This document shows, one piece after another, positions 1 to 51,878 of a DNA stretch of 51,878 nt (its first letter is position 1; each line of letters opens with the position of its first letter). Made by a program: the position numbers and the translations under genes. Origin of the DNA: Elusimicrobiales bacterium (lineage in GTDB: Bacteria; Elusimicrobiota; Elusimicrobia; Elusimicrobiales; UBA9959); NCBI GenBank assembly GCA_031082205.1, contig JAVHLJ010000016.1, forward strand, positions 1-51,878. The letters are read 5' to 3'. Below the pieces are notes generated by a model. That model saw only the letters and a program-made list of their open reading frames with translations. It was not told the origin of the DNA and ran no database searches.

Positions 1-1
1 G

Positions 2-340
2 AACCGGACGGTGGCAAACGACTATACGCTGCGTTACAGGAACAAGTTCCTGCAGCTGGCGCCTGAGCAAGCGGTGCGGGTGCGGCCCGGGTTGGTCGTG
101 GTGGTGGAGGAAAGGCTGGACGGTAGCCTGCATCTGAGATTGAAAGGCGTGTATCTGCGATACAAGGCCATTGAAAAGCCCCCGTACAGGGGTTACTATG
201 CGACCAACAAAAGCAAACTGCGGGAGATGGAAAGGCCGCCGAAGGGGTCCTGTGTTCCCGGCAAAGATCACCCCTGGAGACGGTTCAATTGGCCTGGAAA
301 GAACGCGCCGCAACAAACAGCGACGGCCAGGCTACCCTGA
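2..340 (+). CDS. 3' end of an ISNCY-like transposase (cut by window edge)
   Basis: The frame is already open at base 2 and ends at a TGA, so only about the last 112 residues are inside the window. The visible part begins RTVANDYTLRYRNKFLQL and continues with a run of the type VRPGLVVVVEERLDGSLHLR. This resembles the segment after the DDE catalytic core in ISNCY-type integrase-catalytic transposases, where a small beta-rich domain follows the RTV motif. The catalytic acidic residues lie upstream, outside the window, so activity cannot be judged. No terminal inverted repeat is obvious downstream before the next promoter. A GTG at 11 is only an internal codon. The family assignment rests on recalled motif similarity. 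Confidence 0.6.
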   Translation, partial: NRTVANDYTLRYRNKFLQLAPEQAVRVRPGLVVVVEERLDGSLHLRLKGVYLRYKAIEKPPYRGYYATNKSKLREMERPPKGSCVPGKDHPWRRFNWPGKNAPQQTATARLP

Positions 341-420
341 CATTTCTAAAAAACGAAAACCATGACATTTTAACTTGCTTGCAACACCCCCGGGAAAACC
401 CGGCGCGGCCGCCGGGAGCC

Positions 421-449
421 TTGAAAATCGGGGGGGCGTCAGCTATACT
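421..449 (+). promoter_or_regulatory. Sigma-70-type promoter, TTGAAA-17-TATACT
   Basis: TTGAAA at 421-426 and TATACT at 444-449 are separated by 17 bp. The predicted start near 456 gives a leader of about 50 nt before the ATG at 506, which has GGAGGG at 493-498. Confidence 0.7.
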
Positions 450-505
450 TTAAAAGGCGGGCGGAAGGGGTCGTCCTTTTCAACTCAATGCCGGAGGGAA
501 TTTTT

Positions 506-2209
506 ATGAAAGGCAGGAACGAGGCGGTCAACTGGAAACTTGTGCTGGTCCCGGTGGCCGTTCTTAGCGTGGCCTTCGCGGCCGGAACGAAATTCTTCTT
601 CGGGGACGGGCAGCCGGCTGAAGCGCCGGGAACGGCGTCAATAGACTTCGGCGCCGGCCGCGGAGAAGAGCCCGAGGCGCTGGCCTCGAGGAAGATATCG
701 GTCTCTCCCGGCGCTCAGGGGTCCTCCCTGGAAATGTTCCAGGAGGTGAACAAGGAATACTCTTCCGACCGCGCGAAGGATTCCGCCGCCGCGCGGGCCC
801 GGCTGGCCCAGGCCGGGGCGGCCTCCGGGGCCGCGCCGTCCGCGGCCGGGGCCGTGGACGCCTACGGGCAGTACGCCAGGGCGCAGATGGGGGAACTGGA
901 CACCCCTGCCGTCCCGGACCTGCCCAAAGGCCCCGCTCCCTGGATGAAAGGCGCGCCCGGAACGGGCTCGCCCACAGACCCCGCGCTCTCGATGAAGACC
1001 GCGGTGGCCCCCGCGGCCCCGGAAGCCAGGAAGTCGCTTTCCTCGTCCCGCAATTTCGGCAGGGCCGGGTTCTCCTCCGGCGCCGGCCAGACCATGGGAA
1101 GGGACAGGCTGGGCTCCGGCAGGAACGCCGACCTCGCCCGGGGCTCTGACGGGCGTTTCTCGGCCAACACGGTAGCCAATTCCAGGACATCCTCTCCCGG
1201 CTTCGGCGGCGAAGGCGGCGGAGAAGGGGGCCTCTCCTCGGGCTCGGGCTCCTCCTCCGCCGGCGGCGGCTCCTCCGCCTCGGGCAGTTCGTCCGGCGGC
1301 TCCATGGGGGGCCCGCTGACGACCGCACACAAGGAGAAGCCGTTCCCGTTCCTTGCGATATGGCCCAACCAGGTGCATTTCGGCACGCTCAAGAGGTACG
1401 AGACCGCCTACAGGGTGATAAACGTGATGAACACCGGCGGCGCGGCGCTGAAGATAAAGAAGGTCTCCAACCTCGACCCGGACGCCCCGTTCAGCCTGGC
1501 CAACAACACCTGCGACGGGAAGAACCTGGCCCCCGGCGAAGGCTGCTCCTTCCGCGTGAAGTTCAGCCCCCTCGGCGTCAAGGACTATATAACCGGCTTC
1601 GAGGTCGAGACCGACGACAACGACCTAAACTCCTACTATGCCGGACTGATAGAGGCCAAGGGCGTATCGGTATACAACTACTGGGCCTACCTGCTGCGCT
1701 ACAACGGCCTGAGCGGCACGCTGGGCAAGGCCGATTTCGGGCAGATGAGCGCCGGCGCCTCCAATACGCAGAACATCTACGTGATAAACACCTCGGACAC
1801 GGAGTGGCGGGACATAAAGCTGGACAAGAGCGGCCTGCCCGCCGGCTACTCGGTGACCTCGGAGACCTGCACCGGCAAGACCTTCGGCGCGTGGGGCTAC
1901 TGCCGAGTCACCGTCAAGTTCGCCCCGACCGACGACACCATGAGCGGCCTCAACCGCAAGTACGGGAAATACAATACCGTCAACGTCAACACCAAGGCCT
2001 CGGGCCTCAACGCGAATCCCCGCTACCCGGAGGTCATAGACAGCCTGAACTTCTCCAGGCCCAAGGGCGTGATAAAGCTCAAGGGCAGGGGAGGGATATT
2101 CAACAGGCAGTTCTACGACCGGGCGGCCGTCACCGTGGAGGCCGAGGCCTGCTCCAGGTTCCCGGTCAAGGGACTTTTCAAGTCGGGACGATACTGGTAC
2201 TTCAGGTAG
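506..2209 (+). CDS. Membrane-anchored protein with two ASH-like (choice-of-anchor D) domains
   Basis: 568 residues from ATG 506. This start is chosen because GGAGGG lies 7 nt upstream; an in-frame ATG at 488 lacks such a site. Residues 10-32 are one hydrophobic segment, a signal anchor or uncleaved signal. Residues 35-280 are Ala/Gly/Ser/Pro-rich and probably disordered, with a Gly/Ser run just before the folded part. From about 286 there are two beta-sandwich repeats with the ASPM-SPD-2-Hydin pattern. Each carries a paired-cysteine signature (CDGKNLAPGEGC and CTGKTFGAWGYC) followed by VKFSP or VKFAP. Such domains are usually found in surface or periplasmic proteins. The gene is monocistronic, with its own promoter and terminator. 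No enzymatic motif is visible and the function is unknown. Confidence 0.7.
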   Translation: MKGRNEAVNWKLVLVPVAVLSVAFAAGTKFFFGDGQPAEAPGTASIDFGAGRGEEPEALASRKISVSPGAQGSSLEMFQEVNKEYSSDRAKDSAAARARLAQAGAASGAAPSAAGAVDAYGQYARAQMGELDTPAVPDLPKGPAPWMKGAPGTGSPTDPALSMKTAVAPAAPEARKSLSSSRNFGRAGFSSGAGQTMGRDRLGSGRNADLARGSDGRFSANTVANSRTSSPGFGGEGGGEGGLSSGSGSSSAGGGSSASGSSSGGSMGGPLTTAHKEKPFPFLAIWPNQVHFGTLKRYETAYRVINVMNTGGAALKIKKVSNLDPDAPFSLANNTCDGKNLAPGEGCSFRVKFSPLGVKDYITGFEVETDDNDLNSYYAGLIEAKGVSVYNYWAYLLRYNGLSGTLGKADFGQMSAGASNTQNIYVINTSDTEWRDIKLDKSGLPAGYSVTSETCTGKTFGAWGYCRVTVKFAPTDDTMSGLNRKYGKYNTVNVNTKASGLNANPRYPEVIDSLNFSRPKGVIKLKGRGGIFNRQFYDRAAVTVEAEACSRFPVKGLFKSGRYWYFR

Positions 2210-2228
2210 GCGCCTTTACCGGGAAAAG

Positions 2229-2259
2229 GCCCGTCCGCCTCAGGCGGGCGGGCTTTTTT
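2229..2259 (+). terminator. Intrinsic terminator
   Basis: GCCCGTCCGCC (2229-2239), loop TCA and GGCGGGCGGGC (2243-2253) form an 11-bp stem with one G-U pair, followed by six T. It ends the ASH-domain gene and abuts the stop of the convergent DUF192 gene. Confidence 0.85.
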
Positions 2260-2723
2260 CATTCGGAAAGGAAGGAAACCCGGGCCCCGGGCCTCGCTCC
2301 GCAGGCGGCGGCCGCGCCGGAGGATATCTCCAGCACGTAAGCCCCGGAACCGGAAACCCTGGCGACTTCCGAATCGGCAGCTCCCGGCCGGGTGCGCGGA
2401 ACCCCCGCGGCGACGGAAGATATCCGCAGCGCACCGTCGATGAATACGATATCCAGGTCCACCAGGGTGTTCTTCATCCAGAAAAGCCGTTCCCCGGTCG
2501 AGGGGAAGACGAAAAGCATGCCGGAATCCGGGGCCAGGCCCGGCCTCTCCATGAGGCCCCGCGCGTGCTCCTCCGGGGTCAGCGCCAGCTCGACGCTTAT
2601 CTTTTTTCCGCATGGGAGCACCGCGTATTTTATTTCCGAGGAGGCGTCGGAACGCGCCGGCGCTCCGCCGTGGGGCCCGCCGCAGGCCGCCAGCGCCAGG
2701 AGCAGGGGCAGCGCCCGTCTCAC
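2259..2723 (-). CDS. DUF192 family lipoprotein
   Basis: 154 residues from a GTG at 2723 that overlaps the upstream gene's stop (GTGA). This start gives a short lipoprotein signal [14 protein letters not shown], with lipobox LAAC, so the mature protein would be lipid-anchored. The DUF192 core follows: [17 protein letters not shown], then [19 protein letters not shown], then LDIVFID. This is the MxF-xMKNT pattern typical of the family (YidC-associated or ProQ-like periplasmic proteins of unknown biochemical role). A longer reading frame extends upstream, but it would cover the previous gene. It is the last gene of a three-gene minus-strand unit. Confidence 0.8.
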
Positions 2724-3226
2724 GGCGGTGTCTCCCCGCCCGCGGCCGTATCGCTGGAGGAGGAGACCTCCTCCTCGGGGGGAAGCGCCGCCTCGGCCGC
2801 GTCCAGGCGGCGCTTTATCTCTCCCGCGCGTCGCCAATAGTAAGGGAGATCGAGGCCGTAGACCCGGAAAACCCCGGCCAGGCCGCCTGTCTTTTTATAG
2901 AGGGCGGCGGCCTCTTTCAGGGCTATATCCCTCTCGAGGGCCAGCTCGGCGAGGGCTATGACCTCCTGCCGGTGGAAGCCCCTCTCGCCCAGCGAGAGCA
3001 GCTCCCTCACCGGCTCGCTGCCGCCGAAAAGAGAGTACGCGGAGGCCGTTCCGAGCTCCACGGCGTAAAGCCCGGCGAAGCGCCGGAGATGGTTCTTGGG
3101 AAGGACCTCCCCGTCCTCCCGTACCAGTCCGCCGGGGCTCACCTCGGCCCCCATGTAGACCTGGGCCGAGGCCGGCGCCGCGAGGGCCGGCGCGGCCAGC
3201 AGGACCGCGAGGATGGTCGCTTTCAC
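2720..3226 (-). CDS. Secreted protein of unknown function
   Basis: 168 residues from a GTG at 3226, which lies 11 nt after the upstream stop. The first 20 residues form a clean Sec signal peptide ending ALAAPASA. The mature part is mostly helical and charged. It includes the segments [18 protein letters not shown] and [19 protein letters not shown], with a tail rich in Glu and Ser. It is translationally coupled to the DUF192 gene, so the two may act together in the envelope. I do not recognise the family. Confidence 0.65.
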
Positions 3227-3237
3227 GGACGGGGCCG

Positions 3238-3471
3238 TCAGATGGATGTAGTGACCAGCGTCTCGGTGCTGAGGACGCCGGGGATGGGCCGGATCTCCTG
3301 CACTACCGTGTTGGAAAGGGCGGGGAGATCGTCGGTCTCCATGTCGAGGACCAGGTCCCAGCGGCCGAACACTGCCGACATGTGGACCACGCTCTTGAGC
3401 GCCTTCAGCCTGGAGAGCGCCTGCTTCTCCTTGCCGGGCATGAGCTTCACAAGAACAAGACCTGTAACCAT
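3238..3471 (-). CDS. Stand-alone Lrp/AsnC ligand-binding (RAM) domain protein
   Basis: 77 residues, ATG at 3471 with AGGAG 6 nt upstream. The whole protein is the effector-binding half of an Lrp/AsnC regulator: MVTGLVLVKLMPGKEKQAL, then a FGRWDLVLDMETDD core, then IRPIPGVLSTETLVTT at the end. There is no helix-turn-helix. Such free RAM domains form oligomers and bind amino acids or partner regulators, but their roles are poorly known. It is the first gene of the minus-strand unit with a -10 box about 37 nt upstream. Confidence 0.85.
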   Translation of the reverse strand: MVTGLVLVKLMPGKEKQALSRLKALKSVVHMSAVFGRWDLVLDMETDDLPALSNTVVQEIRPIPGVLSTETLVTTSI

Positions 3472-3508
3472 TTTTTTCTCCTGACCGCGGGGTGTTTCCC
3501 TTTCACAG

Positions 3509-3514
3509 ATTATA
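3509..3514 (-). promoter_or_regulatory. -10 box of the RAM-DUF192 unit
   Basis: On the minus strand this reads TATAAT, giving a leader of roughly 30 nt with an AGGAG site. It is divergent from the dtd promoter 60 bp away. No convincing -35 is seen. Confidence 0.5.
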
Positions 3515-3570
3515 TCAACGAAAAGCCGCGCCGCGAAAGTCCAGGGAGAATACGCGGCCTCCTATTATTC

Positions 3571-3576
3571 TATAAT
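3571..3576 (+). promoter_or_regulatory. -10 box giving a near-leaderless dtd mRNA
   Basis: A perfect TATAAT ends 10 nt before the ATG at 3587. Transcription would begin within a few bases of the start codon, and there is no ribosome-binding site. The ATG at 3575 overlaps the box itself, so it cannot be the start. Confidence 0.6.
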
Positions 3577-3586
3577 GTCGGTTCCT

Positions 3587-4033
3587 ATGAGGGCACTTCT
3601 GCAGCGCGTGAGCGAAGCGTCGGTCACGGTGGACGGCTCGGTCGCCGCCTCCATCGGGCCCGGCCTGCTCGTCCTGCTCGGCGTGGGCCGGGACGACTCG
3701 GCCGACGACGCCGTCAGCCTGGCCGGGAAGACGGCCTCGCTCCGGATATTCTCCAACGCCGCGGGGAAGTTCGACCTCTCCGTGCTGGACGCCGGCGGCG
3801 AGGCCCTGGTCGTCTCCCAGTTCACGCTCTACGCCGACTCCTCCAGGGGACGGCGCCCGGACTTCGCCGCCGCGGCGGGGCCCGACAAGGCCGAAGCCCT
3901 GTACCTGGATTTCGCCGACGCTCTTCGCGCAAGGGGCGTCACCGTGAAGACCGGCGTGTTCGGGGCCGACATGGAAGTGCGGCTCGTCAACGACGGGCCC
4001 GTCACGATCTGGCTGGACACGGAACAGCCGTAA
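3587..4033 (+). CDS. dtd: D-aminoacyl-tRNA deacylase
   Basis: 148 residues, the usual length. It hydrolyses D-amino acids (and misloaded glycine) from tRNA in the cytoplasm. The start is set at 3587 because the protein then begins [13 protein letters not shown], the canonical Dtd N-terminus. The active-site motifs are intact: [17 protein letters not shown] in the middle and [10 protein letters not shown] near the end, including the cross-subunit Gly-Pro. The M20 peptidase gene follows after 16 nt and may be cotranscribed. Confidence 0.93.
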
Positions 4034-4049
4034 GTCCCGGGTACCCCGC

Positions 4050-5219
4050 ATGAACATCGACATAGACCGCCGGCGGCTCAAAACTTCCTTCATGGAGCTG
4101 GCCCGCATCCCTTCGCCCTGCGGCGGGGAAGGCGCGCTGGCGCGCCGCCTGGAGAGGGAGCTGAAAGCCCTGGGCGCCCGGGTCATGACGGACGACGCCG
4201 GCCGCATGACCGGCGGAGCCTGCGGGAACCTGCTGGCTTTCCTCCCCGGCACGGTGCCGGCCGAGCCGCTGCTGCTGGCCGCCCACATGGACACCGTCGG
4301 TCCCTGCTCCCGGATCACCCCGCTGGACAAGGGGGGGCGCATAACCTCGGACGGCACGAGCGTGCTGGGCGCCGACTGCAAGGCCGGCATAGCCGTCATG
4401 CTGGAAGCCGTGCGCTCGCTGCGCGCCTCCGGCGCCCCCGTCCCGCCGCTCGAGATGGTCTTCACCGTCAGCGAGGAGATGGGTCTCCTGGGCGCCAGGC
4501 ACCTGGACTACTCCCGGCTTTCCGCCAGGCGCGGGCTGGTCCTGGACAGCGAACGGCCCCTGGACCAGGTGACCGTCAGCGCCCCGGCCGCCGACCGGGT
4601 GGAGATAAAAGTTTACGGCGTCGCCGCCCACGCCGGCGTAGCGCCGGAGAAGGGGATCTCGGCCATAAAGCTGGCCTCCGAAGCGCTGGCGAAGATGAGG
4701 CTCGGACGCATAGACCGCGAGACCACGGCCAACATAGGCGTTATACGCGGCGGCGACGCCATCAACGTGGTGACGCCGCTGGTGGAGCTGCAGGGCGAGG
4801 CGCGCAGCCACCGGCTCTCCAGCCTGAAAAGGCAGACCGGCCACATGGAAAGCTGTTTCCGCCGCGCGCTGGAGGGGAAATGGGTGGAGTCGGGGTCCGG
4901 CAGGCTGAAGCCCTCTTACGAATTTTCGGCGGAAAGGAAATACACCGGCATGAAGGTGCCGGCCTCCAGCCCGGTGCTGAGACTGGTGTCGGAAGCCATG
5001 AAAAAACGGGGCATGACCATGAAAAGGACCGCCTCCGGCGGAGGCACCGACGCCAACGTGATGTACGGACACGGCATAGAGGCGCCCGTTATGGCCACCG
5101 GCATGCGGGAAGTCCACACCACCTCGGAGTACCTCATCCTTGATGAATTCTACGCCTGCGCCGGGATAGCCGCGGACGTGATCGCCGGCTGGGCCTCGCG
5201 CGGACCGGGCACGCCGTGA
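4050..5219 (+). CDS. M20-family metallopeptidase (PepT-like)
   Basis: 389 residues. The order fits the M20/PepT-like hydrolases that use two zinc ions. A first metal histidine and aspartate lie in AAHMDTVGP (about residues 73-81), a bridging aspartate in LGADCKAG, the catalytic glutamates in TVSEEMGLLG, a further aspartate in LVLDSERPL, and the last histidine in REVHTTSEYL. A lid/dimerisation domain sits between about 185 and 290. The sequence resembles tripeptide aminopeptidase or the YqjE-type enzymes more than succinyl-diaminopimelate desuccinylase, but the substrate cannot be fixed. There is no signal peptide, so it should be cytoplasmic. Confidence 0.85.
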   Translation: MNIDIDRRRLKTSFMELARIPSPCGGEGALARRLERELKALGARVMTDDAGRMTGGACGNLLAFLPGTVPAEPLLLAAHMDTVGPCSRITPLDKGGRITSDGTSVLGADCKAGIAVMLEAVRSLRASGAPVPPLEMVFTVSEEMGLLGARHLDYSRLSARRGLVLDSERPLDQVTVSAPAADRVEIKVYGVAAHAGVAPEKGISAIKLASEALAKMRLGRIDRETTANIGVIRGGDAINVVTPLVELQGEARSHRLSSLKRQTGHMESCFRRALEGKWVESGSGRLKPSYEFSAERKYTGMKVPASSPVLRLVSEAMKKRGMTMKRTASGGGTDANVMYGHGIEAPVMATGMREVHTTSEYLILDEFYACAGIAADVIAGWASRGPGTP

Positions 5220-5265
5220 ACGGGTTCCCGCAGCCGGGACCGCGGGCCCTCCGCCCGTTCCGCCG

Positions 5266-6630
5266 ATGAGCTCCGGCGCGGCCCGGCCGGGGAGCATGAG
5301 GGAGGTGGTGAATACCGCCTACCCGCTTATACTCTCCACCGCATCGTCCACGGTGATGCAATTCGTCAACCGGATCTTCCTGGCGCATTACGGCCCGGAC
5401 GAGCTGGCGGCCTGCGTGCCCGCGGGCCTCCTGGCCTTCGTCTTCGCCTGTTTCTTCGTCGGCACCGCCTCCTACACCAACGCCTTCGTCTCGCAGTATC
5501 ACGGCAGGGGCAAGTACGCCAGCGTCTCGGTGGCCGTATGGCAGGGCGTCCTGCTCGCGATAGCGGCCGGGCTGCTGCTGATGGCGCTCACGCCGCTGGG
5601 CCACTACCTCATCTCCGTCTCGGGCCACCCGCCGGCCGTGATAGAGCTGGAAAAGCGGTACTTCCTGATACTGAACGCGACGGGCATCATCTTCCTCTGC
5701 AACGTCGCCCTGTCCTCCTTCTTCACGGGACGGGGCCTGACCAAGATACCGATGGCGGTGAACATGGCGGGCAACGCCTTCTGCGTGCTCCTCTCCTGGA
5801 CGCTGATCTTCGGCAAAGGCCCGGCGCCGGAACTGGGGATCGCCGGCGCGGCCTGGGCGATGGTCGGGGGCCAGCTTCTCATGCTGGTCCTCTACCTGCG
5901 GCTGATCCTCTCTCCCTACAACAGGGCGCGGTACCGCACAAGCCGGCTGGTCAGCTTCCACCGCCCGCTTTTCCTGCGCCTGATAAAGTACGGCGCCCCC
6001 AACGGCGTGGGCTTCTTCCTGGACATCGCGGCCTTCGCGGCCTTCATCTTCATAGTGGGGGCGATGGACAAGGTGTCGCTGGCGGCCAGCAACATAATCG
6101 CCTCCCTCAACCAGCTGGCTTTCATGCCGATGATAGGGCTGGGCATGGCGGCGCTGACGCTGGTCGGCAGGTACGTGGGAATGCGAAAGCCGGAACTTTC
6201 GATGCGGGTCGCGGCCAACGCCGCCCGCCTCGCGGCGCTGTACGGCGCCGCGCTGGGGGCCGTCTTCTTCGCCTTCCCCGGGCTCTTCGTGAACATCTTC
6301 GGCTCGGGGCAGGAGGCGCTCTACGCGGCCATCCTGGCGGAGAGCCGGCCGGTAATGCGCGTCCTGGCCTTCTTCATCTTCTTCGACGCGATAGGGATAG
6401 TCTACGCCGACGCGCTGCGAGGGGCGGGGGACACGCGGTTCCAGATGCTAGGCGCCAGCGCGGCGGCCTGGATACTGTTCGTGCCCGGGATCTGGTACAT
6501 CACCCACGGCGGAGGCGAGCTGATACACGCCTGGGCCTGGGCCGCCTTCTACATCCTCCTGCTGGCCGTCTTCTTCTGGCTGCGCTGGCGCTCCGGCCTC
6601 TGGCGCCGCATCGACATCCTGAAGAAATAA
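5266..6630 (+). CDS. MATE-family efflux transporter
   Basis: 454 residues with about twelve hydrophobic segments in two homologous halves, as in Na+- or H+-coupled multidrug/toxin exporters. The N-half contains VNTAYPLILSTASSTVMQFV and NRIFLAHYGPDELAA; the C-half has the matching LDIAAFAAFIFIVGAMDKV. It belongs to the NorM/DinF side of the superfamily; substrates are unknown. It begins 46 nt after the peptidase stop. Its own stop codon lies inside the left arm of the inverted-repeat element that follows. Confidence 0.88.
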   Translation: MSSGAARPGSMREVVNTAYPLILSTASSTVMQFVNRIFLAHYGPDELAACVPAGLLAFVFACFFVGTASYTNAFVSQYHGRGKYASVSVAVWQGVLLAIAAGLLLMALTPLGHYLISVSGHPPAVIELEKRYFLILNATGIIFLCNVALSSFFTGRGLTKIPMAVNMAGNAFCVLLSWTLIFGKGPAPELGIAGAAWAMVGGQLLMLVLYLRLILSPYNRARYRTSRLVSFHRPLFLRLIKYGAPNGVGFFLDIAAFAAFIFIVGAMDKVSLAASNIIASLNQLAFMPMIGLGMAALTLVGRYVGMRKPELSMRVAANAARLAALYGAALGAVFFAFPGLFVNIFGSGQEALYAAILAESRPVMRVLAFFIFFDAIGIVYADALRGAGDTRFQMLGASAAAWILFVPGIWYITHGGGELIHAWAWAAFYILLLAVFFWLRWRSGLWRRIDILKK

Positions 6631-6954
6631 GGAAGAACTATGCCGGGGGCATGTCGGCGGTTCGCTTCAAAAAAAACGTTTCAGTCTCCCTCGCCTGGCC
6701 TTCGCTCCGCCACGGGTTCGGCTTTCTAAAATACACCCGGCGCTTCGCTCGGCCGGGCACGAACTCGGCCTGCGCGCATAGCGCGCCAGGCCTCGGACAT
6801 TCATGCCCGTCCGGCAGTGCCGGTTCCCGAGCTCCGCTTGGGCAAAGCCTCCGATGTGGCTTCGGAAGGCCCGGCGAGGGATACTTCCCACTGCGCGACC
6901 CTGGTTTTGCGAGGTGAGGGCACGCCGTGCCCCCGGAATAGTTCTTCCTTATTT
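6625..6954. mobile_element. MITE-like non-coding element with terminal inverted repeats
   Basis: The only gap above 300 bp in the window. Its ends are inverted repeats: AAATAAGGAAGAACTAT at 6625-6641 has its exact reverse complement at 6938-6954. The similarity continues inward (CCGGGGGCA and beyond), about 29 of 32 positions by eye. The core reads TA-AGGAAGAAC...GTTCTTCCT-TA, which fits a TA target duplication as made by IS630/Tc1-mariner enzymes. No plausible gene is inside. Several short palindromes are present, such as GCGCGC-ATA-GCGCGC. The left end overlaps the MATE stop codon and the right end lies just before the next gene's promoter. A degenerate relative is at 37248. Confidence 0.65.
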
Positions 6955-6973
6955 TTGCTAATATTAAATCCCG

Positions 6974-8134
6974 ATGAAGCTGCCGAGAGTGAAACTGTCC
7001 AGCGCGCCGGCGGGCCCCAACGCCTTCCGCCGCATGATCGAGGCCGCCGACCGCGAACTGCGGCCGGGCGACCTGGCCGCCGTCTACGACCGCAACGGCC
7101 AGCCCTACGGCGTGGGCCTCTTCAACCCGCGCAGCCAGATAGCCCTGCGCATCTTCACCCGCGACAACCCCGAGACCTTCGATATCGACGCCTGGCTGGC
7201 CGCGCGGGTGGGCCGCGCCGTGGAGTTCCGCCGCGAAGTGCTGCGGCTCCCGGAGACCACCGACGCGTACCGCATGGTCCACGACTACGGAGACGGCCTG
7301 CCGGGCCTGACGGCCGATATCTACGGCGGCCACATCGTTCTTGAGTTCTATTCGCTGGGCATGTTCAAGATGGCCGCTTCGATAGAGAAGGCCTTCCGCC
7401 TCCATTACCCGGACGCCGTCTTCCATCACCGCGCGACCTCTTTCACCCAGGAAATGGAAGGATTCGAACTGCAGCCGGAGGCCGCGCGCCCCAGGGTCAG
7501 GATAAAAGAGAACGGCGTGCTCTTCGAAGTGACCCCGTCGGGCGGCTACAAGACCGGCTTCTTCTGCGACCAGCGCGAGAACCGCCTGCTGGCCGCCGCC
7601 CTGGCCAGGGGCAGGAGCGTGGTGGACCTCTGCTCCTATACCGGCGGCTTCGGCATCTACGCCGCCAGGCTCGGCGGCGCGAAGGACGCGACCTGCGTGG
7701 AACTCGACCCCGAGGCCTCGGCCCAGTGCAAGCGCAACGCCAATATAAACAAGGTCAAAGTGGACTCGGTCTGCGTCGACGCTTTCGCCTACCTGCGCCA
7801 GATGCAGGCCAACAAAAGAAAGTTCGGCCTTGTGGTCCTGGACCCCTACAAGGTCGTCTCCTCCCGCGAGGAAAAAGAGAAGGGCCTCTACAAGTACAAG
7901 GATTTCAACCGCCTCGCGATGGCGCTGGCCGACGAGGGAGCGGTGTTCGTCACCTGCTCGTGCAGCGGCATGGTCTCCATGCAGGAATTCTCGCAGGTAG
8001 TGCGGGCGGCCGCGGCCTCCTCGGGCAAGCGCCTGCAGATCTTCAAGAAGACCGGCGCGGGCTCGGACCACCCCGTCGCGGCCGACTACCCCGAGGGGGA
8101 ATACCTCAAGGCCATCTGGGCGAGGGTGTATTGA
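6974..8134 (+). CDS. RlmI/RlmK-like class I SAM-dependent rRNA methyltransferase
   Basis: 386 residues. An N-terminal PUA-like part (about 1-75) precedes a middle domain and a Rossmann methyltransferase. Signatures are GGYKTGFFCDQRENR before the fold, SAM-binding motif I DLCSYTGGFGIYAA, acidic VELDPEA, and a post-motif VLDPYK where the 23S cytosine-C5 methyltransferases usually have LDPPK. A cysteine pair, VTCSCSG, occupies the position of the catalytic cysteine. The likely substrate is a 23S rRNA cytosine. A -10-like TAATAT ends 9 nt before the ATG and no ribosome site is visible, so the mRNA may be leaderless. Confidence 0.85.
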   Translation: MKLPRVKLSSAPAGPNAFRRMIEAADRELRPGDLAAVYDRNGQPYGVGLFNPRSQIALRIFTRDNPETFDIDAWLAARVGRAVEFRREVLRLPETTDAYRMVHDYGDGLPGLTADIYGGHIVLEFYSLGMFKMAASIEKAFRLHYPDAVFHHRATSFTQEMEGFELQPEAARPRVRIKENGVLFEVTPSGGYKTGFFCDQRENRLLAAALARGRSVVDLCSYTGGFGIYAARLGGAKDATCVELDPEASAQCKRNANINKVKVDSVCVDAFAYLRQMQANKRKFGLVVLDPYKVVSSREEKEKGLYKYKDFNRLAMALADEGAVFVTCSCSGMVSMQEFSQVVRAAAASSGKRLQIFKKTGAGSDHPVAADYPEGEYLKAIWARVY

Positions 8135-8147
8135 GGGGGAGGGGGAA

Positions 8148-9134
8148 ATGAACAGGGCCCACAGGATACTCTGCGTCGACGACGAGGACTTCAACCTCGA
8201 CCTGCTGGAAAGCCTGCTGGTCCCCAACGGCTTCGAGACCTTCACCGCGCAGGACGGCAGGCGCGCCATGGAGCTCATCGCCCAGAAGAACATCGACCTC
8301 GTTCTGCTGGACATCAACATGCCCATCATGAACGGCCACGAGGTCTGCAGGGCCATCAAGTCCAATCCCGAGACCAGCCATATCCCGGTCATCATGATAA
8401 CATCCCTGGACTCCAAGGAGAACAAGATGAAGGGGATGGAGGCCGGCGCCGAGGAGTTCCTGCCCAAGCCGATAGACCTGCCGGAGCTGCTGCTGCGCGT
8501 CAAGAACATCCTGCGCGCCACCGAATTCGAGGACGCCTTCAACTACGTCATCCGCGCCCTGGCGCGCGCCGCCGAGGCCAACGACGTGGACACCGGCAAC
8601 CATATCCTGCGCGTCGGCGAGTTCGCCGCGCTGCTGGCGCGGGAACTGGGCCAGTCGGAGAAGTTCATAGAGGACATCCGCTCGCAGGCCACGCTGCACG
8701 ACGTCGGCAAGGTGCACATCCCGAGCCACATACTCAAGAAGCCCGGCAGGCTCGACGAGTCCGAGATGGCCGAGATGCGCAAGCATCCCACCTTCGGGGC
8801 CATGATAATCGGCGACCACCCGCACCTGGAGATGGGCAGGCGGATAGCGCTCTGCCACCACGAACGATGGGACGGCACCGGCTATCCGAACGGCATCAAG
8901 GGCGAGGCGATACCGCTGGAAGCGCGCATCTCCTCGGTGGCCGACTGCTATGACGCCCTTCGCGCCTCGCGCGTCTACAAGCCCAACTACGACCACGCCG
9001 GCGCCGTGAAGACGCTGCTCGAAGGCGACGGGCGCATGATGCCGGCCCATTTCGATCCCCGGGTGCTGGAGGCCTTCTCCCGCCTGGCGCCGCATTTCGA
9101 GACCCTCTACGACAAAATGAAAGACCCCGCCTGA
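8148..9134 (+). CDS. Response regulator with HD-GYP (cyclic-di-GMP phosphodiesterase) output
   Basis: 328 residues. Residues 1-120 are a receiver domain with the acidic pair near D11-D12, phosphoacceptor D55 in LVLLDINMP and K107 in LPKPID. Residues 130-325 are an HD-GYP domain with the HD pair at H184-D185 (ATLHDVGKVHIP) and a complete HHExxDGxGYP signature at 237-247. Both halves look active, so phosphorylation should control breakdown of cyclic-di-GMP. No histidine kinase lies beside it, so it is an orphan regulator. GGGGGA upstream may be the ribosome site; the gene starts 13 nt after the methyltransferase. Confidence 0.92.
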   Translation: MNRAHRILCVDDEDFNLDLLESLLVPNGFETFTAQDGRRAMELIAQKNIDLVLLDINMPIMNGHEVCRAIKSNPETSHIPVIMITSLDSKENKMKGMEAGAEEFLPKPIDLPELLLRVKNILRATEFEDAFNYVIRALARAAEANDVDTGNHILRVGEFAALLARELGQSEKFIEDIRSQATLHDVGKVHIPSHILKKPGRLDESEMAEMRKHPTFGAMIIGDHPHLEMGRRIALCHHERWDGTGYPNGIKGEAIPLEARISSVADCYDALRASRVYKPNYDHAGAVKTLLEGDGRMMPAHFDPRVLEAFSRLAPHFETLYDKMKDPA

Positions 9135-9151
9135 CGGCGGGGTCCGGATAA

Positions 9152-9185
9152 AGAGAGCCGCTCGGCGCGCGGCTCTCTTTTTTTT
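9152..9185 (+). terminator. Intrinsic terminator
   Basis: AGAGAGCCGC (9152-9161) pairs perfectly with GCGGCTCTCT (9169-9178), followed by a run of eight T. A second hairpin, GACCCCGCC/GGCGGGGTC, spans the HD-GYP stop codon just upstream. The convergent ATPase gene ends at the T tract. Confidence 0.88.
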
Positions 9186-11836
9186 CAGGCCGCGGCCTTC
9201 CTGCCGCGCAGCCACTTGTCCAGTTCCACCACCAGTATCACGGTGGAAGCGGTAAGGATTATCCTTATCCACTGGGCCTCGGTCAGGTCCGTGGTCTGGA
9301 AAAGCTTCTGCATGTTCGGCTCGTAGACTACCAGTATCTGCGCCACCAGCGCGGCCAGCATGCTGAAGGCCAGGAACGGGTTGGAGAGCGGGCTTATCCT
9401 GAATATAGATCGCGTCTCGGACCGCGAATTCCAGAGCTGGAAGAACTGGAAGAATACCATGGTGGTCATGGCCACCGTGCGGCACTGCTCCACCGAAAGG
9501 CCTTCCGCCAGCGCCGCCTTGAAGTTATATAGGACGCCGACCGCTATCACCGAACCCACGATGAAGGTGCGCTGTATCATCAGCCTTGAAAGGATGCCTT
9601 CCTTCGGATCGTTCGGCGGCCTTTCATAGACCGACGGCTCGGCGGGCTCGAAGGCCAGGGCCAGGTCCTGCAGGCTGTTGGTTACGACGTTTATCCAGAG
9701 CAGCTGTATGGCGGTGTAGGGCAGCGGGAGCCCGGCGAACATCGTGACGAAGATCGACAGTACCGCCGAGAGGCCGGTCGGGATGAGGAAGAATACCGCC
9801 TTGCGGATATTGTCGAAGACCACCCGCCCCTCGACCACGGCGTTGTAGATGCTGGCGAAGTTGTCGTCCGTCACGATCATGTCCGCCGCTTCCTTCGCGA
9901 CGTCCGTGCCGGTTATGCCCATGGCCGCGCCGATATGCGCCGCCTTGAGCGCCGGGGCGTCGTTGACGCCGTCGCCGGTCACGGCGGCTATCTCGCCGCG
10001 CTTCATCAGCTGGCTGACTATGCGCAGTTTATGCTCCGGAGCCACGCGCGCGTAGATCGACACGTCCTTCACCGCGTCGTAGAGCGCCTCGTCCGTCATG
10101 GTCGAAAGTTCGCGGCCGGTTATTACCCGCGGGGATTCGCCTCCGATACCCAGCTCGCGGCCTATCGCCTGGGCCGTCACGGCGTGGTCCCCGGTGATCA
10201 TTACGGGGCGTATGCCGGCCCTGCGGCAGTTGGCGATAGCCTCCACGGCCTCGGGGCGGGCCGGGTCTATCATGCCCTGCAGGCCGGTGAATTCAAGGTC
10301 CCTGAGGCCCTCCCTCTTGAGCTCCGCCGCCCCGGAAAGCGCTTTCTGGGCGGTCATCAGGACGCGCATGCCCGATGAAGCCAGGTCCTCGGCCGTCGCC
10401 ATTACCTCCCTGCGGCGGGCCTCATCCATGCCGCACATCTCCGAAACGAACTCGGGCGCGCCTTTCACGAAAAGCAGGCTTCCGGAACCGGCCCGGTGCA
10501 GCGTGGCCATGTAGCCGTACTCGGACTCGAAGGGCAGTACCGCGGTCTGCGGGTAGTCCTTCTTTTCCTCTTCGGCCTTGAGCCCGCCTTTCGCCGCCGC
10601 CACTATCAGCGCGGCCTCGGTCGGATCTCCGGTCACCTTCCAGGCCGCGCCGTCCCGGTAAACCGAAGACTCGTTGCAGAGAAGGCCCGCACGCAGGACC
10701 TTCTCCAGCCTGTCACGGCGTCCGCCCTCGCAGGCCTCCTTTCCGCAGAAAACCTCCCCTTCCGGCGCGTAGCCCGTGCCGGACACCTGGTAAAGCTCCT
10801 CGCCGTCGTAAACCGCCTTGACCGTCATCTCGTTGCGGGTCAGCGTGCCGGTCTTGTCGGAACAGATGACGGTGGTGCTGCCCAGCGTCTCGACGGCCGG
10901 CAGTTTCCTGATTATCGCGCCGCGCCTGGCCATGCGGGTCACGCCGATCGACATGGCGATGGTCACCACTATCGGCAAGCCCTCCGGTATGGACGCCACT
11001 ATGACGGCTATGACCGTCATGACCATCGTCTCCAGTGATTCCCCGCGGGCCACGCCCAGCGCGAGTATGACCGCGCCTATACCCAGCAGCGCCAGCCCCA
11101 GCACCTTCGAGAACCTCTCGAACTTCTCCTGCAGAGGGGTCACTGCCGAGACCGTGTCCTGCATGAGGCCAGCTATGGTCCCTATCTCGGTAGACGTGCC
11201 GGTGCCGGTAACGACGGCCTTCGCCCGGCCCGAGACCACGGAGGTGGCCATGTAGAGCATGTTCAGCCTGTCGCCTATCTGCGCCTTCTCCTCCGGCCTG
11301 GCGCCGGCGTCCTTGGAGGCGGCCACCGATTCGCCGGTGAGCATGGCCTCGTCCACCCGGAGGCTGTTGGATTCCAGCAGCCTTGCGTCGGCCGGCACCT
11401 TGTCGCCGGAAGAGAGCAGTATTACGTCCCCGGGGACCAGGTCGGCGGCCTTTATGGATGACTCGGCGCCGCCGCGTATCACGCGCGCGGAGGCCACTAC
11501 CATCTTCTTGAGCGCGCGGACCGACTGCTCGGCCTTGTATTCCTGGTAAAAGCCTATCGCGGCGTTGACAAGCACGATGAAGGCGATGACCGCGGCGTCC
11601 GAAACTTCGCCCATTAAAAGGCTAAGCAGCGCGGCGCCAAGCAGTATCCAGTTCAGCGGGCTGCCGAACTGCGAAAGGAATATCTTGAGCGGCCCGGCGC
11701 CCTCCTTCTCCGGCAGCGCGTTGGGGCCGTATTCGGCCAGCCTCTTCTCCGCTTCGGCGGCGGACAGCCCCGCGGCCGAGGAGGACAGGCCGGCGAGAGT
11801 TTCTTCAGCGGTCCTTAGATGCCAGTCTTTTTTCAT
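9185..11836 (-). CDS. P2-type cation-transporting P-type ATPase
   Basis: 883 residues, ATG at 11836 with GGGAGGG upstream. It has the full architecture: N-terminal cation-ATPase domain, actuator loop with LTGES near residue 168, M4 with PEGLPIVV near 285, phosphorylation motif CSDKTGTLTRNE near 330, hinge TGDGVNDAPALKAAHIG, and a C-terminal membrane bundle. PEGLP in M4 puts it with the Ca2+/Na+/K+ pumps (SERCA/PMCA type) rather than heavy-metal pumps, which carry CPx. M6 reads NVVTNSLQDLALAFEP, which differs from the classical SERCA NLVTDGLPATALGF, so the cation is uncertain. It is monocistronic and divergent from the AMP-forming ligase. Confidence 0.9.
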   Translation of the reverse strand: MKKDWHLRTAEETLAGLSSSAAGLSAAEAEKRLAEYGPNALPEKEGAGPLKIFLSQFGSPLNWILLGAALLSLLMGEVSDAAVIAFIVLVNAAIGFYQEYKAEQSVRALKKMVVASARVIRGGAESSIKAADLVPGDVILLSSGDKVPADARLLESNSLRVDEAMLTGESVAASKDAGARPEEKAQIGDRLNMLYMATSVVSGRAKAVVTGTGTSTEIGTIAGLMQDTVSAVTPLQEKFERFSKVLGLALLGIGAVILALGVARGESLETMVMTVIAVIVASIPEGLPIVVTIAMSIGVTRMARRGAIIRKLPAVETLGSTTVICSDKTGTLTRNEMTVKAVYDGEELYQVSGTGYAPEGEVFCGKEACEGGRRDRLEKVLRAGLLCNESSVYRDGAAWKVTGDPTEAALIVAAAKGGLKAEEEKKDYPQTAVLPFESEYGYMATLHRAGSGSLLFVKGAPEFVSEMCGMDEARRREVMATAEDLASSGMRVLMTAQKALSGAAELKREGLRDLEFTGLQGMIDPARPEAVEAIANCRRAGIRPVMITGDHAVTAQAIGRELGIGGESPRVITGRELSTMTDEALYDAVKDVSIYARVAPEHKLRIVSQLMKRGEIAAVTGDGVNDAPALKAAHIGAAMGITGTDVAKEAADMIVTDDNFASIYNAVVEGRVVFDNIRKAVFFLIPTGLSAVLSIFVTMFAGLPLPYTAIQLLWINVVTNSLQDLALAFEPAEPSVYERPPNDPKEGILSRLMIQRTFIVGSVIAVGVLYNFKAALAEGLSVEQCRTVAMTTMVFFQFFQLWNSRSETRSIFRISPLSNPFLAFSMLAALVAQILVVYEPNMQKLFQTTDLTEAQWIRIILTASTVILVVELDKWLRGRKAAA

Positions 11837-11863
11837 GAGCCCTCCCTGTCTTGTATCGCTGAT

Positions 11864-11898
11864 ATTTTACCACAGCCTGCCGCCTCCTTTGATATAAT
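11864..11898. promoter_or_regulatory. Divergent promoters (ATPase and acyl-CoA synthetase)
   Basis: On the minus strand a TAAAAT box (11869-11864) lies 27 nt before the ATPase ATG. On the plus strand a perfect TATAAT (11893-11898) ends 8 nt before the ligase ATG at 11907, implying an almost leaderless mRNA. Neither has a clear -35. Confidence 0.5.
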
Positions 11899-11906
11899 GA
11901 TTCCCT

Positions 11907-13490
11907 ATGAACACCCATTTCAAGGACCTCTATTCCGGCCTGGCACACGTGGCCTCGCAGGAACCCGAGAACACGGCATTCATAACCGGAGACAAGCGCA
12001 CCACCTACCACGAGCTGCTCTATTCCACCGACAGGGCGGCCGACATGTTCTGGCAGCTGGGCGTGCGCAAGGGCGACCGCGTGGCGATAGCCATGCGCAA
12101 TTCCGTGGAGTTCGTGGTCTCCTACTACGCCCTGGCCAAGCTGGGCGCGGTGGCCGTGCCGATAAACTTCATGGTCTCCAAGGAAGAGGAACTCTTCTTC
12201 ATCCTGGACAATTCCCATACCAAGGGCGTGGTGACCGAAAAGGAGTTCGCGAAGAACTACCTGCGCGTGCGCCCGCGGCTGCCGGAGCTGAAGTTCATCC
12301 TCTCTACCGACTTCACCGGCCTCGACGGGGTCGACGATTTCTGGCAGAGCCTCAAAAAAGCGCATTACCACCCGCAGACGCAGAAGCCCTGGGCCGACGA
12401 GCACGACATAATATCGATACTCTACACCTCGGGCACTACCGGCAATCCGAAGGGAGTTCTCCTCTCCCATCACAACCAGCTTGAGAACGCCAGGGCCGCC
12501 GCCGAGGGCCTGCAGCCGGGGAAGAAAGACGTATTCATGTGCCTGCTGCCGATGTTCCACACCTTCGCCTGGACCGGGAACGTGGTGGTACCGCTGCTGA
12601 TAGGGGCCAAGACCCTCATCGTGAAGAACCTGACCCCGCCCAAGCCCTGGCTGCAGGCCATGGGCCGGGAAGGCGTGACCATCATGATCGCCGTGCCGCA
12701 GATATACGGCGTGCTGGCCAAGGAAGCCAAGGGACTCAAGAAGTTCTTCCTCAAGTACTGGGCGCTGCGCAGGGTCCGCCTCTGCCTCTCCGGGGCCGCC
12801 CCGCTGACGCACAGCGTCAAGAACCTCTTCGAAGAGGCCTTCGGCATACCGATACTCGAGGGTTACGGCCTCACCGAGACCAGCCCCGTCGTCTCCATCA
12901 ACCTGCCCAAGGCCCGCAAACACGGCTCGGTCGGACGCCCCATCCCCGGCGTCCGCGTCAAGATAATCGACGAGCGCGGCGCCGAACTGGCCTGCGGCGA
13001 GGAGGGGGAGATCTGCGTGCACGGCCCCAACGTCACGCGCGGCTACCACGCCAATGAGGACGCCACCAAGGCGCTGTTCACCGACGACGGCTGGCTGCGC
13101 ACCGGCGACATCGGCGTCGTGGACCAGGAAGGATACATCTTCATCCGCGACCGGAAGAAGGACATGATCATAGTGAAGGGGCTCAAGGTCTTCCCCGCCC
13201 AGGTGGAGCAGGTCATCTGCCACCATCCCAAGGTGCAGGAGGCCGCGGTCATCGGCATCCCCGATGAATTCGGCAATGAGACCATCAAGTGCTTCTGCGT
13301 CGTCAAAACCGGCGAAAAGCTCGACAGGTCGGAGCTCAGCCAGTACATGAAGGCCAACCTGGACGGCTACAAGCGCCCGCGCGACATAGAGTTCGTGGAA
13401 TCGCTGCCCAAGAACAGCCTCCAGAAGGTCCTCAAGCGCGAACTGATACGCATGGAGCTCGAGAAGCGGCTCAAGACCAAACTCTCGTGA
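11907..13490 (+). CDS. Long-chain fatty-acid-CoA ligase-like AMP-forming enzyme
   Basis: 527 residues, class I adenylate-forming family. The phosphate-binding loop YTSGTTGNPKG lies near residue 175. The A5 motif is EGYGLTETSPV, the A7 motif WLRTGDIGVVD, and the hinge/C-domain has RDRKKDMIIVKGLKVFP. The final lysine region, KNSLQKVLKREL, deviates from the usual PKTxxGK and reads Q-K-V where the catalytic lysine is expected. It probably activates fatty acids as CoA thioesters with AMP release. Substrate length cannot be read from the sequence. The next gene overlaps its stop by 4 bp (GTGA). Confidence 0.85.
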   Translation: MNTHFKDLYSGLAHVASQEPENTAFITGDKRTTYHELLYSTDRAADMFWQLGVRKGDRVAIAMRNSVEFVVSYYALAKLGAVAVPINFMVSKEEELFFILDNSHTKGVVTEKEFAKNYLRVRPRLPELKFILSTDFTGLDGVDDFWQSLKKAHYHPQTQKPWADEHDIISILYTSGTTGNPKGVLLSHHNQLENARAAAEGLQPGKKDVFMCLLPMFHTFAWTGNVVVPLLIGAKTLIVKNLTPPKPWLQAMGREGVTIMIAVPQIYGVLAKEAKGLKKFFLKYWALRRVRLCLSGAAPLTHSVKNLFEEAFGIPILEGYGLTETSPVVSINLPKARKHGSVGRPIPGVRVKIIDERGAELACGEEGEICVHGPNVTRGYHANEDATKALFTDDGWLRTGDIGVVDQEGYIFIRDRKKDMIIVKGLKVFPAQVEQVICHHPKVQEAAVIGIPDEFGNETIKCFCVVKTGEKLDRSELSQYMKANLDGYKRPRDIEFVESLPKNSLQKVLKRELIRMELEKRLKTKLS

Positions 13491-14974
13491 GACAGGATCC
13501 CGCCGCCGGGGTCGAAAAGGTGTTCGGCCCCTCCTACCTTGTCGGAGGGGCGCCGCGCGACCTGCTGCTGCGCCGCCCCGTCAAGGACCTGGACTTCGCC
13601 GTCCCGCCCTGCCGCGACTTCCGCGCCAGGGCAGGCGCGCTGGCCCGCCTGCTGGGCGCCGCAGTTTTCCCGCTCGACGAAGAACGCTCCATCTACCGCC
13701 TCTCTCCCCGCGGCGCCGCGGGAGCGCAGATAGACCTGGCGCCCATGGAGGGCGGATCCATACTCCCCGACCTGGGCCGCCGCGACTTCACCGTAAACGC
13801 CATGGCCGCCCCGGCCTGGAAGGTCCGGGCCAGCTGGACCGGCGGAGCCTTCGCCGTGGCCGGCGTTAAGCCGGATACGCTCATCGACCCTTTCGGCGGG
13901 CTCAAGGACCTGCGCGCCCGCCGCCTCAGGCTGGCCTCGCCCTCGGCCGTGAAGGACGACCCGCTCAGGATGCTGCGGGCCTTCCGCTTCGCCGCGGAAC
14001 TCGGCTTCGCCCCCGACAGGAAGCTGCTGGCCGAGATCGCCGCCCGCGCGGCGCTCATCAAGTCCGCCGCCGCGGAGCGCATACACGAGGAACTCTCTCG
14101 CGTATTCGCCACGGCGGTCTCCGCGGACACACTGCGCGCCATGCACAAGGCCGGGCTGCTGCTGGAGATCTTCCCCGAGCTGGCCCCGCAGGTAAAATGC
14201 GCCGAGGTCTATTACGGAAAAGGCGGCGTCCTCAAGCATACCTTCAACGTGGTGGAGAGGATGGACTATCTGCTCTCCCACCTGGGCTCGGCCATCGCGG
14301 GAGGAAAAGAGATCGCGGCCGCGAACCCGCCGGCGCGCGCGCTCAAGACGGCCGCCCTGCTCCACGACATAGCCAAGCCGGCCCGCGCCAAAGTGGTGGG
14401 AGACCGCCTCCGCTTCTTCGGCCACGAGGAGCACGGCGCCGGCATGGCGGAGAAGGTCATGGAGCGCCTGCGCTTCTCCCGCGCCGACATACGCCTGGTC
14501 TCGGCCGTTACGGCCCAGCACCTGCGCGTCGGCAACCTGGCCCACAACGACGAGATCTCGGACCGCGCCATCTACCGGTTCTTCCGCGAGATGGGGGAAT
14601 ATTCGCTGCCGCTGCTGCTGCTCTCCTGGGCCGACCATTCCAGCTATGTCCGGCCGGGCGACCTCCTGCGCGCCCTGCCTGCCACGAAGAAGCCCCCTTT
14701 CCGCATACCGCCCAAGGGACTGCCGCGCACCGGGCTGAAAAAAACCCTGCGCTTCCTCCAGGCCGTTAACATGCTCTTCAGGACCTACCTGTCCAAGGGC
14801 ATAGCCCGGCGCACCGACCGCCTGCTCAACGGCACCGAGGTGATGAAGGCGTCCGGCCTGCCCGAGGGGCCGGAAATCGGCCGCCTGCTGGACCAGGTCA
14901 ACCTGCTGCATTTCGAAGGCCGCCTCAAGACTAAAAAAGAAGCCCTCGACTGGCTCAAAAAGCGCCGCAAGTAA
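13487..14974 (+). CDS. CCA-adding enzyme / poly(A) polymerase family nucleotidyltransferase with HD domain
   Basis: 495 residues from GTG 13487, which overlaps the ligase stop; earlier in-frame codons would lie inside that gene. The class II nucleotidyltransferase core has LVGGAPRDLLL, the metal-binding pair in DLDFAV, RRDFTVNAMA and DPFGGLKDLR, then the neck DPLRMLRAFRFAAELGF. A C-terminal HD domain has LLHDIAKPARA and GHEEHGAG. It should add or repair the tRNA CCA end. That fits the window's tRNA-Gly, which lacks an encoded CCA. Poly(A) polymerase or a partial (CC- or A-adding) activity cannot be excluded by eye. Confidence 0.88.
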   Translation: MRQDPAAGVEKVFGPSYLVGGAPRDLLLRRPVKDLDFAVPPCRDFRARAGALARLLGAAVFPLDEERSIYRLSPRGAAGAQIDLAPMEGGSILPDLGRRDFTVNAMAAPAWKVRASWTGGAFAVAGVKPDTLIDPFGGLKDLRARRLRLASPSAVKDDPLRMLRAFRFAAELGFAPDRKLLAEIAARAALIKSAAAERIHEELSRVFATAVSADTLRAMHKAGLLLEIFPELAPQVKCAEVYYGKGGVLKHTFNVVERMDYLLSHLGSAIAGGKEIAAANPPARALKTAALLHDIAKPARAKVVGDRLRFFGHEEHGAGMAEKVMERLRFSRADIRLVSAVTAQHLRVGNLAHNDEISDRAIYRFFREMGEYSLPLLLLSWADHSSYVRPGDLLRALPATKKPPFRIPPKGLPRTGLKKTLRFLQAVNMLFRTYLSKGIARRTDRLLNGTEVMKASGLPEGPEIGRLLDQVNLLHFEGRLKTKKEALDWLKKRRK

Positions 14975-15112
14975 GGCTCCCCTGAACCTGCCCTAAAGTC
15001 CTACCGCGGCCTGGGTCCTTTTAAGGCCCGGACCGGGGAAATATGGCCCGTGAAAGCCTCCGCCCGAACCTGTAAACTATATCCGCGGAAGACTTTGCCA
15101 CGGAGGCTTGAG

Positions 15113-15742
15113 ATGAAGATAAAGCGCAACCACCTGATACTGGCCGCAGCGGCCTGCTTCATTTTCTCATACTCCCCCGCGTCGGCCGGCGAAGCGCCCT
15201 CCGGGAAATCCGGCGAAGCGGCCGCGGTCCCGGCCCCCGCCGGCGACCTGGCCGGCCTCAAGGACGTGCTTTTCAAACTGGTGCGCCAGGACGAGATCCT
15301 GGACGAGGCCATCGAGAACCTCGAAGGCGCCAACGGCCCGGTGACGGTAAAGGAACTGGCCGGGATAAAGAACACCCTCGGCGTAGTGCGCAAGAACCTC
15401 GACCACGTCTCCTGGCTCAACAAGAAACATTTCGCTTCGGTGGAGCCCGGCTCGGAGACCGAGAAATACACCCGCACCATACTCAGTTACAGCGACAAGA
15501 TAAGCCGCAAATCCGCGCGCATAAGCGCCATCGCCGCGCGCGCCGCGGCGGCGAAGACCAAGTCCGCCCTGCGCGACGCGCCCTCCTCCAAAAGGTCCGG
15601 GGCCGCCAGGTCCAAGAGCGTGCGCCAGGTGCTGGCGGAGAAGGACGCCTGGACCGGCATAGCCGCCGAGACCAGGCAGCTGAAAGGCTCGTCCGGCAAG
15701 CTCAAGGCCACCAGCCGCTGGCTGCACGTGGCTTCCAAATAG
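15113..15742 (+). CDS. Secreted helical protein of unknown function
   Basis: 209 residues from ATG 15113, preceded by GGAGG. Residues 1-27 are a Sec signal peptide (hydrophobic ILAAAACFIFSY, cleavage after ASA). The rest is Ala/Lys/Ser-rich and helix-prone, with an acidic helix around QDEILDEAIENLEG and a basic C-terminal third. No cysteines are seen in the mature part. It is monocistronic with a strong terminator behind it. A -10-like TAAACT lies at 15073-15078. I do not recognise a family. Confidence 0.65.
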   Translation: MKIKRNHLILAAAACFIFSYSPASAGEAPSGKSGEAAAVPAPAGDLAGLKDVLFKLVRQDEILDEAIENLEGANGPVTVKELAGIKNTLGVVRKNLDHVSWLNKKHFASVEPGSETEKYTRTILSYSDKISRKSARISAIAARAAAAKTKSALRDAPSSKRSGAARSKSVRQVLAEKDAWTGIAAETRQLKGSSGKLKATSRWLHVASK

Positions 15743-15763
15743 AACCCGCCGCCGCTTCGCCTC

Positions 15764-15792
15764 AAAAGCCCGCCCCCGGCGGGCTTTTTTTT
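15764..15792 (+). terminator. Intrinsic terminator
   Basis: AAAAGCCCGCC, loop CCC, GGCGGGCTTTT: a 7-bp GC stem (15768-15774 with 15778-15784) extended by A-T pairs, then eight T. The folE -10 box begins 2 bp after it. Confidence 0.9.
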
Positions 15793-15793
15793 G

Positions 15794-15799
15794 TAGAAT
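15794..15799 (+). promoter_or_regulatory. -10 box giving near-leaderless folE
   Basis: TAGAAT (or the overlapping TATAAC at 15800) ends 3-9 nt before the ATG at 15809. There is no ribosome-binding site because the preceding terminator occupies the space. Confidence 0.5.
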
Positions 15800-15808
15800 T
15801 ATAACGAT

Positions 15809-16372
15809 ATGGCCCTCAACATAGAACCTCTCGTGGAAACCATACTCAAAGAGATAGGGGAGGACCCCGCGCGCGAGGGTCTCAAGCGCACCCCGGCCCG
15901 CGTGGCCAGGGCCCTCGAGGAGATGACTTCCGGCTACCGGGCCGACATAGACGCCATCTTCAACGGGGCCTTCTTCACCGTGCCCTACCGCGAGATGGTG
16001 GTCGTCAAGGACATAGCCTTCCATTCCATGTGCGAGCACCACATGCTGCCTTTCACGGGCAAGGTTCACGTGGCCTACATCCCCGACCACACCATAGTCG
16101 GGCTCTCCAAGATACCGCGGCTGGTGGACGCTTTCTCGCGCAGGCTGCAGATACAGGAGCGCCTGACAATACAGATAGCCGAGACGCTGGAACGCAAGCT
16201 CAAACCCAAGGGCGTGGGCGTGATCATAGAGGCCAGGCACATGTGCATGACGATGAGGGGCGCCAAGAACGAGACCTCCCTGGCCGTTACCAGCTCGCTG
16301 CTGGGCTGCTTCGGCACCGACCCCAAGGTCAGGCAGGAATTCCTGGCGCTGGCGGGACGCCGCGGCAGTTGA
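15809..16372 (+). CDS. folE: GTP cyclohydrolase I
   Basis: 187 residues, normal length. It converts GTP to 7,8-dihydroneopterin triphosphate, the first step to folate (and to queuosine or biopterin precursors). Zinc ligands are C75 and H78 in [10 protein letters not shown] and C146 in [10 protein letters not shown]. Substrate-binding segments [20 protein letters not shown] and [12 protein letters not shown] are intact. No other folate gene is adjacent. Its stop codon overlaps the -35 box of the tRNA promoter. Confidence 0.96.
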
Positions 16373-16396
16373 AACTTATTTTATTTTTACTATAAT
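16369..16396 (+). promoter_or_regulatory. Promoter of tRNA-Gly, TTGAAA-16-TATAAT
   Basis: TTGAAA at 16369-16374 overlaps the folE TGA. The perfect TATAAT at 16391-16396 follows after 16 bp. Start is expected near 16403, about 10 nt before the mature tRNA. Confidence 0.7.
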
Positions 16397-16412
16397 AGTC
16401 TGGCGGATTTGC

Positions 16413-16483
16413 GCGGGCGTAGTTCAATGGTAGAACGAGTGCTTCCCAAGCATTAGACGTGGGTTCGATTCCCATCGCCCGCT
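16413..16483 (+). tRNA. tRNA-Gly (anticodon CCC)
   Basis: 71 nt cloverleaf. Acceptor GCGGGCG (16413-16419) pairs with CGCCCGC (16476-16482), discriminator T. The D-loop contains TTCAATGG, the anticodon loop is TTCCCAA, and the T-loop GTTCGATTC is standard. The 3' CCA is not encoded. It closely resembles E. coli glyU by memory. Confidence 0.95.
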
Positions 16484-16518
16484 TAAAAACTCCCGTTTTT
16501 TAAACGGGCGATGGGAAT
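16468..16518. repeat. Inverted copy of the tRNA-Gly 3' end
   Basis: ATTCCCATCGCCCG (16468-16481, T-arm and acceptor strand) recurs as its perfect reverse complement at 16505-16518. Between them is a nested perfect hairpin, CCCGTTT-TTT-AAACGGG (16492-16508). The RNA could fold this copy back onto the tRNA acceptor strand. It could act as terminator-like structure or be a scar of integration. Confidence 0.75.
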
Positions 16519-16585
16519 GTTCCCGATGGAAGAGGCTCGCTGACGCTCGCGGTCGCCCGCTCCGAAGATAACAGGGGATTAAGGA

Positions 16586-16591
16586 TATAAT
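16586..16591 (+). promoter_or_regulatory. -10 box upstream of the CBM48-like gene
   Basis: Perfect TATAAT, 15 nt before the CTG proposed as start at 16607. No -35 of good quality was found. Confidence 0.45.
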
Positions 16592-16606
16592 TTTCTGCCA
16601 GCCAGA

Positions 16607-17104
16607 CTGACCAACAGCAAATCCTTCTGGGCCGTTTCGGCCCTCCTGGGCCTTTTTGTCCTGGCCGCCTCGGCCTGGTCCCTCTACGACCGCGTCAGCC
16701 TCTATTTCAGCGAGGACGTCGTCAGCGTCTCGCCCAAGCCGGTGCCCCTTCCGAAGTTCGACGAAGAAGAGGAGGAGGAGACGGCCGAAAAGCCGGCCGC
16801 CAAGGCTCAGGAACAAAAAACGGCCGCAGCTCCCGCGAAGGCCGAAGCGGGCGAAGCCCCCGCCAAGCCCAGGGCGGTGAAGACCGTCTTCGAGTACAAG
16901 GGCGCGGGGAAAAAGGTCACCCTGGCCGGCAGCTTCAGCGTCTGGCGGGAGCTGCCCATGAAGAGGCAGAACGGCTCCTGGCGCGCCGAGGTCTATATAC
17001 TGCCCGGCACCTACACCTACCATTTCACCGTGGACGGCAAAAAAACGGCCGACCCGGGCAAGCCCAAGGCCCCCACGGGGGACTCCATAGTGGCCGTTGA
17101 ATAA
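16607..17104 (+). CDS. Membrane-anchored protein with AMPK/CBM48-like glycogen-binding domain; non-AUG start suspected
   Basis: About 165 residues. The frame is open from just after a TAA at 16580. It encodes a signal anchor (SALLGLFVLAASAW) directly before the acidic and Ala/Lys-rich linker. No ATG, GTG or TTG precedes that anchor; the only candidates are CTG at 16595 and 16607. The latter would give (M)TNSKSFW. Starting at GTG 16742 would delete the anchor. The last 80 residues resemble the AMPK glycogen-binding domain: VTLAGSFSVWRELPMKR, then GSWRAEVYILPGTYTYHF, then VDGKKTADP. This suggests binding of alpha-glucan or another ligand on the outer face of the membrane. Function is inferred from the domain only. 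Confidence 0.65.
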   Translation: MTNSKSFWAVSALLGLFVLAASAWSLYDRVSLYFSEDVVSVSPKPVPLPKFDEEEEEETAEKPAAKAQEQKTAAAPAKAEAGEAPAKPRAVKTVFEYKGAGKKVTLAGSFSVWRELPMKRQNGSWRAEVYILPGTYTYHFTVDGKKTADPGKPKAPTGDSIVAVE

Positions 17105-17174
17105 GGGTAAAGTTTAAAAAATCGTTAACATTCCCGTAACAGGCTTCGGATAGACTAGTATTGGACGCGGCTAT

Positions 17175-20100
17175 ATGAATTTCAGCAAGATCCTGGCACT
17201 GTCCCTGCTGGTCCCGGCCCTCGCGGCCGCGGACGCTTTCGCCATGAACACGGCGCGGCACAACCACGCCGTCACGCTGCTGCCCGACGGCAACATCCTG
17301 GTCAGCGGCGGCCGCACCGGCGTGAACGCGGTGACCGGGTCCATCGAGATGTACAACATGCGGACCAACGAGTGGCAGGACATGGCGACGCTCGCCGTGC
17401 CCAGGTCATCGCATACGGCCACCGTGATGTCCGACGGCCGCGTCCTGATAGCCGGCGGCTTCACCGGCGCCGGCGCGCCCACCGGCAGCGTGGAGATATA
17501 CGATCCCAAGGACGGGAGCCTGACCAACGGGGGGACTCTCAACCCCGCTCGCGGCGGCCATACCGCCACGCTCCTCACCGCCGGCGACCACGCCGGGGAA
17601 ATACTCGTCTGCGGCGGCCAGAGCGGCGGGGGCACTACCATAACGGCCGACTGCGACTACGTTGATTCCTCCGGCGCGGTCGCCGACGCGCCCGACATGG
17701 CCAGCGCCCGTGTCGGCCACGTGGCCACACTGCTGCATTCCGGCCGCGTATTCGTCAGCGGAGGCCGCCTCTGGAGCGGGACCGCCTGGGTCTACGCCCC
17801 CATGGTCGAGTTCTACGATCCGGCCACGGACGAATGGACGCCCGGCGGCGCCATGCTGCAGGGCCGCGCCGACCATACCGCCACCGTCCTCAACAACGGC
17901 CTGATAATGATAGCCGGCGGCTACAACGCCTCCAACAGGCTGCGCTGCATGTACGGCGAAGACAGCCTTGAGGAGGACTGCTGGCATATCAAGTACTATA
18001 CCCTGGGCGCGAGCGCCCAGAATCCCGGCAGCCACGGCTACCTCGACGGGGCCGAATTCTTCGACCAGAACGGCGCCAACCTCACGCTGATGGAGAGCAC
18101 TTTCAACCTGATGCCGTACAGGACGGCCCGCCATACCGCCCTGCTCGAGACCGACGGCCGCTGGCGCTCCCACCGCGGCTACGGCAACATCTACCCCACC
18201 TTCTTCAGCAACGCCCCGGACCTGGCCGACACCAGCACGATAATACGCCTCACCGCCACCGGCAACACCACCGCGAACATAGCCAACACCAGCAGCATCA
18301 ATTTCCCGCTGGAATTCAAGCTGGTCCGCCCGGTCTCCGGCCGCCTGGTGGACGCCGACATCTACCTCTCCCCGTCGCCCAGCCCCGAGACGCCCTCCAT
18401 CTCCGTGGAGAACGTGGAATTCACCATAGGCGCCAGCACCGCCATCGTGGACGGCAAGGCCGTCGGCCTGCTGCTGGGAGACGACTATGAGCCCGGCGAT
18501 TTCGACGCTTTGGTATCGCTGGATAATCCGGCCGGCACCGCCATCTTCGAACCGCGGGGCGTCACCTCCAACGGCACCGCCGTGTCCTCGCAGTTCACGG
18601 CGGGCGGGGCGGAGATACTGCCCGGCGAGAGCGGCCAGATCACCGGGCAGCTCGTGACCGGGGTATCGTTCCGCCTGCCCGACATCTACCGGGCCAGCAT
18701 CGTAGGCCAGGCGACCATACTCTCGGGCTCCATCTCCCATGACGGGGGGGATTACCAGATCACCATAAACGAGGGCGCCACCGCCGCTCTCAACCTGGCG
18801 GCGGGAGCCTGCGACGACAACGAGGATTACTGCACCTTCGCGGGCAACCTCACCTTCAACGGCGTAGTGGCCGAGATAGCCAACTTGACGCCGCTCGAGG
18901 ACTACACCACTTTCTTCGTGACGGCGCCCTACAACACCGACCCGTACAACATCGGGGCGCAGCCGGTCAGCCTTCAGCTCAGGCTGGATTTCACCGCCAC
19001 CGAGGTGCACATCAGGGACAAGAACGTCTCCTACGTGTTCAGCCAGTCCACGGCGGTGGTGAGGGAGATGATCTTCTCCAACCACCTGGCCTACACCCCT
19101 TCCACCAACCGCTGGGAGGACCTCAACAACCCCGAGGCCTCCGGCCTGCACTCCCTGCCGACTTTCGACCACACGGCCCTGTACACCCCGGCCGGCGACA
19201 CTTTCATCCTGGGCGGGCGGGACTGCGAAACGGACCCGGCCAATCATTGCGGCGCCAGGACTTTCAATCCCAATACCGTGGACTTCGGCCTCATACCGGT
19301 ACTGGCGGGCAGCTGGACCGACGGCCCCAAGCTGGGCTCCAGGCGCGGCTTCCACACCAGCACGCTGCTGCCGGACGGCAAGATACTGACCTGCGGCGGC
19401 ACGGACGGCGCCAGGCCTCTGGCCACCTGCGAACTGCTCGATCCCGTAACCGACAAGTGGACCGCCACCGGCTCCATGACCACGGCCAGGGCCAACCACA
19501 CGGCCACCCTGCTGCCCAACGGCAACGTGCTGGCGTCCGGCGGCGTCACGCCCGGCGGCGCGGCCTCCGCCGCGGCCGAGATCTACTATCCCGACACCCG
19601 CACCTGGGTGCCCACGGGCTCCATGAGCTCCGCCCGCCAGCTGCACACGGCGACCCTGATGCCCGACGGCAATGTCCTGGTTGTAGGCGGCGACACCTCC
19701 GGAGGCTACTCCAACACGGCGGAGATCTACATCGCCTCCGCCACGCACTGGATATCCGGCGGCACCGTCAGCCCCGGCCGCGCCCAGCATACGGCCACCC
19801 TGCTCAAGAACGGCAACGTCCTGATAGCCGGCGGCGTCAACGCCACCGGCCCCATAAACGGGGCGCTCATATACAACTACCAGACCAGGACCTCCGGCAG
19901 CCCGACCACCATGGCCATGGCCCGCTACGACCACACGGCCACGCTGCTGCGGGACGGCAACGTCCTGATAGCCGGCGGTTCCAACGGCCTGCAGAGCAGC
20001 AAGAACTGCGAGATCTTCTTCACCACCGGCACCTGGGGGAGCACCGCCCTGATAAACTATAACCGGGCCAGGCACCGCACCGTCCTGCTGCCCAACGGCA

Positions 20101-22904
20101 AGGTGATGCTAACCGGCGGCGAGATCTCCGGCGTGGTGCAGAGCGTGCCGGAGAGCTTCGATCCCGACCTGCGGTCCTGGAGCGAGCAGGGCGAGGCCGT
20201 CTCCCGCTCGCGCCACACCTCGGTGATGACCAGGGGCAACAGGGTGATCAACATAGGCGGCTGGAACGGCGGCCAGTACCTCGACACCACCGAATACACC
20301 GACTTCCAGTTCTGGCCCGACTCACAGGGCCTGACGGCCGGCACCACCCGCCAGCCGCTCATCTCGACCGGCACGGCCATGTTCGACCACGGCTGGCGGG
20401 CCACCCTGCTCAGCAACACCTCCAACTTCCACGGCGTCACCGAAGCGGCCGGCGGAGGCTCGGGTCCCATGACCTCCTCCCACTCCAACCCGCGCGTTTA
20501 CCTGCAGCAGATAGACAATACCAGCGGGTTCATGATAGACCTCTCCACCCGCGTCTATTCCCATTACGGCGGCCCCAACACCGACTGGAGCAAGACCCTT
20601 TCCTCCATAACCGTGATCACGCCTTCGCTGCCGGCCGAGATGCCCCGCGGCTGGTACCACATGCGCGTAGCGGCCAACGGCGTCTTTTCCGAAGGCTTCA
20701 CGGTGCAGGTCTCCACCCCCAGGCCCCGCGTGGAAGCCTCCACACCGACCGCTACCGTACAGGGCACCAGTTCCGTGACCTGGACCTGGAGCAACGCCAC
20801 CGCCCATAACGACGCGGACGGCTTCGCCATCTATTCCGCCAGCACCAGCGTCTTCATCGCCACCGTGGCCTTCGCCGTCTCGGGCGACATCACCTACACG
20901 CAGACCGGCCTGGCGCCTAATACGCCGGCCTCCATCATGGTGGCGGCCTACAACCAGGGCGGCTACGGCCCGCTGGTAAGGTCCGGGACCTATTACACGC
21001 TCGCCGCGCCCCCGGCCCACCTCACCATCAAGGACGTCAGCTTCGAGACGGTCACGCTCACCTGGAGCGCCAACGGAAACACCCCTATCACCCGCTACGA
21101 ACTTAGCATGGCGGAGGAGAGCCCCGATTTCTCGGTCCGCGTCTCGACCCCGGTCGGCTTCGACGACGCCTTCACCTCCACCACTTACACGGTCGTGGGA
21201 ATAGAAGCCAACTCCCTCTACTATTTCCGCGTAAGGGCCCGCAACGGCGGGGGGGTGGTCACGGTCTCGACCCCGGCCGCGCCGCCCTACATCTCTACGG
21301 TGACCGTGGCCCAGGTGCAGAACCTGCAGGGGACTCCGCTCAGCGGCCACGAGATAAGCTGGTCCTGGATGCAGTCCGTCGGCGCCGATTATTACGAGGT
21401 CTACGACATAACCGACAGCACCGTCAATCCTCCGCTCGTAGCCTCGACGGCGAACAATTACCTCACCCAGACCAGCCTGTCCACCAACACTGTGCACCAG
21501 GTCATCGTCTACGCGCTCAAGAACACGCCCAGCGGGCCGGTGCGCGGCTCTCCCGGCTACTCGGGCAGGGTGTACACCCTGGCCAACCCTCCCGAAGCCC
21601 GCAACTTCACCGCGGTCAGCACGGGGACCATGACCCTTAACTGGGGCCCCAACGGCAACCCCGTCAATACGGATTATCTCATCCACTTCTCGTCTTACGC
21701 CTCCTACTCTCCCTATTACAGCAGCGCCACCGTGCGGGCCGGCAACAGCTACACGGCCGCAGGCCTGAAGCCCAATACGGTCTACTACGCCAGGGTTTAC
21801 GCGCTCAACGGCAATTCCGTGCCCACCGCGCCAGCGAGCCTCGGGAGCAAGTACACCCACGCCCAGGCCCCTTCCGGAGTGACGGCCGTCACCATAGCGA
21901 TGTCAGGCGTTACGCTGGTCTGGAACACCGGCGCCAACCCGCCCGATACCTATTACGAGGTGCGCAGCAGCACCAATAATTTCGTGACCATCTCCACCCA
22001 CGTGCTCTTCGCCCAGCTGTTCACGGAAAGCACCGTGACGGTCTCCGGCCTGCTGACCTCGACCACTTACCAGTTCGACGTGGCCGCCAAGAACGGCGAG
22101 AACATAGTGACCGCCCGCACGCTGGTCGTACCGGCCGTCTTCACGCTGGCCGGACCCTCCGGGACACCGTCCGGCGCCATCGGCGGCACCGGCGTCCCCG
22201 GCCAGACCTCCGTCATAGCCGGCACGCTGCCCAACGGCCACACGGTGTCGATGTCCATACCCCCGGCCGCCTTCACGGCGGAGACGGCGGTGGCCATATC
22301 CTCACACTCGGTGGGCATCGTCCCCTACAGCGCCAACCCCTGCAACGTCAACACCGGGGCCGGCGGCATCCCGGTACTGGCCGTGAACATTTACAGCGAC
22401 AACGGCACCCAGCCCTATGACCCCGTCTCCTTCACCATCGGGTACGGCAACATGACCTCAGCCCAGATCGCGAGCATAAACCAGAACATACCCAAGCTGG
22501 TCTGGGCCAGGTACAACCCCGTCAACGGCCAGTGCCTGCCGCTGGAGACCAGCGTGAACACCGGCAACAGGACCATCACCTCCTCGCTGAACCATTTCAG
22601 CATCTTCCAGCTGATAATAAAGGAGCCCGCGTCCAACCTCGCCGGCGTGCTGATCTATCCCAACCCCTTCTTCCCCAACAGGGGCCAGGGCTTCGTCACT
22701 TTCAACAACCTGCCCGCCGCCGCCAAGGTCAACATCTACACGCTCTCCGGCACCAAGGTCTGGGAAGGCTCGGCCACCACTTCCGGCGTGCTGACCTGGC
22801 GCGGCGTAAACGAAAACGGAAACCCGGTAGGCAGCGGCGTCTACTTCGTCTCCGTCAAATCCACGGGCGGGGACAAGATCTTCAAGCTGGCGGTGGAGAG
22901 ATGA
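17175..22904 (+). CDS. Giant secreted protein: two kelch/galactose-oxidase-like propellers, FN3 repeats, type-IX-like C-terminal domain
   Basis: 1909 residues. The signal peptide is residues 1-23 (ending ADAFA). At least 14 kelch-type motifs of the form HTATLLPDGNVLIAGG occur in two groups of seven, suggesting two seven-bladed propellers (about 25-690 and 710-1045). The sixth blade of the first carries a roughly 300-residue insertion. A galactose-oxidase-C-like beta domain follows (about 1050-1180), then about five fibronectin III repeats (1185-1660) with NTVYYARVYALNGN-type strands, a further beta region, and an 86-residue tail beginning VLIYPNPFFPNRG. That tail matches the FlgD/T9SS type A C-terminal domain, with GSGVYFVSVKSTGG near the end. 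No copper-oxidase active site could be recognised. It is translationally coupled to a PorV homologue, suggesting export to the cell surface. Confidence 0.85.
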   Translation: MNFSKILALSLLVPALAAADAFAMNTARHNHAVTLLPDGNILVSGGRTGVNAVTGSIEMYNMRTNEWQDMATLAVPRSSHTATVMSDGRVLIAGGFTGAGAPTGSVEIYDPKDGSLTNGGTLNPARGGHTATLLTAGDHAGEILVCGGQSGGGTTITADCDYVDSSGAVADAPDMASARVGHVATLLHSGRVFVSGGRLWSGTAWVYAPMVEFYDPATDEWTPGGAMLQGRADHTATVLNNGLIMIAGGYNASNRLRCMYGEDSLEEDCWHIKYYTLGASAQNPGSHGYLDGAEFFDQNGANLTLMESTFNLMPYRTARHTALLETDGRWRSHRGYGNIYPTFFSNAPDLADTSTIIRLTATGNTTANIANTSSINFPLEFKLVRPVSGRLVDADIYLSPSPSPETPSISVENVEFTIGASTAIVDGKAVGLLLGDDYEPGDFDALVSLDNPAGTAIFEPRGVTSNGTAVSSQFTAGGAEILPGESGQITGQLVTGVSFRLPDIYRASIVGQATILSGSISHDGGDYQITINEGATAALNLAAGACDDNEDYCTFAGNLTFNGVVAEIANLTPLEDYTTFFVTAPYNTDPYNIGAQPVSLQLRLDFTATEVHIRDKNVSYVFSQSTAVVREMIFSNHLAYTPSTNRWEDLNNPEASGLHSLPTFDHTALYTPAGDTFILGGRDCETDPANHCGARTFNPNTVDFGLIPVLAGSWTDGPKLGSRRGFHTSTLLPDGKILTCGGTDGARPLATCELLDPVTDKWTATGSMTTARANHTATLLPNGNVLASGGVTPGGAASAAAEIYYPDTRTWVPTGSMSSARQLHTATLMPDGNVLVVGGDTSGGYSNTAEIYIASATHWISGGTVSPGRAQHTATLLKNGNVLIAGGVNATGPINGALIYNYQTRTSGSPTTMAMARYDHTATLLRDGNVLIAGGSNGLQSSKNCEIFFTTGTWGSTALINYNRARHRTVLLPNGKVMLTGGEISGVVQSVPESFDPDLRSWSEQGEAVSRSRHTSVMTRGNRVINIGGWNGGQYLDTTEYTDFQFWPDSQGLTAGTTRQPLISTGTAMFDHGWRATLLSNTSNFHGVTEAAGGGSGPMTSSHSNPRVYLQQIDNTSGFMIDLSTRVYSHYGGPNTDWSKTLSSITVITPSLPAEMPRGWYHMRVAANGVFSEGFTVQVSTPRPRVEASTPTATVQGTSSVTWTWSNATAHNDADGFAIYSASTSVFIATVAFAVSGDITYTQTGLAPNTPASIMVAAYNQGGYGPLVRSGTYYTLAAPPAHLTIKDVSFETVTLTWSANGNTPITRYELSMAEESPDFSVRVSTPVGFDDAFTSTTYTVVGIEANSLYYFRVRARNGGGVVTVSTPAAPPYISTVTVAQVQNLQGTPLSGHEISWSWMQSVGADYYEVYDITDSTVNPPLVASTANNYLTQTSLSTNTVHQVIVYALKNTPSGPVRGSPGYSGRVYTLANPPEARNFTAVSTGTMTLNWGPNGNPVNTDYLIHFSSYASYSPYYSSATVRAGNSYTAAGLKPNTVYYARVYALNGNSVPTAPASLGSKYTHAQAPSGVTAVTIAMSGVTLVWNTGANPPDTYYEVRSSTNNFVTISTHVLFAQLFTESTVTVSGLLTSTTYQFDVAAKNGENIVTARTLVVPAVFTLAGPSGTPSGAIGGTGVPGQTSVIAGTLPNGHTVSMSIPPAAFTAETAVAISSHSVGIVPYSANPCNVNTGAGGIPVLAVNIYSDNGTQPYDPVSFTIGYGNMTSAQIASINQNIPKLVWARYNPVNGQCLPLETSVNTGNRTITSSLNHFSIFQLIIKEPASNLAGVLIYPNPFFPNRGQGFVTFNNLPAAAKVNIYTLSGTKVWEGSATTSGVLTWRGVNENGNPVGSGVYFVSVKSTGGDKIFKLAVER

Positions 22905-23956
22905 ACGGGACCCGGACCATCCTCTTCAGGGGCTCCTCCGCCGCGCTGGCGGCCGCCCTGCTGGCCTGCGCGGCTCCCCGCACCGCGCTGGCCGAGACCG
23001 ACTATTTCACCTCCAGGGCCGCTGGCATGACCTCCGGCGACTTCCTCAACCTCCCCGTCGGAGCCCGCGCCGCGGCCATGGGCGGCGCCTACTCCGCGAT
23101 AGCGGAAGAGGCCTCGGCCATATACTGGAACCCGGCCGGCCTGGTGCAGATACCCAAGCTCTCCGCCGTCTTCATGCGCTCCCAGTACGTGGCCGACACC
23201 AGCTACCAGTACGCCGCCTACGCGCACCGCCTGGGCTTCGACTCAGTGGTGGGCGGGTCGGTATTCATGACCGACATCGGTTCCATAGACCAGACCGACA
23301 TCTCGGGCACCCGGGTCGGGGCCTTCACGCCCAAGGACCAGGTCTACACGCTCTCCTACAGCAAGGCCGTGCTGGAGTTCTCCGACAAGGACATGGACGT
23401 CTCCATCGGCGTCTCGGGGCGCTACGTCTCGTCCAAGATACTCAACACCGCCAAGTCCTACTCGGCCGACATCGGCGTGATGACCTACAATTTCACGGCC
23501 ATCCCCTACAGGCTGGGCGTGGCGCTGACCAACCTGGGCAACGGCCTGCGCTACGACACCGAATCGTCCCCGATCCCGCTCACGCTGCGCCTGGGCGGCG
23601 CGGTCAACCCCTTCCGCAACATGCTGGTCTCGGCCGACGCGGTATTCCCGAAGGGCGACGAGCCGTACATGTGCTTCGGCGGCGAACTCTCCACCGAGCC
23701 CAACGAGCTCACCCGCCTCTCGCTGCGCGCCGGCCTCAACACCTCGAAACTGCAGGACGACCTCAGCGGCTTCTCCCTGGGCGCCGGCGCCACGCTGCAC
23801 TTCTTCAGCCTCGACTACGCCTTCGTCCCGATGGGGGAGCTCGGCACCGCCCACAATATCTCCCTGACCTTCGACTTCCCGTTCCGCAGCCCCATCTTCA
23901 ACCGCAGGGACCGCTCCATCTTCACCAGGGTGCAGGATATCTCCATCAACCAATAG
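22901..23956 (+). CDS. PorV/PorQ family outer-membrane beta-barrel protein
   Basis: 351 residues, ATG overlapping the giant gene's stop (ATGA). A signal peptide ends near LAE. The diagnostic N-terminal region follows: GDFLNLPVGARAAAMGGAYS, then SAIYWNPAGLVQI, the signature of the PorV/PorQ (UPF0164, FadL-like) family. The rest alternates hydrophobic strands to a terminal barrel strand, NISLTFDFPF. In Bacteroidota, PorV shuttles type IX cargo from the translocon to the attachment complex. Here it directly follows a protein with a cargo-type tail. No SprA or GldKLMN gene is in the window. Confidence 0.85.
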   Translation: MNGTRTILFRGSSAALAAALLACAAPRTALAETDYFTSRAAGMTSGDFLNLPVGARAAAMGGAYSAIAEEASAIYWNPAGLVQIPKLSAVFMRSQYVADTSYQYAAYAHRLGFDSVVGGSVFMTDIGSIDQTDISGTRVGAFTPKDQVYTLSYSKAVLEFSDKDMDVSIGVSGRYVSSKILNTAKSYSADIGVMTYNFTAIPYRLGVALTNLGNGLRYDTESSPIPLTLRLGGAVNPFRNMLVSADAVFPKGDEPYMCFGGELSTEPNELTRLSLRAGLNTSKLQDDLSGFSLGAGATLHFFSLDYAFVPMGELGTAHNISLTFDFPFRSPIFNRRDRSIFTRVQDISINQ

Positions 23957-24012
23957 CCTCCCTTGCGCCGGGGCCCCCTTTTTTTATAGATTTTCTGACC
24001 GGACTTGAGCGT

Positions 24013-24037
24013 AGGCGCTGGCTTCCTGGCAGCGCCT
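24013..24037. other. Perfect hairpin upstream of SAM decarboxylase
   Basis: AGGCGCTG (24013-24020), 9-nt loop, CAGCGCCT (24030-24037). It lies between a TATAGA box at 23986 and the speH ATG at 24065, so it would be in the leader if that box is used. There is no T tract after it. Confidence 0.5.
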
Positions 24038-24064
24038 GCTGAATTTATACGGACCCCCGATGCC

Positions 24065-24418
24065 ATGAAATCCCTCGGACAGCACCTGGTAGTGGAACTC
24101 TACGACTGCCCCCCGGACCGCCTCGCGGCGGTGGACGGCGTGCAGGAGACCATGGTCAAGGCCGCGAGGGCGGCCAAGGCTACCATCATCGATTCCATCT
24201 TCCATCATTTCCAGCCCCACGGCGTCTCGGGCGTAGTGGTGATAGCCGAGTCCCATTTCGCCATACACACCTGGCCCGAGCACGGCTACGCCGCCATCGA
24301 CCTGTTCACCTGCGGGAATTCCACCAGGCCATGGGAAGCGTTCAAGGTCGTCAAGCGCCTCTTCAAGGCCGGGCATTTCAGCGTGATGAAAATGGAACGG
24401 GGGCTGCTCCCCAGGTAA
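24065..24418 (+). CDS. speH: S-adenosylmethionine decarboxylase proenzyme (SpeH type)
   Basis: 117 residues from ATG 24065; starting there gives the standard MKSLGQHLVVELYDC N-terminus. It makes decarboxylated SAM, the aminopropyl donor for polyamines. The self-cleavage site is the Glu-Ser bond in IAESHFAIHTWPEHGY, which produces the pyruvoyl cofactor from the serine. DLFTCG downstream holds the active-site cysteine. Length and motifs match the short bacterial/archaeal class 1b enzyme. The aminopropyltransferase gene follows after 13 nt, so the two are almost certainly cotranscribed. Confidence 0.93.
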   Translation: MKSLGQHLVVELYDCPPDRLAAVDGVQETMVKAARAAKATIIDSIFHHFQPHGVSGVVVIAESHFAIHTWPEHGYAAIDLFTCGNSTRPWEAFKVVKRLFKAGHFSVMKMERGLLPR

Positions 24419-24431
24419 GGGGCGGGCTTTC

Positions 24432-25400
24432 ATGAAGAAGAAATTCGACTGGATAAAGGATTCCCGCGGCCTGCTGCCCCGGGGCCGCTGGTTCACGGAG
24501 TTCTTCTCGGCCGGGGAGATGCACGCCCACAGGATAAAAAAAGTGCTGGCCGCCTCCAGCACGGCCTTCCAGGACGCGGTCCTGGTCGAATCGTACGCTT
24601 TCGGGAAGATCCTGGTCATCGACAGCGAGACCCAGTCCTCCGAGCGGGACGAGTTCATCTACCACGAGGCCCTGGCCGTGCCGCCTCTGCTGCTCCACCG
24701 GGACCCGCGGTCGGTACTCGTGATGGGCGGGGGGGAAGGCGCCACGGCCCGCGAGTTCCTCAACTGCCGCGCCCTGCGCTCGGTCGTGATGGCCGACATA
24801 GACCACAAGATACTGCGCTTCGCCCGCGGGCACATGCCTTCCTGGCACCGCGGCGCCTTCGACGACCCCCGGCTCCGCCTGCTGGTCCAGGACGCGCGCC
24901 TGCCGGTGCTGGAGTCCCGCCGGCGCTTCGATATAATCTGCTCCGACCTGCCCAGCCCGATCGAAGGCGGCCCGGCCTTCAAGCTCTACACGCTGGAATT
25001 CTACCGCCGGCTGAAGGCCAGGCTGGCCCCGGGCGGGCTTTTCGTGACCCAGGCCGGGCCCGGCCTGCCCTCCCAGTTCGGCCTGCACGCCGCGCTGGCG
25101 GCCACGCTGCGCCGGGTCTTCCGGCGCGTCCTATCCTATCACGCTTTCATACCTTCCTACGACATGCCCTGGACCTTCCTGCTCTGTTCCGACGCCTCCG
25201 GCCCGGACCCTCTGGGCTCCTGCGCGCGGGAGCTGGACAGGCGGGCGCGGGCCAGGCTCGCCCGGAAGCCGCTTTTCGCCGACGGGCAGGCCGTGGAGGG
25301 CATGTTCAGGACCCCGGCTTACTGCAGGGAAGCGATGAGAAAGAACCGCAGGATAATAACGGAGAGGTCGCCGATGTACTTCACGACCTCGCAGGGCTGA
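24432..25400 (+). CDS. Aminopropyltransferase, thermospermine-synthase-like
   Basis: 322 residues. It moves an aminopropyl group from decarboxylated SAM to a polyamine. The SAM-binding motif is MGGGEGATAREFL (residues 98-110), followed by VVMADID (118-124) where spermidine synthases have VEID. Further on come SDLPSPIEGGPAFKLYT and FVTQAGPG, then FIPSYDMPWTFLLCSD. These features (GGGEG-TARE, DID, DPIEGGP-KLYT, TQAGP, IPS-x-W) are those of the ACL5/thermospermine synthase group rather than SpeE (GGGDGG, GPA-LF). The enzyme may therefore accept spermidine and make a tetraamine or long-chain polyamine. It overlaps no neighbour, and the DksA-like gene follows after 17 nt. Confidence 0.82.
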   Translation: MKKKFDWIKDSRGLLPRGRWFTEFFSAGEMHAHRIKKVLAASSTAFQDAVLVESYAFGKILVIDSETQSSERDEFIYHEALAVPPLLLHRDPRSVLVMGGGEGATAREFLNCRALRSVVMADIDHKILRFARGHMPSWHRGAFDDPRLRLLVQDARLPVLESRRRFDIICSDLPSPIEGGPAFKLYTLEFYRRLKARLAPGGLFVTQAGPGLPSQFGLHAALAATLRRVFRRVLSYHAFIPSYDMPWTFLLCSDASGPDPLGSCARELDRRARARLARKPLFADGQAVEGMFRTPAYCREAMRKNRRIITERSPMYFTTSQG

Positions 25401-25417
25401 TCTCAGCAGGAGGACAC

Positions 25418-25888
25418 ATGAAAACCAAGAAGAGCGCGCCGGCGAAGAAAGCCGCCAGGACGGCGAAGAAGGCGGCGCCGTCGAAGGCCGGAAAGCCGGC
25501 GAAGAAGGCCGCGGCGCCGGCCAGGGAACAGGCCGGCGTGGGCCGCAAAGAAGCCGAGATGATAAAGAAGCAGCTGCTGGTGCAGAGGGAGACCATCTCC
25601 CGCACCGTCGAGGCCAAGAAGAACCTGGACCTGAACGAACCCGAGGTGGGGGACTCCATAGACCAGGCCACTCAGAGCCTGGACAAGGAGATCCTATTCG
25701 AGCTCTCCGACAACGAGAGGCTCATGCTCGAGGACATCGAGGCGGCCCTGCGCAAGATCGACCGCGGCGTCTACGGCCTCTGCGAGCAGTGCCAGAAGCC
25801 GATCGCGCCCAAGCGCCTCAACGCGCTGCCTTCGGCCCGCTACTGCCTGACCTGCCAGGCCGGCGCCGAGAAACGCCGCTCCTACTGA
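25418..25888 (+). CDS. DksA/TraR-family zinc-finger protein with a Lys/Ala-rich N-terminal tail
   Basis: 156 residues, ATG preceded by AGGAGG. The first 40 residues are a basic low-complexity tail of PAKKA-type units (11 Lys in the first 30), like histone H1 or the tails of some bacterial HU proteins. Residues 45-115 form a DksA-type coiled coil with an acidic turn. The C-terminus has a four-cysteine finger, CEQCQKPIAPKR followed by YCLTCQ. DksA proteins bind the RNA polymerase secondary channel; the tail could add nucleic-acid or polyamine-sensitive binding. Position behind two polyamine genes suggests the same transcript. Confidence 0.85.
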   Translation: MKTKKSAPAKKAARTAKKAAPSKAGKPAKKAAAPAREQAGVGRKEAEMIKKQLLVQRETISRTVEAKKNLDLNEPEVGDSIDQATQSLDKEILFELSDNERLMLEDIEAALRKIDRGVYGLCEQCQKPIAPKRLNALPSARYCLTCQAGAEKRRSY

Positions 25889-25900
25889 GGGTCCGGCCTT

Positions 25901-25942
25901 AAAAAAAGGGAGGCCGTCCGCGCCCGCGGACAGCCTCCCTTT
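25901..25942 (-). terminator. Terminator between convergent genes
   Basis: GGGAGGC (25908-25914) pairs with GCCTCCC (25933-25939) and GTCCGC with GCGGAC, with one mismatch between them. On the minus strand the stem is followed by seven T (25907-25901), so it mainly ends the RDD transcript. On the plus side only three T follow. Confidence 0.8.
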
Positions 25943-25967
25943 CGCGCGCCCCGCCGCCCGGCGGGGC

Positions 25968-26813
25968 CTACTTTCTATCCCTGCTGGATACGGCCACCTC
26001 GGTCTTTCGCCAGTTCTTCGCCTTGGCCGTCACCACGTATTCGCTGCCGTCGGTGGCTATGACCAGCGAGGCGGGGTCGATGCAGTCCATCAGCTCCCGC
26101 CTGAACCGGTTCACGTCCCCGCTCATCGCCGCCAGCCGCCTTATGTCGTCGGTGTAGACGCCGTAGGAGTTCATGTGCATATCCTGCAGCTTGGCCACGG
26201 CGTTGACGCCGCGGCGGGCCTGCGCCACCAGGCGCTTCTCCGAGGGGGTCATGGCCAGGAAGGTCTGGTTGAGCCAGGTCACGCCGAAGAAGAGCATCAG
26301 CGCCCAGGAAACGGCGAACACGGCCCCCTGCGCGAAGTCGCCGCGCTCCTTCACGCTTATCACGCGGCTGCCGCCTATGTAATCGTGGAGGGCCCGCTTG
26401 TCGGGGGTGAAGAGAGCCAGCACGTAGCCCAGGTTAAGCGGTGTGGCGCTGGCGAAATAGCCCAGCGAACGGAAGAAGGCCTTCGGCACGGAGAGATTCG
26501 AGCCGTCCTTGTTCCTGACCCTTATGCCCATTATCAGCTTGCCGACGGTCGCCCTGCCGCCTGAAGAGAGCCAGGTCTCGTAAACCAGGTAAAGCGCTAT
26601 CCAGGCCAGCTTCCACCGCAGCTGCCCGCCGGGCGTGTTGGCCAGGTTGCCCGAGGCTATCATCATTCCCATGGTCCAGTAGGCGGCAAGGACGAAGGGC
26701 AGGGCGTCTATCACATAGGCGATGAAACGCTCGTTGAAGCCGGCGGGCCTGGGACCGGTCTCCTCCGGGGCCGCCCCTATGGGGGCCGCCGGGGGCAGAA
26801 TGTCTTCTTGCAT
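25968..26813 (-). CDS. RDD-family membrane protein
   Basis: 281 residues; minus-strand leader carries GGAGGAG just before the ATG. After a Pro-rich head, GFNERFIAYVIDALPFV holds the Arg/Asp of the first RDD helix. A second helix pair includes GGRATVGKLIMGIRVRNKDG, and HDYIGGSRVI closes the domain near residue 155. An extra membrane segment (about 165-185) and a hydrophilic C-terminal region of about 90 residues follow. RDD proteins are small membrane proteins often tied to ion exchange, but a function cannot be assigned. A TATAAT box on the minus strand (26872-26867) lies 53 nt upstream. Confidence 0.8.
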   Translation of the reverse strand: MQEDILPPAAPIGAAPEETGPRPAGFNERFIAYVIDALPFVLAAYWTMGMMIASGNLANTPGGQLRWKLAWIALYLVYETWLSSGGRATVGKLIMGIRVRNKDGSNLSVPKAFFRSLGYFASATPLNLGYVLALFTPDKRALHDYIGGSRVISVKERGDFAQGAVFAVSWALMLFFGVTWLNQTFLAMTPSEKRLVAQARRGVNAVAKLQDMHMNSYGVYTDDIRRLAAMSGDVNRFRRELMDCIDPASLVIATDGSEYVVTAKAKNWRKTEVAVSSRDRK

Positions 26814-26866
26814 AGTCTCTCCTCCCGTGTACGCCGCCGCCGGTCTGGGCGCGGCGCCCGGATTTG

Positions 26867-26872
26867 ATTATA
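26867..26872 (-). promoter_or_regulatory. -10 box of the RDD gene
   Basis: Reads TATAAT on the minus strand, giving a leader of about 47 nt with GGAGGAG at its end. No clear -35. Confidence 0.5.
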
Positions 26873-26926
26873 TCAAAACCCGCCGCTCGCGGCGCAACCC
26901 GCCCCATTGATATCTCCGTTGACTCC

Positions 26927-26956
26927 TTGAAGCGGCCCGAAAAAATTGATTAAATA
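26927..26956 (+). promoter_or_regulatory. Promoter of the amidotransferase-Bat operon, TTGAAG-18-TAAATA
   Basis: TTGAAG at 26927-26932 and TAAATA at 26951-26956, 18 bp apart. The expected start near 26963 is only about 4 nt before the ATG at 26967, so the first gene would be leaderless. Confidence 0.55.
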
Positions 26957-26966
26957 GACCCGGACT

Positions 26967-27827
26967 ATGTGCAGAATGGCGGCTTCGCTATCGTCGGGAA
27001 AGCGTGACCTCGCGGCTCTTTTCGCCGGAGGGCCCCTGTCCCTGCCCGCCCAGGCCGCCGCCGACCCTTCGAGGCCGCAGGCGGACGGCTGGGGCGTCGG
27101 CCGCGTCGCCCCCGGCGGGCGGATAGCCGCGCTGGAGCGCAGCGCCTCCCCGCTGGCGGACGGGATACCCGCTTTCACCCGGGCCCTGCGGCGGGCGGCC
27201 GGCCCCGGCGCGCTGATAGCCCACGTCAGGGACGCCTCCAATCCCCTGGGCCTGCCCAAGGCGAAGCTGGTCCGCCCGGAGAACAATCATCCTTTCGCCG
27301 GAGAGGGGCTGCTTTTCGCCCATAACGGCACGCTCAATATCTGCCCGGAGATACGCGAGAACCTGGGCGCCTACGCCGCCCGGCTGCGCGGCAGCAGCGA
27401 CAGCGAGGTGCTGTTCTGGCAGATCGTGAAGATGCTCGACGCCTACGGCGACCTGGCCCTGGCCGTGGAGATGGCCCTCGACGAGATCTGGACGGTCTGG
27501 GGCTCCTGCGCCGGCGACAGGCCCGGCGTGGAAGCGCCCTACCGGGGGCTGAACGTTTTCGTTTCCGACGGAACCCGGCTTTGCGCACTCTGCCATTACC
27601 CGCTCCGCAAGAAGAAAAGTTCTCTCATGACCCCGGGCTGGGACTGGGGGGAGATAGCGTGGAGGGCCTCGCCGGAAGGCGCGGTATTCTCCAGCGAACC
27701 CCTCGACGCGGGCCCATGGCGCAGGCTCAGGGAAGGCGAGTTGGCGGACGCCGTCATATCGGGCGGCAAAATCAAGGTATCCGTGCGCGGCGCGGCGGCC
27801 GCGCGCGGCAAGGCGGCTCTCAAATGA
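26967..27827 (+). CDS. Class II glutamine amidotransferase (YafJ-like)
   Basis: 286 residues. The catalytic nucleophile is Cys2 (MCRMAA), exposed after removal of Met1. The Ntn-hydrolase pocket has ADGWGVGR, an ALIAHVRDAS segment with the conserved Arg, ENNHPF and LLFAHNGTL. It lacks a synthetase or isomerase domain, like YafJ-type stand-alone glutaminases whose acceptor is unknown. It heads the operon that runs into the Bat genes; the HEAT gene overlaps its stop (ATGA). Confidence 0.85.
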   Translation: MCRMAASLSSGKRDLAALFAGGPLSLPAQAAADPSRPQADGWGVGRVAPGGRIAALERSASPLADGIPAFTRALRRAAGPGALIAHVRDASNPLGLPKAKLVRPENNHPFAGEGLLFAHNGTLNICPEIRENLGAYAARLRGSSDSEVLFWQIVKMLDAYGDLALAVEMALDEIWTVWGSCAGDRPGVEAPYRGLNVFVSDGTRLCALCHYPLRKKKSSLMTPGWDWGEIAWRASPEGAVFSSEPLDAGPWRRLREGELADAVISGGKIKVSVRGAAAARGKAALK

Positions 27828-28435
27828 AATGGGTCATACTGCTCCTGGTCTTCATCGGCGGCATCTACTATCTCGTCCAGCAGGACAAGCGCGAGAAGGA
27901 GCGCGTCCAGCAGGCCGAACAGCTCAAGAAGGACCAGTCCACCGAGGCGCTGCCGGTCAAGACCGAGAAGGTCTACAACCTGAAGTTCTCCGTCGACACC
28001 GTCAAGACGCTGCGCGGCCTTACGCAGGACGCCAACTCCAAGGTCCGCTACGCGGCGGCCGAGCTCCTCTGGCAGCTGCAGGACGAGCACGCCCCCTCCA
28101 TCATCAAGAAGATGCTCCAGGAGGAGACCGAGGCGGCGACCAAGCAGGACCTCATAAAACTGCTCTCGGCCGACAAGACCCGCATAAGCCTGGCCCTGCT
28201 GGCGGAGGCCCTGAACGACTACGACAAGGACACCCGCCTCAAGGCGGTCGAGGCCATCAGCGGCTTCACCAACAAGGAGGCTATCCCGGTCCTCGGCCGC
28301 TCGCTCAACGATTACGACGAGGAAGTGAGGCTCAAGGCCCTCGAAGCCATAAACAAGATCCGGAAGAACCTGGAACTGCAGAAAGAACAGCAGATAAAAG
28401 AGCTCAAGCCAGAGCCTCTATTCAACACCAAATAA
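27824..28435 (+). CDS. Membrane-anchored HEAT-repeat protein
   Basis: 203 residues; start at ATG 27824 overlaps the preceding stop. Residues 2-19 are a membrane anchor (WVILLLVFIGGIYYLV). A charged coiled segment follows, then about four HEAT-like helical pairs such as SKVRYAAAELLWQLQD and TRLKAVEAISGFTNKEAIPV. The tail is Lys/Gln-rich. Topology suggests a cytoplasmic or periplasmic scaffold at the membrane next to the MoxR/VWA machinery. Confidence 0.75.
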   Translation: MKWVILLLVFIGGIYYLVQQDKREKERVQQAEQLKKDQSTEALPVKTEKVYNLKFSVDTVKTLRGLTQDANSKVRYAAAELLWQLQDEHAPSIIKKMLQEETEAATKQDLIKLLSADKTRISLALLAEALNDYDKDTRLKAVEAISGFTNKEAIPVLGRSLNDYDEEVRLKALEAINKIRKNLELQKEQQIKELKPEPLFNTK

Positions 28436-28447
28436 GAAGTTTCGCCG

Positions 28448-28467
28448 GCCGGGGCGCGGGCCCCGGC
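28448..28467. other. Perfect intergenic hairpin before moxR
   Basis: GCCGGGGC, loop GCGG, GCCCCGGC. No T run follows. It may stabilise or help process the operon mRNA; a separate AAAGGAG serves the moxR start. Confidence 0.5.
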
Positions 28468-28500
28468 GAAGGGGCCTGAAAACCCCAAAGGAGTCATCGG

Positions 28501-29490
28501 ATGGAACTGGATATAACCCAGCTTAACAGGCAAGTCCGGGAGGAGAGCCTTTTCCTCCAGGACCTCCGCAAGGAGATCGCCAAGGTCATCGTCGGCCAGG
28601 AGGACCTGGTCAACGGGCTGATGGTCGCGCTGCTCGCCAACGGGCACGTTCTCGTGGAGGGCCTGCCCGGCCTGGCCAAGACGCTCACGGTCAAGACGCT
28701 CTCCGAAGCGGTCAACGCCCGGTTCCAGCGCGTGCAGTTCACGCCGGACCTGCTGCCGGCCGACATCGTCGGCACGCTGATCTTCAATCCCAAGGAAGGG
28801 ACCTTCTCGGTCAAGAAGGGCCCTGTCTTCACCAACATACTTCTCGCCGACGAGATAAACCGCGCGCCGGCCAAGGTGCAGAGCGCGCTGCTGGAAGCCA
28901 TGCAGGAGCGCCAGGTCACCATCTCGGACTCCAGTTTCAAACTGCCCGAACTGTTCCTGGTGCTGGCGACGCAGAACCCGATAGAGCAGGAGGGCACCTA
29001 CCCGCTGCCGGAGGCCCAGGTCGACCGCTTCATGCTCAAGATAAAGATCACCTACCCCAGCCGCGAGGAGGAGGGGAAGATACTCGAGACCATGTCGCGC
29101 AGGGAAGCCCCCAAAGTCGGCTCCTCCATACCGGTGGAGACCGTACTCAAGGCGCGCGAGACCTGCGACCGGATCTATATAGACGAGAAGATCAAGAAGT
29201 ACGTCCTCGACCTGGTGCTGGCGACGCGCAACCCGGGCGACTACGGGCTGGAGAAGATAAAGCCCTGGATACTCTACGGCGGCAGCCCGCGCGCCACCAT
29301 CTTCCTGGTGCGGGCCGCCAAGGCCTACGCCTTCCTCAACGGCCGCGGCTACGTGACGCCCGAGGACATCAAGGCCGTCGGCTACGACGTGATGCGCCAC
29401 AGGATACTGGTGACCTACGAGGCCGAGGCCGAGAACGTGAAATCGGAGGACATCCTCAAGACCGTCTTCGAGACCATAGAGGTGCCGTAA
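28501..29490 (+). CDS. MoxR-family AAA+ ATPase
   Basis: 329 residues, ATG preceded by AAAGGAG. Walker A is VEGLPGLAKT (near residue 55), Walker B LLADEINRAP, sensor I LATQNPIEQEG, and the arginine finger region is EAQVDRFM. These define the AAA_3/MoxR group, which acts as a chaperone for VWA-domain partners. It is followed by DUF58 and four VWA/Bat genes, the classical arrangement of the Bacteroides aerotolerance locus. Confidence 0.94.
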   Translation: MELDITQLNRQVREESLFLQDLRKEIAKVIVGQEDLVNGLMVALLANGHVLVEGLPGLAKTLTVKTLSEAVNARFQRVQFTPDLLPADIVGTLIFNPKEGTFSVKKGPVFTNILLADEINRAPAKVQSALLEAMQERQVTISDSSFKLPELFLVLATQNPIEQEGTYPLPEAQVDRFMLKIKITYPSREEEGKILETMSRREAPKVGSSIPVETVLKARETCDRIYIDEKIKKYVLDLVLATRNPGDYGLEKIKPWILYGGSPRATIFLVRAAKAYAFLNGRGYVTPEDIKAVGYDVMRHRILVTYEAEAENVKSEDILKTVFETIEVP

Positions 29491-29504
29491 GGGAGAGCGG
29501 GTCC

Positions 29505-30383
29505 GTGAACACAGCCGAGATCCTCAAAAAGGTGCGCCAGATAGAGATCCGGACCGGCAAGCTGGTCTCGGAGACCTTCGCCGGCGACTACCTGAGCGTC
29601 TTCAAGGGCCGCGGCATGGAGTTCGCCGAGGTGCGCGAATACACGCCCGGCGACGACGTGCGCTCCATAGACTGGAACGTCACGGCCCGCTTCTCCAAAC
29701 CCTTCGTCAAGCGCTTCATGGAGGAGCGCGAGCTGACGCTGATGGTGCTCTGCGACCTCTCGGGCTCCCAGTTCTTCGGCAGCCGCGGCCGGTTCAAGAA
29801 CGAGGCCGCCGCCGACCTGGCGGCTCTCTTCGCCTTCGCCGCGCTCAAGAACAACGACAAGACGGGCCTGATGACGTTCACCGCGGAGCCGGAGCTCTAC
29901 ATCCCGCCGCGCAAGGGCCGCACGCACGCGCTGCGCATCATCCGGGAAATGCTGGCGCACGTCCCCAAAGGCAGGGGAACCGATATCACCGCGGCGCTCG
30001 ACGCCGCCAACAAGATACTCAAGCACCGCAGCATCCTCATACTCATCTCCGACTTCGACGGCCCCGACTACGAGAAGGCCGCCAGGCGGGCCGCGCTGCG
30101 CCACGACCTGATACCGGTGATGGTCAACGACGAGCTGGAAAAAGAGCTGCCGGCCCTGCCCGCGGTGCTTACCGCCAGGGGGCTGGAGGACGGAGCGCTC
30201 TACACCGCCGATCTCTCCGACCCCGGGGTACGCCGCGCCTACGCCGAGGAACGACGCCGCAGGATAGAGCGGGCCGAACAGGTTTTCCGGCTCTGCGGCG
30301 TCGAGCCGATACGCATAAGCACGGCGGGGGAGATCTTCGACCCCGTCGTGAAGTTCTTCAGGCGAAGGGAGAAGAAGAAGTAG
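29505..30383 (+). CDS. DUF58 domain protein
   Basis: 292 residues from GTG 29505, with GGGAG upstream. The DUF58 signature is SIDWNVTARFSKPFVKRF, followed by a VWA-like fold with LCDLSGSQFF (a DxSxS-type metal site) and ILISDFDGPDY. No membrane segment is seen. Members are the usual first partner of MoxR ATPases in Bat and related operons. The exact activity is unknown. Confidence 0.9.
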   Translation: MNTAEILKKVRQIEIRTGKLVSETFAGDYLSVFKGRGMEFAEVREYTPGDDVRSIDWNVTARFSKPFVKRFMEERELTLMVLCDLSGSQFFGSRGRFKNEAAADLAALFAFAALKNNDKTGLMTFTAEPELYIPPRKGRTHALRIIREMLAHVPKGRGTDITAALDAANKILKHRSILILISDFDGPDYEKAARRAALRHDLIPVMVNDELEKELPALPAVLTARGLEDGALYTADLSDPGVRRAYAEERRRRIERAEQVFRLCGVEPIRISTAGEIFDPVVKFFRRREKKK

Positions 30384-30386
30384 CCG

Positions 30387-31328
30387 ATGCGCGCTCCTAT
30401 CCTCGCCGCCCTCCTCTTCTGCGCGGCGGCCGCACAGGCCGCCCCGACCGTCTCCTTTTCGGTCTCCAGGCCGAAGGAGAACCCCGTGCTGGGCGAGCCC
30501 TTCCGCCTGGAATTCGAGGCCTCCTGGCCGGCCGGTTATTCGCTGGCGCTGGACACGGCCTCGCTGCCGACGGCCGACTTCGGCGTCCTCGAATATTCGT
30601 TCAAAAAGCGCGGCGGGAACGCCGGCGTATTCCGGCTCAAGGCCGTTCCCTTCGCGCTCGGCGTCTCCACTTTCTCCGCCGTCTCTTTCAGACTTTCCGG
30701 GGCCGGCGGGGAATTCCTGGCGCGGGCGCCGGAAGTCCCCGTGGAAGTAGAGCCGTTCATAAAAGAGCAGACCCCTCCCAACGAGATAAAGGACATCTAC
30801 CCTCCCTTCAGCTTCAGCGTGCCGCGCTGGGCCTGGTGGCTGGCCGGGCTGCTGGCCGCGGCCGCCGCGGCCTGGTACGCCTGGCGGCGCCGCCGTGCCG
30901 GTCCCGCCGGCTCTGAGGACGGAGGGGAAGGGCCCCCGCTGCCGCCGTACGAGAACGCCCTGCGCCGCATCGACCGCCTGCTGGCCTCCGGCACCTGGGA
31001 CGAGGCGGCCCCCAAGGGTTTCTACGCGGAGCTTTCCGGCATCTACCGCGACTACCTCTCGGACGAGTGGGGGATAGACGCCCAGCTCATGACCACCTCC
31101 GACCTGCTCAAGACGCTCAACAAGAAGAAGCTGCCGGCGGACCTGGTGGCGGGATCGCGCGCGTTCATGAGCAAGGCCGACCTGGTCAAGTTCGCCAGGC
31201 TGCCAGTCTCGGGTACCGAACGCGACTCCGATATCGCAAGGCTGCGCGACCTGCTCGGGGGGCTGCACAACTTCTTCGCGCCGCCCGCCCCGCCGCCCCC
31301 GCCGCCGGGCGAAGGAGGCGCGCGGTGA
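30387..31328 (+). CDS. Bat-operon membrane protein (DUF4381/BatD-like)
   Basis: 313 residues, starting 3 nt after the DUF58 stop. Signal peptide 1-18, a beta-sandwich periplasmic part (about 20-130), one membrane helix (WAWWLAGLLAAAAAAWYAW, near 150), and a cytoplasmic helical domain with ENALRRIDRLLASGTWDEAA and YAELSGIYRDYLSDEWGI. This matches the DUF4381-like protein commonly placed between DUF58 and the VWA proteins. The C-terminus ends in a Pro run. The next gene starts within its stop codon (GTGA). Confidence 0.75.
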   Translation: MRAPILAALLFCAAAAQAAPTVSFSVSRPKENPVLGEPFRLEFEASWPAGYSLALDTASLPTADFGVLEYSFKKRGGNAGVFRLKAVPFALGVSTFSAVSFRLSGAGGEFLARAPEVPVEVEPFIKEQTPPNEIKDIYPPFSFSVPRWAWWLAGLLAAAAAAWYAWRRRRAGPAGSEDGGEGPPLPPYENALRRIDRLLASGTWDEAAPKGFYAELSGIYRDYLSDEWGIDAQLMTTSDLLKTLNKKKLPADLVAGSRAFMSKADLVKFARLPVSGTERDSDIARLRDLLGGLHNFFAPPAPPPPPPGEGGAR

Positions 31329-32373
31329 AGGACGTTCCCCGCTATCCCGGGATCTTCGCCTGGCTGGCGCTGTTAATTTTCGCGATCCTATTCTTCCGGC
31401 TGGCCCAGGGAGCTTTGACGGACATCTCCTTCCGCGACCCCGTCTTCCTGCTGCTGGCGCTCCCGGCCCTGGCCGCGGCGGTCTACGCCTGGCGCGGCGG
31501 CCGCGCGCGCCCGCGGGGTCGGCCTGGGCGGGAGCGCCGGTCCTGCTGCTGCCGGTGCTGCTGCGGTTCATGGCCGCGCTGCTTCTCATAGTCGCCCTTG
31601 CCCGCCCCCAGAAAATGACCCGCGGCAAGCTGCCGCCGGCCCAGGGCATAGACATCCTGCTTACCATAGACACCTCGCTGAGCATGGCGGCCACCGACTT
31701 CAGCCCCAACCGCCTGGGAGCGGCCAGGAACGCCGCGCTCGAGTTCGTCTCCCGCAGGAATAACGACCGCATAGGAGTGGTCGTCTTCGGCGGCACGGCC
31801 ATGCTCGCCTGCCCCCTGACCCTGGACTACGCAGCGGTCACCGAATTCATCGAGGCCATAGACTTCAACATGACGCGCGTCGACGGCACGGCCATAGGGG
31901 ACGCAATCGTCACCTCCGTCAACCACATAAAGGACAGCAAGGCCAAGAGCAAGGTGGTCATACTGCTCACCGACGGGCGCTCCAACTCGGGCATGATCAC
32001 GGACCCGGCCGCGGGGGCCAGGGCCGCGGCCGCCTACGGAATAAAGGTCTACACCATCGGCACGGCCGGCAGGGGCCCCGCCCAGATCCCGACGGGGGAC
32101 CCGACGATGCCGGTTGTCACCATAGACGAGGACCTGGACGAGCCGACCCTGCTGGAGATAGCCCGCCTGACCGGCGGAGAGTTCTTCCGCGCCAAGAACC
32201 AGATGGAGCTGCAGCGCGTCTACTCTCAGATAGACGCCATGGAGAAGACCGAGTTCCAGGCGCGCAGCCTCTCCTCCTACCACGACGCCCACATGCCCCT
32301 GCTGGCCGCCGGCGCGCTGCTGCTGGCGCTCTGCTTCGTGCTGGAAAAGACCTGGCTGAGGAGGCTGCCGTAG
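31325..32373 (+). CDS. batA: BatA-like VWA membrane protein, apparent -1 frameshift near 31515
   Basis: Read from GTG 31325, the N-terminus RYPGIFAWLALLIFAILFF repeats the N-terminus of the next gene (RYPGLFAWLVLVLGALFFF), so this is the true start. That frame then runs into a Cys/Arg-rich nonsense tail (stop at 31591). The frame one base back gives the expected second membrane segment and the canonical LARPQK, and continues to 32373. Adding one G to GGGG at 31515-31518 would join both frames as PRGSAWAG. The VWA domain is intact: IDTSLSM (MIDAS), TDGRSNSG, and a C-terminal membrane helix. Either the assembly lacks a base, the gene is broken, or frameshifting occurs. Confidence 0.75.
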
Positions 32374-32374
32374 C

Positions 32375-34120
32375 ATGATGGACCTCTTCCGCTACCCCGG
32401 CCTTTTCGCCTGGCTCGTCCTGGTCCTGGGAGCCCTCTTCTTCTTCCGCCTGGCGCAGGACAAGGTGCGCTCGGAGCTTCTCGCCAGGCTGGCCCGCACC
32501 GGACTGGACCGCCTGGTGCCAGCCGAAGAGCTGGCCCGGACGCGCCGACGGGACAATATCCTGCTGGCCGTCTTCGCCCTGCTGGCGCTTTCCCTGGCCG
32601 GCCCGCAATGGGGCGTGGAGCTGGAGCCGGTCGGGGAGCTGAGCGGCAACGTGATGATAGCCGTGGACACCTCGCGCTCCATGGACGCCCGGGACGTGAA
32701 GCCCTCGCGCCTGGAGAACGCCAAGCTGATGCTCAAGGCCCTGGCCGAGGACCTCTCCTCTTACCGCATCGGCATAGTCGCCTTCAGCGGCGAGGCCTTC
32801 GTGCAGTGCCCCCTGACCACCGACACGGAGGCTATAAAGTATTTCGTCAACGCGCTGAGCACGAGCATGCTGATGACCCAGGGCACCGAGATCGCCGGCG
32901 CCGTGGAGACCGCCGCGGCCGCCATGGAGCGCTACCCCGGCGAGAAGACGCTCATCCTGATAACCGACGGCGAGGACTTTTCCGACCACATGGACCGCGC
33001 CGTGGAGCGCGCCGCCGCGGCCAACCTGAGGATATTCGCGGTCGGCATAGGTTCGCCGGAGGGGGAACTGATCCCGGACGGCGAGGGGGGGTACCGCAAG
33101 GACTCCTCGGGCCGGCCGGTGGTGACCCGCCTCGACGAGAACACCCTTATCCGGCTGGCCCAGGCCACGGGCGGCGAGTACATCCGTTACAGCGGCCCCG
33201 AGAACGTAAGCGCGGCGCTGCGCAAGACCATCTCCGGCCTGGAACTGGGCGGCGCCAGGCTCAAGGGCCGCTCGACCTTCAAGAACCGCTACCAGTTCAC
33301 CCTCGGCGCCGCCCTGCTCCTTCTTTTGATAGAATTGACCGTCATGGCTCGACCTTTCGGCTGGCGTGGGATCTTCGGCCGCGCCGGCGGCGCCCCGGCC
33401 CCGCTGGCGGGGCTGCTGCTGGCCGCCCTGGCCGCCGGGGCCTGGGCCGGACCGGCCGAGAAAGAGGCCAAGATCGGCAACAGGCTCTACGACAAGGGCG
33501 AATACGACACGGCCCTGGAGCACTTCTCCAAGGCCGGCGAACTCGCTCCCGGCGACGCGCGGATGAAGTTCAACGCCGGGGCCGCCCTTTACAGGCTCGA
33601 AGACCACGAGCGCGCCCGGGAAGCCTTCGAAGGGGCCGCCGGCGAAAAGGAGAAGTTCCGCCCCCGCGCGCTCTACAACGCCGGCAACGCCCGTTTCAAG
33701 GCCGGGGATTACGCCGGCGCCGTCGAAAGCTACAAGCGGGCCATACTCGCGGACCCCTCCGACGACAACGCCAGGTACAACCTCCAGAAGGCGCTGGAGA
33801 TGAAAAAGATCCAGCAGCACGGCGGCGGCGGCAAGTGCGACAAAGAGAACGAAGAAGAGAAGAAGGACCAGAAGAAGGGCGGCGGCGAGGACAAGAAGGA
33901 ACAGCAGGAGAAGAAGGACCGGCAGGAGAAACAGCAGCCGGCGGGCGGCGACAAGGAAAAAGAGAAGCGCCAGGAGCGGGAGAAACAGAACGCCGACCGC
34001 CTGCTGGAAATGATGAAAGAAAAAGAGAAGCAGGCCGCCAGGCCGGAAGTGCTCAACGCCCGCAACAAACCCTCGTCAAAATCCCCTGTCGACCTCAAGA
34101 AGAAGGAGAAGGACTGGTGA
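32375..34120 (+). CDS. batB: BatB-BatC fusion: VWA domain plus TPR domain
   Basis: 581 residues. Two N-terminal membrane segments flank a cytoplasmic loop and LAGPQWG. The VWA domain (about 90-290) has VDTSRSMDARD and ITDGEDFSDH. A membrane helix near 310 and a second hydrophobic stretch (PLAGLLLAALAAGAWA, near 350) follow, then TPR units (NRLYDKGEYDTALEHFSKAG, YNAGNARFKAGDYAGAVESY). A highly charged Lys/Glu/Gln tail ends the protein. In Bacteroides, BatB and BatC are separate genes; here the signal-like stretch at the junction marks the fusion. The batD start overlaps the stop (GTGA). Confidence 0.88.
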   Translation: MMDLFRYPGLFAWLVLVLGALFFFRLAQDKVRSELLARLARTGLDRLVPAEELARTRRRDNILLAVFALLALSLAGPQWGVELEPVGELSGNVMIAVDTSRSMDARDVKPSRLENAKLMLKALAEDLSSYRIGIVAFSGEAFVQCPLTTDTEAIKYFVNALSTSMLMTQGTEIAGAVETAAAAMERYPGEKTLILITDGEDFSDHMDRAVERAAAANLRIFAVGIGSPEGELIPDGEGGYRKDSSGRPVVTRLDENTLIRLAQATGGEYIRYSGPENVSAALRKTISGLELGGARLKGRSTFKNRYQFTLGAALLLLLIELTVMARPFGWRGIFGRAGGAPAPLAGLLLAALAAGAWAGPAEKEAKIGNRLYDKGEYDTALEHFSKAGELAPGDARMKFNAGAALYRLEDHERAREAFEGAAGEKEKFRPRALYNAGNARFKAGDYAGAVESYKRAILADPSDDNARYNLQKALEMKKIQQHGGGGKCDKENEEEKKDQKKGGGEDKKEQQEKKDRQEKQQPAGGDKEKEKRQEREKQNADRLLEMMKEKEKQAARPEVLNARNKPSSKSPVDLKKKEKDW

Positions 34121-35982
34121 AGCTCGCCCGGGCCATGCTGGCCCTTTCGCTCCTGCTGGCAGCCGCGCCCGTCCGGGCCGGCCTGACCGTCGCCGCCTCC
34201 GTGGACCGCCACGAGGTGGACATAGACGGCAGCGTGCGCCTGACCGTCACGGTCTCCGGCGACACGGCCAACGTGCCGGAACCCGAGATACCGCGCCTGG
34301 ACGCCTTCAACGTCTATTCCTCCGGGCGCAGCCAGAACATCTCCTTCATAAACGGGCGCGTCAGCAGCTCCGTGGCGTTCACCTACATCCTGGAACCCCG
34401 CTACATAGGCAAGGCCGTCATCCCGCCCATCTCCGTTTTCACCGGCAGCGAAAAGTTCATGACGCGCCAGATCGAGATACAGGTGCGCGGGGCCGCGCGC
34501 CGGCCGCAGCCCCGGGCCGGAGCCCAGCAGCCCCCGGCGCAGGCTCCCCAGCCCGCGCGGCCGCAGGGGCAGCGCCCCTCCGTCCCCGCCGGGGAGAAGG
34601 CCGAGCCCATCTTCATAACGGTGGAAGCCGACAAGAAGTCGGCCTACGTCAACGAGCAGGTCACGCTGAGCGTCAAGTTCTTCACCTCGGTGCCGCTGAC
34701 CTCCAACCCGCAGTACGTGCCGCCGTCGCTCAAGGGCCTGCTGGCCGAGGACCTGCCGCCGGTGCGTTCGGGCGAAACGGAGATCAACGGGACCCGCTAC
34801 TTCTTCAACGAGATCAAGTCCGCCCTCTTCGGCCTGCAGGACGGACAGGCCACGATAGGCGAGGCGAAAATAATCGCCCAGCTGCAGGGGGCCCACACGC
34901 TGGACCCGATGGACCCCGCCTTCTTCCAGAAGTTCTTCTCGATGAGCATGGGCCAGGGACGCACACACGAGGTGACCAGCAAGGCCCTGCCGCTGAGGAT
35001 AATCCCGCTCCCCGAAGGGGCGCCCGAAGGCTTTAACGGCGCGGTGGGCGACTACATCGTCGCGGCCTCGGTGGACCGCAAAGAGCTCAAGGCCGGCGAG
35101 GCCCTGACCCTGTCGGTCAGCGTCAGCGGCAAGGGGCACCTCAACACCATAACCGCCCCGGCTCTGCCCGACACCAGGGCGTTCCGCTACTACGACACGG
35201 CCAGTTCCTATTCGCTCACCAAGCACCAGGACGTGGTAGGAGGGAAGAAGGTCTTCACCACGGTGATGATCCCCCGCGCCGAAGGCAGGCAGGTCATACC
35301 GCCCGTTAAGTTCTCCTTCTTCAACCCGGAGACGAAAAGCTACCAGACCGCCGAGACCGCCCCCGTCGAGGTCAACGTCCTCAGGGGCGACCCGTCGGCC
35401 AAGGCCTATTCCTTCGTCGGCGGCGGCGGAGCCGGCGGAGATATCAAGACCATTTCCAGTGACATACGCTACCTTTCCCGCAGGATGGGAATGCCCGTCC
35501 CCAGCCGGCTGGCGCTGGCCCTCACGCAGAACCCGGCCCATAACGCTCTGCCGCTGCTCCTGCTCTTGGGCGCGCTGGCCTACGCGCGGCTGCGGGACGG
35601 GCTCCTCTCCGACCCGCGGCGGCTGCGCTACCGGAGGGCCTTCGCCGCCGCGATGAAGCGGCGCGACGAAGCCCGCAGGTCGGCGGAGGCGGGGGACTAT
35701 CCCAAGGCGGTCGGCATACTCTACGATTCGCTGCCCCGCTACCTCTCGGACAAGACCGGCGACGACATAGAGTCTTTCACCCTCAAGAAGACCCTGGACC
35801 ATATCAGGCGCCGCTTCCCCGGGACCGGAGATTTCTCCCTGGGCGAGATCCGCACGCTCTGGGAGCAGCTCGAGTTCTTCCATTTCTCCTCGTCGGCCAT
35901 AACGAAAGAGAACGCGGCCGACCTGGTCAGCAAGTACGCGGTGCTTCTGGAGATACTGGAAAAGGAGTTCGACGGAAAATGA
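34117..35982 (+). CDS. batD: BatD-like protein
   Basis: 621 residues from GTG 34117. A signal peptide (ending APVRAG) leads into repeated Ig-like beta domains. The first has VDRHEVDIDGSVRLTVTVSG and later copies have KKSAYVNEQVTLSVKF and RKELKAGEALTLSVSVSGKG. A Pro/Gln-rich linker lies near residues 125-160, a membrane helix near 475, and a helical cytoplasmic end that includes DYPKAVGILYDSLPRYL. This is the BatD 'oxygen tolerance' layout, with the large part in the periplasm. Neighbours overlap by 4 bp on both sides. Confidence 0.88.
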   Translation: MKLARAMLALSLLLAAAPVRAGLTVAASVDRHEVDIDGSVRLTVTVSGDTANVPEPEIPRLDAFNVYSSGRSQNISFINGRVSSSVAFTYILEPRYIGKAVIPPISVFTGSEKFMTRQIEIQVRGAARRPQPRAGAQQPPAQAPQPARPQGQRPSVPAGEKAEPIFITVEADKKSAYVNEQVTLSVKFFTSVPLTSNPQYVPPSLKGLLAEDLPPVRSGETEINGTRYFFNEIKSALFGLQDGQATIGEAKIIAQLQGAHTLDPMDPAFFQKFFSMSMGQGRTHEVTSKALPLRIIPLPEGAPEGFNGAVGDYIVAASVDRKELKAGEALTLSVSVSGKGHLNTITAPALPDTRAFRYYDTASSYSLTKHQDVVGGKKVFTTVMIPRAEGRQVIPPVKFSFFNPETKSYQTAETAPVEVNVLRGDPSAKAYSFVGGGGAGGDIKTISSDIRYLSRRMGMPVPSRLALALTQNPAHNALPLLLLLGALAYARLRDGLLSDPRRLRYRRAFAAAMKRRDEARRSAEAGDYPKAVGILYDSLPRYLSDKTGDDIESFTLKKTLDHIRRRFPGTGDFSLGEIRTLWEQLEFFHFSSSAITKENAADLVSKYAVLLEILEKEFDGK

Positions 35983-36782
35983 AGACAGCCTTCATCGCCG
36001 CCTTCCTGCTGCTCCGCGCCGCCCCGGCGTCAGCGGGGGACGACATGCGGCATGGCGCCCAGGCGCCGGTCGCCTCCGCTGCGGCGGCCGCCGTCGACCC
36101 GGACGTCATGGCCCGGGCCGCGGCCGACAAGCTCTACAACGACAGCCTCTACCCGCAGGCGGCGTCCGCCTACGAGGACCTGCTGCGCTCCCAGCCCGGC
36201 GACCCCTACCTGCTCTACAACGCCGGCAACGCCCAGTTCCGCGTGAAGCGCCCCGGCAGGGCCCTGCTCTACTACGCCAGGGCCTGGCGCCTCCTGCCGC
36301 GCAACTCCGACATGCGCTACAACCTGGACTTCGCCCTTAAGAGCACAGGCCAGTCGCTTGTGCCGGAGGGCGTGCCTCCTTTCCTGCACAGGCTCTATTA
36401 CTCCGCCTCCGACCGGGAGATAGCCGCCCTGGCGTCGCTGGCCTTCTGGGCGCTCTGCCTGCTGGGCGCCGGCGCCGCGCTCAGGCCCGCGCTGAAGGAC
36501 CGCCTCCTGCCCGCCGCCGGCGCGGCCGCCGGGCTGCTCCTTTTCTTCGGGGCCTGGGGAGCGGCGCGGCTGTCGGCGCCGCTGCGCAACGCCGCCGTGG
36601 TGGTGCAGCACGAGGCAGTCCTGCGCAGCGGCCCCAACGAGACCTTCAACGCCTACGCCACCCTGCCCGAGGGCCGCGTGGTCAGGATACTCGACGATTC
36701 GCGCGACGATTTCTGGGAAGTGGGCGTCCAGAAGGAAGGAATAAAGGGCTGGATCACCCGCGACGAACTCGAAAGGATATAG
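35979..36782 (+). CDS. batE: BatE-like protein: TPR plus SH3-like domain
   Basis: 267 residues, ATGA overlap with batD. Signal peptide 1-19. TPR-like helices ([20 protein letters not shown] and [20 protein letters not shown]) precede two membrane segments around 150-195. An SH3_3-type beta domain, [19 protein letters not shown] with [12 protein letters not shown], ends the protein. It is the terminal member of the Bat set; rpiB follows after 8 nt. Confidence 0.85.
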
Positions 36783-36790
36783 GAGACGAA

Positions 36791-37246
36791 ATGAAAATAG
36801 CCATCGCCAGCGACCACGCGGGCTTCCCGCTCAAGGCGGCCCTCATCCACAAGCTTAAAATGCTGGGCCACGAGATCTCCGACCTCGGCACCAATTCGCC
36901 CAACGAGTCCGTGGACTACCCGGACTTCGCGGCCGCCGTGGCCCGCGCGGTGGCCGGCGGCCAGGCCCGCCGCGGCATAGTGGTCTGCGGCAGCGGGGTG
37001 GGCGCCTGCGTGGCCGCCAACAAGTTCAAAGGCGTGCGCGCCGGACTCTGCCACGACACCTACTCCGCCCACCAGGGGGTGGAACACGACGACGTCAACG
37101 TCCTCTGCCTGGGCGCCCGCATCATAGGCGAGAGCCTGGCCCTCGAGGTGGCCTCGGCCTTCCTGGGGGCCGAGTTCAGCAACGAGGAGCGCCACGTCCG
37201 CCGGCTCAACAAGGTCAAGAAGTTCGAAGAAGGCCTCAGTTCCTGA
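36791..37246 (+). CDS. rpiB: Ribose-5-phosphate isomerase B
   Basis: 151 residues, AGGAG upstream. Interconverts ribose-5-phosphate and ribulose-5-phosphate. Phosphate-binding SDHAGFPLK at the N-terminus, the active-site cysteine in [17 protein letters not shown], and the catalytic histidine in [17 protein letters not shown] are all present. Length is standard. Coupled behind the Bat genes, but a functional link is not obvious. A RpiB-family sugar isomerase (LacA/B-like) is less likely given the motifs. Confidence 0.93.
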
Positions 37247-37247
37247 C

Positions 37248-37320
37248 ATAAGGGAACAACCGGGGTCTGCCGGGGCCTCACCACGAAAAACGTTTCAGGC
37301 TCAAGCGCCCGATTCCTTTT
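37248..37320. repeat. Degenerate single-ended relative of the 6.6-kb element
   Basis: Begins TAAGGGAACAAC right after the rpiB stop. Further shared blocks with the 6625-6954 element are CGGGG, CTCACC-CG-AAAA (as in the right arm) and AAAAACGTTTCAG (as in the left arm at about 6671). Only one end is recognisable. Confidence 0.5.
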
Positions 37321-37324
37321 TCAT

Positions 37325-37354
37325 TTGACAGCGGCGGGCGGAAAAAGTTATACT
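37325..37354 (+). promoter_or_regulatory. Promoter TTGACA-18-TATACT
   Basis: TTGACA at 37325-37330 and TATACT at 37349-37354. Start near 37361 gives a leader of about 85 nt to ATG 37446, or 175 nt to ATG 37536. Confidence 0.7.
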
Positions 37355-37445
37355 CTTCATAGGGGAAAATACGACTTCCTGAGTACGGAAGAGCCCGGCG
37401 GCCGGACAGTACCGGCACCCGGGCCGTCCCGAACAGGCGCTGACC

Positions 37446-37871
37446 ATGGAAAAACCGAAAAAATCCCGGAAAACGGAGATCCGGCCGGCCGTCGCCGCCG
37501 AAGAAGCCGTAAAAACATCCCCGGAGGACAAGAAAATGCTGAAGTTAGCCAACCGCAAGACCGCGCCCAAGACCGCGGCCAAGACCAGGACCGCCGCCGC
37601 TCCCGCGACCGAATACGTCGTGCTGGACTACCCGAAGAACCTCGAGACCATAACCTCTAGGCACTACGCCGTGCGCATCGGCTCCTGCGACTGCGTCGGG
37701 ATGGACATCTCCATCGACGACCAGCCCTGGCAGCCCTGCCGCTGGGCCGTCGGCTACTGGTGGTTCGACTGGAACAACTTCGCCCCCGGCACCCACCAGC
37801 TGGTAGCCCGGATGCACAAGAGCAACGGCGACTACGTGCTCTCCAAGCGCCGCCGCTGCAAGGTCGTCTGA
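37446..37871 (+). CDS. Small protein with basic N-terminus and Trp/Cys-rich beta domain, unknown function
   Basis: 141 residues from ATG 37446. An in-frame ATG at 37536 has a much better ribosome site (GGAGG 8 nt before), so the true protein may be 111 residues. The N-terminal third is Lys/Ala/Thr-rich and disordered. The rest looks like a compact beta-sandwich: EYVVLDYPKNLETITSRHY, then GMDISIDDQPWQPCRWAVGY, then NFAPGTHQLVARMHKSNG. This pattern (a bound or displayed Ig-like unit with a Trp-Gln-Pro-Cys loop) suggests a carbohydrate- or protein-binding fold, but I know no named family. No signal peptide. Confidence 0.7.
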   Translation: MEKPKKSRKTEIRPAVAAEEAVKTSPEDKKMLKLANRKTAPKTAAKTRTAAAPATEYVVLDYPKNLETITSRHYAVRIGSCDCVGMDISIDDQPWQPCRWAVGYWWFDWNNFAPGTHQLVARMHKSNGDYVLSKRRRCKVV

Positions 37872-37938
37872 GCTAAAGAGGTAAAATTGCGCCGCCCACG
37901 GGCGTCCGAGAGGACAGGCCCGCGGGCGGTTTAATTTG

Positions 37939-37944
37939 TAAAAT
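37939..37944 (+). promoter_or_regulatory. -10 box upstream of pyk
   Basis: TAAAAT ends 19 nt before the ATG at 37964; leader would be about 12 nt, without a ribosome site. Confidence 0.4.
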
Positions 37945-37963
37945 ACAGTCTGACCCAGGCCAT

Positions 37964-39025
37964 ATGCCGCGAACCAGGATAATAGCCACGCTGGGGCCCG
38001 CCAGCGCCGACTCCGCCACGCTGAGGAAGATGATGCGCGCCGGCCTGGACATGGCGCGCTTCAACTTCTCGCACGGCGACCACGCCGGCCACCTGAGCGC
38101 GCTGGACCTGCTGCGCTCGCTCAACGGCAAGGAACGCCGCGCCGTCAAGGCGCTTCAGGACCTTCAGGGCAACCGCATAAGGATAGGCGGCCTCAGAGCG
38201 CCGCTGGAGCTGAGAAAAAGACAGCGGGTAGTCCTTTTTCAGGGTACCGGCCGCGGCGGCGACGGACACATACCCTTCGACTACCCGGGCTCCCTGAAGC
38301 CGGTCAAAAAAGGCCATTCGATATATATAGACGACGCCCGCATAGCCCTCACCGTAGAAAGCGCGGGCCGGGGGGAGATACGCGCCATCGTGACCGAGGG
38401 CGGCACGCTCAAGGCCCGCAAGGGCGTCAATATCCCGGAGGCCCGGCTGGAATTCCCGCTGCTCAACGACGAGGACCGGCGCGACATACAGTTCGGCGCC
38501 TCCTGCGGCTTCGACGCCGTCGCCCAGTCCTTCGTCCTCTCGGCGGAGCAGGTCGAGGCCGTACGGGCGCTGATAAAGCCCCGGTCACCCAAGTGCCTGG
38601 TCTTCGCCAAGATCGAGCATCCCGACGCCGTAAGGAACATCGACTCCATACTCGAGGCCGCCGACGGCATCATGATAGCCCGCGGCGACCTGGGCATAAC
38701 CATGCCGGTCTGGCAGGTCCCGGTCATGCAGAAGCGGCTCATCCGCAAGGCCAACCTGGCCCGCAAGCCGGTCATCACCGCCACGCAGATGCTGGAATCG
38801 ATGACCGACAATCCCCTGCCCACCCGGGCGGAGGCTTCAGACGTGGCCAACGCCATCCTCGACGGCACCGACTATGTCATGCTCTCGGGCGAGACCGCGG
38901 CCGGCAAATACCCCGACCGCGCCGTCCGGATGATGAACGAGATAATCAAATACACAGAAGCCCACGAGAACGGACTATGCTCTCACCGGAATACCTCAAG
39001 AAAAAGCTCCCCGCGGCGTTCCTGA
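37964..39025 (+). CDS. pyk: Pyruvate kinase lacking the C-terminal regulatory domain
   Basis: 353 residues against about 470 for typical enzymes. The catalytic A domain begins at [12 protein letters not shown] with almost no N-terminal extension and has RFNFSHG. The B domain (about 70-165) has [10 protein letters not shown] and [11 protein letters not shown]. The A domain resumes with the catalytic [10 protein letters not shown], the metal site [10 protein letters not shown], and the signature [11 protein letters not shown] and [12 protein letters not shown]. The protein stops shortly after, so the allosteric C domain is missing. It should still make ATP and pyruvate from PEP and ADP, probably unregulated by sugar phosphates. 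The last 49 bp overlap the next gene. Confidence 0.88.
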
Positions 39026-39924
39026 TATCCCTTCTGCCGGCCGCCGCGGCCGCCCAGTGGGGCGCGCCTCCAGCCGGCACTTTCGTCGAGCCCTCGTTCA
39101 GCCTGTCCGGCGGGGACCTGCGTCCCCGCAGGTCCGGGCTCGGAACGGCGGTCTCTCTGGGCAGGTCGGGAGACTACGCCTTCCACTTCTCCGGCGGCCT
39201 GGAGCACATTAACACCTCCGGGCGCGGCTATTTCCCCGGCGAACTTTACAAGGCCTCGCTCGGCCTCTCGGCCGTCAACGGGGGGATAAGCTTCTCGCTG
39301 GGCGCACGCTCCGACTCCGACCGGCCGTACAATTCCTCGTCCGAGACTGACCTCGGCTTCAATTTCGCCAAAGAGCTGGGCGCCAACGGCGCGCGCGGCG
39401 TCTGGCTGGCGGGGCTCAACTATTCCAGCCGCCGGTCCTTCCTGCGCGGCGTACCGATACCCTTCGTCTCCTACCGGTATATCTCGGAGAAGTGGACCTT
39501 CTTCGCTCCCTTCATGGTCCAATGGCGGCCGGGCGGCGACATGCACTACTCCTTCCGCTGGCGGCCCGTCAGGTATTTCAGTCTCTCCGCCGCCTGGCGC
39601 CCGCCCGGGCCTTTCTCGGCCGAGCTGGAGGGCGGCGTGGGCCTCGAGCAGTTCCTGCTCGCCGACCGGCCCGATACCGGCGATTCTCTTTACCTGGAGA
39701 CGCCATACCTGGTCTTCCGCCCGTCCATCCGCCTGCCGGGCCGCTTCACGCTGACCGCCGAAGGCGGCTGGCATTTCGACGGCCGCTATTACACGGGCAG
39801 GGACTACGACGACTACGGGCTCAGCACGGATACCGACGGCGGCGCCTTCGCCGGCCTGGCCCTTAAAAAGTCTTTCGGCGCCGCGCCCGCGGGCCGCGGC
39901 CGCCCCGGCCGGCCGCAAAATTAA
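38977..39924 (+). CDS. Predicted outer-membrane beta-barrel protein
   Basis: 315 residues from ATG 38977, inside the 3' end of pyk. Signal peptide to about residue 26 ([12 protein letters not shown], cleavage near AAAQ). The remainder alternates polar and aromatic residues in strand-sized blocks, for example [40 protein letters not shown] and [11 protein letters not shown]. It ends in a basic tail rather than the usual terminal aromatic. No known porin family recognised. Translational coupling with pyk through the overlap is likely. Confidence 0.7.
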
Positions 39925-39930
39925 TACAAT
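39925..39930 (+). promoter_or_regulatory. -10 box giving near-leaderless rnhA
   Basis: TACAAT ends 7 nt before the ATG at 39938; it starts directly after the upstream gene's stop codon. Confidence 0.5.
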
Positions 39931-39937
39931 AGCCCCG

Positions 39938-40675
39938 ATGGACGACAAGACCATACACATCTACACCGACGGCGCCTGCTCGGGCAATCCCGGGCCGGGC
40001 GGCTGGGCCGCCGTCCTCATCTTCCCCGACGGGCGCCTGCTGGAACTGGGCGGCGGCGAGCGGGAGACCACCAATAACCGCATGGAGATGGCCGCGGCCA
40101 TAGCCGCGCTGGCGGCCGTGCAGGAGCACGCCGAACCCGTGAAGCTCCACACCGATTCCGGCCTGCTGGTCAACGGCATAAAAGCCTGGATACACGCCTG
40201 GAAGAAGAAAGGCTGGCTGACGGCCGGCGGACAACCGGTATCCAACCGCGGCCTCTGGGAGCGCCTCGACGCGCTGACCTCGGCCCGGCACGGCCGTCTC
40301 CGCTGGGTGCACATGAAGGGCCACGCCGGCCACGAGGTCAACGAACGCTGCGACGCCATCGCCGTGGCCTTCTCCAGGGGCCTGCGCCCGAAGCTCTACG
40401 AAGGCCCGGCCGTGGGCTGCGGCTATTCGCTGCTGCCGCCCGGCGAGGAGCACCTGCACGCCGCGGGAGGCAAAAGCTCTTCCGGAAAGTCCTCGAAGCC
40501 GAAGCCGAAAAAAGGCGGCTACTATCTCTCTTTCGCGGGCGGGGCCGTCCACCGCGACGCCGACTGGGAAACCTGCAAGTCCCGCGTGCACGGCGTCCCC
40601 AACGCCAAGTTCAAGAAAGTCTCGTCTCCCGACGAGGAAAAAGCCGCCCTCCAACTCTGGGGCGCCGCGCGCTGA
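39938..40675 (+). CDS. rnhA: Ribonuclease HI with C-terminal viroplasmin-like domain
   Basis: 245 residues. Residues 1-150 are RNase HI, which degrades RNA in RNA-DNA hybrids. The catalytic acids are D11 (IYTDGACSGNPGPGGW), E50 (TNNRMEM), D73 (HTDSGLL) and D139 (NERCDAIA), with the loop histidine in KGHAGHEVN. After a Ser/Lys-rich linker (about 165-190) comes a 45-residue unit, GGYYLSFAGGAVHRDADWE followed by VHGVPNAKFKKVSS. This matches the caulimovirus viroplasmin fold that binds hybrid nucleic acid. In eukaryotic RNase H1 this hybrid-binding domain is N-terminal; here the order is reversed. Confidence 0.9.
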   Translation: MDDKTIHIYTDGACSGNPGPGGWAAVLIFPDGRLLELGGGERETTNNRMEMAAAIAALAAVQEHAEPVKLHTDSGLLVNGIKAWIHAWKKKGWLTAGGQPVSNRGLWERLDALTSARHGRLRWVHMKGHAGHEVNERCDAIAVAFSRGLRPKLYEGPAVGCGYSLLPPGEEHLHAAGGKSSSGKSSKPKPKKGGYYLSFAGGAVHRDADWETCKSRVHGVPNAKFKKVSSPDEEKAALQLWGAAR

Positions 40676-40793
40676 CCGCGCGGCCGCGCCCCCTCCATCA
40701 TCGCCCTGTTTTTTTGTATAACTTATTTGCAGGGGGTAGGGACGAAAACATCGGTATATTCGTTCCTCGATCAAACATGATGAGGAGGGTATT

Positions 40794-41468
40794 ATGAAGA
40801 CTGATAAGACGGTCATTCTGCTTGCCGGCGTTTTCATGTTAGCCTCGGCCGTTCCGGCCCTGGCGCAGGAAAAGGACATGGAAAGAACGCGGGTAAAGGC
40901 TCAGGAAAAGAAACAGGAAATGACGCAGGAGATGACCCAGGAAATGACCCGGGAGCGGACCCGGGAGATGACCCAGGCGCAGGAAGATAAAGAAGTCGAA
41001 AAAGCCGCGGACGAGATAAACTCCGCGGCCAAGGGCGACGCGGAAAAGGTGCGGGCCAGGATAATGACCCAGTACGGCGTCGACGAAGGGCGCATACGGA
41101 CCATGCGCGACGAGGGCGGGATGAACTACGGCGAGATCTCGCTGGCGCTCAGCCTGGCCAGGGGCATGGAAGGCGGGATCAACGACGAGAACATCGCCAG
41201 AATAACCGCGCTGCGCCAGGGCGAACCCAAAATGGGCTGGGGCAGGATAGCGCAGGAGCTCGGCCAGAAGCTCGGCCCCGCGATAAGCGAGTCCAAAAGG
41301 ATGTCGGCCGAGCTGCGCAAAGAGGCCAGGGAAAACAAAGGCGGCAAGGAAGGCAAAAAAGATAAAGAGATGAAGAAAGAGAAGGCCAGGGAAAAAGCCC
41401 GCGAAATGAGGGAACAGGGCGCCGGCAAGGGCGGCGGCGCGCCTAAAGGCGGGAAAGGCGGCAGATAG
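40794..41468 (+). CDS. Secreted Met/Lys/Glu-rich protein with MTQE tandem repeats, unknown function
   Basis: 224 residues; GAGGAGGG lies 4 nt before the ATG. Sec signal peptide 1-24 (cleavage after ALA). The mature N-terminus is a run of four-residue units (QEMT, RERT) encoded by 12-bp DNA repeats, predicted to be one charged helix. A middle region, RARIMTQYGVDEGRIRTMRD followed by GYGEISLALSLARGME-like text and KMGWGRIAQELGQKLG, looks helical and conserved. The C-terminus is Lys/Gly-rich. Resembles small periplasmic stress or metal-responsive proteins only in composition. Confidence 0.65.
   Translation: MKTDKTVILLAGVFMLASAVPALAQEKDMERTRVKAQEKKQEMTQEMTQEMTRERTREMTQAQEDKEVEKAADEINSAAKGDAEKVRARIMTQYGVDEGRIRTMRDEGGMNYGEISLALSLARGMEGGINDENIARITALRQGEPKMGWGRIAQELGQKLGPAISESKRMSAELRKEARENKGGKEGKKDKEMKKEKAREKAREMREQGAGKGGGAPKGGKGGR
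40920..40979 (+). repeat. Five tandem 12-bp coding repeats
   Basis: Units of the form ATGACCCAGGAA, five in a row with few changes (ATGACGCAGGAG, ATGACCCAGGAA, ATGACCCGGGAG, CGGACCCGGGAG, ATGACCCAGGCG). They keep frame and encode MTQE-type units, so copy number could vary without a frameshift. Confidence 0.8.
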
Positions 41469-41481
41469 ACCCGTAGGATAA

Positions 41482-41515
41482 AAGCGGGCCCGCTCCGGCG
41501 GGCCCGCTTATTTTC
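41482..41515 (+). terminator. Intrinsic terminator
   Basis: AAGCGGGCCCGC (41482-41493), loop TCCG, GCGGGCCCGCTT (41498-41509): a perfect 12-bp stem followed by ATTTT. Confidence 0.85.
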
Positions 41516-41528
41516 AAGGAGAAAAAAT

Positions 41529-41972
41529 ATGCTCAAGGACTTCAAGGAATTCGTGATGCGCGGCAACGTCGTCGACATGGCCGTAGGCGTCATCATAGGC
41601 GGCGCCTTCGGCAAGATCGTGACCTCGCTGGTCAACGACGTCCTCATGCCGCCGATAGGCAGGCTGACCGGGGGAGTGGATTTTTCAAGCCTGTTCATAG
41701 ACCTCTCCGGCGCCTCCTACGCCACGCTGGCCGAGGCGCAGAAAGCGGGCGCCGCCACCATCAACTACGGGATGTTCATAAACACCGTCATCAACTTCCT
41801 GATAGTGGCCGGAGCCATCTTCCTGATGATCAGCCAGCTCAACCGCCTCAAGGCGCGCTTCGACAAGCCCGCCCCGGCGGCCGAGCCGGTCACCAAGGAG
41901 TGCCCGCTCTGCCTGTCCGTCATACCGGTAAAGGCCGTCAAGTGCGCCCATTGCGCCTCCGACCTCGGATAA
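41529..41972 (+). CDS. mscL: Large-conductance mechanosensitive channel MscL with C-terminal zinc ribbon
   Basis: 147 residues, AAGGAG upstream. Opens under membrane tension to release solutes. The N-terminus [20 protein letters not shown] and pore helix [20 protein letters not shown] are canonical, and TM2 follows ([19 protein letters not shown]). After the usual cytoplasmic helix is [18 protein letters not shown], a four-Cys zinc ribbon seen in a subset of MscL proteins. The E. coli protein (136 residues) lacks it. The ribbon may sense metal or redox state or stabilise the cytoplasmic bundle. Confidence 0.94.
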
Positions 41973-41994
41973 GGCTAAAGAGGAATCGGATGTA

Positions 41995-42020
41995 GGGCTC
42001 CCGCGGGGGAGCCCTTTTTT
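41995..42020 (+). terminator. Intrinsic terminator
   Basis: GGGCTCCC (41995-42002), loop GCGG, GGGAGCCC (42007-42014), six T. Confidence 0.9.
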
Positions 42021-42039
42021 CATCGCGCCCGCCAAATGT

Positions 42040-42045
42040 TAGAAT
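42040..42045 (+). promoter_or_regulatory. -10 box giving near-leaderless DMT transporter mRNA
   Basis: TAGAAT ends 10 nt before the ATG at 42056; no ribosome site. Confidence 0.5.
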
Positions 42046-42055
42046 TCCATACGCG

Positions 42056-43099
42056 ATGAACGCCGGAACCGCCATACTTCCCGTAGCCGGGGCCCTGCTG
42101 GCCGCCCTCTTCTTCGGCGTCTCCACGCCGCTGAGCAAGCCGCTAACGGGCTCTCTCGGCGCCTTCACGCTGGCCGGCCTGCTCTACCTGGGGGCCGGGC
42201 TGGGACTGGCGGCGCTGGAGCCTTTCAGGCGGCGGCCGGCCGTCCCCGCGGGGCGCCGCCTCAACCGCAAATATGTCGCCGGCATGATAGTCTTCGGCGG
42301 CCTCCTGGGCCCGGTATTTCTGATGCTGGCGATAAAGCGCGCCCCGGCGGCCTCGGTCGCCATCTGGCTCAACATGGAGCTCATCGCCACCGCCCTGCTT
42401 GGCTGGCTGCTTTTCAAGGACCACCTGCACGCCCGCGGCTGGCTGAGCGTCGCCATAACCCTGGCGGCGGGCCTCATGCTTTCCTATGACGGCGGCGCCG
42501 CGGGCCTGGCCGCCGGCGGCCTCACCGCGCTTGCCTGCCTCTGCTGGGGGTTCGACAACCATTTCACCGCCCTTATAGACGACCTCTCTCCGTCGCGCAG
42601 CACCATGATAAAAGGCCTGGCCGCCGGCGGCACCAACCTGCTCATCGGCCTGGCGCTGGCCGGCTGGACCCCGCCGCCCGCCGGGCCGGTCATCAAGGCC
42701 CTGCTCGTCGGCTTCGTCAGCTACGGCCTCAGCATAACCCTCTACATCGCCTCCGCGCAGAAGCTGGGCGCGGTACGCAGCCAGCTGGCCTTCTCCACCG
42801 CCCCGGTGTTCGGCGTGGTCCTGTCGGTGCTGCTGCTGGGCGAAGGGCTTTCCGCCGTGCAGATCGTATCGGGGGCGCTGCTGTTCGGCTCGGTGCTGCT
42901 GATGATGTCCGAGAAGCACGCCCACGCGCATATCCACGCGGCGATGGACCATTCCCATTCCCATACTCACGACGACCTGCACCACGGCCACTCCCACGAC
43001 GGGGCTCCGGCGGGGGAACATTCGCATTTCCACCGCCACGAGCCGGCCGAGCACGAGCACCCCCACTGGCCCGACCTGCATCACCGCCACGGGCACTAG
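42056..43099 (+). CDS. EamA/DMT-family transporter with a histidine-rich C-terminal tail
   Basis: 347 residues. Ten hydrophobic segments in two EamA halves fill residues 8-283 (FFGVSTPLSKPL near the start, APAASVAIWLNMELIATALLG in the first half, LAFSTAPVFGVVLSVLLLGE in the second). The last 62 residues contain 23 histidines in HxH and HHxH patterns. Such tails are typical of ZIP, CDF and NiCoT metal transporters, not of ordinary DMT exporters. The tail suggests binding of Zn, Ni or Co at the cytoplasmic face, and a role in metal efflux or metal-regulated transport. The following secreted-protein gene begins 10 nt later. Confidence 0.82.
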   Translation: MNAGTAILPVAGALLAALFFGVSTPLSKPLTGSLGAFTLAGLLYLGAGLGLAALEPFRRRPAVPAGRRLNRKYVAGMIVFGGLLGPVFLMLAIKRAPAASVAIWLNMELIATALLGWLLFKDHLHARGWLSVAITLAAGLMLSYDGGAAGLAAGGLTALACLCWGFDNHFTALIDDLSPSRSTMIKGLAAGGTNLLIGLALAGWTPPPAGPVIKALLVGFVSYGLSITLYIASAQKLGAVRSQLAFSTAPVFGVVLSVLLLGEGLSAVQIVSGALLFGSVLLMMSEKHAHAHIHAAMDHSHSHTHDDLHHGHSHDGAPAGEHSHFHRHEPAEHEHPHWPDLHHRHGH

Positions 43100-43109
43100 G
43101 ACGGCACTT

Positions 43110-43838
43110 ATGGGATCTTTCCTTACCGCGGCGATACTGCTCTCCCTGGCCGCGCCTGGCGCTGCGGGGGAGACCTGCCTGCTCAAAATGATGGCGGTCA
43201 ACGGGGGGGTCTCGTACTCGCATGACCTGCCGGTGGAGCCGGGGGAGCGGGCCTCTTATCACGGTCCGGCCAGGCGGCGGGGCCGCGGCCCGCTGCGCGA
43301 CATAATATTCAACGCCCTGCTCAACGAGGCGGGAAAAGGCGGGTTCCGCCTGGACTACCAGGTGGAGGTCGCCGAGGAGAAAGGCCCCAGGCCGCCTTTC
43401 CAGGCGCAGGGCAAGGCGCTGCTGCGCCCCGGCAGCCAGCTGCTGGCCGCCTCGGCCGGCGGGTGGAAGTATTACCTTAAACTGGAGGGGGAGGCCTGCG
43501 GGGAAGCCTACGAGGGCAAAAGGCCGGGCACGCTGACGGCGGCCCTGAAATGCGGCCGCCACAGCTACCCGGTCGGCTTCTCCTACCTGACCAACGAACA
43601 GTACAGCGCCGTGCTCTATTCCGAGGACGGCGACAAGGTCACCCGCTTCATGATAGGCCTGCTGCCGGGCGGCGCTGCTTTCGACGGGACCTTCCCGGTG
43701 CAGTACGTCGTGCAGCTCAAAGAAGGGGGAAAGACCATCGCCGACAATTCCGGCGGAGCGATTCTCTCGCCCGGCGGCGGCGCGGCCAAAGCTTCCGCCG
43801 GCCCCGGCTGTTCCTTCACCGTCAAGGCGGGCAGATGA
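43110..43838 (+). CDS. Secreted protein of unknown function
   Basis: 242 residues. Signal peptide about 1-20 (ILLSLAAPGAAG). The mature protein is beta-rich with four cysteines. It contains SHDLPVEPGERASYHG, NALLNEAGKGGFRLDYQVE and TRFMIGLLPGGAAFDG. It has no recognised domain. It starts 10 nt after the His-tailed transporter and overlaps the next secreted protein by 4 bp (ATGA), so all three probably form one unit, possibly with a metal-related periplasmic role. Confidence 0.65.
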   Translation: MGSFLTAAILLSLAAPGAAGETCLLKMMAVNGGVSYSHDLPVEPGERASYHGPARRRGRGPLRDIIFNALLNEAGKGGFRLDYQVEVAEEKGPRPPFQAQGKALLRPGSQLLAASAGGWKYYLKLEGEACGEAYEGKRPGTLTAALKCGRHSYPVGFSYLTNEQYSAVLYSEDGDKVTRFMIGLLPGGAAFDGTFPVQYVVQLKEGGKTIADNSGGAILSPGGGAAKASAGPGCSFTVKAGR

Positions 43839-44518
43839 GGAGGCGCATCGTGAAAGGACTGACGCTGCCGTTGATGCTGACCGCCCTGGCCGCGCCCGCC
43901 TCGGCGGGCGTGTCCTGCGCGGACCTGGAAAAGCAGTTCTCGGAGCTCTACCGCCACGTCGGGACCTCCTGCGCGGAACACCGCGACTGCGTACTGGGCG
44001 ATTACGACTGGGACCCCTGCGTCGCGAAGGCGGTCTCGAAAGAGCAGATCATCGGCAATTTCGCGGAGACCCGGGCCGGGATGCACCGCCTCTGCGGCTA
44101 CGTGGCGAAGCCCTGCCCGGCGGTCATCGAGCCGGTCTACTGCGTCAAGAAGAAGTGCGCGATGAGCGGAGAACTGCTCAAGCGGCACCCCGTGCTGCGA
44201 TTCCGGGTCCCTTCGGTAAAGAACGGAGAATTCACCCTGCACGCCGATACCGGTATACGTTGCGCTACGGCCCCCTGCCCGGCCTCGGAAGAAATATACA
44301 GGGGCCGCGTAAAGAACCACCGCTTCACCCTGCCGCTCACCCTCTTCCTGACTGAGGAGCCGGGAAAAAAGCCGGAGGACGGCAGGCCCGCGGCGCGCCG
44401 GCAGTCCAGGCCGGGGCCGGAGACCAGAAGGTGGTTCATGATAGGCGGCAAGGCGGCGGGCGCCGACATAAGGGCCTGGATAAAGGACCTTCCCGACGAG
44501 ATAACGCTGAACCCCTGA
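43835..44518 (+). CDS. Secreted Cys-rich protein of unknown function
   Basis: 227 residues from ATG 43835. A GTG at 43850 has a better ribosome site (GGAGG about 7 nt before) and is a fair alternative. Signal peptide ends near ASAG. The N-terminal half has many cysteines spaced for disulfides (VSCADLEKQF, TSCAEHRDCVLG, DPCVAKAV, KPCPAV, VYCVKKKCAM). The C-terminal half includes CATAPCPASEEIYRG and beta strands. The Cys-rich half resembles small secreted inhibitor-like modules only in general style. Confidence 0.65.
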   Translation: MRRRIVKGLTLPLMLTALAAPASAGVSCADLEKQFSELYRHVGTSCAEHRDCVLGDYDWDPCVAKAVSKEQIIGNFAETRAGMHRLCGYVAKPCPAVIEPVYCVKKKCAMSGELLKRHPVLRFRVPSVKNGEFTLHADTGIRCATAPCPASEEIYRGRVKNHRFTLPLTLFLTEEPGKKPEDGRPAARRQSRPGPETRRWFMIGGKAAGADIRAWIKDLPDEITLNP

Positions 44519-44541
44519 GACGCCCTTTAAGGAGAAAGACC

Positions 44542-45087
44542 ATGAAAGAATGCATACTGCTCATAGTGAAGCCCGACGGGATGGTGAAAGGCCTTGCGGG
44601 CCACGTGCTCCGGCGCTTCGAGGAGACCGACCTCCGGCTGGTCGGCGCGCGGCTGGCGAAAGTGACCAGGGAACTGGCCTCGACCCATTATCATCATCTC
44701 CGCGAAAAACCTTTTTTCGAGGAACTTATCCGCTTCATCATGGGCGAGCTCAACGGCGGCCAGGACACCGTGCTGGCCTTCGCCTATACCGGCGAGGACG
44801 CCGTACGCAAGGCCCGCGCCATAGCCGGCGCGACCAACCCCGAGGAGGCCGACTACCGCTCCATACGCGGCAGCTTCGGCCGCGTCACCACCAAGGGCGT
44901 CTTCGAGAACGTCGTGCACGTCTCGTCCGACTCCATCGAGGGAGAGCGCGAGATAAAGCTCTGGTTCCGCCCGGAAGAGATAACCGCCGACCTGTTCCCG
45001 TCCGTCGCCGCGGACGGCCGCCGCGAATGGGCGGAACCGGCCGGCCCCAAGACCCGCACCGGCCCCTGGCCTTCTGAAACCCCGTAG
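44542..45087 (+). CDS. ndk: Nucleoside-diphosphate kinase
   Basis: 181 residues, longer than the usual 140-150 because of a Pro-rich C-terminal extension of about 30. AAGGAG precedes the ATG. It passes phosphate between NTPs and NDPs through a phosphohistidine. The catalytic histidine is H126 in ENVVHVSSDS. The N-terminal lysine in LIVKPDGM, the KPFF segment and the RSIRGSFG arginine are present. The sequence around H126 departs slightly from the common NxxHGSDS form (VVHVSS), more like archaeal or divergent bacterial NDKs. Confidence 0.88.
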   Translation: MKECILLIVKPDGMVKGLAGHVLRRFEETDLRLVGARLAKVTRELASTHYHHLREKPFFEELIRFIMGELNGGQDTVLAFAYTGEDAVRKARAIAGATNPEEADYRSIRGSFGRVTTKGVFENVVHVSSDSIEGEREIKLWFRPEEITADLFPSVAADGRREWAEPAGPKTRTGPWPSETP

Positions 45088-45126
45088 CCGGCGGTATCGC
45101 CTGCGACGGCGCCCGGCGGCCGCGGG

Positions 45127-45155
45127 TTGACAGCGCGGGAGGGCACGGATATACT
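45127..45155 (+). promoter_or_regulatory. Near-consensus promoter TTGACA-17-TATACT
   Basis: TTGACA (45127-45132), 17 bp, TATACT (45150-45155). Start near 45162, leader about 44 nt with AGGAG at 45196-45200 before ATG 45206. The best promoter in the window. Confidence 0.8.
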
Positions 45156-45205
45156 AGCCATAGCGCCGACTTACAGGGCCTCACGCAAGCACGTCAGGAG
45201 TGGCT

Positions 45206-48200
45206 ATGCCCAGAACCAACCCTTCCGCCGCCGCCAGGATGCTTCCTCTCAACACTTGGGAGAGGATAAAGGCCCAGCTCGCCGCCTCCCGGGAAGAACC
45301 GGACCAGGAAAAGAAGATAGACCTGCTGGTGGAACTGCTGGTCAACCTCCGCCTCCTCGACAAGGAGGAGCGGGTGCCCGACGCGCGCGAGGCCAAGGGC
45401 GACATAGACGCCATCCATAAGGACCTCCTCGAAGAGACTAAGCGCACGCTCGACGCCGTGCGAGATCCCTCCGACGAATATCTCTACTACGCGCGCGAGC
45501 TGCTCAAGAAACTGCCGGTGCGCGGAGGCGACGGCGCCCTGATAGACGACATCCGCGGCGCGGCCGAATATTTCGAGGAAGGCCGCGACGGCGACGACCC
45601 GCTGCTCTCCTTCGCAGGCGACCTGCGCAAGGAGGTGCACCGCAAGCTCTCGCCCCGCATACTTACCCGCTACATCGGGCCCTACCTGGCGCTGATACGC
45701 GACCGCGACCCGGACCCGCTCTTCAAGGCCGGCTACATGGCCCTGGCCACCACCTTCGACCCCTCCGCCGAGGACCCTCGCTTCATAGAGCTGGCCGAAG
45801 AGATGGAGGAGAAGCTCTCCTACCTCTGGGATTACCGGACCGGCGACATCTCCGCGGTCAAGGAGAACCTGCGGCGGAACCTGGACCTCTTCGGGAAGTG
45901 CTTCCTGCGCAAGGAGATGGAGACCTTCCTCTCCATCTGCGAGCACGGGCGCATAGCCGACACCGACAACCTCATAGACTGCCTGCGGCGCCTGCGCAGC
46001 TTCAAGACGCTGATCAAGAAGTCCTACTTCGAGGGGCGCATCAGCCTCTACCATTTCCTCGACCTGGACCTCTACCTGGGCCGGCTGGTCTTCATCTTCA
46101 CCAACGACCTGACCAACAGCCGCTACGAGACGGTCGATTACGCCAATCTCAAGGACTGCGTGGCGCTGGTCAGGGAGCTGGTCTCGCTGATGGCCCTCAA
46201 GGGCATGCTGCCGGGCAAGGCCGACGAATTCTCCGCGGAACTGACCGCGATCTGCGAGATGGAGACCGTCGACATCATAAAGACGAAGCGGGTCCTGCAG
46301 GGCGTCTCGATGGAGCTGCAGCATTTCATGCGCGGCAATATCTTCAAGCGGCTCAGCCGCATGCTCAACAACGTCCTGGAGGTCTACAAGATCCCCACGG
46401 CCAGCGCGGCGCCGGTAAAGGACCGCTTCTTCAATAATTTCTTCCGCACAACCGAGTTCCACGCCGTCGACGAGTTCATCGAGAAGACCATAGGCTTCCT
46501 CAACCGCGAGCTGGCGGCCCGCGGCGCCGAGAACAGCCTCTACGGCCGCTACAGGATGGCCAGCCTGCCGCCGGTGGAGGGGAACTACGACGCCTTCATC
46601 GCCTCCACCTGGACGCCCGCCGACGACCGGCTGCGGCCGTTCCTGGGCGGCAAGGGCAACGGCATCATAGACATGGCCTCGCTCGGAGTGAAAGTGCCGC
46701 CGGCCTTCATCCTGGGCCTGCCCATCTGCGCGGAGCTTTTCAGGGAGAACGCAGACCGCCACGCCTTCAGGGAGGCCGTCGGCCGCTGGCTGGGCCAATT
46801 GGAGGAAAAGACGGGGCGGCGGCTGGGCTCGCCGGAGAACCCGCTGCTGGTCTCGGTGCGCTCGGGCACCACCATCTCGCTGCCCGGCTCCATGTGCACC
46901 ATACTCAACGCCGGCCTGACCCCGGCGATACGAAAAGAACTGGCCGGGAAGCACGGCGAGGCCTTCGCCTCGGCCGTCTACCTGCGCTTCCTGCGCAATG
47001 TCCTGGCCGCCCTGGAGGCCGACGGGCCGGCGCGGCCCGGGCAGCCCGAGGCCGCCGCGGACCAGGCGGAGCGGCTGGTCAGGGAGAAGCTGGGCGCCGC
47101 TTTCCTGGAAGACCCCTTCGAGCAGCTGCTCAAATGCGTGGACCTGGTCTTCGCCTCCAGCCGCTCCCATAATGTCCGGGAGTACCTCAAGGAACTCTCG
47201 ATAGAGGTCAACTTCGGCACCGCCGTGACCGTGCAGCAGATGGTCTTCGGCAACAGGAGCGCCGCCTCGATGAGCGGCGTCATCTTCACCCGCAACCCCA
47301 TCAACGGCAGCGACGAGCTCTTCGGCGAGTACCGCGAGATGACGCAGGGCGAGGACGTGGTGATGGGCAACGTCGTCACCCGGGGCATAGCCACCATCCC
47401 GCCGAAGATACGGGCGGGCCTGGAGAAGTACAAGGCCCTGCTGGAGCGCCATCTCAAGCACGAACTGGACCTGGAGTTCACCGTCGAGGACGACGAGCTC
47501 TACCTGCTGCAGGCCCGCCGCGCCACGGTGAGCACCTACGCGCGGCTCGTCATCGACACCGACCTGATGAAGAAGGGCGTCATCAGCGTCTACGAATACC
47601 GCGGCCGCATAGACCGGCTCTGCGCGGGCAACGCCTACGTCTCCGTGCCGCGCAACGACAGCGGGGCCCGCGAATGGAAGCCGCCGGTGGGCACCGGCGT
47701 GCCGATAAACCACGGCATCGCCTGGGGCCGCCTGGCGCTGACGCCGGAGCGTTTCGAGGAATTCCGCGCCGGCCGCGAGAACATCATCTACCTGGCCGAG
47801 ACCACCAAGCCCTCGGACTTCAACTTCATAAACAACTCCCAGGGCGTAGTCACCGTCTTCCCCGGCCGCACCTCGCACGCCGCCATCACCTCCATCACGC
47901 TCAACAAGCCCTGCGTGGTCGGCTGCGCCAACGCCGTCATAAACCCGGAGCAGGGCACGGTGACCTTCAAGGGCGAGCCCGACGTGACGCTCAGGGAGGG
48001 AGAGCTGGTGACCGTGGACGCCAACGGCGGCTACGTCTACCGCGGCGCGGTGCCGCTCTCCGACAGCTTCATCAAGACCCACAACATCCTCGAGACGCTC
48101 ACGCACGCCATGTCGCCCGAGTCGGCCGCCGCCGAGGTGGAGCGCATACTGCGCGAGCGCATCGAGATAATGACGCGCGAGACCGGCATACGCAAGAAGA

Positions 48201-49423
48201 ACATCTCCGGCGCGGACAAAGCCCTCTTCGCGGGGAAGAACGTGCTGGTGCGCCTGGACCTCAATGTGCCGTTCGCCAAGGGCGGGGTGGCCGACGCCGC
48301 GCGCATAGAGGCCGCGCTGCCGACGGTGAAATACCTGCTCGAGGCCGGCGCCACGCCGGTGCTCTGCTCCCATTTCGGCGAGCCCGACAAGCAGGAGAAG
48401 AAAGGCAAGTCGCGCGAGGAGGTCTACGAGCGGCACAGCCTGCGCCCGGTGGCCGACTACATGCGGGCCCGCCACCTGCCGGACCTGGTCTTCCACGAGG
48501 GCAGCATCGCCTCCTCCGGCGTCCTGGTATCGAAGGCCGCCATAGTGAAGGGCAGGCCCAACATGCTCGAGAACCTCCGCTTCGCCATAGGCGAGAAGGA
48601 GAACGACTCGGTCTTCGCCCGCGGCCTGGCGGGGCTCTCCGACGGGATCTACGTCAACGACGCCTTCGGCACCTGCCACCGCCGCCACGCCTCCATCACG
48701 GGCGTGACCAGGCATGTCGAACACCGGCTGGCCGGCCTGCTGATAGAGAAGGAACTCAGGTACCTGGGCGGCGCGGTCAGCGAGCCCAAACGCCCCTTCG
48801 TCGGCATAACCGGCGGCTCCAAGATCTCGAGCAAGCTGGGCGTCATCGAGTCGCTGCTGCAGAAGATAGACACGCTGATAGTGGGCGGCGGCATCGGCTA
48901 CACGCTGCTCAAGGCCAGGGGCTTCGACGTGCAGAAGTCGCTGGTGGAAGAGGCCATGCTCGACACGGCCAGGAAACTGCTGCAGAAGCACGGCGACAAG
49001 ATAGTCCTGCCGACCGACTTCGTCGTCACCGATAAGTTCGATTTCGCCGCCCAGAAGGTGGGGGAACTGCGCCGCGACGTGAAGGTCATCCCCGAAGGCT
49101 GGGAATCGTTCGACCTCGGCAAAGAATCGCTCGACCACGCCGTGAAGCTGCTCTCGGAGGCCGGCACCGTCCTCTGGAACGGCCCGATAGGCGCTTTCGA
49201 GATAAAGGAAGGCTCGGAGGGGACCATGCGTCTGGCCCGCGAGCTGGCCGTCATGGCGGAGAAGGGCAAGACCGTCATCATCGGCGGCGGCGACTCGGCC
49301 TCGGCCGTGCGCATCGCCGGCGTGGCGGACAAGATGACCCACGTCTCCACCGGCGGCGGCGCGAGCCTGGAGTTTTTGGAACGCCTCACGTTGCCGGGTA
49401 TCTCGGCGCTGGACTCGGAGTAA
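45206..49423 (+). CDS. Fusion: unknown helical domain + PPDK-type ATP-grasp and phosphohistidine domains + complete phosphoglycerate kinase
   Basis: 1405 residues from ATG 45206 (AGGAG 5 nt before; GTG 45200 is an alternative). Residues 1-430 are helical and unrecognised. Residues 470-775 match the PPDK nucleotide-binding domain: LGGKGNGIIDMASLGVKVPP (about 480), VSVRSGTTISLPGSM (550), QQMVFGN (678), FTRNP (695), FTVEDDELYLLQARR (760). The swivelling domain has GRTSHAAITS with phosphoacceptor His891. The PEP/pyruvate barrel is absent; after a linker, residues 1012-1405 are a full PGK: VRLDLNVP, LENLRF, NDAFGTCHRRHAS, TGGSKISSKLGVIE, WNGPIGAF, GGGDSASAV, STGGGASLEF. SHLGRP is changed to SHFGEP. 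PGK activity is likely. The dikinase acceptor is unknown. Confidence 0.9.
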   Translation: MPRTNPSAAARMLPLNTWERIKAQLAASREEPDQEKKIDLLVELLVNLRLLDKEERVPDAREAKGDIDAIHKDLLEETKRTLDAVRDPSDEYLYYARELLKKLPVRGGDGALIDDIRGAAEYFEEGRDGDDPLLSFAGDLRKEVHRKLSPRILTRYIGPYLALIRDRDPDPLFKAGYMALATTFDPSAEDPRFIELAEEMEEKLSYLWDYRTGDISAVKENLRRNLDLFGKCFLRKEMETFLSICEHGRIADTDNLIDCLRRLRSFKTLIKKSYFEGRISLYHFLDLDLYLGRLVFIFTNDLTNSRYETVDYANLKDCVALVRELVSLMALKGMLPGKADEFSAELTAICEMETVDIIKTKRVLQGVSMELQHFMRGNIFKRLSRMLNNVLEVYKIPTASAAPVKDRFFNNFFRTTEFHAVDEFIEKTIGFLNRELAARGAENSLYGRYRMASLPPVEGNYDAFIASTWTPADDRLRPFLGGKGNGIIDMASLGVKVPPAFILGLPICAELFRENADRHAFREAVGRWLGQLEEKTGRRLGSPENPLLVSVRSGTTISLPGSMCTILNAGLTPAIRKELAGKHGEAFASAVYLRFLRNVLAALEADGPARPGQPEAAADQAERLVREKLGAAFLEDPFEQLLKCVDLVFASSRSHNVREYLKELSIEVNFGTAVTVQQMVFGNRSAASMSGVIFTRNPINGSDELFGEYREMTQGEDVVMGNVVTRGIATIPPKIRAGLEKYKALLERHLKHELDLEFTVEDDELYLLQARRATVSTYARLVIDTDLMKKGVISVYEYRGRIDRLCAGNAYVSVPRNDSGAREWKPPVGTGVPINHGIAWGRLALTPERFEEFRAGRENIIYLAETTKPSDFNFINNSQGVVTVFPGRTSHAAITSITLNKPCVVGCANAVINPEQGTVTFKGEPDVTLREGELVTVDANGGYVYRGAVPLSDSFIKTHNILETLTHAMSPESAAAEVERILRERIEIMTRETGIRKKNISGADKALFAGKNVLVRLDLNVPFAKGGVADAARIEAALPTVKYLLEAGATPVLCSHFGEPDKQEKKGKSREEVYERHSLRPVADYMRARHLPDLVFHEGSIASSGVLVSKAAIVKGRPNMLENLRFAIGEKENDSVFARGLAGLSDGIYVNDAFGTCHRRHASITGVTRHVEHRLAGLLIEKELRYLGGAVSEPKRPFVGITGGSKISSKLGVIESLLQKIDTLIVGGGIGYTLLKARGFDVQKSLVEEAMLDTARKLLQKHGDKIVLPTDFVVTDKFDFAAQKVGELRRDVKVIPEGWESFDLGKESLDHAVKLLSEAGTVLWNGPIGAFEIKEGSEGTMRLARELAVMAEKGKTVIIGGGDSASAVRIAGVADKMTHVSTGGGASLEFLERLTLPGISALDSE

Positions 49424-49426
49424 AAG

Positions 49427-50608
49427 ATGCAAAAGATGTTAGAAGCGTTCCTGACCTCGCTGCGGCTGGGGCTGACCTCTTTCGGCGGGCCCATAGCGCA
49501 CCTGGGCTATTTCGAGCGGACCTATGTGCGCGAGAAAGGCTGGCTGACGCCCGAGGAATATTCGCAGACTGTGGCCCTCTGCCAGCTGCTGCCCGGGCCG
49601 GCCAGCAGCCAGGCGAACTTCCTCATCGGCGTGCGGCGGGCCGGCCTGGCGGGCGGGCTGCTGTCCTGGGCAGGCTTCACGCTGCCCTCGGCGCTGGCGC
49701 TCTACGCCTTCGCCGTCTTCGCGCCGGCCGCGCACGGGCCGCTGATGGCGGCCGCGCTGCACGGGCTCAAGCTGGTGGCCGTGGCCATAGTGACGCACGC
49801 CGTCTGGGGCATGGCGCCCAAACTCTGCCCCGACCGCGAACGCACCGGCATAGCCCTGGGGGCGCTGTCGGCCCTGCTCCTTTTCGGCGGCGCCTTCATG
49901 CAGATAGCCGTCATAGTCCTGGGCGCGGCCGCGGGCTCGCTGCTCTGCCGCGGCGCCGCGCCGGTGTCCGGCGCGCAGAGTTCCTCCATAGGCGGGAAAG
50001 CGGCCTGGGCCGCCGGCGCCGCCTTCGCGCTGCTCCTGGCCCTGCTGCCGCTGCTGGCGGCGGAGCGGCCCGGCGGACTGACGGCCATAGCCGACCTGTT
50101 CTACCGCGCGGGCGCGCTGGTCTTCGGCGGCGGCCACGTAGTGCTGCCGCTGCTGCGCGACGCCCTGGTGCCGCCCGGCCTGCTCACCGACGACGCCTTC
50201 CTGGCCGGCTACGGCGTGGCGCAGGCCGTGCCGGGCCCGCTGTTCACGCTCTCCGCCTACCTGGGCGCGGCCGCCGCCCCGCAGGGCGCGCCGCAGGCCC
50301 TCTGGGCCGCGGCCGCGCTGGCCTTCATCTTCCTGCCCGGCCTGCTCATAGCCGCCGCCGGGGCGCCGCTCTGGCGCTGGCTGTCCGGCCACCCCGCGGC
50401 CCAGGGCGCGCTGGCGGGCATAAACGCCGCCGTGGTGGGCATACTGGGCGCCGCGCTCTACGATCCCGTCTGGGTCACGGCCGTGCGCGGCGGCGCGGAC
50501 CTGGCCGTCGCCGCCGTCGCCTTCTTCCTGCTGGAGAAATGGAAAGCCCCGCCGCTGGCCATCGTCGTTTTCTGCGTGGCCGCGGCGGCCGCCGGAATAT
50601 ATTTCTGA
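49427..50608 (+). CDS. chrA: Chromate transporter family protein (long, two-domain ChrA)
   Basis: 393 residues, ATG 3 nt after the fusion gene's stop, so cotranscription is likely. Two homologous chromate-transporter halves: N-half SLRLGLTSFGGPIAHLGYF with LCQLLPGPASSQ, and C-half GALVFGGGHVVLPLLRDAL with AQAVPGPLFTLSAYLG. About ten to twelve membrane segments. The family exports chromate or related oxyanions (or acts as sulfate-type antiporter); substrate here is untested. The link to a phosphotransfer enzyme is not understood. Confidence 0.9.
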   Translation: MQKMLEAFLTSLRLGLTSFGGPIAHLGYFERTYVREKGWLTPEEYSQTVALCQLLPGPASSQANFLIGVRRAGLAGGLLSWAGFTLPSALALYAFAVFAPAAHGPLMAAALHGLKLVAVAIVTHAVWGMAPKLCPDRERTGIALGALSALLLFGGAFMQIAVIVLGAAAGSLLCRGAAPVSGAQSSSIGGKAAWAAGAAFALLLALLPLLAAERPGGLTAIADLFYRAGALVFGGGHVVLPLLRDALVPPGLLTDDAFLAGYGVAQAVPGPLFTLSAYLGAAAAPQGAPQALWAAAALAFIFLPGLLIAAAGAPLWRWLSGHPAAQGALAGINAAVVGILGAALYDPVWVTAVRGGADLAVAAVAFFLLEKWKAPPLAIVVFCVAAAAAGIYF

Positions 50609-50615
50609 TATCTCC

Positions 50616-50643
50616 GTCCCGCCGGAATGCGGCGGGACTTTAT
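50616..50643. terminator. Terminator between convergent chrA and permease genes
   Basis: GTCCCGCCG (50616-50624), loop GAATG, CGGCGGGAC (50630-50638), then TTTATTT. Serves the plus strand; the minus side has no clear T tract. Confidence 0.75.
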
Positions 50644-51878
50644 TTACTGATCGGCCCTGAGCAGGGAGACCGGGCGGGCCGCGAGGGCGCGGCGGCCGGC
50701 CAGCAGGCCCATGACGCCGCAGAGCAGGCCGGCGGAGAGCGTTATCAGCAGCGGCGGCCAGGGCGAGAAGACCAGTTCCGTGTCGAAGACGAAGCGGGCC
50801 AGCACCGCCGAGCCTATGAAGCTCAGGCCCGCGCCGGCGGCGGCGGCCGCCAGGCCCAGCAGCGCGAACTCCAGCGCCGCCATCGCGGCCACGTCGGAGG
50901 GCCGCGCCCCCAGCACCTTCATCAGCGCCATGCCCGCCACGCTGCCCGCGGCCTGGTGGCGCGCTATGGCGAAGAGCACGGCCAGCCCCGCCAGCAGAGT
51001 GGTCCAGGCCATGGCCGAGAGCGCCGTAGAGATCTGGCCGGTTATCTCCAGGCCGCGGCGCACCGTGGCCTCCACGTCTATCACCGACACGTTGGGGAAT
51101 TTCTCGGTCAGCGCGCGCTGCAGCGGGTCGCGCCGCTCGCGCGGCAGGCGGCCGGCCGAGGCCACGAAGGTCTTGGGCGCGTCCTCCAGCACGCCGGGCT
51201 GGAACTGCATGAAGAAGTTCGGCTGGAAGCTGGTCCAGCTGACCGACCGCAGGCCGGCCACGCGCGCGGTTATCTCCACGCCCTGTATGTCGAAGGATAT
51301 CGTATCGCCGGGCTTCACGCCCTCGCGGCCCAGCCGCCAGGCGAAGCGGCGCTCGAGCGAGATCTCCGGCAGGCCTTCGCCGGACCAGGGGCCGAGGAAA
51401 TGCCTGCCCTCGACCACGCGCTCCGAGGGGGCCAGTTCCGCCCTGTAAGACAGGTTGTACACGCGCTGGCGGCCGCGGCCGCGCCAGTCGCCTTCTTCGT
51501 CGTCGTCGCGGCCCAGGCCCCGGCGGGCCGGCCGGGCGCGCATGGAGAAAGGCTCGCCGTTCACCGCCGTTATGCGCCCCCTTATCATCGGCGACATGAA
51601 GTTGGCCGGGGCGCCGGCCTCTTCGAGCAGCCGCCTCAGGCCGGGCTCCTGCTCCTCCTGTATGTCGAACATGAAAAGCCCGGGCAGCGCCCCTGCCTCG
51701 CCCGCGTCCAGCTGGGAGTCGAGCGTGGCGCGCAGCGCGGGGATCAGCGCCACCAGGAAAACGCCCAGCGAGACGGCCAGGAAACCCGCCAGCGCCGCCG
51801 CCCGGCGGCGGACCAGCGAGCGCAGCGCCATGCGGGGGGCGAAAGGCAGGCCGCGCGTCCGCAGGCGCTGCGCTCGCT
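50644..51878 (-). CDS. YbbP-type ABC transporter permease, C-terminal part (cut by window edge)
   Basis: The reading frame stays open past ATG 51831 to the window end (preceding residues LPFAPRM), so about 411 residues are visible and the protein continues outside. This is the second half of a FtsX/YbbP permease. A membrane helix near MALRSLVRRRAAALAGFLAV leads into a periplasmic domain. Signatures there are SPMIRGRITAVNGEPFS, RVVEGRHF and GDTISFDIQGVEITARVAG, plus SWTSFQPNFFMQFQPGVLED. Three C-terminal membrane helices end it (ALLGLAAAAAGAG in one). The match to E. coli YbbP is close in these motifs. Its ATPase partner YbbA, if present, would lie beyond the edge. Confidence 0.85.
   Translation of the reverse strand, partial: RAQRLRTRGLPFAPRMALRSLVRRRAAALAGFLAVSLGVFLVALIPALRATLDSQLDAGEAGALPGLFMFDIQEEQEPGLRRLLEEAGAPANFMSPMIRGRITAVNGEPFSMRARPARRGLGRDDDEEGDWRGRGRQRVYNLSYRAELAPSERVVEGRHFLGPWSGEGLPEISLERRFAWRLGREGVKPGDTISFDIQGVEITARVAGLRSVSWTSFQPNFFMQFQPGVLEDAPKTFVASAGRLPRERRDPLQRALTEKFPNVSVIDVEATVRRGLEITGQISTALSAMAWTTLLAGLAVLFAIARHQAAGSVAGMALMKVLGARPSDVAAMAALEFALLGLAAAAAGAGLSFIGSAVLARFVFDTELVFSPWPPLLITLSAGLLCGVMGLLAGRRALAARPVSLLRADQ

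Follow-up and report, generated by a model that had tools for sequence, protein, structure and literature searches.

What does a membrane transporter do with 23 histidines gathered at its C terminus, and do the two genes that follow it share its task? Both questions are raised by a locus in a 51,878-nucleotide stretch of DNA from an Elusimicrobiales bacterium (contig JAVHLJ010000016.1), the whole of which is called the window here. The original prediction, made from the letters of the sequence, took the three genes for a metal or envelope-stress unit of unknown type.

The transporter gene and its neighbours

The transporter ORF encodes two EamA domains (E 3.3e-27, Pfam). PF00892 matches it in two stretches with a score of 95.8 bits (cut-off, 28.2), which places the protein in the EamA/DMT superfamily, and 23 of its 26 histidines fall within the last 62 residues, so the transporter and its tail are as they were first described. 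The local gene order is mscL, transporter, P0002, P0003, ndk (Table 1). P0002 starts 10 nt past the stop codon of the transporter, P0003 overlaps P0002 by 4 nt (ATGA), and one strand is used throughout, which bears out the claim that overlapping genes follow directly. For P0003, position 43550 is an upstream in-frame ATG and 43835 is the plausible start. A terminator-like hairpin lies between mscL and the transporter; the region holds three terminator-like sites against a mean of 2.5 in shuffled sequences, and the hairpin is therefore weak by itself. Promoter-like sites, counted by consensus match only, number two in the region versus 0.5 expected.

Table 1. Features of the transporter locus, in positions of the window
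Feature	Position	Strand	Remarks
CnrT-like DMT/EamA transporter gene, His-rich C-terminal tail	42056..43099	+	347 aa
Transporter membrane core, residues 1-284, ten hydrophobic segments	42056..42907	+	cytoplasmic ends by charge count
His-rich tail domain, residues 286-347, two repeats of ~27 residues	42911..43096	+	predicted two HxHxHxH beta-hairpins
P0002 (second gene), 242 aa, 4 Cys, probably secreted (by eye)	43110..43838	+	neighbour of transporter
P0003 (third gene), 227 aa, 10 Cys, Cys-rich orphan, probably secreted (by eye)	43835..44518	+	neighbour
Intrinsic terminator-like hairpin and T run, between mscL and transporter	41994..42020	+	9-pair stem 41994-42015
Possible sigma-70-like promoter, TTTTCA-17-TAGAAT, directly 5' of transporter	42017..42045	+	9/12 matches, consensus only

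Both downstream products had been described as Cys-rich and secreted. Their N termini resemble signal peptides by eye, and P0003 is indeed rich in cysteine (10 in 227 residues); P0002, with 4 cysteines in 242 residues, is not, and two of the four are missing in its relatives from genus g4. P0002 is a member of a secreted-looking family of this phylum in which the two halves of the protein look alike by eye; it matches no family in Pfam or NCBIfam. Among the 339 other genomes of the phylum, P0003 has no full-length counterpart, but there is one partial match that extends over 61 residues and contains two stop codons (E 0.0067). In Pfam and NCBIfam its sole match is a weak one to DUF6748 (E 0.11). 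Neither protein has a sequence match in the PDB.

The common strand and the tight spacing (a gap of 10 nt, then an overlap of 4 nt) would fit a three-gene metal or envelope-stress unit, but the company that the genes keep elsewhere argues against one. P0002 adjoins the transporter in three of the four genomes of the genus (G000, G001, and G002, the adjacent copy in G002 being truncated), whereas ndk follows P0002 in all four (by eye in three). In G003, P0002 occurs without the transporter within the stretch that the contig covers (about 600 bases). In every other genome that has both, relatives of P0002 and the transporter lie on different contigs, and among 80 scanned loci of transporter relatives P0002 is found only in that of G001. 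P0003, apart from the partial match, is present in one of 340 genomes of the phylum. We regard such a unit as very improbable, and P0002 and P0003 as local neighbours that are at most co-transcribed with the transporter and are not needed for its export function.

Several other features of the surroundings were recorded, all on the forward strand. The mscL gene (41529-41972) encodes a C-terminal CPLC...CAHC motif resembling a zinc ribbon, with weak matches to zinc-ribbon families of Pfam (E 0.21 and 0.52). Upstream (39938-40675) lies a gene for an RNase HI with an extra C-terminal Cauli_VI domain (the RNase H1 N-terminal type), which scores 21.4 bits against a cut-off of 21. A 1407-aa protein encoded at 45200-49423 combines PPDK-type domains (PPDK_N, PEP-utilizers) with a complete C-terminal phosphoglycerate kinase, and the start of a similar gene, with its first 249 codons in view, follows ndk in G001. 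A chromate transporter gene (PF02417) occupies 49427-50608, 6.3 kb downstream of the transporter; in G002, the start of a similar gene comes behind ndk and a small regulator-like ORF.

Conservation and predicted structure of the tail

When relatives were compared for conservation of the tail and of the neighbours, the tail proved to be conserved and the neighbours did not. Thirty-seven of 61 genomes (that of the window and 60 relatives) match the transporter protein. Thirty loci were fetched, and all 27 from the window's family, the window included, carry the tail. Their last 62 residues contain 15 to 24 histidines, the lowest count coming from a locus (L024) whose sequence holds a run of N. 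The three loci fetched from the sister family f2 have no His tail, and some relatives in f2 and f15 are likewise without it. Among 26 proteins of the window's family, 20 of 22 tested tail columns are histidine in at least 95% of the proteins, and all 20 of these columns mix CAC and CAT codons. Because the histidines are kept while the codons vary, it is the protein and not a DNA repeat that is conserved, and we ruled out chance or a DNA repeat as the source of the tail. The original prediction called such a tail unusual for EamA transporters. This holds within the genome, where the other five EamA proteins have 0 or 1 histidine in their last 62 residues (one tailed protein in six), but not within the subfamily, where the tail is the rule.

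A scan of one genome per species gave 485 alignment relatives, from which the best 80, ranked by likeness to the tailed query, were kept. At least 18 histidines fall within the last 66 aa in 78 of these best 80, a proportion that is not a rate for all 485; the remaining two, L068 and L100, have frames that stop sooner. By their record titles, the 80 include members of the Elusimicrobiota, Omnitrophota, Bacteroidota, Chlorobiota, Cyanobacteriota, Zixibacteria, Spirochaetota, Thermodesulfobacteriota, Actinomycetota, Gemmatimonadota, Chloroflexota, and others. Across 19 tailed proteins, among them CnrT (see below), 46 columns are invariant, 21 of which are tail histidines; across 61 proteins, nineteen tail histidines are invariant. 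The core residues N106, E108, W164, D167, N168, and K186 are invariant in both sets. A profile of the transporter matched 88 of 340 genomes of the phylum (E up to 1e-20), and a profile of the tail alone, searched against the same 340 genomes, matched 71 places in 69 of them (E up to 1e-4). Seventy of the 71 places fall inside a match to the transporter profile; within the phylum, by these profile matches, the tail goes with the transporter. The tail has the look of a folded domain that is conserved and common to many bacterial phyla.

Some variants of this arrangement were also seen. The one tail match of 71 without a transporter match (G215:C46:10775-10951) lies in an open frame of 74 aa, which may be a broken gene or a free-standing tail. 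In G002, the transporter copy next to P0002 (L034, on C91) is 236 aa long, lacks parts of the core, and keeps the tail; a second, full copy stands elsewhere in that genome and is 69% identical to the copy of the window. Genus g15 has a tailed transporter in some species and a tail-less one in others, and so lends itself naturally to comparisons of what the tail does.

The transporter has ten hydrophobic segments, which are predicted to be helices, and lysine and arginine number 14 on the even loops versus 4 on the odd ones, a distribution from which both termini, and hence the tail, are predicted to be cytoplasmic. An AlphaFold2 model of the full protein, built from 61 sequences, has a mean pLDDT of 91.6 and predicts four strands in the tail (288-294, 297-303, 322-328, and 331-337). 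Averaged by block, pLDDT is 89 and 92 for residues 281-300, 76 and 67 for 301-320, and 90 and 86 for 321-340, falling to 60 at the end. Modelled alone from 74 sequences, the tail forms the same four strands (mean pLDDT 75, pTM 0.44). The two halves of the tail are repeats: with one gap, all 11 histidines of the second align on histidines of the first, which none of 5000 shuffles reproduced, although the test is lenient in that shuffling breaks the alternation of histidines. The tail is thus predicted to consist of four HxHxHxH strands in two repeats and not to be a loose chelator, with the caution that the order of this His-rich stretch was modelled without metal. A fold search with the core gave 34 matches to DMT structures at E up to 0.001, the best being 5y78 and 7paf. 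The same search with the tail gave no structure at E up to 0.001 (best E 5.3), and the tail has neither a PDB sequence match nor a Pfam model.

Nineteen histidines invariant across 61 proteins exceed what the pore seems to need, and this surplus leads to an alternative in which the protein is a cytosolic metal buffer or store, the tail sequestering metal and the membrane part serving mainly as an anchor or a slow exporter. The nickel/cobalt exporter RcnA offers a parallel, as it carries a His-rich loop, and the choice between export and chelation is reported to be unsettled for it (PMC11247825). However, the six invariant core residues named above are what a working transporter would show, and CnrT is described as an exporter (PMC9045368). 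We consider the buffer unlikely.

A bolder idea about the structure may be put forward tentatively, as something possible that we do not expect to be the case. The tail may be an uncatalogued two-repeat, all-His beta domain with eleven matched histidines per repeat, forming a multi-metal cluster docked under the two-repeat DMT pore, so that pore and metal loader would both be internal duplications. If this were true, this branch of the DMT superfamily, which extends to more than fifteen phyla by record titles, would be a major overlooked route of nickel export.

Relation to CnrT and the exported metal

A search of plasmids led to CnrT of Cupriavidus metallidurans (pMOL28, NC_007972.2), which lies after cnrCBA and is annotated as a nickel diffusion facilitator. 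It figures in publications as a DMT protein of the inner membrane that exports Ni(II) (PMC11647595, PMC9045368, PMC7019866): one account calls it an inner membrane exporter (PMC9045368), another places it in the DMT family (PMC7019866), and a further one speaks of a nickel-efflux system (PMC10133563). The alignment shows a C-terminal His tail of the CnrT pattern in the window protein. The assignment of the tail to metal, made in the original prediction, is supported by its being shared with a protein described as a nickel exporter. The tail is usual in the subfamily that includes CnrT, and it is therefore not of unknown type, as had been supposed. Proteins from Afipia and Stanieria plasmids have the tail architecture of CnrT. 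Among 30 listed plasmid relatives, 17 are named only as DMT or EamA family proteins and six are named cnrT; tails were read in three.

In a tree of 103 transporter cores (all trees were midpoint-rooted), the window copy falls in a clade of 73 rows (100/99) that does not contain CnrT. It sits there with 10 other Elusimicrobiota copies and one Omnitrophota copy. CnrT stands outside, in a set of 30 rows to which 21 of the 27 copies of the window's family and the tail-less f2 copies also belong. By this tree, the window's family holds two types of transporter, and the type of the window is not on the side of CnrT; the tail-less f2 copies likely lost their tail. When four EamA paralogues from the same genome were added, the window copy was again in a clade without CnrT (98/99) and the tailed group stayed together (96/93); the paralogues have very long branches, and this tree does not resolve the rows beyond the window's clade.

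The genes around the relatives bear on which metal is exported. Our own ORF calls gave 267 proteins within two positions of the transporter at 73 of the 80 loci. Among the first 25 families of each list of near genes there were at least 12 Cation_efflux, 6 OEP, 5 ACR_tran, 4 CbiM, and 4 lactate racemase proteins; among more distant genes of the same loci (n = 89), ACR_tran occurred once and the others were absent from the 25 families listed of 90. Profiles of our own gave near versus far counts of 13 versus 2 for CDF, 4 versus 0 for CbiM, 6 versus 0 for OEP, and four loci versus none for LarA. These profiles were trained on the near genes, and one of the two far CDF proteins is itself a training member. 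By the same profiles, RND genes showed no excess close to the transporter (2 near, 6 far). Taken jointly, CDF, CbiM, and LarA gave P = 0.0002, a value that is far too optimistic because it ignores both the kinship of the loci and this training. All four LarA loci represent a single lineage with transporters 95-96% identical, so lactate racemase was dropped as independent evidence for nickel, and our confidence in the best explanation was lowered slightly. That lineage also accounts for two of the four CbiM loci, and several of the CDF loci are close too. CbiM neighbours represent two lineages, a deltaproteobacterial group and a cyanobacterium, and CDF adjoins the transporter in Bacteroidota, Chlorobiota, Aminicenantes, Cyanobacteriota, and Actinomycetota. 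At most of the 73 loci there is no metal gene by these families.

Two candidate correlates were rejected. CbiM as a partner in the window's own lineage is found in only 6 of 61 genomes, that of the window not among them. NiFe hydrogenase as a correlate of the tail was dropped because the difference runs between genera. A hydrogenase match occurs in 34 of 37 f1 genomes versus 1 of 24 f2 genomes, and in 8 of 18 tailed versus 1 of 16 tail-less cases among 34 further genomes picked from f2 and f15, where tailed means a transporter match that reaches the end of the profile (one of the 18, G216, is unmatched by the tail profile). Within genus g15, however, where the comparison covered 18 of the 20 genomes that have a transporter match, hydrogenase was found in 0 of 6 tailed and 0 of 12 tail-less genomes, and this failure is why it was set aside. 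Counted by hand within f1, hydrogenase matches occur in 28 of the 29 genomes that carry the transporter and in 6 of the 8 that lack it.

Histidine tails can bind several metals, and this breadth is one reason to ask whether zinc, copper, lead, or iron is the main metal instead of nickel or cobalt. The neighbours of the relatives are mostly Cation_efflux, a family with several metals, and the window itself has a chromate transporter gene 6.3 kb downstream. In addition, an EamA gene of a Cupriavidus mmf cluster goes with induction by Pb and Zn (PMC12029693), which we count against nickel or cobalt. Against a metal of this group, CnrT is described as a nickel exporter (PMC11647595), and CbiM (two lineages) and lactate racemase (one) point to nickel or cobalt. 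We hold another metal to be improbable, if less so than a buffer, and we favour nickel or cobalt as the metal exported, on balance and with less confidence than we have in the export of a divalent metal as such.

A third alternative concerns the form in which metal would leave the cell. CntI (PaCntI), a DMT protein with two EamA domains, exports a metallophore (PMC5719457), and the window protein could by comparison export a metal chelate or metallophore, its tail sensing or loading metal. As no metallophore synthesis gene stands among the annotated neighbours of the window gene or the listed neighbour families of its relatives, this seems to us highly unlikely.

Proposed function and comparison with known systems

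We consider it probable that the transporter is a CnrT-like inner-membrane exporter of a divalent metal, because it combines an EamA/DMT core with a conserved His tail shared with CnrT, because tail and transporter are linked within the phylum, and because metal genes stand near some of its relatives. Weighing against it are the modest identity to CnrT, the separate clade, the lack of a cnr-type operon or nickel regulator beside the gene, the tail-less relatives in f2 and f15, and the failure of the tail to track hydrogenase within g15. As a secondary exporter, it would carry its substrate out of the cytoplasm into the periplasm, presumably driven by the proton gradient; the divalent metal moved is most likely Ni(II), and Co(II) may be moved as well. 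The hairpins of the tail would line up histidines on one face and bind several metal ions, and the tail may either retain excess metal close to the pore or pass it along. The conserved core residues N106, E108, D167, and N168 would bind the ion en route.

Exporters of this kind are easily missed, as annotation often names them only DMT or EamA. In a survey of nickel homeostasis in cable bacteria, other Desulfobulbales are reported to have none of NmtA, NreB, DmeF, and RcnA, and neither EamA nor DMT is mentioned in the main text (PMC11247825); Desulfosediminicola flagellatus, a member of the Desulfobulbales, carries a tailed DMT protein (L102). A search of titles and abstract openings, with subscription papers mostly outside it, found no description of this tail. 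Such exporters can be sought with the tail as a simple signature, and the order predicted for it raises the structural question of how some twenty stacked histidines bind and release metal beside a pore. The domain merits a name and a structure.

Several known systems invite comparison. The core of the window protein has the same fold as LicB (7paf, 7b0k) and 5i20, which we take to be YddG, and these are among its best matches; LicB, unlike the proposed exporter, is a choline importer. CntI is likewise an EamA/DMT protein in metal physiology, but by its description, on which this comparison is based, it exports the organic metallophore pseudopaline (PMC5719457). RcnA, the nickel/cobalt exporter, also has a His-rich stretch that is predicted to be cytoplasmic (PMC11247825). 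That stretch is a loop in mid-protein, whereas the tail of the window protein is C-terminal, and no RcnA-type model appears among the Pfam and NCBIfam families listed for it (E up to 1).

CnrT (DMT family, TC 2.A.7) has two EamA domains and a C-terminal tail with the same spacing of histidines, and the tails end alike, with HPHWPDLHHRHGH in the window protein and HPHYPDVHHRHSH in CnrT. The two differ in sequence (~36-40% identity) and in setting: CnrT sits after cnrCBA, whereas the window gene is not the last gene of a cnr-type RND operon, and neither such an operon nor a nickel regulator lies beside it, its neighbours being mscL, the two secreted proteins, and ndk. The window copy falls outside the clade of CnrT, and we therefore call it CnrT-like and not CnrT, a transporter of a kind that is already known but thinly described.
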